DNA from: Terrimicrobiaceae bacterium
GTDB taxonomy: Bacteria; Verrucomicrobiota; Verrucomicrobiia; Chthoniobacterales; Terrimicrobiaceae
DNA length: 34,373 nucleotides
Direction of reading: 5' to 3'
Assembly (NCBI GenBank): GCA_023258235.1
Contig: JALQZP010000005.1
Location: 1 to 34,373 of the forward strand
Shown: positions 1 to 34,373 of the stretch, in pieces
Position numbering within the stretch: the stretch's first letter is position 1
Layout: each line of letters starts with the position of its first letter
Program-made: the position numbers and the translations under genes
The notes under the pieces: generated by a model
Told to the model about the DNA's origin: nothing
The model's input: the letters and a program-made list of their open reading frames with translations, nothing else
The model's database searches: none

Positions 1-1179
1 GTCGTGAGCAATCAAAGCATCAACGGGAACGTGGTCTCTCAACCACGCGATCAACTCACGCCGATCGTCAAAGCTGAAGGCAATGTAGTTGGTTGCAAGC
101 ATAGGAATATGAAATATCACAGCGGACACGGCCAAAAGAGAAGCCAAGATGCGTGTTTTTGAAAGGCCCTGACGATGAAGCTCCGAAATACCGAGTGACC
201 CGAGAACGCAGAATAGTGCGAGAGAGGGGAGTAGATATCTCTCCTTTTCCACCGGAGCTAGACCGAGGGCCACTATGAAGACGGGAGGAAAAAGCACTAG
301 AATCCATGTAAAAAGAGATGCAGAGCGCCGGTTGATCCAACATTTCCAACCCCAGATTGCGGATCCGATCAAGATGGGGACGGAGATAAGATTTCCGAAC
401 GCATTGATGTATTTGACTTTAAATTGACCGCGCGTTTCTTCCGCGCGCAGTGAAAAGCGCTTGAACTCGTTGTCAAGGCCACTGCGGGCCCCTGTGAGAT
501 TGAGGAGCAATTCCCAGTTGATGGCACTAAATATAAATATTCCTGCGGAAAGAAAGACGAGGGCATGAAACCAACGCTCCTTCCCGCGCGCGGTGCACAA
601 GATCTGTAATAAAGCCAATCCCGCGACTGCGAGGCCGATGTATTTTCCTGAAACGGCAAGACCTGCGGACAATCCAATAAAAAAGGCAGAAAGAGCCGAT
701 CTGTTTCTTGCATAAAAGCTCATAGTGTAAAAAGTTGCAGCGACACCAACCAGCAAGGCGCAATCCTCTTTCATATAATGAGCCAATTCGAAAAGCACGG
801 GATGAGACAAAAGTAGGGTCCCGCAAAGAATCCCCGCAAAGGCCCCGCCAAGCCGCCACGCCAAGAGAAGGAGTGTGCCGACGGAGAGAGCAGCAAAAAA
901 TCCCGAAAGGGCGCGACCGGCTTCTACCACAGCTTGGGGAGTCGGAGGAATGTGGGCTACGCCCACGAGCAAGTCGGTTGAGCGAAGCATCATCAGCGGA
1001 TGATGAAAATTCAACTGACCTGTGAGAATTTGTTTGGCTTTGCTTGGTTCGTCGGTGTGGTAATAAAAAGGGAAGTCGTTGTTTCGAGTGAAAAGAAGGA
1101 AGGCGGCCAGGGTGAAGAAAAGAAAGGCGAAGGCCTGATTTTTAAAATGACGGCTGTAGGGATGATGATTAACTGGCAT
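1..1179 (-). CDS. GT-C family (ArnT/PMT-like) membrane glycosyltransferase, 3' end outside window
   Basis: The ORF track shows only shadow frames here because this frame never meets a stop inside the window. I translated the minus strand from the ATG at 1179 and read 393 uninterrupted codons to base 1. The protein begins MPVNHHPYSR and has a first membrane segment (about residues 12-27). A loop follows with the acidic pair in FYYHTDEPSKAKQ, then many hydrophobic helices. An acidic motif after the first helix, in a polytopic protein, is the hallmark of the dolichyl-phosphate-mannose mannosyltransferase/ArnT (GT39/GT83, GT-C) superfamily. These enzymes transfer a sugar from a polyprenyl-phosphate donor at the outer face of the inner membrane. 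The acceptor (protein, lipid A or other glycolipid) cannot be told. No clear Shine-Dalgarno sequence precedes the ATG. The C-terminus is missing, so the family assignment is general. Confidence 0.8.
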   Translation of the reverse strand, partial: MPVNHHPYSRHFKNQAFAFLFFTLAAFLLFTRNNDFPFYYHTDEPSKAKQILTGQLNFHHPLMMLRSTDLLVGVAHIPPTPQAVVEAGRALSGFFAALSVGTLLLLAWRLGGAFAGILCGTLLLSHPVLFELAHYMKEDCALLVGVAATFYTMSFYARNRSALSAFFIGLSAGLAVSGKYIGLAVAGLALLQILCTARGKERWFHALVFLSAGIFIFSAINWELLLNLTGARSGLDNEFKRFSLRAEETRGQFKVKYINAFGNLISVPILIGSAIWGWKCWINRRSASLFTWILVLFPPVFIVALGLAPVEKERYLLPSLALFCVLGSLGISELHRQGLSKTRILASLLAVSAVIFHIPMLATNYIAFSFDDRRELIAWLRDHVPVDALIAHD

Positions 1180-1260
1180 GGCGGTTATTTTAAGCCCTTG
1201 CTGGATTTGAAATATTCCCACTCATCCAACCAGCGAAGGGGAATTTTTTGAAAAAAGAAA

Positions 1261-1334
1261 TCGGGCCGGAGAGATTTGAACTCTCGACCTCTTGAACCCC
1301 ATTCAAGCGCTCTACCAAGCTGAGCCACGGCCCG
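1261..1334 (-). tRNA. tRNA-Pro (anticodon GGG)
   Basis: The reverse strand folds into a complete cloverleaf of 74 nt. It has acceptor CGGGCCG/CGGCCCG with discriminator A, D stem GCTC/GAGC, anticodon stem CTTGA/TCAAG with loop ATGGGGT, and T stem GAGAG/CTCTC with loop TTCAAAT. The anticodon is GGG, which reads CCC/CCU proline codons. The CCA end is not encoded, unlike the tRNA-Glu later in the window. A T-rich stretch follows it (TTTCTTTTTTC on the minus strand), which may act as its terminator before the glycosyltransferase gene. The prolyl-tRNA synthetase gene lies about 4 kb away. Confidence 0.95.
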
Positions 1335-1346
1335 ACATCGGAACTC

Positions 1347-1375
1347 AATGTGATTCCGACGCCGGGGATTTTCAA
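1347..1375 (-). promoter_or_regulatory. possible sigma70-type promoter of tRNA-Pro
   Basis: On the minus strand, TTGAAA (1375-1370) is followed after 17 nt by CACATT (1352-1347), about 12 nt before the tRNA. The -35 is good and the -10 is weak. A 6-bp inverted repeat (TCGGAA...TTCCGA) flanks the -10. This is pattern matching only. Confidence 0.3.
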
Positions 1376-1505
1376 GAACGAAATAGGGGGGGAACGCGGG
1401 GATGGCGAGTTGTCGTAACGGAAAGGTTCTTGCGGAAGCGAGGGCGTCTTCCTTGACCGGTAGAGGTCTTGTGGCAAAGGGGGATTTCGGATTCAATGCA
1501 GCGGC

Positions 1506-3566
1506 TTGAATTTATACACCGACAATTCCAGAGGGACGTCACACCAACGCCTCGACTTTCGCGTGGAGGCTCGTGCGACGGGCTCGAATGCGCGCGCAGC
1601 GACATTTCGCACACTGCACAACGAGGTGCGAACCCCTCTTTTTATGCCGGTGGGCACGCATGCCACGGTTAAGGCTCAATCGACGGCCTTTCTTGAGGAA
1701 TCGGGATCACAGATCCTTCTGGCAAATACCTACCATCTTCTCTTGAGGCCGGGGCCCGAGGTTTTCCGAAATGTGGGAGGGATTCACCGATTCATGAGTT
1801 GGGGAAAATCGGTGTTGACGGATTCCGGCGGCTTCCAAATTTTTTCGCTTCCCCATTCGCGATCGATGAGCGAGGAGGGCGCGGTTTTTCAAAGCTATCT
1901 CGACGGGCGCACGATTTTATTGAGCCCCGAATGCAGCATCGAAACCCAGAAGGCCATAGGAAGTGACATCATGATGGTTCTCGATCAATGTGTGCCATCC
2001 ACCGTGGATGAAAGCACGGCGCGAACGGCGATGGAGTTGACGCATCGCTGGGCCGCGCGGAGTCTTGCGGCGCGCGCCGATTCACCGCAGTCCCTCTTTG
2101 CGATCGTGCAGGGCGCGCTTTTTCCAGACCTTCGTCGAACGAGCGCGCATGCGCTTTGTGAAATGCCTTTCGATGGCTTTGCGATTGGTGGTCTTGCTGT
2201 TGGAGAGGGGAAGAGCGAGCGCGAGGACACGTGTGAATTCACCGCCGGCCTGCTGCCTCAGGATCGCCCGCGCTACCTTATGGGGGTCGGCACGCCGCTC
2301 GATATTCTCGAGGCCGTTCATCGCGGGGTGGATATGTTCGACTGCATTATCCCCACCCAAATGGCGCAGCGTGGTGGTTGCTTTACATCGCGAGGCCTCC
2401 TTCAAATGAGGCGGGGAATTTACAAGAACGCCCAAGAAGCTCTGGACCCCGATTGCGCCTGCCCGACTTGCGTTCGCTACAACAGGGCCTACTTGCACCA
2501 CCTCACGAAATGCAAGGAGACGCTGGGTTGGCAACTCCTCGGTCAACACAACATTTTCTTCTATCATCGCCTCATGCGTGAGATGCGGCAAAGCATCCTT
2601 GAGGACCGCTTTCTGGCCTTCTACAACGAAAAACGCGAGGTTCTCCAAATCGACGACATCGATAATCCCGTGACGCCGATGCGGCGCCGCCCGATCAAAA
2701 AACTCACGCTCGGCGAATACAAAATCCATACGGCTATCGAGGGTTTTTCCAGCATTTTGCATGTTTCCTCCGGAGAGATAATGCATTCGCGCACTCCGCC
2801 GATGGACGAGGCGAGGGGTCTCTATATTGAACAATCCGACCTCGCGCAGCACTTGGCTACACCGACCCCCGAGCCTCTGGTGATCTGGGATGTGGGGCTG
2901 GGAGCCGCCGCGAACGCCATGGCGGCTATTCTCATGTATGAATCCATGGCAGCGAAAGGGCCATTGCGACCGCTCCGCGTGGTGAGCTTCGAGAACGATT
3001 TGGATTCTCTCCGGCTTGCTTTCAAGCATCACGACCGCTTTCCCTATCTGCGCCATGGCGGGCCGCCAGCGATCCTCCAGCATGCGACCTGGAAGTCCAA
3101 GCAACACGCGGGCCTGGAGTGGAATCTCATCGAAGGCGACTTCCTCGCAACGATGCATCTGGCCGAGTCTCCGGATCTCATCTTTTACGATATGTTCTCG
3201 GGAAAAACCTGTGCGCCGGCGTGGACGACCGAGGCCTTCCGTGCAGTGCATGCCGCCTGCGCGGGTCGCGATGTCGAGTTGTTCACCTACACATGCTCTA
3301 CGGCCTCCCGAGTGGCCATGCTGGCGGCGGGCTTGAATGTGGCCCGTGGCCGCAATGCGGGTGACAAGGAGGAAACGACCATTGCCTTCACTCATTTGGA
3401 TAAAGGCCGCGAGAGGCAGCGGGACATACTCGGAGCCGAGTGGCTTAAAAAATGGGCGCGGTCATCGGCGAAGTTTCCTGCATCGATAGAAGCATCCGGG
3501 CATGATGCCTTCGAACAAATGATCCGCAACCACCCGCAATTTCAAGTGCGGGTGGGTAGGGAGTAG
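1506..3566 (+). CDS. tgt: tRNA-guanine transglycosylase fused to an MnmC-like methyltransferase domain
   Basis: Residues about 17-380 are a queuine/preQ1 tRNA-ribosyltransferase, which exchanges guanine at wobble position 34. Visible marks are TDSGGFQ (D106), MMVLDQC (D160), FAIVQG, FAIGGLAVGE, YLMGVGTP, DMFDC (nucleophile region, D279) and a complete zinc site (C317, C319, C322, H348). Residues about 408-630 match the methyltransferase half of MnmC (Methyltransf_30), the enzyme that methylates nm5U34 to mnm5U34. Supporting motifs are GEIMHSRTPP, WDVGLGAAAN (SAM-binding), VVSFEND and YDMFSGKTCAPAWT, the equivalent of the family's DGFAPxxNPxMW. At 686 residues it is far longer than a normal TGT (about 370-385). 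The tRNA-contact loop, usually PTRNARNG, reads PTQMAQRG. The start is a TTG: an in-frame TAG lies at 1461-1463 and no ATG or GTG follows before homology begins. Confidence 0.9.
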   Translation: MNLYTDNSRGTSHQRLDFRVEARATGSNARAATFRTLHNEVRTPLFMPVGTHATVKAQSTAFLEESGSQILLANTYHLLLRPGPEVFRNVGGIHRFMSWGKSVLTDSGGFQIFSLPHSRSMSEEGAVFQSYLDGRTILLSPECSIETQKAIGSDIMMVLDQCVPSTVDESTARTAMELTHRWAARSLAARADSPQSLFAIVQGALFPDLRRTSAHALCEMPFDGFAIGGLAVGEGKSEREDTCEFTAGLLPQDRPRYLMGVGTPLDILEAVHRGVDMFDCIIPTQMAQRGGCFTSRGLLQMRRGIYKNAQEALDPDCACPTCVRYNRAYLHHLTKCKETLGWQLLGQHNIFFYHRLMREMRQSILEDRFLAFYNEKREVLQIDDIDNPVTPMRRRPIKKLTLGEYKIHTAIEGFSSILHVSSGEIMHSRTPPMDEARGLYIEQSDLAQHLATPTPEPLVIWDVGLGAAANAMAAILMYESMAAKGPLRPLRVVSFENDLDSLRLAFKHHDRFPYLRHGGPPAILQHATWKSKQHAGLEWNLIEGDFLATMHLAESPDLIFYDMFSGKTCAPAWTTEAFRAVHAACAGRDVELFTYTCSTASRVAMLAAGLNVARGRNAGDKEETTIAFTHLDKGRERQRDILGAEWLKKWARSSAKFPASIEASGHDAFEQMIRNHPQFQVRVGRE

Positions 3567-3583
3567 GGAGACTCACCTCTCCC
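3566..3583. terminator. small hairpin between convergent tgt and DEAD-box gene
   Basis: GGGAGA-CTCACC-TCTCCC forms a 6-bp stem with a 6-nt loop exactly where the two convergent genes meet, overlapping both stop codons. There is only a short T stretch (GTTT) after it. It could be a weak bidirectional terminator, but this is not certain. Confidence 0.3.
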
Positions 3584-5255
3584 GTTTCGCCTTCTTGGGG
3601 AATTTTCCCTTGCCTGTGTCTTCTCCGGATTTGCCTTTGGCATTATAGGGAACGAGGGAAACCATGACCGGACCGGAGTTTGTATCGATCTCTCGCGCGC
3701 CTGTGCGAAGGATGTCGAGGAACTGCTTTGGCACTTGGGCCAAGGATTCACCGGGCAAAATGTCGATGAGTCCCACCGTGCGCCTCGGAAGCCCGAGTCC
3801 TTCTTCAAGGAGGCTCATGATATCGCGCGGAGTGATTCCGGTTTCGCGGCCGGCATTCAGGCGAACCCAAAGCATGCCTCTGGCCGGTTGGCGGATATTT
3901 CCTGCTGGGAGATCGGGTTGGGAGCGAACCGTTGGCTTGGGGGAATGGTCTTTTTCCTTCTCCGGCGCCACTTCGGGTCCAGCGAGCATTTCGATCACAG
4001 CCGAAGCGATATCCGTGGAGTTGAAGCCCTCCTCAAGCAAACGGTCGGTAACGCGAGTCGAAAGGTTGCCGCGATTGAGGACCTCGCGAATACGATCGAG
4101 GAGGCCTTCCACACGACGCTCTTCGACTTCGCCTGCCGTGGGAAGAGTTCCTCGACGTATTTTCATCCGGGTGAAGCGCTCGATGAATTGGAGCTTGTAG
4201 ATGTCGCGCCCCGAAACAAAGGTCACAGACATTCCCTTGCGCCCAGCTCGGCCCGTGCGGCCAATACGGTGGACGTAGTCCTCCGCGTCATAGGGAAGGT
4301 CGTAATTCACCACAAGCTCGAGTTCGTCCACGTCGATCCCCCGTGCGGCGACATCGGTGGCCACAAGGAATTCGAATTCGGCTTTTTTAAACTTGTTCAT
4401 CACGCGGGTGCGTTGCGCTTGTGCGATGCCGCCGTGAAGCCGGTCGGCGGAGAAACCTTGCGCGATGAGATCATCGGCAAGCTCATCGACCATCCGCTGG
4501 GTGTTGCAAAAAATAATCCCGAGCTTGAAGCCGTGGAAATCCACGAGTCGAAGGAGTGCTTCAAATTTCATGCGCTGGGGAACTTCGTAATACCATTGCT
4601 CCACTGTGGGAACGGTGAGTTCGCGTTGTTCGATTTTGACGGATTTGGGGGTGTTGGAATGGCGCTCGATCAGTTCGCGGATTTGCTTCGAAACGGTGGC
4701 CGAGAAAAAGACGGTTTGGCGTTCATCGGGAGTTGAGAGGAGAATTTTCTCGATGTCTTCGCGGAAGCCCATGTCCAACATGCGGTCGGCCTCGTCAAGG
4801 ATCACCATTTTGACATGACTCAGGTCGAGCGTGCCGCGATCCATGTGATCCATCAGCCGCCCGGGGGTGCCAATGACGATTTGGACACCCTTTTTGAGTT
4901 CAAAAAACTGACGCTCATACGAGGCCCCGCCATAGATTGGAACGGCGTGAATCCCGCGTTTGTGGGCAGTGAGTTTGTGGACCTCATCGGCAACCTGTGT
5001 GGCCAGCTCGCGCGTCGGGCAGAGGATAAGGACCTGAACCGAGCGGTCGGCGGCCTGGCAAATTTCTATGGCGGGAATCGCAAAGGCAGCGGTTTTACCG
5101 GAGCCGGTTTGGGATTGTCCCACGACATCGTGACCTTCAAGGAGGACGGGGATGGCGGATGCTTGGATCGGCGAGGGTTCCTCGAATCCGAGATCACTGA
5201 TGGCCTTTAAAATCTCAGGTGAGAGGCCTAACTCCTCAAAAGTTTTCTTGTTCAT
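3573..5255 (-). CDS. DEAD-box ATP-dependent RNA helicase with DbpA-type RNA-binding domain
   Basis: The protein carries the full DEAD-box motif series: Q motif (FEELGLSP...PSPIQ), SQTGSGKT, PTRELA, GTPGR, DEAD in VILDEADRMLDMGF, SAT, IIFCNT, LVATDVAARGIDV and YVHRIGRTGRAGR. It therefore unwinds short RNA duplexes using ATP in the cytoplasm. A C-terminal part around residues 460-530 (ARGMLWVRLNAGRETGITP...LPGESLAQVP) matches the DbpA/CsdA RNA-binding domain, and the protein ends in a basic tail (GKGKFPKKAKRER). This architecture fits the DeaD/CsdA/CshA group acting in ribosome assembly, mRNA decay or cold adaptation. The exact subfamily is not settled, so no symbol is given. I prefer the ATG at 5255; the GTG at 5258 directly before it is the alternative. 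It is convergent with tgt and lies downstream of proS on the same strand. Confidence 0.92.
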   Translation of the reverse strand: MNKKTFEELGLSPEILKAISDLGFEEPSPIQASAIPVLLEGHDVVGQSQTGSGKTAAFAIPAIEICQAADRSVQVLILCPTRELATQVADEVHKLTAHKRGIHAVPIYGGASYERQFFELKKGVQIVIGTPGRLMDHMDRGTLDLSHVKMVILDEADRMLDMGFREDIEKILLSTPDERQTVFFSATVSKQIRELIERHSNTPKSVKIEQRELTVPTVEQWYYEVPQRMKFEALLRLVDFHGFKLGIIFCNTQRMVDELADDLIAQGFSADRLHGGIAQAQRTRVMNKFKKAEFEFLVATDVAARGIDVDELELVVNYDLPYDAEDYVHRIGRTGRAGRKGMSVTFVSGRDIYKLQFIERFTRMKIRRGTLPTAGEVEERRVEGLLDRIREVLNRGNLSTRVTDRLLEEGFNSTDIASAVIEMLAGPEVAPEKEKDHSPKPTVRSQPDLPAGNIRQPARGMLWVRLNAGRETGITPRDIMSLLEEGLGLPRRTVGLIDILPGESLAQVPKQFLDILRTGAREIDTNSGPVMVSLVPYNAKGKSGEDTGKGKFPKKAKRER

Positions 5256-5305
5256 CACCCATGACTACACGCACAAACAGTCTTCGTCACGGGTTGATTG
5301 CGTCT

Positions 5306-6826
5306 TTAGTAGGACTTCGCCCAAACGACGCGTTGGCGGCTGGGTTCTCCCGTGAAAGGGCAGACTCCGGCTTCAGGCGCATCGACAAACGGAATGCAGC
5401 GGATTGTAACCTTGAGATCATTTTTGATCTGTTCCTCGACGTTCGGGCTTCCGTTCCAGTGCGTGAGAGCGAATCCCCCGTGGATCTCGGGCTTGGCGGT
5501 GTTCGATGGAGTGAAGAATTGATAAAATTCCTCCTTGGTGTCGATCTGGCGCGTGTTCGCATTGCGGAAGGCAGTTGCGCGCTCAAGGAGCGCGGATTGA
5601 ATCTCATCGAGGATTTGTGGGGCCGTGGCGGGAATCTCGGCAAGCGGCAAGAAGGCTTTTTCCTTGGGTCCGCGATCACGGCGCGCAACGGCAGCGGTTC
5701 CCTGAGCGAGATCCCGGGGACCGATCTCGATGCGAATGGGAACGCCTTTTTTGATCCATTCCCAATTTTTGACTCCGCCTCCAAGATCGCGGCTATCGAC
5801 TTCCACTCCCAGCGGGGAACCGTGGTAGCTCTGTGCGCGGAGCGAAGCTGCAAGCGCCTCAGACGCTTCCAGGATGGCGGCCTTGCTATCCTCCTTCGGA
5901 GTGATCGGAACAATCACTACGTGTGTATCGGCGATGCGCGGAGGAACGACCAACCCATCATCGTCGGAATGCATCATAATGAGCGTGCCGATGAGTCGTG
6001 TGCTCACGCCCCAGCTGGTTGTCCAAGCGTGCTCGAGTTGACCGGCGCGGGATTGAAACTGGATGCCCGAAGCCTTGGAAAAATTTTGCCCCAGAAAGTG
6101 GGATGTTCCCGCTTGAATGGCCTTGCGGTCCTGAACCATGGCCTCGATGCAGTAGGTCTGTACCGCTCCAGGGAATCGCTCGCTCTCGCTTTTTTCACCG
6201 CAGAGCACGGGGAGCGCAAGAAAGTCGCGCGCAAACGTCTCATAGACACGCAGCATTTTCATGGTCTCCACTTCGGCCTCCTCGCGTGTTTCGTGGGCGG
6301 TGTGGCCTTCTTGCCAGAGAAACTCGGCCGTGCGCAGGAAAAGACGCGGACGCATCTCCCAGCGCACCACGTTGGCCCATTGGTTGAGAAGGATGGGGAG
6401 ATCGCGCCAGGATTTCACCCATCGCGCGTAGGCGGCACCAATAATGGTTTCCGACGTGGGGCGAACGACGAGTGGTTCGGAAAGCTGTCCCGCAGGCAAA
6501 AGTTTTCCATCCTTCGCCTCCAAGCGGTGATGAGTCACAACCGCGCACTCCTTGGCGAATCCCTCCACGTGGGCCGCCTCTTTTTCGAGATAGCTGAGCG
6601 GAATGAATAAAGGGAAATACGCGTTGCGGTGGCCCGTGGATTTGAACATGCCATCCAGGACTCTTTGCATCCGCTCCCAGAGCGCGTAGCCCCAAGGCTT
6701 GATGACCATGCACCCGCGGACCTCCGAGTTTTCTGCCAAATCCGAGGCCTTGATCACCTGCTGATACCATTCCGGAAAATCCTCGTCCCTTCGGGGAGTC
6801 ACTGCGGTCTGAATTTTGTCGCTCAT
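5306..6826 (-). CDS. proS: prolyl-tRNA synthetase, archaeal/eukaryotic-type (no INS editing domain)
   Basis: This class II synthetase charges tRNA-Pro with proline. Motif 2 region VVRWEMRPRLFLRTAEFLWQ and motif 3 region TSWGVSTRLIGTLIMMHSDDDGLVVPP are intact. At about 506 residues, and ending in VVWAKSY, it matches the type 3 ProRS found in archaea, eukaryotes and several bacterial phyla. There is no room for the roughly 180-residue INS editing insertion between motifs 2 and 3 that classic bacterial ProRS carries. The ORF track begins at a GTG at 6874. I prefer the ATG at 6826 (MSDKIQTAVTPR) because the 16 extra residues are basic and unlike the family start, although neither start has a good Shine-Dalgarno sequence. 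The gene sits upstream of the helicase gene with about 50 nt between them, so co-transcription is possible. Confidence 0.94.
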   Translation of the reverse strand: MSDKIQTAVTPRRDEDFPEWYQQVIKASDLAENSEVRGCMVIKPWGYALWERMQRVLDGMFKSTGHRNAYFPLFIPLSYLEKEAAHVEGFAKECAVVTHHRLEAKDGKLLPAGQLSEPLVVRPTSETIIGAAYARWVKSWRDLPILLNQWANVVRWEMRPRLFLRTAEFLWQEGHTAHETREEAEVETMKMLRVYETFARDFLALPVLCGEKSESERFPGAVQTYCIEAMVQDRKAIQAGTSHFLGQNFSKASGIQFQSRAGQLEHAWTTSWGVSTRLIGTLIMMHSDDDGLVVPPRIADTHVVIVPITPKEDSKAAILEASEALAASLRAQSYHGSPLGVEVDSRDLGGGVKNWEWIKKGVPIRIEIGPRDLAQGTAAVARRDRGPKEKAFLPLAEIPATAPQILDEIQSALLERATAFRNANTRQIDTKEEFYQFFTPSNTAKPEIHGGFALTHWNGSPNVEEQIKNDLKVTIRCIPFVDAPEAGVCPFTGEPSRQRVVWAKSY

Positions 6827-7083
6827 GGCGGGAAATGATTGCGAGCCCCGCCGGATCGTAAAGACCTTTTTCACGGGAAGGACGTGGTTTTTGAGATTAG
6901 CAGAGGCACCGGCACGCTGAAATCAAACAGTGGATCTGCACTTGGAGGAGATCCATTCATTGTGGCCGAAGGAGAATTCGATTTCCATGCGGCGTATTTT
7001 TAAAAACTGCAAAAGGTCTCGCTCCACGCTGGAAGCGCTTTGCAACGGACCCTCATTTATGTTGGCGCGGAAGCCCCCCAATA
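6827..7083. other. intergenic region between divergent proS and the envelope operon
   Basis: This gap should hold the divergent promoters for proS (minus) and the envelope operon (plus). I found no convincing -35/-10 pair. The only structure I see is a 7-bp inverted repeat, TGGATCT-11 nt-AGATCCA, at 6931-6955. One plus-strand frame is open without stops from 6901 through to 7251 but has no ATG until 7147 (see next entry). Confidence 0.4.
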
Positions 7084-7251
7084 GTGACATTGAACATTGA
7101 TCCCAGTTGGCAAAACGCCCTCAGTTTCATTTCGGATGTGAGTAGTATGAAAAGTAGGTGGCGCAAGCATTTCGGCCCTTTCTCTCCAAAGGAAGAAACT
7201 GAATGGAGACAATTCTGGGTTGACCCCATTGGATCACTTGTTAAAAAATGA
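7084..7251 (+). CDS. possible small protein (55 aa) at the head of the envelope operon
   Basis: This frame is shorter than the ORF track's cut-off. From a GTG at 7084 it reads 55 residues, starting MTLNIDPSWQ and ending DPIGSLVKK. An internal ATG at 7147 would give 34 residues. The stop lies 4 nt before the ATG of the PEGA gene, which is the spacing expected of a translationally coupled leader or first cistron. The composition is protein-like and rich in tryptophan. A GGAAG lies about 10 nt upstream of the GTG. I recognise no family. It may equally be a chance open frame or the remnant of a longer gene, since the same frame stays open back to 6901. Confidence 0.28.
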   Translation: MTLNIDPSWQNALSFISDVSSMKSRWRKHFGPFSPKEETEWRQFWVDPIGSLVKK

Positions 7252-7255
7252 AAAA

Positions 7256-8464
7256 ATGAATCGGCCTGTTTTTATAAATTCTAAAGTCGGCAAAAAAAAT
7301 AGGTTGTCAGTCTTTTTCGGACTAATGTTGGCAGGTAGCGCTGTGGCAGCATCGCCGTCGACAATAGGAGGGCGGCTGGAAGCCGTATTTAGCGACCTTT
7401 TCTATGAAAAACCTGCGGATGCCTCCAGTGAAGCACAAGCCAAGGATGCAACGAACCAAGGGTCACTTATTCCTGAGCAGAAGGCTGGACAAGCTCTCGT
7501 TATTGCCAGGGTTTCGGACCGCTCCATCCCCCCAAATTTTGCAACCAAGCTCGTGCAGCAGTTCCTTGCCAAGACCGCCAATCCCGGCATCAAGTTTGTT
7601 ACCGTCGAGGATTTGACCGGCACAGCTAAAGAGGCACTTCAGTCCAAGGCCGGAGACGGTGGAATGCAGGCATTTTCTTCAAACCAGCAGGCACTTCAGT
7701 TCGCCGCTTCTCAAGGTATTCCTGCCGTGCTCACACTGAGTGTTGAAAATTTAAATGTGCGTCCCGCTCAGACGGCATCGGGCATGCTTCTCGGTTCGGC
7801 TCGGGGGACGGTATCCCTAGTTTCAAATACAGACGGTGCACGCAGTCACTCTGGAGACTATTCTGCGGGCGCGAGGAGTTTTAACGAGCAACAGATCAAT
7901 GAAAAACTAATCCAAGACCTGGCGGCAGGACTCGCAGCCCAGGTATCGTCATGGCAACCACCTGCTGCCGCAGAGGGGATCGGTACGACATGTGAGGTTC
8001 ACGCCAAAATCGACGGGTTAAGCATGCCATCATTTGATATGGCGAACGGGGTTCCGACTTTCAGCAACCAGAGCATTCCGGTTTTTGCTTCCGGAGCCAC
8101 TGTTGAACTGGATGGCATTCTTGTAGGCCATACCCCATGCGTTATCCGAGCCGGCAGGGGAATGCATGAGCTTAAAGTCACGCGCGATGGACTCAAGCCC
8201 TACACGGCAACCATCAACCTCACTGGTCAGAATCGCTACGACGTTGTGCTTGTACCCTCGGACGAGACGCTCGAAAAATTCAATCAACAGTTAGTCTATA
8301 TTAGGAAGCTCGACATGGCACAAAAGGTCAATGACGCGGATGTAAAGGTTCTGGAGGGGTATGCAAAAATGCTACGCCAGAGTGGCTTCAGGGTTGATCA
8401 GCGCTCAGTCAGTGATTGGGGACATCTTTCGGTCGATCGCGAAGACCCAGCAAATAATAAATAA
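7256..8464 (+). CDS. secreted PEGA-domain protein, first main gene of envelope operon
   Basis: The product (402 aa from the ATG at 7256) has a basic N-terminus and a hydrophobic stretch (LSVFFGLMLAGSAVAA), so it is probably exported, with cleavage near residue 32. Residues about 60-245 have an alternating alpha/beta pattern (ALVIARVSDRSIPP..., AVLTLSVENLNV..., QQINEKLIQDLAAGLAAQVSSW) like the CsgG/LpoB-type fold. Residues about 275-335 are a PEGA domain (ATVELDGILVGHTPCVIRAG...HELKVTRDGLKPY), a small beta module common in surface and periplasmic proteins. The ORF track begins at a TTG at 7220. I choose 7256 because a normal signal peptide starts there. The next gene starts 5 nt after its stop, so the two are co-transcribed. 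Exact role unknown. Confidence 0.82.
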   Translation: MNRPVFINSKVGKKNRLSVFFGLMLAGSAVAASPSTIGGRLEAVFSDLFYEKPADASSEAQAKDATNQGSLIPEQKAGQALVIARVSDRSIPPNFATKLVQQFLAKTANPGIKFVTVEDLTGTAKEALQSKAGDGGMQAFSSNQQALQFAASQGIPAVLTLSVENLNVRPAQTASGMLLGSARGTVSLVSNTDGARSHSGDYSAGARSFNEQQINEKLIQDLAAGLAAQVSSWQPPAAAEGIGTTCEVHAKIDGLSMPSFDMANGVPTFSNQSIPVFASGATVELDGILVGHTPCVIRAGRGMHELKVTRDGLKPYTATINLTGQNRYDVVLVPSDETLEKFNQQLVYIRKLDMAQKVNDADVKVLEGYAKMLRQSGFRVDQRSVSDWGHLSVDREDPANNK

Positions 8465-8469
8465 ATTCC

Positions 8470-9537
8470 ATGAAATACAAACTCCCTAACCGACTCATTG
8501 TTCATACAGCCGTGCTTGTTGCGCTACTGTTAACAGGCCATGCCAGTGGTCAAAACACCCAAGCCCCCAAAATACAAGTTATACAATTGGAAAAACTGGA
8601 GATCAACGAGGGGTTGATCACGGATGAAATTGCCAAGCGCTTCAATTCAAAAGTTAAAAAGCCCAAGGTTACAGGCGAGGTTTCAGCAAAGGACACCATC
8701 CAAATAAATGACAACGAGATCAGCCGGGAGGTCAAAGTCAAGGTTGATACCAAGACCGATTCCACGGACATAGACAACTTGAGGGCGAGCGTTGAAGACC
8801 GCATCAAAGGTGCCTTTGCGGCAACTTTGGCTCAAGAGATGAGTTCCACAAAACTGATGCAGTTGGCCGTTCGCGACAAGTCACTGGATGCTTTGAAAAA
8901 AGAATGGCAGGTCAGCGAGGAGCTCGGTAAACCGTCCGATGCAGCGCCTGAAATGAGTGTTCAGCAGGCGGACTATATTGCAACCGCGAAGATTACGGAT
9001 TTTGTAACGGATCGTAAAGTCATGGGCAATGAGGAGGCTGCGATTTGGTCCAACTCCATTTCCGCAACACTGGAAATCACCAAGGTCAATGGCGGCACCA
9101 AGAAGGTTATTACCGAGTCCGTGGCCGAGGGTGGAAAGGGACGCAGGGGTGTTGGAGGAGAAGCGGCCAATTTCAATGCCCAGCAGATACAAAACATAAC
9201 GCAAAAGCTTTCAAAGCGATTAGCGGAGAGGATTCTCGACAATTACTCGCCGCCCAAGGTCGTTGCCCGTCGTGGTGCCATGATCATTGTCGATCGTGGC
9301 GAGGCTGCCGGAGTCAAAGTGGGGGACAGCTACAAGCTTATCGAGCGAGTCGATAGTTCATTTGGGACAGACGCCGGATTTCCGCTGGGAAATGCAACAG
9401 TGGAAATGGTGAACGAGGATACCTCGAATCTTCGTCTCGATCCAAATGTTCCCGAGTTTGGCGATGCCAGTAAAATAACCGTTCAGAAAAACACCCCCCC
9501 GCCTCAACCCACAAAACCACAAACTAAAAAACCATGA
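8470..9537 (+). CDS. periplasmic CsgG/FlgT-like protein
   Basis: A signal peptide (about residues 1-27, LIVHTAVLVALLLTGHASG|Q) is followed by a CsgG-like region. This has a helix with 'AFAATLAQEMSSTKLMQLAVR' character, then MSVQQADYIATAKITDFV, the usual 'residue-rich strand after oligomer helix' pattern of the CsgG family. After residue about 265 comes a short module (RRGAMIIVDRGEAAGVKVGDSYKLIE) resembling the C-terminal domain of flagellar protein FlgT. The tail is rich in proline, lysine and threonine. CsgG proteins make outer-membrane export channels, but this one lacks a lipobox and I see no obvious transmembrane strands. A periplasmic scaffold role is at least as likely. It is the second cistron and its stop overlaps the next start (ATGA). 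Confidence 0.75.
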   Translation: MKYKLPNRLIVHTAVLVALLLTGHASGQNTQAPKIQVIQLEKLEINEGLITDEIAKRFNSKVKKPKVTGEVSAKDTIQINDNEISREVKVKVDTKTDSTDIDNLRASVEDRIKGAFAATLAQEMSSTKLMQLAVRDKSLDALKKEWQVSEELGKPSDAAPEMSVQQADYIATAKITDFVTDRKVMGNEEAAIWSNSISATLEITKVNGGTKKVITESVAEGGKGRRGVGGEAANFNAQQIQNITQKLSKRLAERILDNYSPPKVVARRGAMIIVDRGEAAGVKVGDSYKLIERVDSSFGTDAGFPLGNATVEMVNEDTSNLRLDPNVPEFGDASKITVQKNTPPPQPTKPQTKKP

Positions 9538-10907
9538 ATAAATATCTAATCAGCAGAATCGCGCTTGTGGCGCTTCTTGGAAGCCCACTGCTTCTCACTT
9601 CCTGCGCCAGCCGTGGTTTGCGTGGAGCGCAAGGAGCTTATCGGGCAGGTTCTATTTCAACCGCTGTCAGTACCATCAATTCTTTGGCCTCAAAAGAAAA
9701 AGAGGGAGCGAGGGATAGTGAATTGGTATTCGTGGAAAAGGGAAACATCAATGCCGTTGCGGGCAATGCCGAATTGGCCAAACAGGGGTATATTCAAGCC
9801 GACCATTCGATCGAGAAGCATCTTATGGCTTCCAAGATTCAGCTCGGAAATGAAGCCGGGGCTTTGCTGGTGAACCTGAATGCGATGCCCTATCACACCA
9901 GTCCTGCTGAGAGGCTCATGGCCGCATCCTATTTAGCGACGTCACTGCTTCAAACCGGAGACCTCACGGGAGCCAGATCGGCTATAAAACTCGCCAAGAA
10001 TCGCCAACTCCAGATTAATGAGGAGTTCAAGCGGCAGATTGAGAAGGAACAGGCTTCGCTTCGTCAGGCTGTGCAGAGCGACCCCAAGATGCAGATCAGG
10101 CTTGACGAGGGAAAGATCGCCCAACAGACAACCAACCTTCAGGCAGCGGTTGCTCAATATCACCCGTACAACGATGGTTTGAGTGTTCCGTACGCCGAGG
10201 CCATTGCCGGCGTCATTCTCGGTAGCGGGCAGAACGCCGAAAAACAGCGGGCGAATGAATCGTTTAACAATGCACTCAAGGCAAATCCAAGCTGCAGCAG
10301 CCTCATTAAGGCGATTAACTCGTCCCCGACTAGTACCACTCACATTTTCATCGAGGATGGGCTCGCTCCGCAGTTGGGATCAACCCGCTTCGATATCCCC
10401 ATCTACATAAATGGAGCCCTGACGACACTTTCCGCCGCGTTTCCTGTTTTTGAGCCTACTCCACTCACGAGTGCGCTGGCTTCGCTCAAAATAGGAGGGG
10501 GCGAGGTAAATGCGAATGTGATCTGTGATTTTGATCGCATTGCAGGCGCCGAGTACCACCGCAAGATCCCTGGTACAATTGCCCGCACGATGGCTTCTTC
10601 CACGCTCAAGGCGGCAGCCGGGATTGCTAGTCAACTTGTTGCAAAAGAAGCTGGTGGCGATTACGGCGGGCTCCTTGCCGGCGGAATAGGAGCCGCATCC
10701 GTTATTTACAACGTGGCAAGCGCACAAGCCGATCAGCGAATCTGGTCGACCCTTCCAAAACAAGTCCGTTATGCATGCGTTTCAACGCCTTCTGGTGGAG
10801 CGATTGAGGTAGGTGGAAAGAGCATAAAGCTTCCTTCCGGCGGGAGCAACATTGTGATAGCTAGGGTCATCAATGGCCAAGTATTCGCCAGAGCCGCCGC
10901 TCTTTAA
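9534..10907 (+). CDS. COG3014-type outer-membrane lipoprotein
   Basis: A clear lipoprotein signal (LLLTSCAS, lipidated Cys at residue 24) precedes a helical, TPR-like N-terminal half (YRAGSISTAVSTINSLASKEK, and tandem Ala/Leu/Gln-rich helices to about residue 210). The C-terminal half has the pattern of the uncharacterised COG3014 lipoproteins, including an SxxxKAAAGIASQ helix, a glycine-rich LLAGGIGAA segment, AQADQRIWSTLPKQVRYA and a final strand ending in IVIARVINGQ. In gammaproteobacteria, COG3014 genes sit next to ycfL and lpoB. The same order holds here, which supports the assignment. The start overlaps the previous stop by 4 nt (ATGA), so translation is probably coupled. Function is unknown; the context suggests a helper of penicillin-binding-protein activation at the outer membrane. 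Confidence 0.8.
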   Translation: MNKYLISRIALVALLGSPLLLTSCASRGLRGAQGAYRAGSISTAVSTINSLASKEKEGARDSELVFVEKGNINAVAGNAELAKQGYIQADHSIEKHLMASKIQLGNEAGALLVNLNAMPYHTSPAERLMAASYLATSLLQTGDLTGARSAIKLAKNRQLQINEEFKRQIEKEQASLRQAVQSDPKMQIRLDEGKIAQQTTNLQAAVAQYHPYNDGLSVPYAEAIAGVILGSGQNAEKQRANESFNNALKANPSCSSLIKAINSSPTSTTHIFIEDGLAPQLGSTRFDIPIYINGALTTLSAAFPVFEPTPLTSALASLKIGGGEVNANVICDFDRIAGAEYHRKIPGTIARTMASSTLKAAAGIASQLVAKEAGGDYGGLLAGGIGAASVIYNVASAQADQRIWSTLPKQVRYACVSTPSGGAIEVGGKSIKLPSGGSNIVIARVINGQVFARAAAL

Positions 10908-11367
10908 TATTTCGATCGTGATTGATTTGAAGCGCGTTATAACTTTTTTTCTCTCGTTCGGCTTGTTTTATTACGGAATCGTGGGTGCCAACGCCTCGAT
11001 TACCGAGGTAAAAAGTTGGAACTCATCCAAGGGATTGCGAGAGTTCACATTCTATATCAACTGCTGCTCAGGAGCCCCGTTCCGATACAATCAGAAAAAT
11101 CCATTCCTTACAGATATTGTCATGGCCAAGAACGCGGGAGGATTTGTCACCATTCAAGGCAAGATTGCAAATAACGCCCCTTGGAGAAAGACGTTCAGGA
11201 TACGTTGGGAGTGGAAATCACAAAATGGTTTGATGTCCACAGCTCCATCCGATGCGGCGCTGACCATGGTGACGCTGGCGGGAAAAGAGCAAGCATTCAT
11301 TCAGGGAACTTCAACGGTTCCGAACCCGATGGGAGCCGTTTTGACATTATTTCCACACGCAAAATAA
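10873..11367 (+). CDS. YcfL-like (DUF1425) exported protein
   Basis: The core (FVTIQGKIANNAPWRKTFRIRW, then a final strand in TVPNPMGAVLTLF) matches YcfL/DUF1425. This is a small immunoglobulin-like domain protein whose E. coli gene lies directly upstream of lpoB. The N-terminus carries a hydrophobic signal segment (VITFFLSFGLFYYGIVGANA) but no lipobox, whereas E. coli YcfL is a lipoprotein. Two starts are possible. The ATG at 10873 overlaps the upstream gene by 35 nt and has AGGG 6 nt before it. The GTG at 10918 lies after the upstream stop and gives a conventional signal peptide of about 28 residues. The function of the family is not known. Confidence 0.8.
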   Translation: MAKYSPEPPLFNISIVIDLKRVITFFLSFGLFYYGIVGANASITEVKSWNSSKGLREFTFYINCCSGAPFRYNQKNPFLTDIVMAKNAGGFVTIQGKIANNAPWRKTFRIRWEWKSQNGLMSTAPSDAALTMVTLAGKEQAFIQGTSTVPNPMGAVLTLFPHAK

Positions 11368-11409
11368 CCAAAAAGACCGAATATTAACAGATCAATACCA
11401 TTATAAACT

Positions 11410-12006
11410 ATGAAAATCAGAATCCAATTACTTCTGCCTTTGGCATTAACAATCCTGCTAGGAGCTTGCTCCTCTGTGACCAAGGTTAGCAGTTCACAGT
11501 TCCGCACCACGATGGGGCTTGATCCCCAAGATATCGAGGAGACTTCTTCTCAGATGGCTCAGTCCATGCTTGCCGCCAATGTTTTAACAGCCAAGGGCTC
11601 AGAGGGACGCTCAATTATTGCGATTTCCACTTTCAGAAATAATACAGCGCTCTACGACTTTGATCCGAACCTCATCTTCAATCCCATCCGTGTGACTCTC
11701 AACAAATCCGGAGTGGCCTACTGCTATGTCACAAACGATGTCTACGTTTCGCGCAATCGTGCCGCAGTTTATCATGAAAACCAAGTCCGCGACTTCCTTG
11801 GTGAAGAGGGGCATCTCTCTTCCGGTCCAAAACCACAATACTCTGTGACTTTGGAACTCATCGAGAATGCGGGGTATTCCGGAAACACAACCCAGAAACA
11901 GTATCAAATCCATATGACTCTTAATAAAATCGGTAGTGGACTTGCAATCTGGGAAGATATTAAGCCCGTGAACAAGTTGGGCCGGAGAGCCGCTATTGGA
12001 TTTTAA
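11410..12006 (+). CDS. lpoB: LpoB-like lipoprotein, penicillin-binding-protein activator
   Basis: The protein is 198 aa with a lipobox LLGAC (Cys 20). It then follows the LpoB family closely: TTMGLDPQDIEETSSQMAQSML, IIAISTFRNNT, a strand ending in VTLNKSGVAYCYV, and a C-terminal GLAIWEDIKPVNKLGRRAAIGF. In E. coli, LpoB reaches from the outer membrane through the peptidoglycan and binds the UB2H domain of PBP1B, switching on glycan polymerisation and cross-linking. It lacks the long disordered N-terminal linker of E. coli LpoB, which suggests a shorter reach. Together with the YcfL-like and COG3014 genes just upstream it forms the gene set known from gammaproteobacteria. The symbol rests on motif similarity and gene order; the partner PBP is not in the window. 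Confidence 0.85.
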   Translation: MKIRIQLLLPLALTILLGACSSVTKVSSSQFRTTMGLDPQDIEETSSQMAQSMLAANVLTAKGSEGRSIIAISTFRNNTALYDFDPNLIFNPIRVTLNKSGVAYCYVTNDVYVSRNRAAVYHENQVRDFLGEEGHLSSGPKPQYSVTLELIENAGYSGNTTQKQYQIHMTLNKIGSGLAIWEDIKPVNKLGRRAAIGF

Positions 12007-12023
12007 AAAAAATTAGAGGGCTT

Positions 12024-12986
12024 ATGTTAGAGAAAAGGGCTTCTGAAAAAAGAATCAGCGGCCACTTCGAAAAAACAAAAAAATCGCCAAGGATAGAACT
12101 TCACTTGGTGATCCTTTGTCTCATGTTTTCTTTCAGAAGCGTATCCGCAAACGAGTTGTCTTCGTATGCAGATGGACATCGTGGAACGGGCGACCTTGAA
12201 AAACTCGAGAGCGAGGAGATAAGCGTTCGGTCAGACCCGAGTGTCAGCAGGGAGAAAAAAATGCAGCGCCTGCGAGAGATCTGGCAAAAACAAAGGGAAT
12301 TAGGAGCCAAACAATTAACGCTTGGGGTGAACGGGCCCACAAAAACCAGCGAAATTCAAAAAAAGCAAACACCGCTGACAACCAGATCCGTAAAATATTC
12401 CCAAGAGGGTCATACAGCAAAGAAATCCGTGAAGGCCGACAACACTGTATCCAATGACAGCCTCATTGCGCTTTCAAAAGCCATCATCAGCGTTCTTCAT
12501 CAACGAATGTATGTTTTTTCGACGGACAAGCATTTTAGTGAATACCCCATATCCACGTCAAAATTCGGTATAGGTGACGAGTTCAATTCCTACAAAACCC
12601 CAACGGGGCTTTTTAGGATTCATAGCAAATTCGGAGATGGTTTGAAGCTCGGAACGGTTTTTAAAGGCAGACAACCCACGGGTGAAGTCGTAGTTCCAAA
12701 TGCCAAAGATCGAGATCCAATAGTAACGCGAATTATTTGGTTGGAAGGGTTGGAGCCATCAAACTGTCATGCGTTGGAAAGATGCATTTATATACACGGA
12801 ACCCCACAAGAGGGCGATCTTGGCCGTCCATCCAGTTTCGGTTGCGTTCGCATGGCGTCCAAAGATGTGGCGAAGGTTTACGAAATGCTTCCGGAACACT
12901 CCCGGGTGGCCATTTTGGATGAGCTCGACAAAGGCTCTCTCAAAAAACTGCACTATGTCGAAGAGGAGAGAAGGATCGCAGAGTAG
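12024..12986 (+). CDS. L,D-transpeptidase (YkuD domain)
   Basis: The last 160 residues form a YkuD catalytic domain. It shows YKTPTGLFRIHSK, then the catalytic histidine in IYIHGTPQEG (His 258), and SSFGCVRM with the nucleophilic Cys 274. Such enzymes make 3-3 cross-links in peptidoglycan or attach proteins to it, and are insensitive to most beta-lactams other than carbapenems. An internal signal-anchor (LHLVILCLMFSFRSVSA, about residues 27-43) places the domain in the periplasm. A charged, low-complexity linker of about 100 residues precedes the catalytic part. A good ribosome site (TTAGAGGG) lies 5 nt before the ATG, and only 17 nt separate it from lpoB. It is therefore very probably the last gene of the operon and links that operon directly to wall cross-linking. 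Confidence 0.9.
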   Translation: MLEKRASEKRISGHFEKTKKSPRIELHLVILCLMFSFRSVSANELSSYADGHRGTGDLEKLESEEISVRSDPSVSREKKMQRLREIWQKQRELGAKQLTLGVNGPTKTSEIQKKQTPLTTRSVKYSQEGHTAKKSVKADNTVSNDSLIALSKAIISVLHQRMYVFSTDKHFSEYPISTSKFGIGDEFNSYKTPTGLFRIHSKFGDGLKLGTVFKGRQPTGEVVVPNAKDRDPIVTRIIWLEGLEPSNCHALERCIYIHGTPQEGDLGRPSSFGCVRMASKDVAKVYEMLPEHSRVAILDELDKGSLKKLHYVEEERRIAE

Positions 12987-13084
12987 TGACGAGTGACAGG
13001 GTTAAGTAACAGGAGAAAAAATGCAGAGATGCTGTGAAGGTTCCAAAACAATTGCCGCTCAACATTGGAAAATGGTTCTTTCAT

Positions 13085-13295
13085 CCCGAATCCGGCTTTT
13101 GAAGTGAAATTTCGGGGCTGCAATCCGGCTCAAATCGCGCGCCCGCCGATAGCCAACCCTCTCCATTTCTCTTCTGAGGTTGGTGGACGGGCCAAAAGCG
13201 GCGCGATTGGATTCCTTGTTTTCGGCCTTAAACCAAAAGCAAGAGGAGATGCTTTTGGTCTAGATAAAAAACTTCTTCAAAAAGCCGGATTCGGG
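13085..13295. repeat. nested inverted-repeat element (MITE-like or structured RNA)
   Basis: The ends are 20-21 bp inverted repeats with one mismatch in a T run. The left arm is CCCGAATCCGGCTTTTGAAG (13085-13104); the right arm is the complement, at 13275-13295. Inside are further pairs: AATCGCGC with GCGCGATT, CCCG with CGGG, CCAACC with GGTTGG, and a separate perfect 10-bp hairpin at 13232-13259. The whole could fold into one long branched stem. It sits exactly between two convergent transcription units. Confidence 0.6.
13232..13259. other. perfect 10-bp hairpin
   Basis: ACCAAAAGCA-AGAGGAGA-TGCTTTTGGT: a 10-bp stem with an 8-nt purine loop that reads as a Shine-Dalgarno-like AGAGGAGA. No T run follows on either strand, so it is not a classic intrinsic terminator, although it could pause or end transcripts from both sides. 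Confidence 0.6.
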
Positions 13296-13373
13296 TTAAA
13301 AACGATTGCCGAGGTTGTGTTTCTGCCCTGTATCACTTGATCGGAAGAGGTGCGCGGGCTTGGCGGGCGGGTG

Positions 13374-15233
13374 CTATTTTTCGATGACTTGAAAATCATC
13401 GATGGAAAAGTCGCCGGCGCCCGGTTCCAATGTGACAGCAATCACGGTTGCACCGCGAACGGGGTCCGTGTTCATAAGAACTTCGGGAACTTTACCGGTG
13501 TAAACTGCCTCTTTCGTGGTGATTTTCTTCCACTTGTCAGTAACAGTAAAAACTTCATTTAAATTTAACCCTAAGACCTCCCTGCCAACAACATGTTGGG
13601 TTTCCTGTACACCTCTCTTTGTTTGAACATTTGATGTCTCTACGCGGCCACCGCCCGCAAAAACCGCTTGAACATTGATTCGAGCGCTTTTCACGCGATT
13701 GCCTCGGGCACTGAATGAGAAGGAATACTTTTTACCTGCCTTAAAGGGAATTGGGCCAAAAATGACGGATGTGCCAGGGCTAAAAGACTGACCCTCAGTA
13801 TCCTTGGCTTTAGAAGCCCTAAAGGCGGGCGGATCCATCACTGCATTTTTTTTATTTGTGAATCCCAAATGTAGGAATGAGGATCCCTCGACGGGTTGGA
13901 TGCCAGGGATCGCGTCAGCTTTGACCACCCCACCGAAGGCTCCGAAGTTTCCAGAGGCTTCGCCTAAATGCAAGTTCCAACCGACAGGTTTGGCAATATC
14001 GACAGAGGTGGTCTCGAGTTTGAGATCGTTGAGTGCTGCAAACTTTGGTTCGGTGGCTGTGCCGGTGTTGAGGGCAATGGCAACGCGTCCGTTGGGTTTT
14101 CCTACCACGATGTCAAACAACTTGTCTCCGTTGAAATCTCCTGTGCCGATCGTGGAGATGCCCCCCGTATTGAGGAGGTTTGTCGCTTTGTAGATATCAA
14201 AAGGATCACGGGGCTTTTTGTCATCGATGGGCGGAACCCCCTGCGGCGGGGCGCCATCTTTGGTCAGAAAAGTGTGGAAGGGGATCGTGTCCCCCGGCTT
14301 CCAAGGGGTGGCTGGGCTTAAATAAACGGCGATCCGCCCCCCCCTCTCCGTGACGAGAAGGTCCAGGTGGCCGTCCCCATTGTAGTCCACCACGCAGGGC
14401 GAGAGTTGCTCCATGCCCATCCCGCTGGCGAGAAGATGGCGGTCATTATCTTCAAATTTTGAAATGGTGGCTGACTTGTTAAGAAGGATAAAAATGCTGT
14501 TTGCCGAGTAGGAGCCTTCTCCGAAAATGACATCGATTTTACGATCCCCATTCCAATCTGCGACAAATGGGGAGAGTGCTTGGGCCAAGAAAGGGAATGA
14601 ACCGGTTTTCACAGGTGTTTCCTCGATTTTATCAGGAGCTTTAAAGTCGGGTTTTTTTTCCGTGCCCGTGTTTGGAAAGTAGAACATTCTACCCTGAGCG
14701 GTGGTGACAAGGAGGTTAGACTTACTGCCGAAACTACCATCATTGAACAGAGAAATACGCTGGCCGGTTTTAAAAAAGATGGCCCTCATGTAATCGGCAT
14801 ACCCTTTGTCCTGATGCGTAACATATGTTGTATATAGAGGTGCCGGATACAGGTTGTAGCTTGTGGTCTCAGCATGGGTGAATTTGGGCTCGGTCTTAGA
14901 ACCGCTATTGAAATATATGCGCAAAACACCAAATCCATCCATCGCGGCGATATCGGGGAGACCATCAGCATTCAAATCCGCCACACTCACCGAGAACGCC
15001 AAATTCTCATTGGCAAAGCCGCCATTGGCGCCTGGGACCGTCCCAGTCGCAGTATTAATGCTAGCGAAGCCTGTGCTATCCACCCCCGCACTGAGATCAC
15101 GAGCAGGTGTGGATTCCTCAAAACCGCCGTTTGGGCAAATGCCGCCAAAAACGATCGAATCGGTGAGGGTAAAAAACAGGGCAATAATGATGGCGCGTGC
15201 GACGCCTATTTTTGGAAAAAGGAGTGTATTCAT
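13374..15233 (-). CDS. secreted FG-GAP/VCBS repeat protein with C-terminal carbohydrate-binding-like domain
   Basis: The 619-aa protein has a signal peptide (about residues 1-30). It then carries at least four FG-GAP/VCBS calcium-binding repeats with the loop DxNxDGxxD: ADLNADGLPDIA, ADWNGDRKIDVI, VDYNGDGHLDLL and GDFNGDKLFDIV. Between them are strands of the kind that build a beta-propeller. Residues about 475-619 look like a jelly-roll carbohydrate-binding module of the CBM4/9 type, with KAGKKYSFSFSARG, an 'A(x)n VFTVTDKWKKITTKE' strand and the closing FSIDDFQVIEK. Binding of polysaccharide or cell-surface material outside the cell is likely; no catalytic site is seen. Its ATG overlaps the stop of the DUF4159 gene (TGATG), so translation is coupled to that gene. 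Confidence 0.82.
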   Translation of the reverse strand: MNTLLFPKIGVARAIIIALFFTLTDSIVFGGICPNGGFEESTPARDLSAGVDSTGFASINTATGTVPGANGGFANENLAFSVSVADLNADGLPDIAAMDGFGVLRIYFNSGSKTEPKFTHAETTSYNLYPAPLYTTYVTHQDKGYADYMRAIFFKTGQRISLFNDGSFGSKSNLLVTTAQGRMFYFPNTGTEKKPDFKAPDKIEETPVKTGSFPFLAQALSPFVADWNGDRKIDVIFGEGSYSANSIFILLNKSATISKFEDNDRHLLASGMGMEQLSPCVVDYNGDGHLDLLVTERGGRIAVYLSPATPWKPGDTIPFHTFLTKDGAPPQGVPPIDDKKPRDPFDIYKATNLLNTGGISTIGTGDFNGDKLFDIVVGKPNGRVAIALNTGTATEPKFAALNDLKLETTSVDIAKPVGWNLHLGEASGNFGAFGGVVKADAIPGIQPVEGSSFLHLGFTNKKNAVMDPPAFRASKAKDTEGQSFSPGTSVIFGPIPFKAGKKYSFSFSARGNRVKSARINVQAVFAGGGRVETSNVQTKRGVQETQHVVGREVLGLNLNEVFTVTDKWKKITTKEAVYTGKVPEVLMNTDPVRGATVIAVTLEPGAGDFSIDDFQVIEK

Positions 15234-16567
15234 CAGAGGGACGTGGCGGATTTGACCTTGGATTCCCAGCGGGTCAGTAAATGGATAATCATGTTAACAC
15301 CAAACTTAAAGCTCATATCCAGCGCAGGAGGCTCGACATTGAAAATAAGACGCTCACGCAAATCAAGAAGTTGCTGGTTCTGAGCTAGATAGGTTGCGTG
15401 CGGAGGCGCATAACCAGGTCTATCCGTCTCTAAGTAAAGCTTTTTGCGATCGGTATCCAAGGCAAATTGCCACATATCTCCGTAGTCGTTGGCGGTGTAG
15501 ATGACGGCGATCTCACCATAGATTTTCAGGCAATAGACAGGTTCCTTGTAGAAATTGATGCCAGGAGGCACTTCTTTCACTTCGGGGTAGTAGGCATGGC
15601 CAGTGAAAACCGGGTGGTTGGGGGGCAACTCCTCCCATTCTTTGTCCTTGTCGGGGAGGACGCGTTTCATCTCGCGGCGGAAGGCGATATCGAAGCGGGA
15701 ATTCCGCCCGGGTCTGGAGCTGTCCCCCCAGATCGCGCCGCCCAAGCTCACATACTTGCGGAGATTTTCCACCTCGGGCTCGGTGAGGACAAAATCTTTA
15801 CTGCCCGTGAGGAAAATGAAGGGCGGCTTGAGGGAGAAAAAGTCAGGGGAATCGAGCTTAATGGTTTTGACGTTTTTGTAGTTCGTCTTGATTTTTCCAC
15901 CGGAGAATTCGGATATGTAGCCAAGCAGGTTGGGGAGACTTCCGTTGTCGATATTGTCGGGTTCGACGCCTCTGCCGGGCTTGGTTCGCTTGACTGTACT
16001 GATGGTGGAGTCCCAATCGCCGCCGGCGTATTGGCCGATGTAGGCGGTGAATTCAAACTCTCTCGAACGCGTGCCTGTTCCGCTGCCGGAGCCCTTGCCC
16101 CAGCCGCCGGTGAATCCCTTGATGCCAGCGGCGGCCGCAGCCGTCATGCCGGTTCCCTTCACTCCGCCGACAGGCGCGGAGGGCTTTGGCGCGGACATGG
16201 TGGTCGCCGCGGGAGCCGCTGTGGGAACGGGAGCCATGACCATCTGCGCCATGCTGAAACTCGTTGGTGAGGTCGCCGTGGTGGTGATGGCATTGACGGC
16301 CGAGTTGTTCACCGGTGTGGGGGTGACGGTGACATCCTGCGTTTGGGGCATCTCCTGCTGGGTTTGCTGTGGCGGTGGAGCGGTCTCCTCGGTGCTGCCC
16401 ACGAAGCCCTCGCTTCCGCCTTCAAAATCGGGTGGTTCCTGCACGGCTTTGAAAAGAACCGTGGTACCGAAAATCGCCACAAAAATCACGTGGATGAGAA
16501 ACGAAATCGTGAAATCCCGGGAGTTTCGGAGCTTGTCTATAAAATTGGCAACGAAGTTGTTTTCCAT
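15233..16567 (-). CDS. membrane-anchored DUF4159 protein
   Basis: An N-terminal cytoplasmic stretch and one membrane helix (FTISFLIHVIFVAIFGTTVLF, about residues 19-39, TonB-like topology) are followed by a low-complexity Pro/Thr/Ala-rich linker to about residue 165. After this comes a DUF4159 domain, recognised by FIFLTGSKDFVLTEPEVENLRKYV and GGAIWGDSSRPGRNSRFDIAF. DUF4159 has a glutamine-amidotransferase-like fold and is common in planctomycetes, verrucomicrobia and other phyla, often near MoxR/von Willebrand genes that are not present here. The position suggests a periplasmic domain tethered to the inner membrane. It is the first gene of a two-gene unit with the FG-GAP gene. No strong Shine-Dalgarno sequence is seen before the ATG at 16567. 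Confidence 0.82.
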   Translation of the reverse strand: MENNFVANFIDKLRNSRDFTISFLIHVIFVAIFGTTVLFKAVQEPPDFEGGSEGFVGSTEETAPPPQQTQQEMPQTQDVTVTPTPVNNSAVNAITTTATSPTSFSMAQMVMAPVPTAAPAATTMSAPKPSAPVGGVKGTGMTAAAAAGIKGFTGGWGKGSGSGTGTRSREFEFTAYIGQYAGGDWDSTISTVKRTKPGRGVEPDNIDNGSLPNLLGYISEFSGGKIKTNYKNVKTIKLDSPDFFSLKPPFIFLTGSKDFVLTEPEVENLRKYVSLGGAIWGDSSRPGRNSRFDIAFRREMKRVLPDKDKEWEELPPNHPVFTGHAYYPEVKEVPPGINFYKEPVYCLKIYGEIAVIYTANDYGDMWQFALDTDRKKLYLETDRPGYAPPHATYLAQNQQLLDLRERLIFNVEPPALDMSFKFGVNMIIHLLTRWESKVKSATSL

Positions 16568-16862
16568 AAGGGCTGCTTTTTAATGCGATCTCATTCGATT
16601 ACCCAACTGCGTGGAGGCGTGCATTTCCATGTCGATTTTCGGGACCGGCTTGCATGAGATGATTTTGACGTTTGAATATTACCAAAAATGGGGGTTTGCA
16701 TAAGGTTCCGGTGTCGCTTGAGTCCATGTGGGACGGATGCGTTAGTGGATGACCTACCTCTCTGAATCATGTATCAAAGCCTTCCTATCTTCAACTAAAA
16801 TAATCCTTTTTTCCGTGCTAAAACCGCCAAGTTTTGAGTTTCTTTGATTTAGGGGTGGGTTT

Positions 16863-17786
16863 TTATCTCTTGGATTGGTGGCCTTCCTGTGCGGCCCAAG
16901 CGATGCGGAACCCGATGGATGTACCGCGTCCGTTCGGATCGTTGGCGTTGCGGGCCGAGGACATCAGTCCGGTGCCGCAGAAATCCCAAGCGCCGCCGCG
17001 CAAGGTGTGGTAGGTGCGAGAAGCGTTGTAGTTGTCCATCACCCATTCCCAGACATTGCCGCTGAGATCGTAGATCCCGAGATCGTTTGGCTGAAAGGCG
17101 TCAACGGGAGAGGTGAATTCGAAATCATCTTTTTTGAGCGACTGGTGGTAGTTGCCAAAGTCCTTGCGGGGCGGGTAGCCCGGCCCCCAAGGGTAGCCCT
17201 GCTTTTGTTTGCTTCGCTCGGCGGGCGTGTCTTCGCCTTCGTTGGGCAGGCCAATGGCGGCGCTCCACTCGAGGTCGCTGAGCAGGCGATAAAACTGGTC
17301 TTGCGGCATGATCCCCTCATCACGCTCCTTGGAAGTGAGCCAGAGGCAATAGTCGATCGCTTCGTGCCAAGAGACGTTGACAACGGGGTGCGTCAAATCG
17401 GTGGGGTTTTTCTGATCCGGAAAAGCGATGTTCTTCGCGGTGCAGTAGAGTTGATAGTCCTGCACCCGTATGGGATGGGTTCCGACGAGGGTTTTGAAGC
17501 GAGGAATCGGAACAAAGGAGAGGCCCAAGCTGTTCACATGCGGCTGCGAGGCGCTCGCGCGCGGCATTGGCGAGGCCACGGCATGGGCCATGTTGGAACT
17601 CACCTGCGCAAATGCCGCAAGCAAACGCCTGCGATCGCCGATGCGGGCGATCCCGAGCTCGATCAGGTCTTTATCGGTGAGATATCCGAGAACAGCATCG
17701 TCTACACCTTCCCTGAAAAAATTTTCAAGGAGGTTCTCGCGCCTTTCCGCTTTGAGAATGGCCTCAAGCTGTAATGTTATTTCAAT
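16863..17786 (-). CDS. SAM (sterile alpha motif) domain fused to SUMF1/FGE-type domain, probable AUU start
   Basis: The ORF track gives 253 aa from a TTG at 17624, but the same frame is open upstream to a TGA at 17792-17790. The extra residues read ENLLENFFREGVDDAVLGYL, TDKDLIELGI and RIGDRRRLLAAFA. This is a SAM (sterile alpha motif) domain, a protein-interaction fold. No ATG, GTG or TTG exists in that stretch. AUU at 17786 has AGGGGG 7 nt upstream on the minus strand, so I propose an AUU start (307 aa). Residues about 85-300 form a formylglycine-generating-enzyme/SUMF1 fold (VNVSWHEAIDYC, YPWGPGYP, GIYDLSGNVWEWV, LRGGAWDF, SIGFRI). The catalytic cysteine pair of true FGE is not present in the segment before GFRI, so a binding or structural role is more likely. 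No signal peptide is seen. It lies downstream of lpxB on the same strand. Confidence 0.75.
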   Translation of the reverse strand: MEITLQLEAILKAERRENLLENFFREGVDDAVLGYLTDKDLIELGIARIGDRRRLLAAFAQVSSNMAHAVASPMPRASASQPHVNSLGLSFVPIPRFKTLVGTHPIRVQDYQLYCTAKNIAFPDQKNPTDLTHPVVNVSWHEAIDYCLWLTSKERDEGIMPQDQFYRLLSDLEWSAAIGLPNEGEDTPAERSKQKQGYPWGPGYPPRKDFGNYHQSLKKDDFEFTSPVDAFQPNDLGIYDLSGNVWEWVMDNYNASRTYHTLRGGAWDFCGTGLMSSARNANDPNGRGTSIGFRIAWAAQEGHQSKR

Positions 17787-17982
17787 AAATCATCCCCCTG
17801 CGTTGTCAGCCACTTAACGCTTTAGCCTATTTGGGGGGCATCATCAAATGGGTTAAAGCTTATTTCTAAATTTAGTAGTTCTATGAAACTAGGAAAAAGC
17901 GCGATTGTCATCAAGCTTTAAACATCCTTCCTTGATTACAATGGAGAGATGGGGCCTTTATTCCCCTCGAAAAAACGATCTA

Positions 17983-19155
17983 TCAGCCCAGAGTGGCCTT
18001 GAGGAGTTCCCTTGCGGCACGGACGCTGGCTCCTTCCGCTTGCAGCAGGGAAAGGATGCCTGCCATCCCGGAGGATAATTTTTCGCGTGCGGCGGTGTCG
18101 TTCAAGAGTCTGAGCGCTTCCTCGGCCAGGGCGTCCGGGGTTGCGTCGCTCTGGATGAATTCGCGGATGATGTGCGGAGCGGGTAGTGCGGGCTGCCGAG
18201 GGTCGGCCGGGGGATGGATGCGGTAGTTGTTCAGAATATTAATAATCCCGAGGGCGTTCACGTCCACCAACCGCTTGCCAACCTCAAACGTGAGCCAAGC
18301 GACCCGGTAAACAAGGGCATGGGGAAGGCCGAAAAAAGCCGCCTCGAGCGTGGCTGTGCCCGAGCAGACAAGTCCCGCGGAGGCCCGTTGCATAAGGTCG
18401 TGGGCGTTGCCGACACGAATGGTGATGGGAAAATCGCCCGCCATCGTCCTCATCGTTGCCGCTCGCGCCTCGCTGGCCGCCGCCGCTTCGAAGCGAAGCC
18501 CCGGCATTTTCGCGGATACAAGACGTGCCGCATCGAGCATGACAGGAAAAATGCGGCGAACCTCGCGATCGCGGCTTCCGGGGAAGAGGCTGAGCAAATC
18601 CGTTTCGCGGGGAAGCGTCGATTTTTTGGCCGCCAGGGCTTCAAGGAGCGGGTGGCCGGTGAAAATCGTTCGCAGGCCACTCGCCTCGTAGAGCGGAGCC
18701 TCAAAAGGAAAGACGCAGATCACCAGATCCAGCCAGCGGGCCATCTTGGGGATGCGGCCTTTGTTCCACGCCCAAACCTGCGGACTGATGTAATACAGGA
18801 TGCGGCCGGTGTAGCCCTGGGCGCGGAGCGCTTTCGCAAGGCGGAGATTGAATCCCGGGTAGTCCACCAGCACAACGGCATCGGGATTTTCCTTCCGGAT
18901 CGCGTCGCGCATCGTGTGGAATTTTTGTCGAAAATACCCGTAATGCCGAAGCACGTCCCAGAGGCCCACGACGGCCGCGCGCTGCACCCAGTTATCAAAT
19001 CCCGCGTCGCTCAGCGCGGCCATTCCCGCCCCCCCTGCACCACCGAAGCGGATATCCGGCCGAAGCGCCCGCATGGCTTTCATCACCTCGACCGCCCGTG
19101 CATCGCCGCTCTCCTCGCCCGCCACAAACCAAAAATAAGGCGTCCTCATCGACAT
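17983..19155 (-). CDS. lpxB: lipid-A-disaccharide synthase
   Basis: The enzyme joins UDP-2,3-diacylglucosamine and lipid X into the disaccharide core of lipid A, at the inner face of the cytoplasmic membrane. Signature segments are FVAGEESGD at the N-terminus, AAVVGLWDVL, LVDYPGFNLRLAK, the family hallmark YYISPQVWAWNKGRI, FTGHPLL, FPGSRDREV, and CSGTATLEAAFFGLP with VYRVAWLTF. Length (390 aa) is normal. The ORF track starts 30 residues earlier at 19245. I choose the ATG at 19155 (MSMRTPYFWFVAGEE) because the fold begins directly after it and the upstream residues are not family-like. It shows that the organism makes lipid A. It is divergent from rpsA. Confidence 0.95.
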   Translation of the reverse strand: MSMRTPYFWFVAGEESGDARAVEVMKAMRALRPDIRFGGAGGAGMAALSDAGFDNWVQRAAVVGLWDVLRHYGYFRQKFHTMRDAIRKENPDAVVLVDYPGFNLRLAKALRAQGYTGRILYYISPQVWAWNKGRIPKMARWLDLVICVFPFEAPLYEASGLRTIFTGHPLLEALAAKKSTLPRETDLLSLFPGSRDREVRRIFPVMLDAARLVSAKMPGLRFEAAAASEARAATMRTMAGDFPITIRVGNAHDLMQRASAGLVCSGTATLEAAFFGLPHALVYRVAWLTFEVGKRLVDVNALGIINILNNYRIHPPADPRQPALPAPHIIREFIQSDATPDALAEEALRLLNDTAAREKLSSGMAGILSLLQAEGASVRAARELLKATLG

Positions 19156-19405
19156 GGTGCGCAAGGGTGATCCGGGCGGTTGAATATCAAAGAAAAAATA
19201 GCGGAAAGCGTGGGCATGGATGGACGCCTTCCATATCACGACCACCCTGCCGGAAAATCGAGTCTTTGTTTTTGACGAAAAAGATTGCCCCGGGAAGAAG
19301 GACGGCTAGGATGGCCGACTCGCATGCGGTCGTCGTGTCCGCAGGCCGCTCTTTCATTCCTTACCAAGAAGCGGTTGCGATAAACCAACAGGAACAATCA
19401 ACCAT

Positions 19406-21085
19406 ATGTCAGCATTGAAAGAATTGATCGCCAGCTCGATCAAAAATTATCGGGAAGGCAGCATCGTCAAAGGCACCATCCTGGAAATCAGAAACCGCGA
19501 ATTTCTCGTGGACATCGGATACAAGAGCGAGGGAGTGATTCCCGCCTCGGAGTTCGACGAACCAGATCAAGTCGAAGTCGGGGACGAAGTGGAAGTCCTG
19601 CTCGAACGTCTTGAAAACGATGAGGGCATGGTCGTCCTCTCGAAAGAAAAAGCATCCCAACGTCAGAACTGGGAAAAAATCGTCGGCGTCTTCAAGGGCG
19701 ACGGGCTCATCAAGGGCAAGGTTCGCAGCGTCGTCAAAGGCGGCCTCATGGTCAACGTCGGTGTGGAAGCCTTCCTCCCCGCGTCCCAGATCGACATCGT
19801 CCCGCCGAAGGATCTCCAGCAGTTCGTCAACAACACCTACGATTTCAAAATCGTCAAAATCAACGAGGATCGCAAAAACGTCGTTCTCAGCCGCCGCGAA
19901 ATCATCGAGCAGGAACGCTCGGACAAACGCCAGACCTTCCTCAGCGGGGTCAACATCGGCGACAAAATCGTCGGCACGGTCAAAAACATCACCGACTTCG
20001 GTGCGTTCGTGGACCTCGACGGCATCGACGGCCTCCTGCATGTCACCGACATGTCCTGGGCCCGCCTCAACCATCCCGCCGAAATCCTCAAAGTCGGCCA
20101 ACAACTCACCGTTCAGGTGCTCGATATCAACAAGGACAAGGAGCGCGTTTCGCTTGGTCTCAAGCAAATGCAATCGAATCCATGGGACAAGATCGAAGAG
20201 CGCTTCCCTGTCGGACAGAAGGTCTCCGGAAAAGTCACCAACCTCATGCCCTACGGCGCCTTCGTGCAGATCGAAGACGGCGTGGAAGGCCTCATCCACG
20301 TCTCCGAACTCTCCTGGACGAAGCGCATCGCACGTCCATCCGACGTTCTCACGCTCGGCCAAGAGGTCGAAGCCGTGGTCTTGGGTGTGAACAAGGACGA
20401 GCAGAAAATCTCTCTCGGCGTTCGCCAACTCGAGCCGAATCCATGGGATGAGATCGAGCTTCGCTACATGATCGGCAAACAGGTCAAGGGCAAGGTTCGC
20501 AACATGACCGCCTATGGCGCGTTCGTGGAACTCGAAGAAGGCATCGACGGTATGATCCACGTCTCGGATCTTTCCTGGACACGCAAAATCAATCACCCGA
20601 GCGAAATGCTCAAAAAGGGCGACGATCTCGAAGCCGTGGTTCTCGACATCGACAAGGCCAACCAACGCATCAGCCTTGGTGTCAAGCAGCTCGATAACGA
20701 CCCTTGGAAAGAAATCGACAGCCGCTTCCGCATCGGCGATCTCGTCAAGGGCACGGTCAGCAAGCTCACCAACTTCGGCGCCTTCATCCAACTCCAGGAC
20801 GACATCGACGGCCTCGTGCACATCTCGCAAATCAGCGAAGACCGTGTCGAGAAAGTCAAAGACGTTCTCAAAGTTGGTCAGGAAGTGGAAGCCCGCGTCA
20901 TCAAGGTGGACAAAGCCGAGCGCCGCATCGGTCTCTCGGTCAAGGCCGCCAACTACAGCGAGGAAGCCATTCGCAAGGAGGCCGAGGCCTTCGACACGCT
21001 GCGTCCGGGCGAGGACATGGTCGGTCTCGACCAAGCCTTCCAGTTCGCGGAGGACGAATACCGTCCCGGCCAACCGAAAAAATAA
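19406..21085 (+). CDS. rpsA: 30S ribosomal protein S1
   Basis: This 559-aa protein consists of six S1 (OB-fold) RNA-binding repeats, at about residues 17-85, 103-170, 190-258, 275-345, 362-432 and 449-518. The last four share the motif GxVxNxxxYGAFVxLexGIdGLIHvSdlsW. S1 binds mRNA at the small subunit and helps start translation of structured messages. The six-repeat architecture with a short acidic/basic tail is that of Gram-negative S1. Codon use is strongly biased to C- and G-ending codons compared with neighbours, as expected of a very highly expressed gene. AGGAAC lies upstream of the ATG. It is followed 39 nt later by the glutaredoxin gene and a strong terminator. Confidence 0.97.
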   Translation: MSALKELIASSIKNYREGSIVKGTILEIRNREFLVDIGYKSEGVIPASEFDEPDQVEVGDEVEVLLERLENDEGMVVLSKEKASQRQNWEKIVGVFKGDGLIKGKVRSVVKGGLMVNVGVEAFLPASQIDIVPPKDLQQFVNNTYDFKIVKINEDRKNVVLSRREIIEQERSDKRQTFLSGVNIGDKIVGTVKNITDFGAFVDLDGIDGLLHVTDMSWARLNHPAEILKVGQQLTVQVLDINKDKERVSLGLKQMQSNPWDKIEERFPVGQKVSGKVTNLMPYGAFVQIEDGVEGLIHVSELSWTKRIARPSDVLTLGQEVEAVVLGVNKDEQKISLGVRQLEPNPWDEIELRYMIGKQVKGKVRNMTAYGAFVELEEGIDGMIHVSDLSWTRKINHPSEMLKKGDDLEAVVLDIDKANQRISLGVKQLDNDPWKEIDSRFRIGDLVKGTVSKLTNFGAFIQLQDDIDGLVHISQISEDRVEKVKDVLKVGQEVEARVIKVDKAERRIGLSVKAANYSEEAIRKEAEAFDTLRPGEDMVGLDQAFQFAEDEYRPGQPKK

Positions 21086-21124
21086 TTGCGATTCTTTCGC
21101 AATCGACGTTCGTAATTCAACACG

Positions 21125-21460
21125 ATGAACAAACCAGAAATCACAGCCTACTTGAAAACCCATTGCGGGTGGAGCCGCGGCGTTCGCGCCGTGTTTGAGA
21201 AATACGCGCTCCCCTTCACGGAGAAGGACATCATCCTGAACCCGAGTTATCGGTTCGAGATGGAGCAACTTAGCGGACAACCGCTATCACCCTGTGTGGT
21301 CATCAACGGGACCATGCTTGCCGACATCAGTGGAGAGGAAGTGGAAGCCTACATGCTCGCCAACGGGCTCGTGGGAGAAACATCCCGCGCCACCAGCGTG
21401 CCGCTCAATGCTCCCTGTTCCGACGAGGAACATGCCGCGATGGTGAATGTGAGATCCTGA
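21125..21460 (+). CDS. monothiol (CxxS) glutaredoxin-like protein
   Basis: A 111-aa thioredoxin-fold protein with the active-site motif HCGWSRG at residues 13-19, so Cys 14 is present but the second cysteine is a serine. The usual TVP cis-proline segment reads PLSPCVVING, which places an extra cysteine (Cys 57) right beside the cis-proline. The end of the fold, MLADISGEEVEAYM, matches glutaredoxins. The protein resembles a glutaredoxin group with CGWS instead of CGFS or CPYC. It may act in glutathione-linked reduction or Fe-S handling. It follows rpsA by 39 nt and shares its terminator, so its expression probably tracks that of ribosomal genes. Confidence 0.83.
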   Translation: MNKPEITAYLKTHCGWSRGVRAVFEKYALPFTEKDIILNPSYRFEMEQLSGQPLSPCVVINGTMLADISGEEVEAYMLANGLVGETSRATSVPLNAPCSDEEHAAMVNVRS

Positions 21461-21504
21461 TTCATCGACAAGCCGGAGACACGATCTCCGGGAAACAATC
21501 AGCG

Positions 21505-21543
21505 AAGACCGCTGCGATCAATGATCGCAGCGGTCTTTTTCTT
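21505..21543 (+). terminator. strong Rho-independent terminator of rpsA-glutaredoxin
   Basis: A perfect 15-bp stem, AAGACCGCTGCGATC / GATCGCAGCGGTCTT, with a 3-nt loop (AAT) is followed by TTTTTCTTT. This is the clearest terminator in the window. Confidence 0.95.
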
Positions 21544-21586
21544 TGATTTTTCAGCCCTTCGCCTATGGTGGCATTGTCATTTTCGC

Positions 21587-22681
21587 GTGAAAAAAAAGAT
21601 CAAAAAAACCGCACCTGTCCGCCGAGCCGAGGGGCCTCATTCGCGCGACCGGCGGTTGGTTTTGATCGATCAAATCCCGCTGCGGCGCGAGGCCGAAAAA
21701 AAAGCGCTCAAAGGTCTGCGTGAAACGGTCCGCTTGCGCGAAACCGTTGTCGAATACGAGCGCCAGATCCTGCCGGAGTATGTGCGTTGGGAGAACGAAA
21801 CGGTGGGAACACTCCTCGCCGAAGAGCGCGTCTTGGAGGCCAAGCTCCGGGAATTGACGCGCATCCTCGAGGCTGTGGACTACGAGACGCTTTTCTACGA
21901 CACCAGTCCGCAGCAGGCCTACAAAGAAGTCATGAGGGAAATGAAGCGGGCCGAAGACAATCAGCGCCGGGCCGAGGCGAGAGGATTCGAGGATGAGCCT
22001 AGAGACCCCGAGGAAGAGTGGGACGAGGAGGCTGGCTACTCGGACAACGAGCGCGCCTTTCGAAGTTTCCTACGGAGGGCCGTCGGCATCGACCCCGACT
22101 TCCTGACCAAAAGGGAATACAAAAAACGCCTTGCGGAATTTTTGGAAAAAATGGGCGCGGTTGGGTCTTCCTGGCGTCCCAATCCGGACGAGTCTGATAT
22201 CGATTCGCGCGTGAAGGAACTCTACCGCGTGCTCGTCCGCCGCCTGCATCCCGATACCGGGGCGTCGGTGCGGCGCGATCCCCTGATGGCCCAACTCTGG
22301 CACGATCTTCAGGACGCCTACGCAAAAAGGGACGCCGAGCAATTGGAGCTTCTTCTTGCCATGACCGATCTGCACGAGGGACATGGGGGCATGAAAAGCA
22401 CGCTCTTCCACATGCGTCGTGCGGCGAGCGAGTTCATGCGCCGTTCCCGCGAGTTGAAAGGCCGCCTGCGCGAGATCCGCACAACGGAGGCATGGGTCTT
22501 TTGGCACACACCCGACCGCGGCAAACTCGCCGTCAAACTCAAGGCCGAAGTCGAAGCCCGGGTGAAAATCGCCCGCAAAAAAATCGCCGAATGCGAGGCG
22601 GAAATCGAAATTCTCAAATCCCCTGCTCGCAAAAGAAAAACCAAATACAATCCCCTCGGGCAGGATTACTTTGATTTCTAG
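21587..22681 (+). CDS. coiled-coil protein with J-domain-like segment (HPD motif)
   Basis: I choose the GTG at 21587 (MKKKIKKTAPVRR). The ORF track start at 21521 lies inside the terminator hairpin and cannot be right. The protein (364 aa) is highly charged. Residues about 35-135 form long helices, followed by an acidic stretch (GFEDEPRDPEEEWDEEAG). Residues about 206-258 resemble a J-domain (SRVKELYRVLVRRLHPDTG...LWHDLQDAYAKRD), with the HPD tripeptide at 221-223 that stimulates DnaK-type ATPases. More helices follow to the end. There is no zinc-finger or substrate-binding domain of DnaJ. A type III (specialised) Hsp70 co-chaperone is a reasonable guess. ispD begins 2 nt after its stop, so the two are co-transcribed. 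Confidence 0.7.
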   Translation: MKKKIKKTAPVRRAEGPHSRDRRLVLIDQIPLRREAEKKALKGLRETVRLRETVVEYERQILPEYVRWENETVGTLLAEERVLEAKLRELTRILEAVDYETLFYDTSPQQAYKEVMREMKRAEDNQRRAEARGFEDEPRDPEEEWDEEAGYSDNERAFRSFLRRAVGIDPDFLTKREYKKRLAEFLEKMGAVGSSWRPNPDESDIDSRVKELYRVLVRRLHPDTGASVRRDPLMAQLWHDLQDAYAKRDAEQLELLLAMTDLHEGHGGMKSTLFHMRRAASEFMRRSRELKGRLREIRTTEAWVFWHTPDRGKLAVKLKAEVEARVKIARKKIAECEAEIEILKSPARKRKTKYNPLGQDYFDF

Positions 22682-22683
22682 CT

Positions 22684-23382
22684 ATGAATGCCAATCAAAC
22701 CAACGCGGGACTGATTGTGGCCGCCGGAGCCAGTACCCGGATGGGATTCGACAAAATGACCGCGTCACTCCATGGCATGCCCGTTGTGGAATGGTCGCTG
22801 CGGGCTTTTCAGGAATGCTCGGAGATCACGCACGGCGTTCTTGTTTGCGCGCCTGATCGGATTGCGGAATTTCAGAAGCTCGCCGCGCCCTACCCGAAAT
22901 TCCAGCACATCGTTGCCGGTGGTTCGGAACGCAGCGCCTCCGTCCTCAACGGGCTTCGCGTCCTCGCGCGGTCCGGTGCCGATTATGTGGCCGTCCATGA
23001 TGCCGCCCGGCCATTGGTCACTCCGATTCTCATCTCTCGAATTTTGGAAGGAGCCCGCATTCATCAAGCCGCCGCCGCAGCCCAACCGGTGACGGACACA
23101 CTCCATCGTGGCGATGGCCAAGGGGTGCTTCTGGAAACAGTGTCCCGGCAAGGAATTTACGCCATGCAAACGCCGCAGGGGGCCCGTTTCAAAATCCTTC
23201 TTGCCGCGCTGGAGGCCCACCAAGCGGGATCCACCGATGAGGTCTCGGCACTCCTCGCGCACGGCATCCGGCCTGTCGCTATTTTAAACGATAAGCCCAA
23301 TTTCAAAATCACCTACCCTCGCGATCTCGCGATGGCAGAGGCCCTGATGGCCAAGGGCGCGCCGCTTTCAAACCAAATCTAG
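22684..23382 (+). CDS. ispD: 2-C-methyl-D-erythritol 4-phosphate cytidylyltransferase
   Basis: This third enzyme of the MEP (non-mevalonate) isoprenoid pathway forms CDP-methylerythritol from CTP. Family motifs are LIVAAGASTRMGFDK (nucleotide loop), GGSERSASVLNGL, AVHDAARPLV, the substrate region VTDTLHRG, QTPQGARFKIL and a TDEVSALLAHGIRP...KITYPRDLAMAEALM ending. Length (232 aa) is normal. It therefore shows the cell makes isoprenoids, including the undecaprenyl carrier for wall and glycan synthesis, by the MEP route. It lies between the J-domain and M42 genes with gaps of 2 and 19 nt. Confidence 0.95.
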   Translation: MNANQTNAGLIVAAGASTRMGFDKMTASLHGMPVVEWSLRAFQECSEITHGVLVCAPDRIAEFQKLAAPYPKFQHIVAGGSERSASVLNGLRVLARSGADYVAVHDAARPLVTPILISRILEGARIHQAAAAAQPVTDTLHRGDGQGVLLETVSRQGIYAMQTPQGARFKILLAALEAHQAGSTDEVSALLAHGIRPVAILNDKPNFKITYPRDLAMAEALMAKGAPLSNQI

Positions 23383-23401
23383 TCAACACCACCACCCATT
23401 T

Positions 23402-24469
23402 ATGAAAACCAAAAACCTCCTCGAAATCCTTTCCATCCCCAGCCCATCCGGTTGGGAAAAGGAAGGCCAAAAACTGTGGATCAAAAACATCGCGCCTTTT
23501 GCCGACAGGGTGGAGTCAGACCCCTACGGCAACGCCTGGGCCGTTTTGGATGGATCCGTTGAGCAGGCTCCACGAGTGATGCTCGAGGCCCATGCGGACG
23601 AAATCGGCTTCATTGTTCGCCACATTGACGACAAAGGTTTTCTGGCTGTCGGGCCCATCGGGGGCTCGGATCGCACACTGGCTCCCGCACGCCGCATCCG
23701 CCTCTTCGGGTCGAAGGGCGTCGTACCCGGCGTCATCGGAAACACCGCCATTCACCTTCGCGATAAAGCCAACGAGAAGCCGGCGGACTGGAAGGATCTC
23801 TTCATCGATGTCGGAGCCTCCTCGGCAAAGGGCGTTGAAAAACTAGGCATCCGCGTTGGAACCCCGGCCATCTTTGTGGATGACGCCATCGAGTTCGCGG
23901 GCGATCGCATCGTCGGCCGGGCCCTAGACAACCGCATCGGCGGATTCATTCTCACCCTCGTCCTCGAGGAGCTTCACGCCTCAAAGAAACGCCCTGCCGC
24001 AACGACCTTCGCGGCAAATGCCGTGCAAGAGGAAGTCGGCTGCCGGGGCGCCCAAATGGTCGCGCACCGCATCCAGCCCTCGGTCGCGATCATCTTCGAT
24101 GTCACCCACGCCACGGACACCCCCGGCATCAGCGTGAAGGAAAACGGCCTCGTCGAACTTGGCAAAGGCCCCACCATATCCCATGGTGCCGCGAACCATC
24201 CGCTTGTCATGCAGCGCCTCATCGAGGTCGCTGCCAAACACAAAATCCCGGTCCAGCATGAAGCCGTCTCCCGCAGCACCAGCACCGATGCGGATGTGAT
24301 CTACACGACCCGCGACGGCATCCCGTGCGGTCTCATTTCGATCCCGCTTCGCTATATGCATTCACCTGTCGAAACCATCTCGCTGGCCGACGTCCGCCAC
24401 GCCGCTTCCCTCGCCGCCGGCTTCATCCGCAGCCTCCAAAAATCCGACACCTTCCACGTGCTCGGCTGA
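23402..24469 (+). CDS. M42 family metallo-aminopeptidase
   Basis: The fold and metal sites of M42 (glutamyl aminopeptidase/'cellulase M', tetrahedral aminopeptidases) are present. These are EAHADEIGF (first His ligand and Asp), RALDNRIGG (bridging Asp), VQEEVGCRGA (catalytic Glu and ligand Glu), IIFDVTHATD (ligand Asp) and PLRYMHSPVE (ligand His). The N-terminal LLEILSIPSPSGWE is also typical. The enzyme trims residues from the N-termini of peptides in the cytoplasm using two metal ions, usually Zn or Co. The length of 355 aa is standard. It is the last gene of the J-ispD-M42 unit. Confidence 0.93.
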   Translation: MKTKNLLEILSIPSPSGWEKEGQKLWIKNIAPFADRVESDPYGNAWAVLDGSVEQAPRVMLEAHADEIGFIVRHIDDKGFLAVGPIGGSDRTLAPARRIRLFGSKGVVPGVIGNTAIHLRDKANEKPADWKDLFIDVGASSAKGVEKLGIRVGTPAIFVDDAIEFAGDRIVGRALDNRIGGFILTLVLEELHASKKRPAATTFAANAVQEEVGCRGAQMVAHRIQPSVAIIFDVTHATDTPGISVKENGLVELGKGPTISHGAANHPLVMQRLIEVAAKHKIPVQHEAVSRSTSTDADVIYTTRDGIPCGLISIPLRYMHSPVETISLADVRHAASLAAGFIRSLQKSDTFHVLG

Positions 24470-24488
24470 CAACCCGTCAACGGGGACA

Positions 24489-24893
24489 TCAATTTTCGGT
24501 GTATTCGTTGCAAACAATCACGCCCTCGGAATCCAGGCGAACCTTGAGCGTGATTTGTTGATCCTTTTGAATGCTTTTTTTCTTCCGGCTGTCTTTTTCG
24601 AGCTTCACCGGCAGGAAGGCGTCGGATCCCTCCGGCTTGATGCAGACGAGGATGTTTTTCCCGTCGCCGGACCGAAGCAAAACATTGTTTACCTTCCCGT
24701 CCAACTTGTAATCCTCATCGCTCCAAAGGCTGTTTCCATCTAAATATCTTGCGATAGGGAACTCCGGGAGATGCGAAATCGTGTCCGGACTGCGTGTCAG
24801 CAAAAAAACGGCGGCACCTGACAGCAACAAAAAGGCCCCGCAAAAAATCGATATTTTGACTGTCTTCGTCATGTTGTCCGTGTTTCTGGCCAT
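24489..24893 (-). CDS. small membrane-anchored protein with OB-like domain
   Basis: The ORF track starts at 25286, inside the upstream gene on the same strand. The credible start is the ATG at 24893 (MARNTDNMTKT), 7 nt after the stop of that gene. This gives 134 aa. One membrane segment, ISIFCGAFLLLSGAAVFLLT (about residues 14-33), anchors it with the rest outside. The C-terminal 80 residues are a compact beta domain (DGKVNNVLLRSGDGKNILVCI, ITLKVRLDSEGVIVCNEY), which resembles an OB-fold of the tRNA-anti-like/CcmE type. I recognise no specific family. Position right behind the 658-aa secreted protein suggests they act together. Confidence 0.68.
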   Translation of the reverse strand: MARNTDNMTKTVKISIFCGAFLLLSGAAVFLLTRSPDTISHLPEFPIARYLDGNSLWSDEDYKLDGKVNNVLLRSGDGKNILVCIKPEGSDAFLPVKLEKDSRKKKSIQKDQQITLKVRLDSEGVIVCNEYTEN

Positions 24894-24900
24894 CGTTTTA

Positions 24901-26877
24901 TTATTTGAGAATGGTTTTGCCGAGTTCGGTGACTTTGGCGACGAGGATCTCGCTTCCCGGGGATGCATCCAGCGCGGATAGATAAAGCGCCAAGGCTTGG
25001 CCCCGTTTTCCCTTTCGCTCCTGTTCGATAGCGCTGTTGTAATCCGATATGAACCGGGGACACTTGCCCGTAACCTTGGCTTTTCTGTCCGCGACGCGAG
25101 AATCCGCCGCAGAGGCCGAATCAAGATCGTACAATACCATCCAAACCTCAGGGTAGGCGGAGCGCCTCTCAAGGGCGTCGCATTTTTCGAGGCTGGCGCG
25201 GAGGTTTTTTTCCCGCTCCACAAGGACTTCATACTTGGCTTTGAGTTCGGGATCCGAACCCTGCCCGACAAGAGCCGCAAATTCACTCATTCTTTCGAAG
25301 GCGGCTTTGTGGTCCTGAGCTTTCACAACAAGCTTGAGCGCGTCGAGGGTCTCGTTTTTCGCTTCAAGCGTCTTGATTTCTTCGAGCGTGGAATTCTGGA
25401 TATCTTCAATTTTCTTCTTCAAATCCGGATTGAGAGGGTCGCGCCCGATCGCAGCCGCAACGAGGGTATCTGCGGATTTTTTGTCGCGCATCTTCATGGC
25501 AACATGAGCTTGTTGAGCCCAGTGCAGCGCCTTGCGGGGATGCTCGGCAGCAAACGTTTTGAGATCGGCCATGCCTGAATCCACGCTCGTTTTCTCGATT
25601 TCGTCAGCCAGTTCCGCTATTTTAGGATAGTCCTTGGAATTAACCGCATCGGAAATCATTTTGATGTTTTGTCCAAACAGCCGGATGCGCTGCCTGTCAC
25701 TGTAGGGGATGGTCTGAAGCTCGGGTTGGTATTTGGCCGTCAGCACCATTTTTCTGAGCGTGCTTTCTGCCGCTCCAAGCTGATTTTCGCGAAGCATATT
25801 GTCGATGGATTGACGGTCTTTGGTGGCGTCACGAATGCGGTTGAGCAGGAATGCTTCGAGGCCTGTGATAGTCGAAATATAGGGGATCTTTGGCGTAGCA
25901 CCCGCTCCTTCGGAGCCTTTACCTGTGTCTTTTTGGGAACCTCCCGAAGAACCTGCGGGGTAAGCCTGCTGGCTCAGGGCCAGATCGCCACCTTTGAAGG
26001 AATTGCGGTAAAAACCACATGCAATCAGGGCGTGGATGTAGCGTTGTTGAGCGGCCAACTCGACAATGAGTTGTTGAAACTGAAGTTTTCTGGCCTCGGC
26101 AGTAACAAGATGGGAAAGCGATTTTTTTTCATTTTCAAGGGCGGCGATGCGGCCCTTCACCTCCTCGAGTTGTTCTTCGATGAAGCGGCGCTCGTCCTCG
26201 GTTCCGAGTTGCTTGCCGGTAAGAGGGTTGACATCATAGGTCATTTTCAAATTCCACTCGAGGCGCTTGCGTTCTTTATCCAAAGTATCGAGTTCTTTCC
26301 CGATCGCGATGGTGCGCTGCCTGTCATCAACCCGTCCTCCGGTCAGCGACGAAAGGTGTCCACGGATTGTGCGGCACAGATCGTCGTCCTCCGCATATCC
26401 AGAAAGTTCCATAAGTTTTTGTGAGGCACGCTCTGGGTTCGATGTGTCTCCGATGGAGCGTGTCCGATAGGGGCTCTCCGGCGTGAGATCATTAAGCACA
26501 CCCTTGAGGAGAGCATAATAGGCGTCGCTCTTTTGAATGTCCCCCGCATTGGCGCTAATGAAGGTTCGATAGTCCGAAGGCAGGCTGGCTGGGGTCATGC
26601 CTGCGATGGAAGTTTCCGCGAGCTTGAGCTGGAGTTTGGCCGTCTGTTCCCGGAAATCTCTTTCCTCGCTTGTAAGCTTGGCTGTCTCGTCGGCGAGACG
26701 AAGGCGCTCCAATTCCACATTCTCAAACGTGTTTAATACCACGGGCTGATTCATGATCGGGCCTGCGCCAGGTACACCCGGTGGAAGATTGCCAGAGGGA
26801 TTTTGAGCCGAGGAAAGACCAGTACCGAGAAGGAATACCACCGCAATGAAGACGGGCGCTTTTTTGTTTTCTCTCAT
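24901..26877 (-). CDS. secreted coiled-coil/helical-repeat protein, unknown function
   Basis: A signal peptide (MRENKKAPVFIAVVFLLGTGLSSA|Q) leads a 634-residue mature protein that is almost wholly helical. Residues about 50-90 and 190-260 are coiled coils (ETAKLTSEERDFREQTAKLQLKL; ERKRLEWNL ... EEQLEEVKGRIAALENEKKSL). A low-complexity Gly/Ser/Lys stretch follows (GSSGGSQKDTGKGSEGAG, about 315-335). The C-terminal half looks like TPR-type repeats (HPRKALHWAQQAHVAMKMRDKKSA, GKRGQALALYLSALDASPGSEI). No catalytic motif is seen. Proteins of this shape act as periplasmic scaffolds. It is divergent from the HD gene, and followed by the 134-aa membrane protein. Confidence 0.72.
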   Translation of the reverse strand: MRENKKAPVFIAVVFLLGTGLSSAQNPSGNLPPGVPGAGPIMNQPVVLNTFENVELERLRLADETAKLTSEERDFREQTAKLQLKLAETSIAGMTPASLPSDYRTFISANAGDIQKSDAYYALLKGVLNDLTPESPYRTRSIGDTSNPERASQKLMELSGYAEDDDLCRTIRGHLSSLTGGRVDDRQRTIAIGKELDTLDKERKRLEWNLKMTYDVNPLTGKQLGTEDERRFIEEQLEEVKGRIAALENEKKSLSHLVTAEARKLQFQQLIVELAAQQRYIHALIACGFYRNSFKGGDLALSQQAYPAGSSGGSQKDTGKGSEGAGATPKIPYISTITGLEAFLLNRIRDATKDRQSIDNMLRENQLGAAESTLRKMVLTAKYQPELQTIPYSDRQRIRLFGQNIKMISDAVNSKDYPKIAELADEIEKTSVDSGMADLKTFAAEHPRKALHWAQQAHVAMKMRDKKSADTLVAAAIGRDPLNPDLKKKIEDIQNSTLEEIKTLEAKNETLDALKLVVKAQDHKAAFERMSEFAALVGQGSDPELKAKYEVLVEREKNLRASLEKCDALERRSAYPEVWMVLYDLDSASAADSRVADRKAKVTGKCPRFISDYNSAIEQERKGKRGQALALYLSALDASPGSEILVAKVTELGKTILK

Positions 26878-27017
26878 GAGGGTGCGATGTTGCCGAAGGT
26901 GGTATTCTATAGGTGGAAAGATACAGAAAGAAGGAAAAATCTCGGATTTGAATATAAAAGCGGCCTATCCGGTGTTCCATTCTTTCAAAAATCCAATTCC
27001 GAGTTTAAACGGAAAGC

Positions 27018-28040
27018 ATGAGCGACCCCGGATGTAAAACGATCTCCCAGTTGCGAGTGGAATGCCGTGGCATTTCGCTTGCCGCACGTGTTCTCGGGCA
27101 GGTGGATGAGTTGAACAAAAAAGATTCCTCCGCAGGCAAGCCGTTCTGGGAACTCAAGCTTCGCGATGCCGGCGATGTGCTGACTTTTCGAGCTTGGTCG
27201 GACACCGATGCGTTCCGTTCCTGCGGGGAAATCCAACGCGGTGAGTGTGTCGAGATCGAGGGTGAGTTCGGCATAAACGGAGCCTTCGGGCTGGACGCCA
27301 AACGCTGGAGGTTGCGTGTCCTCAACCATGAGGAAACACAGGCCCTCTTCGTCGGAGGAGAGGCCGAGATGGCCGCTGTAGAGAAGGATTACACGGACGT
27401 TGTCCAGTTTGTTGACGGGATTGCTGACCCCCGTCTTTCGAGTCTCTGTCGGTTGTTTCTCGAGGATTTCGGGCCCCGCTTCAAGCGCGCCGCTGCCGCA
27501 CGGCATAACCACCATGCCCATCGCGGAGGGCTCCTGCGTCATACTGGCCAGATGATGCGAACGGCCGCAGCCCTCTGCTCGGCCTATCCCTCCCTGAATT
27601 GCGATCTGCTTCTCACGGGTGTGCTATTTCATGATTGCGGAAAGCTTTGGGAGGTTTGCCCGCCGGAAGCAGGGTTTGAAATCCCACGGGAGTTGCGGGG
27701 GGAATTGCTGGGGCATATCAGCATCGGCATCGAGTTGGTGAATGCCCTCTGGCGCAGGCTGCCATTGGAGGAATGGAGGGATGTTGTTCCAGCGTCCGAA
27801 GACGCCCGCCTCCATCTGCTCCACCTTATCGCGGCCCACCATGGCGAGCTTCAATTTGGTTCACCCGTGGAACCCAAAACGCCGGAGGCCATTGCCCTCA
27901 ACATGATTGACAATCTCGACGCCCGGCTGGAAATGATCACATTCGCTTATATCAAACAGCCCGAAATCGCTCCCGGCATTCATGAGCGTGTGCGCCCGCT
28001 CAATACCTCGCCCGTGAAGCCTCTCCAAGTCTGGGGTTGA
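27018..28040 (+). CDS. OB-fold/HD-domain 3'-5' exoribonuclease-like protein (YhaM/CBF1 type)
   Basis: Residues about 15-110 form a nucleic-acid-binding OB-like domain (GISLAARVLGQVDELNKKDSS...FWELKLRDAGDVLTFRAW). Residues about 150-310 are an HD phosphohydrolase domain, shown by HNHHAHRGGLLRHT, GVLFHDCGKLWEV (the HD pair), LLGHISIGIEL, LHLLHLIAAHHGELQFG and NMIDNLDARLEM. This order of domains and the GGLLRHT/HHG motifs match B. subtilis YhaM and the Cbf1 proteins, which trim RNA or single-stranded DNA from the 3' end in a metal-dependent way. It has a usable ribosome site (GGAAAG) directly upstream of the ATG. The tRNA-Glu gene follows about 85 nt later. Confidence 0.88.
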   Translation: MSDPGCKTISQLRVECRGISLAARVLGQVDELNKKDSSAGKPFWELKLRDAGDVLTFRAWSDTDAFRSCGEIQRGECVEIEGEFGINGAFGLDAKRWRLRVLNHEETQALFVGGEAEMAAVEKDYTDVVQFVDGIADPRLSSLCRLFLEDFGPRFKRAAAARHNHHAHRGGLLRHTGQMMRTAAALCSAYPSLNCDLLLTGVLFHDCGKLWEVCPPEAGFEIPRELRGELLGHISIGIELVNALWRRLPLEEWRDVVPASEDARLHLLHLIAAHHGELQFGSPVEPKTPEAIALNMIDNLDARLEMITFAYIKQPEIAPGIHERVRPLNTSPVKPLQVWG

Positions 28041-28124
28041 AGCCGAAACGGCACAAAATAAACCCGGATCCGCGTTGCTTTCCCTTGCATTAGCGCGGTC
28101 TTCCACTAAATTTCTACCTCTCAC

Positions 28125-28199
28125 GGCGCATTCGTCTAGGGGTTAGGACACAGCCCTCTCAAGGCTGGTGCACGGGTTCGAATCCCGTATGCGCTGCCA
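28125..28199 (+). tRNA. tRNA-Glu (anticodon CTC), CCA encoded
   Basis: A complete cloverleaf: acceptor GGCGCAT/ATGCGCT, anticodon stem CAGCC/GGCTG with loop CTCTCAA (anticodon CTC, reads GAG), T arm ACGGG-TTCGAAT-CCCGT, discriminator G and an encoded CCA end (28197-28199). The first acceptor pair is G-U. No convincing terminator follows it. Confidence 0.95.
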
Positions 28200-28360
28200 G
28201 TTTTCAATCCTCTCAATCCCTCCGTAAACAAAGGCTAGGTTGCTTCGACTTTTCAAAAAAACCGCCTGTGTGTTTTAATTTGATTCAACGCGATCTCCGA
28301 ATGGGAAAAATTGAGTATGAAACTTCAGTCAGAAGCTGGTTGCCTTGCTCCAATAAGCAC

Positions 28361-29137
28361 ATGAAGTACCCTTTTGTTGCGACGCTTGTTGCCGCCCACT
28401 TTTTTACTCTCTTGCTGACGACAGGATCCCGTTTGTTTGCGTGCACTGGCGATTTTGCGCATCAGAACGCGACCGATGCCCCGCAGGCCTCTCCCGATGG
28501 CATTGGCAAGTTCCACATGGGGCGTGAAATTGCAAAGGTCATGGGACATGAGGGAATCGATTGGCTGGAACGGGATAGCCGGGAGGACGAGGAGGCCTCG
28601 AGTCGGGGAACGGCCGCTCTCGAGTTGAAGCCAAATGATGTCGTTGCGGACATCGGAGCCGGATCCGGTTACCACACGTTTCGGATTGCGCCGTTGGTTC
28701 GCCAGGGTCGCGTGATGGCCGTCGATATCCAGCCCGAGATGCTGGCATTTCTCGAAGCCCGCGCGAAAGAACTCGGCTACTCGAATGTGGAGCCTCACCT
28801 TGGTGCCATCGACGGGGTTCGCCTACCCGCAGAGTCGATCGACTTGGCCTTGATGGTGGACGCCTACCACGAGTTTTCGCATCCGGCAGAAATGCTGCAA
28901 TCCTTGATGGAGGCGCTGCGTCCCGGCGGAAGGATCGTTCTTTTGGAATACCGCGCCGAGGATCCCAAGGTGCCGATCAAACGGCTCCATAAAATGAGTG
29001 AAATTCAAATCCGCAAAGAACTCGAAGCCGCAGGCTTCGTTTGGAAAAAGACCTGCGATTTTCTTCCATGGCAACACTTGGTGGTATTTGAAAAGCCCCG
29101 GAACCACCCGTCCCGCGATTCCGTTTTGCCTCATTGA
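28361..29137 (+). CDS. exported (probably lipoprotein) class I SAM-dependent methyltransferase
   Basis: The class I methyltransferase core is clear: VVADIGAGSGYHTFRIAPLV (motif I), RVMAVDIQPEMLAFLEARA (acidic end of strand 2), SIDLALMVDAYHEF (post I) and ALRPGGRIVLLEY. It is preceded by SPDGIGKFHMGREIAKVMGHEG, a segment shared by a family whose members usually carry signal peptides. Here the start at 28361 (MKYPFVATLVAAH) gives a signal sequence ending in LFACTG, a likely lipobox. The methyltransferase would then sit outside the cytoplasm, where its SAM supply is unexplained. Upstream starts in the ORF track (28268, 28301) would bury the signal and have no better ribosome site. Substrate unknown. 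Confidence 0.82.
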   Translation: MKYPFVATLVAAHFFTLLLTTGSRLFACTGDFAHQNATDAPQASPDGIGKFHMGREIAKVMGHEGIDWLERDSREDEEASSRGTAALELKPNDVVADIGAGSGYHTFRIAPLVRQGRVMAVDIQPEMLAFLEARAKELGYSNVEPHLGAIDGVRLPAESIDLALMVDAYHEFSHPAEMLQSLMEALRPGGRIVLLEYRAEDPKVPIKRLHKMSEIQIRKELEAAGFVWKKTCDFLPWQHLVVFEKPRNHPSRDSVLPH

Positions 29138-29148
29138 AGTCACGTCCC

Positions 29149-30480
29149 TCATGCCCGGAGGTGGCGGATTTTTCTTTGGAGCCTCGCTCCCATCGCGGCG
29201 GCGGCGAAGGCTAGGCCGAGAACGAATCCAAACCAGATTCCGCGCGCGCCGTAGCCCCATTGAAAAGCGGCCATCCACGAGGCCGGCAAAGCCATAGCCC
29301 AATACGAGACCATGCCGATGAGGAAGGGCACCTTGGTGTCTGCGAATCCGCGCAGGGCCCCGGAAGACACGATTTGAAGACCGTCGAAAATCTGAAATAT
29401 ACCGGCTAGGGCGAGGAGCTGAACGGTCAAGGCGCGGACGGCGGCATCCTCAACGAAACAATCGGCGATCCAGCGGCCCATGGTGAGATAAATTGCGGCG
29501 AAAACCGTCATGACCACGACGGTCATGCGCAGAGCACCGCCGATGATGGGGCGAATGCGTTCCGTATCGCCCGAGCCACGCGCCTGGCTGACCCGAACGC
29601 TGACGGCCTGGCCGATCCCGAGCGGAACCATGAATGTGGTCGAGGCACAAGAGAGAGCGATTTGGTGCGCAGCTAAGGGGATCATTCCGAGCCAACCCAT
29701 CATTACCGAACCCATCGAAAATCCGGTGACCTCGGCGAGGTTCAAGCCTGCGGAATGGATTCCGATGCGGAAGAGGCGGAAAGATTCTCCCGCCAAGCCC
29801 GGAGCCAACCAACGCTCGGGCCATACCCCGGTAAGGGAACGGGAGCAATAAACGAGCACACCGAGCATCGCCGCGATGCGGCTGAGAAGTGTCGCCAAAC
29901 CCGCGCCCGCAAGCCCCATCACGGGCGAACCGAGGTTTCCAAAAATAAAAACCCAGTTTAAAACCACATTCAGCAGGACAGCCCCGATCATAATCCAAAA
30001 GGGAGGCCAGGGCTTTCCCAACGACTCGCAGACGTTCTTGGCGGATCCCGTGATGAAAATCGGAATGAACGACCATGCGCAAAGAAGAAAATATCCTCCC
30101 ACGGCATCGTTCACCTCCGCAGGTTGGCCGAGCAGATGAAGGGCGGGCCGGGCTACGTGAGCCATCACGGCAAGACTCACACCCATGACTAGGGAAATCA
30201 AAACGCCTCCGCGCAGGCTTTCCCCGGCGAGGCGCGGATTCCCGCTGCCAAACGCATGCGAGGCACGAACACTCACGGAGGAGAGAAGCCCGAATCCGAA
30301 GACCAGCGGAACGGAGAGGACTGTATTCGCAAAGGCACAGGCGGCGAGAGGCAGAACACCGACCCGGCCGACCATCACGGAATCCACCAAACCCATCAGC
30401 ATCTGGCCGAGGAATCCCGCCACGATCGGGCAGGCGAGAGCCAGCGTTTCCCGGTTTTCTCCGCCTCGTTTCAAGATCAA
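29149..30480 (-). CDS. MATE family multidrug/toxin efflux transporter
   Basis: The 443-aa protein has about twelve hydrophobic segments arranged as two similar halves, as in MatE transporters. Family sequence includes ALACPIVAGFLGQMLMGLVDSVMVGRVG in the first helices, FGFGLLSSVSVRASHAFGSG, and in the second half GFSMGSVMMGWLGMIPLAAHQIALSCAS followed by VPLGIGQAVSVRVSQARGSG. Such NorM-like proteins export drugs, metabolites or dyes in exchange for Na+ or H+. It starts with TTG at 30480, which overlaps the stop of ymdB by TTGA; GGAGG lies 4 nt upstream. A second TTG at 30474 (GGAGG spacing 10) is the alternative. Substrate cannot be told. Confidence 0.9.
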   Translation of the reverse strand: MILKRGGENRETLALACPIVAGFLGQMLMGLVDSVMVGRVGVLPLAACAFANTVLSVPLVFGFGLLSSVSVRASHAFGSGNPRLAGESLRGGVLISLVMGVSLAVMAHVARPALHLLGQPAEVNDAVGGYFLLCAWSFIPIFITGSAKNVCESLGKPWPPFWIMIGAVLLNVVLNWVFIFGNLGSPVMGLAGAGLATLLSRIAAMLGVLVYCSRSLTGVWPERWLAPGLAGESFRLFRIGIHSAGLNLAEVTGFSMGSVMMGWLGMIPLAAHQIALSCASTTFMVPLGIGQAVSVRVSQARGSGDTERIRPIIGGALRMTVVVMTVFAAIYLTMGRWIADCFVEDAAVRALTVQLLALAGIFQIFDGLQIVSSGALRGFADTKVPFLIGMVSYWAMALPASWMAAFQWGYGARGIWFGFVLGLAFAAAAMGARLQRKIRHLRA

Positions 30481-31268
30481 GATTCCTCCACAATGCGCTG
30501 GAAGCGCTCAATGGATGCGGCCTGTCCGGTGACGGGATCGATGACCACCAATGCTCCGCAAACCTTCGCCTGTCCACGCCCCACGGGGAATTTCGAAGGC
30601 ATGCAATCGAGGAATTTTTGAATCACGGCGCCATGTTCGCGCCCGAGAATCGAATCCACCGGTCCGCACATGCCCGCATCGCACAAGAAAGCGGTTCCTC
30701 CGGGGAGGATTTGCTCGTCGGCGGTCTGCACATGGGTATGTGTGCCGACCACGGCTGAAACCTTGCCGTCGAGATAGCGGCCGACAGCGATCTTCTCGCT
30801 TGTCGTCTCGCCGTGCACATCCACAAAAATCACGGGCGTTTCCGCACGAAGGCGCTGGACCTCGGCCAACGCGGTCGTGAAGGGATTTTCCAGGATCGGT
30901 TGCATGAATGTGCGGCATTGCACATTGAGCACCGCGATTTTCCCTTTGGCGGTGTCAAGGACGACACTGCCGCTTCCGGGGGTTCCGGCGGGGTAATTCA
31001 CCGGACGCAATAGGCGAGGTTCGGTCGCGATGTAGGCGGGTGTTTCCTTTTGGTCCCACACGTGGTCGCCGGTGGTGATGACCGCGACACCGGTGCGCAG
31101 GAGATCAATTGCTATTTTGGCGGAAATCCCGCGGCCGTTGGCGGAGTTCTCGCCATTGACCACCACAAAGTCGGCAAAACCCTCCTTCAAGACTTGCGCC
31201 ACCACATGTTTTGCCGCCGTTCGGCCGCATTCACCCACGATATCACCGAGAAAAAGAAGACGAATCAT
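30477..31268 (-). CDS. ymdB: YmdB family metallophosphoesterase (2',3'-cyclic-nucleotide phosphodiesterase)
   Basis: The protein (263 aa) has the whole TIGR00282 signature. RLLFLGDIVGECGR carries the first metal ligands, followed by FVVVNGENSANGRGIS, GVAVITTGDHVWDQKE, FVDVHGETTSEK, VVGTHTHVQTADEQILPGGTAFLCDAGMCGP and the closing segment FPVGRG. The family hydrolyses 2',3'-cyclic nucleotides and in Bacillus affects RNA decay and biofilm behaviour. Both length and motifs are standard. The ATG at 31268 is preceded by AAAAAGGATTC. Its last codons overlap the MATE start (TTGA), so the two are translationally coupled, an unusual pairing. It is divergent from the amidase gene. Confidence 0.93.
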   Translation of the reverse strand: MIRLLFLGDIVGECGRTAAKHVVAQVLKEGFADFVVVNGENSANGRGISAKIAIDLLRTGVAVITTGDHVWDQKETPAYIATEPRLLRPVNYPAGTPGSGSVVLDTAKGKIAVLNVQCRTFMQPILENPFTTALAEVQRLRAETPVIFVDVHGETTSEKIAVGRYLDGKVSAVVGTHTHVQTADEQILPGGTAFLCDAGMCGPVDSILGREHGAVIQKFLDCMPSKFPVGRGQAKVCGALVVIDPVTGQAASIERFQRIVEES

Positions 31269-31315
31269 GAATCCTTTTTATAGCAACCGGGCGCGAACGC
31301 ATTTAAAAAATCCCT

Positions 31316-32524
31316 GTGCGATCGTATCATTTTCTTCCACTCCTCTTTTTCGGTTCCCTTTCGTTGGCCATGGGGAAGCTCACACCCCTTGCTCCAAAGC
31401 CCGACTGGCAGGAACTCGACCAATATCAACAAACCATCACCCGGAGCGAGTTCACAGACCTCCTCAACCGCATCTACGCTCCCGGCGGAGCCGCCAAGGG
31501 CCTGATTGATATCACTTCCGGAAGCGCCAAAATCCGAACCTCGGAGGGTCGGCCCCCCTATATTCTCAAATTCGCGGCATCCCGAGCCTCCGCCCGCCCC
31601 GTACCCAAGTATTGGCGTGCACGCAGTGAAATAAAACCATCGACCCCTCAACCGCTGAGCGGATTGAAAATCGCCATTGATCCCGGACACATCGGAGGCA
31701 AGTGGGCCAAAATCGAGGAGCGCTGGTTCCAAATCGGAAATTCCAAACCTGTTGCCGAAGGGGACATGACGCTCCAGGTTGCCAAACTCCTCGTTCCGCG
31801 CCTCAAAGCCATGGGAGCCGAGGCCTGGCTCACGCGATCGACATCATCCCCGCTCACAGGTCTCCGACCCGCACGGCTTCGCTCGCTCGCCGCCGCATCA
31901 CTGCGCGAAAAAGGGGAAAAGACCACACCGGTTTCGATTCAAAGAGAGAGCGAACGTCTTTTCTACCGTGGGAGTGAAATTCGCAAGAGAGCCGAGTTGG
32001 TGAATGGAAAAATAAGGCCCGATCTGGTCCTCTGCCTGCATTTCAACGCCGAGGAATGGGGAAACCCCTCGAAGCCATCCCTTGTGGATAAAAACCACCT
32101 CCACTTTCTGATCACCGGCGCCTCGAGCCGGAAGGAGTTGGAATACGAAGACCAGCGTTTTGAAATGCTGGTCAAACTTCTCAATCGCACCTTCCCGGAG
32201 GAAAAATCCGCAACGCAAGCGCTGGCGAAGAGCATGGCGGAGGCAACGAAACTTCCGCCTTTCGTCTACCACGGCCCCACTGCCGTGCGGGTCGGAGACA
32301 GCGACTACATCTGGGCCCGGAATCTTCTCGCGAACCGCTTGTTCCGCTGTCCGGTCGTTTACGTCGAGCCGTATGTCATGAATAGCCGCAGCGTTTTCAA
32401 ACGCATCCAAGCGGGGGACTACGCTGGACGTAGACCGGTCGGCGGCCAGTCGCAGCCAAGTCTCTTTCGCGAATATGCGGATTCCGTCGCGGCGGGTTTG
32501 GCGAAGTATTACTCGGGGCGATAG
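31316..32524 (+). CDS. periplasmic N-acetylmuramoyl-L-alanine amidase (Amidase_3)
   Basis: The enzyme cuts the bond between muramic acid and the stem peptide. A short signal sequence (MRSYHFLPLLFFGSLSLAMG) opens the protein. The Amidase_3 zinc site is seen in LKIAIDPGHIGG (His), PVAEGDMTLQVAKLL (Glu) and VLCLHFNAEEWG (His), with the catalytic glutamate in PVVYVEPYVMNS. There is an extra N-terminal domain of about 110 residues and an insertion between the second and third motifs. Both are longer than in AmiA/B/C of E. coli, so it is a divergent member. The start is GTG (31316). It belongs functionally with the peptidoglycan genes of the 7-13 kb operon, although it lies far from them. Confidence 0.87.
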   Translation: MRSYHFLPLLFFGSLSLAMGKLTPLAPKPDWQELDQYQQTITRSEFTDLLNRIYAPGGAAKGLIDITSGSAKIRTSEGRPPYILKFAASRASARPVPKYWRARSEIKPSTPQPLSGLKIAIDPGHIGGKWAKIEERWFQIGNSKPVAEGDMTLQVAKLLVPRLKAMGAEAWLTRSTSSPLTGLRPARLRSLAAASLREKGEKTTPVSIQRESERLFYRGSEIRKRAELVNGKIRPDLVLCLHFNAEEWGNPSKPSLVDKNHLHFLITGASSRKELEYEDQRFEMLVKLLNRTFPEEKSATQALAKSMAEATKLPPFVYHGPTAVRVGDSDYIWARNLLANRLFRCPVVYVEPYVMNSRSVFKRIQAGDYAGRRPVGGQSQPSLFREYADSVAAGLAKYYSGR

Positions 32525-32537
32525 GATTTCCGAGTTT

Positions 32538-34373
32538 CTACGAGATTCGCATTCGGATCTGGCTCCGCAGGATCAGGTAAAGAGTCCCGAAAAGGGCTGT
32601 GCTTGAGACGAGGAGAACGCCGACATTGAACCAAAGGATGCCCGCGCGGAAGCCAAGGTATTCTTTCACCGGGCCGAAGAAGACGTTCAAATGGCGGTTC
32701 TCGCGGTAGTCGCTTTGCTCCATCTCTGCCTTCGAGATGAGGTCGGTGACTTTCTGGTTCACATACAACTGCTCGGCGGTGAATCCGTTTCCGAGTTTTT
32801 TGAATTTCGACCGATCGAACGAGGCACCATCGATAACTTGGTCGATCAACACAAAGGCGCGGTTCATTTTGGCCGGTGTCGAGGCCTCCAGACCGGAGAG
32901 CAGCGCGAGGGTATCCTTGAGATCCTCCAGGCGTTCCTCCTGGCTTGCGGTTGGATTTTTTTTCCGGACGATTTCGTAGATCATCGATTGGATCTTTTCC
33001 TGGCGGCGTGTGAGAGGATTCAGTTTCGCCTGTGCAAAAACGAGCGCTTCATAGGACCATCGGGTCGGCATGACTTCGCAAATGAGCGGAACGTGGAGAT
33101 TGCTGCGCGCGGGCATGGCTGTCGCGGGATGCCTGCTTGCCCACTGCTGGATCGTGTAGATGAAATCAAGATTGCGATTCATCTCCTCGTATTTGATGAG
33201 AGCGCCGCTGAGGATGATCTGCGGAATCAGGACGACGGGGATGATAAGAATGCCGGTCTTGCTCTCGGACACAAGCGCCGAGATCAGCAGACCAATGGCC
33301 GCGCCGCTCGCGGCGGTCAGGAACATGGCGATAAAAACAATCCAAAATCCGTCCCGAAGGGAAAGAAAAGCATTGCCGATCCAAGTGAAAAGCGCGCACT
33401 GGATAAGCGCAAAGAAACCCAGCGTGAGAACTTTTGCGAAAACATAGAAGCCGAGGTTCACGTTCAGATTTCTCTCCCTCATGAGCACCGGCCGGTCGTG
33501 AATGATGTCGTCCACGCTATTCGTGAGACCCAGAAACATCGCCACAACCAAGGTGAGAAAAAGATAGGTCGGGATGTGGAAAGCGGACGCGAAATCATAA
33601 ACGTCCGTCTCCGAATATCTCAACACCATGCCTGTAAGAACCGCCAGCAGCGGGGCTTCGAGAATGGTCGTGAGAAGATTGGCCTTGTTGCGGAGTTTGC
33701 TGAGAAAAGCGCGCTTGAGAAGGATGACGAACTGGCGCGCCTGTTCTTTTGGCCTCAGTCGGTCGCTTCCCGCCCTCGGTTGGGGAACGGGTGGCGATGG
33801 CTCGCGGGGCGGCGCGGGATGCTGGACATCCTTCAACAGGCGGTGCGACTCGTATTTGTCGCGCCAGTAGTCGGGAGAAAACCGGCGGGCGGGAACGAGT
33901 TGTCCGCGATTGTTTTCTTCCAGAATGATGTCACCCCCGAGATCGCGAAGAGGTGTCTCCAGAACATCAAAGATGAACTCGGGGCGTGTGGTGCCGCAGG
34001 ACTCGCAGCCGCCGATGGATTTCGCTTCGGTCTGGCGGCTTTCAGCTTCGGCGAAGTATTTCAGTGTTTCGTGAGGCGTTCCGAAGAAGACGAGCTTGCC
34101 ACCACGGTCGAGGACGATGGCCTTGTGGAACATCTGGAAAATCCGGGATGTGGGCTGGTGAATCGTGACGAGGACGATCTTGTTGTGGGCCATGTCACGG
34201 ATGATTTCCATGATGTGCTCGGAATCCTTTGAGCTGAGCCCGCTGGTGGGCTCGTCGAAAAGAAAGATATCGGCGGAGCTGACCATATCGAGACCGATAT
34301 TGAGGCGTTTGCGCTCGCCTCCGCTGAGGGTTTTGAGGCCCGTGTGTCCGACCACAAAATTGCGGCGTTCATT
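32538..34373 (-). CDS. ABCG-like ABC transporter, ATPase fused to permease, 5' end outside window
   Basis: The frame runs open to the window end (…NERRNFVVGHTGLKTLSGGERKR), so the track's GTG start at 34355 is not the real one. The visible part begins just before the ABC signature LSGGERKR, then Walker B SADIFLFDEPTSGLSS and the switch histidine in VTIHQPT. A linker of about 160 residues contains a CESC motif (GGCESCGTTRPEF). A permease of ABC2_membrane type follows, with about six or seven helices. The segment MPTRWSYEALVFAQAKLNP precedes a last helix near the C-terminus. ATPase first and permease second in one chain is the ABCG order seen in bacterial FHA-ABC proteins. Walker A, and any FHA domains, lie outside the window. 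Substrate unknown. Confidence 0.88.
   Translation of the reverse strand, partial: NERRNFVVGHTGLKTLSGGERKRLNIGLDMVSSADIFLFDEPTSGLSSKDSEHIMEIIRDMAHNKIVLVTIHQPTSRIFQMFHKAIVLDRGGKLVFFGTPHETLKYFAEAESRQTEAKSIGGCESCGTTRPEFIFDVLETPLRDLGGDIILEENNRGQLVPARRFSPDYWRDKYESHRLLKDVQHPAPPREPSPPVPQPRAGSDRLRPKEQARQFVILLKRAFLSKLRNKANLLTTILEAPLLAVLTGMVLRYSETDVYDFASAFHIPTYLFLTLVVAMFLGLTNSVDDIIHDRPVLMRERNLNVNLGFYVFAKVLTLGFFALIQCALFTWIGNAFLSLRDGFWIVFIAMFLTAASGAAIGLLISALVSESKTGILIIPVVLIPQIILSGALIKYEEMNRNLDFIYTIQQWASRHPATAMPARSNLHVPLICEVMPTRWSYEALVFAQAKLNPLTRRQEKIQSMIYEIVRKKNPTASQEERLEDLKDTLALLSGLEASTPAKMNRAFVLIDQVIDGASFDRSKFKKLGNGFTAEQLYVNQKVTDLISKAEMEQSDYRENRHLNVFFGPVKEYLGFRAGILWFNVGVLLVSSTALFGTLYLILRSQIRMRIS

Follow-up and report, generated by a model that had tools for sequence, protein, structure and literature searches.

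A putative AUU, AUC or AUA start codon conserved in a SAM-FGE fusion gene of a Terrimicrobiaceae genus

The gene for initiation factor IF3, infC, starts with AUU in Escherichia coli and with AUC in Streptomyces. Conserved AUH start codons (AUU, AUC or AUA) have, to our knowledge, been described in very few genes, of which infC is the foremost. In a reconstituted system, AUU read by a CAU anticodon yielded a smaller fraction of full-length product as IF3 rose (PMC10158994). Precedents for control of this kind are the autocontrol of infC by IF3 and the repression of sigR by IF3 (PMC5472188).

We analyzed a stretch of 34,373 nucleotides from a Terrimicrobiaceae bacterium (contig JALQZP010000005.1; hereafter, the window), in which an earlier note had proposed an AUU start for a gene joining a sterile alpha motif (SAM) domain to a fold like that of the formylglycine-generating enzyme (FGE). 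The sequence is as that note described: AGGGGG lies 7 nt before the AUU at 17786, an in-frame stop precedes the codon, and the window frame holds no ATG, GTG or TTG between that TGA (17792-17790) and the AUU. The frame runs on the minus strand from 17786 to its stop codon at 16865-16863, and the 307-residue product begins with IEITLQLEAILKAERRENLLENF. When the search for open reading frames was limited to ATG, GTG and TTG, a 253-aa ORF starting at the TTG at 17624 was obtained. The features of the locus are as follows.

16863-17786, minus strand: SAM-FGE gene, 307 codons from the predicted ATT start to a TAA stop
17794-17799, minus strand: Shine-Dalgarno (SD) sequence AGGGGG, 7 nt 5' of the ATT; duplex with the anti-SD, -9.6 kcal/mol
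17790-17792, minus strand: in-frame TGA stop, codon -2 relative to the ATT
17784-17786, minus strand: predicted ATT start codon; the column is ATT, ATC or ATA in 10/10 orthologues and ATG in 4 paralogues
17782-17793, minus strand: out-of-frame micro-ORF ATG ATT TAT TGA, immediately 3' of the SD, present only in the window and in the sister species L012
17601-17732, minus strand: SAM domain (Pfam PF07647, SAM_2), residues 19-62
17622-17624, minus strand: TTG, the first in-frame canonical start codon, within the SAM domain
16896-17414, minus strand: FGE-sulfatase-like domain (PF03781), residues 125-297, without the conserved catalytic Cys pair

The search for orthologues covered all 16 genomes of the genus, and 10 orthologues include the N-terminus; an eleventh (L013) is truncated where its contig stops, so its N-terminus is absent from the counts. 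No orthologue was found outside the genus in the 10 other genomes of the family that were searched. The alignment of homologues upheld the proposed SAM extension: all ten species conserve the N-terminus, I(E/D)ITLQL, from the same column onwards. The codon in this column is most often ATC (five species), with ATA in three and ATT in two. Its first two bases are invariant in the ten species, and the later codons vary mostly at third positions. Conservation begins exactly at this ATH codon; of the preceding bases, only those of a G-rich patch at -12 to -9 are conserved. Eight of the ten orthologues have no ATG, GTG or TTG in reach of the ATH codon, and in six the interval between it and the preceding in-frame stop is free of canonical starts. 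In L020, the only such codon is a TTG 11 codons 5' of the ATH codon; in L018, the 150 bases read contain no stop, the nearest canonical start is at least 35 codons away, and the frame is open far upstream. A canonical codon stands exactly one codon before the ATH in L016 (ATG) and L014 (TTG), and given these two cases the weak start is not indispensable.

The 62%-identical paralogues (L002, L021, L027, and L028) have ATG at exactly the ATH column. A midpoint-rooted tree, which does not give the direction of change, separates a clade of the ATG paralogues from the AUH orthologues, which group on the opposite side. Among these orthologues, several changes of the third base have taken place, all of them between T, C, and A and none yielding G; this is weakly suggestive of selection against AUG, the changes being few and not significant alone. 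Because the known rate of change from AUG to AUU is so low, with one switch among 61,358 reconstructed ancestral AUG starts (PMC5622118), the start-codon pattern of the AUH group is notable.

The SD sequences of the orthologues have a median energy of -6.35 kcal/mol against the anti-SD. For comparison, a set of 157 genes with aligned canonical starts, taken from a relative, had a median of -1.6, and only 8% of them were as strong as -6.35. SDs are weak in the ATG paralogues (-1.5 to -2.5 kcal/mol), and the infC genes of the genus have a median of -6.4 kcal/mol. L015 is an exception, an orthologue without a recognisable SD. A strong SD is what a weak yet functional start codon would be expected to need.

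For the SAM part, the match to PF07647 has an E-value of 7.3e-5 and 23.3 bits, above the Pfam cut-off of 20.5, and the family profile, compared with PDB sequences, matched the solved SAM domains of Caskin and ANKS6 over residues ~6-69. An AlphaFold2 model built from a 15-row alignment, of low confidence (mean pLDDT 43.5), has five helices in residues 4-65, the SAM part. All 15 substitutions that separate the window from L012 over SAM codons 2-54 are synonymous; in the pooled dN/dS comparison, synonymous sites were saturated. These patterns indicate that the SAM part is under purifying selection, and with both Pfam profiles matched, the SAM-FGE fusion read from the window is judged to be real. 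What did not hold was the view of the fusion as unusual, since several ATG-started fusions occur in the same genus (L002, L021, L026, L027, L028, L035, L036, and L038), where the architecture appears to have expanded. Of these, L026, L035, L036, and L038 are the more distant fusions, likewise ATG-started and in some cases arranged in tandem. FGE-like proteins without a SAM domain, ~48% identical to the FGE part (L023-L034), are present in most genomes of the genus. Our literature search found no paper combining a SAM domain with a formylglycine-generating fold in bacteria, which is not proof of absence.

Based on the ATG of the paralogues at this column, the boundary of conservation, the substitutions in the SAM codons, and the unusually strong SD, we infer that the AUH codon is the start of the gene, as the earlier note had proposed for the window.

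The FGE-like part matches PF03781 with an E-value of 1.3e-27 and 97.5 bits (cut-off 23.3), and its closest solved relative in a search of PDB sequences is SUMF2 (E 7.7e-18), followed by FGE enzymes. Compared with FGE chains, the family alignment contains no conserved Cys after RGG(A/S)W, near the C-terminus, which we take to be the position of the FGE catalytic Cys pair; C270, the sole Cys of the window protein, is substituted in most relatives. Because the FGE-like part lacks a conserved Cys pair at the FGE active-site position, formylglycine formation by the SAM-FGE protein is unlikely. The predicted product is probably a non-catalytic FGE-fold protein that is tethered or assembled via its SAM domain. 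FGE-like domains are also known in retroelement-diversified (DGR) and vWA-ternary conflict systems (PMC7159879). Membership of the SAM-FGE protein in either, as a DGR variable protein or as part of a vWA-ternary system, was considered and rejected, as it has no variable region: its C-terminal part is strongly conserved rather than hypervariable, so the protein is not retroelement-diversified.

The neighbourhood of the SAM-FGE gene is mostly unconserved. A gene for a CobW-type GTPase (PF02492, PF07683) lies directly downstream of the gene in two genomes (G001 and G002) and of all four paralogues, at these six loci.

L063:7365-8321, L062:1200-2153, and L069:8433-9359: CobW-type GTPase genes
L070:1470-2396, L072:1099-2025, and L073:4151-5077: CobW-type GTPase genes, remainder of the same six loci

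In the window, the gene downstream of SAM-FGE encodes a DUF4159 protein, and a CobW-type GTPase is absent beside it. CobW-type GTPases are a family known for metal chaperones. The arrangement suggests that the CobW-type GTPase and the SAM-FGE protein may form a functional pair, and the adjacent GTPase gene offers a weak lead towards a role in metal handling. Many SAM-FGE genes have a YkuD L,D-transpeptidase domain encoded nearby (L064, L065, L067, L069, L070, L072, and L073; 12024-12986 in the window), which is fused to a glycosyltransferase in L065.

The lineage itself appears to initiate at AUH, because infC has such starts throughout the genus and in most of the sampled genomes of the order. 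It starts with ATT in 16/16 genomes of the genus, and in most of the further genomes its conserved N-terminus has no canonical start, with ATT, ATC or ATA there (L045-L060 and L174-L199 cover the genus and the further genomes of the order). The comparison with infC in the earlier note, which called AUU starts rare and usually regulatory, therefore applies in this genus as well; the codon in the SAM-FGE gene, however, is not a one-off but genus-wide. To gauge how common AUH starts are, we surveyed part of the DNA of two relatives, 0.8 Mb from G004 and 1.12 Mb from G006, and obtained 193 pairs of orthologues whose substitutions follow a coding pattern. The results are noisy, and the codon-position pattern was used to filter shadow ORFs and breaks inside genes; the survey did not demand a missing canonical start in both genomes, the gene in G006 being open upstream, and infC lies outside the surveyed G004 stretch. 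Among the 193 pairs, the SAM-FGE gene was the only one with a conserved coding stretch beginning at AUH before any canonical start, and AUH starts would thus not be a general habit of the lineage. The other matches, sorted by eye, were prfB, breaks within genes, and non-coding or shadow matches. The prfB gene (RF2-like; L074-L153, G004:C2, survey ORF 3815; L113, G006:C34, survey ORF 3307) is a frame without a canonical N-terminal start, as expected from its programmed frameshift.

The marks of an infC-type start are found together here: a non-canonical start (8/10 orthologues), its conservation in ten species, and a compensating SD (L015 excepted). Because this layout is that of infC, the gene is most likely expressed at a low level and responsive to IF3, and we consider it probable that the AUU is translated as a conserved, infC-type weak start against which IF3 discriminates. 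Ordinary fMet-tRNA would initiate translation at the AUU at 17786, where a strong, well-placed SD would keep the 30S subunit in place despite the mismatch between the third base of the start codon and the initiator anticodon. Since IF3 rejects such codons, basal output would be low and would rise when IF3 activity falls; orthologues across the genus have kept this layout with AUU, AUC or AUA. Its retention suggests that the weak start may serve to place the gene under translational control. More tentatively, the drifting AUU/AUC/AUA start might wire the SAM-FGE gene to IF3 so that production of the protein occurs mainly under lowered fidelity of initiation or a reduced supply of IF3, a version towards which we lean somewhat less than halfway.

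The most serious alternative, although in our judgment an unlikely one, is that the AUH start is real and merely weak, serving low expression without any response to IF3 or regulation. The link of this gene to IF3 does come from its likeness to infC, and canonical starts are tolerated one codon upstream in L016 and L014; however, strong SDs are kept alongside the weak codon, as in infC, and an AUG with a weak SD would suffice for low expression, as in the paralogues. The micro-ORF of the window could also be responsible, either through re-initiation after M-I-Y-stop (17793-17782), whose stop overlaps the ATT as ATTGA, or through +1 slippage into the SAM frame. The ATTGA overlap is seen in the window and in L012, but in these two sister species only, while the others conserve the same N-terminus without anything similar, and the ATG of the micro-ORF has no SD spacing; we regard such a route as improbable.

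Starts farther downstream, at the TTG at 17624 or later, would leave a SAM-less protein and an untranslated upstream part. The 253-aa ORF of the canonical-start search and the SAM-less FGE relatives in the genus fit such a start, which is nevertheless very improbable given the 15 synonymous and 0 nonsynonymous differences in codons 2-54 and the amino acids kept in ten species while third bases drift; the TTG at 17624, lying inside the SAM domain, is not a plausible start. Least probable of all is a one-base sequencing or assembly indel concealing an ATG start, a possibility raised with the original observation. The out-of-frame ATG reported then, ending after three codons, does exist (17793-17791, reading M-I-Y-stop) and lies seven bases 5' of the ATT, one base out of frame, and L011/L016 reads ATG ATC GAA at the corresponding place. 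Against this, the same 24 bases, AGGGGGATGATTTATTGAAATAAC, occur in another species with 94% protein identity, whose metagenome was assembled separately (CAMBAQ010000218.1, titled Chthoniobacter flavus) and whose DNA further upstream differs from that of the window. Moreover, most orthologues that start with ATA or ATC show no ATG at this place in any frame, and the SD, which abuts the ATG (0 nt), stands at a suitable distance (7 nt) from the ATT. Because the bases are identical in an independent assembly and most orthologues have no ATG there, an indel is excluded for practical purposes.

If the infC-type reading is true, the SAM-FGE protein would be an output of the state of translation that is hidden by canonical start-codon annotation. 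Annotation with ATG, GTG and TTG only would, in most species, deprive this protein of one of its conserved domains, which hints at a class of truncated annotations. AUU, AUC or AUA kept in ten species, with AUG used by the paralogue, also provides a clean natural comparison for the purpose of such starts.

Among described proteins, the FGE/SUMF1 and SUMF2 family (PF03781) has a clear domain likeness to the SAM-FGE protein, which differs in having no conserved Cys pair and in its N-terminal SAM domain. That SAM domain resembles the eukaryotic ones of Caskin and ANKS6 by profile, but is bacterial and joined to an FGE fold. With respect to its start, the gene resembles Streptomyces sigR (PMC5472188) in lying outside the translation machinery and in having a non-canonical start that canonical-start annotation misplaces; the sigR start is GTC and its control by IF3 was shown experimentally, whereas control by IF3 is predicted from the start layout for the SAM-FGE gene. 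Closest is infC, which likewise combines an AUH start with a strong SD, conserved across species, and the SDs of the two genes are of equal strength in this genus. In contrast to infC, which encodes IF3 and controls itself, the SAM-FGE gene has no known link to translation, and the third base of its start codon drifts among U, C, and A. It appears to be another example of a conserved AUH start, one that extends across the genus, in a gene without a known link to the translation machinery.
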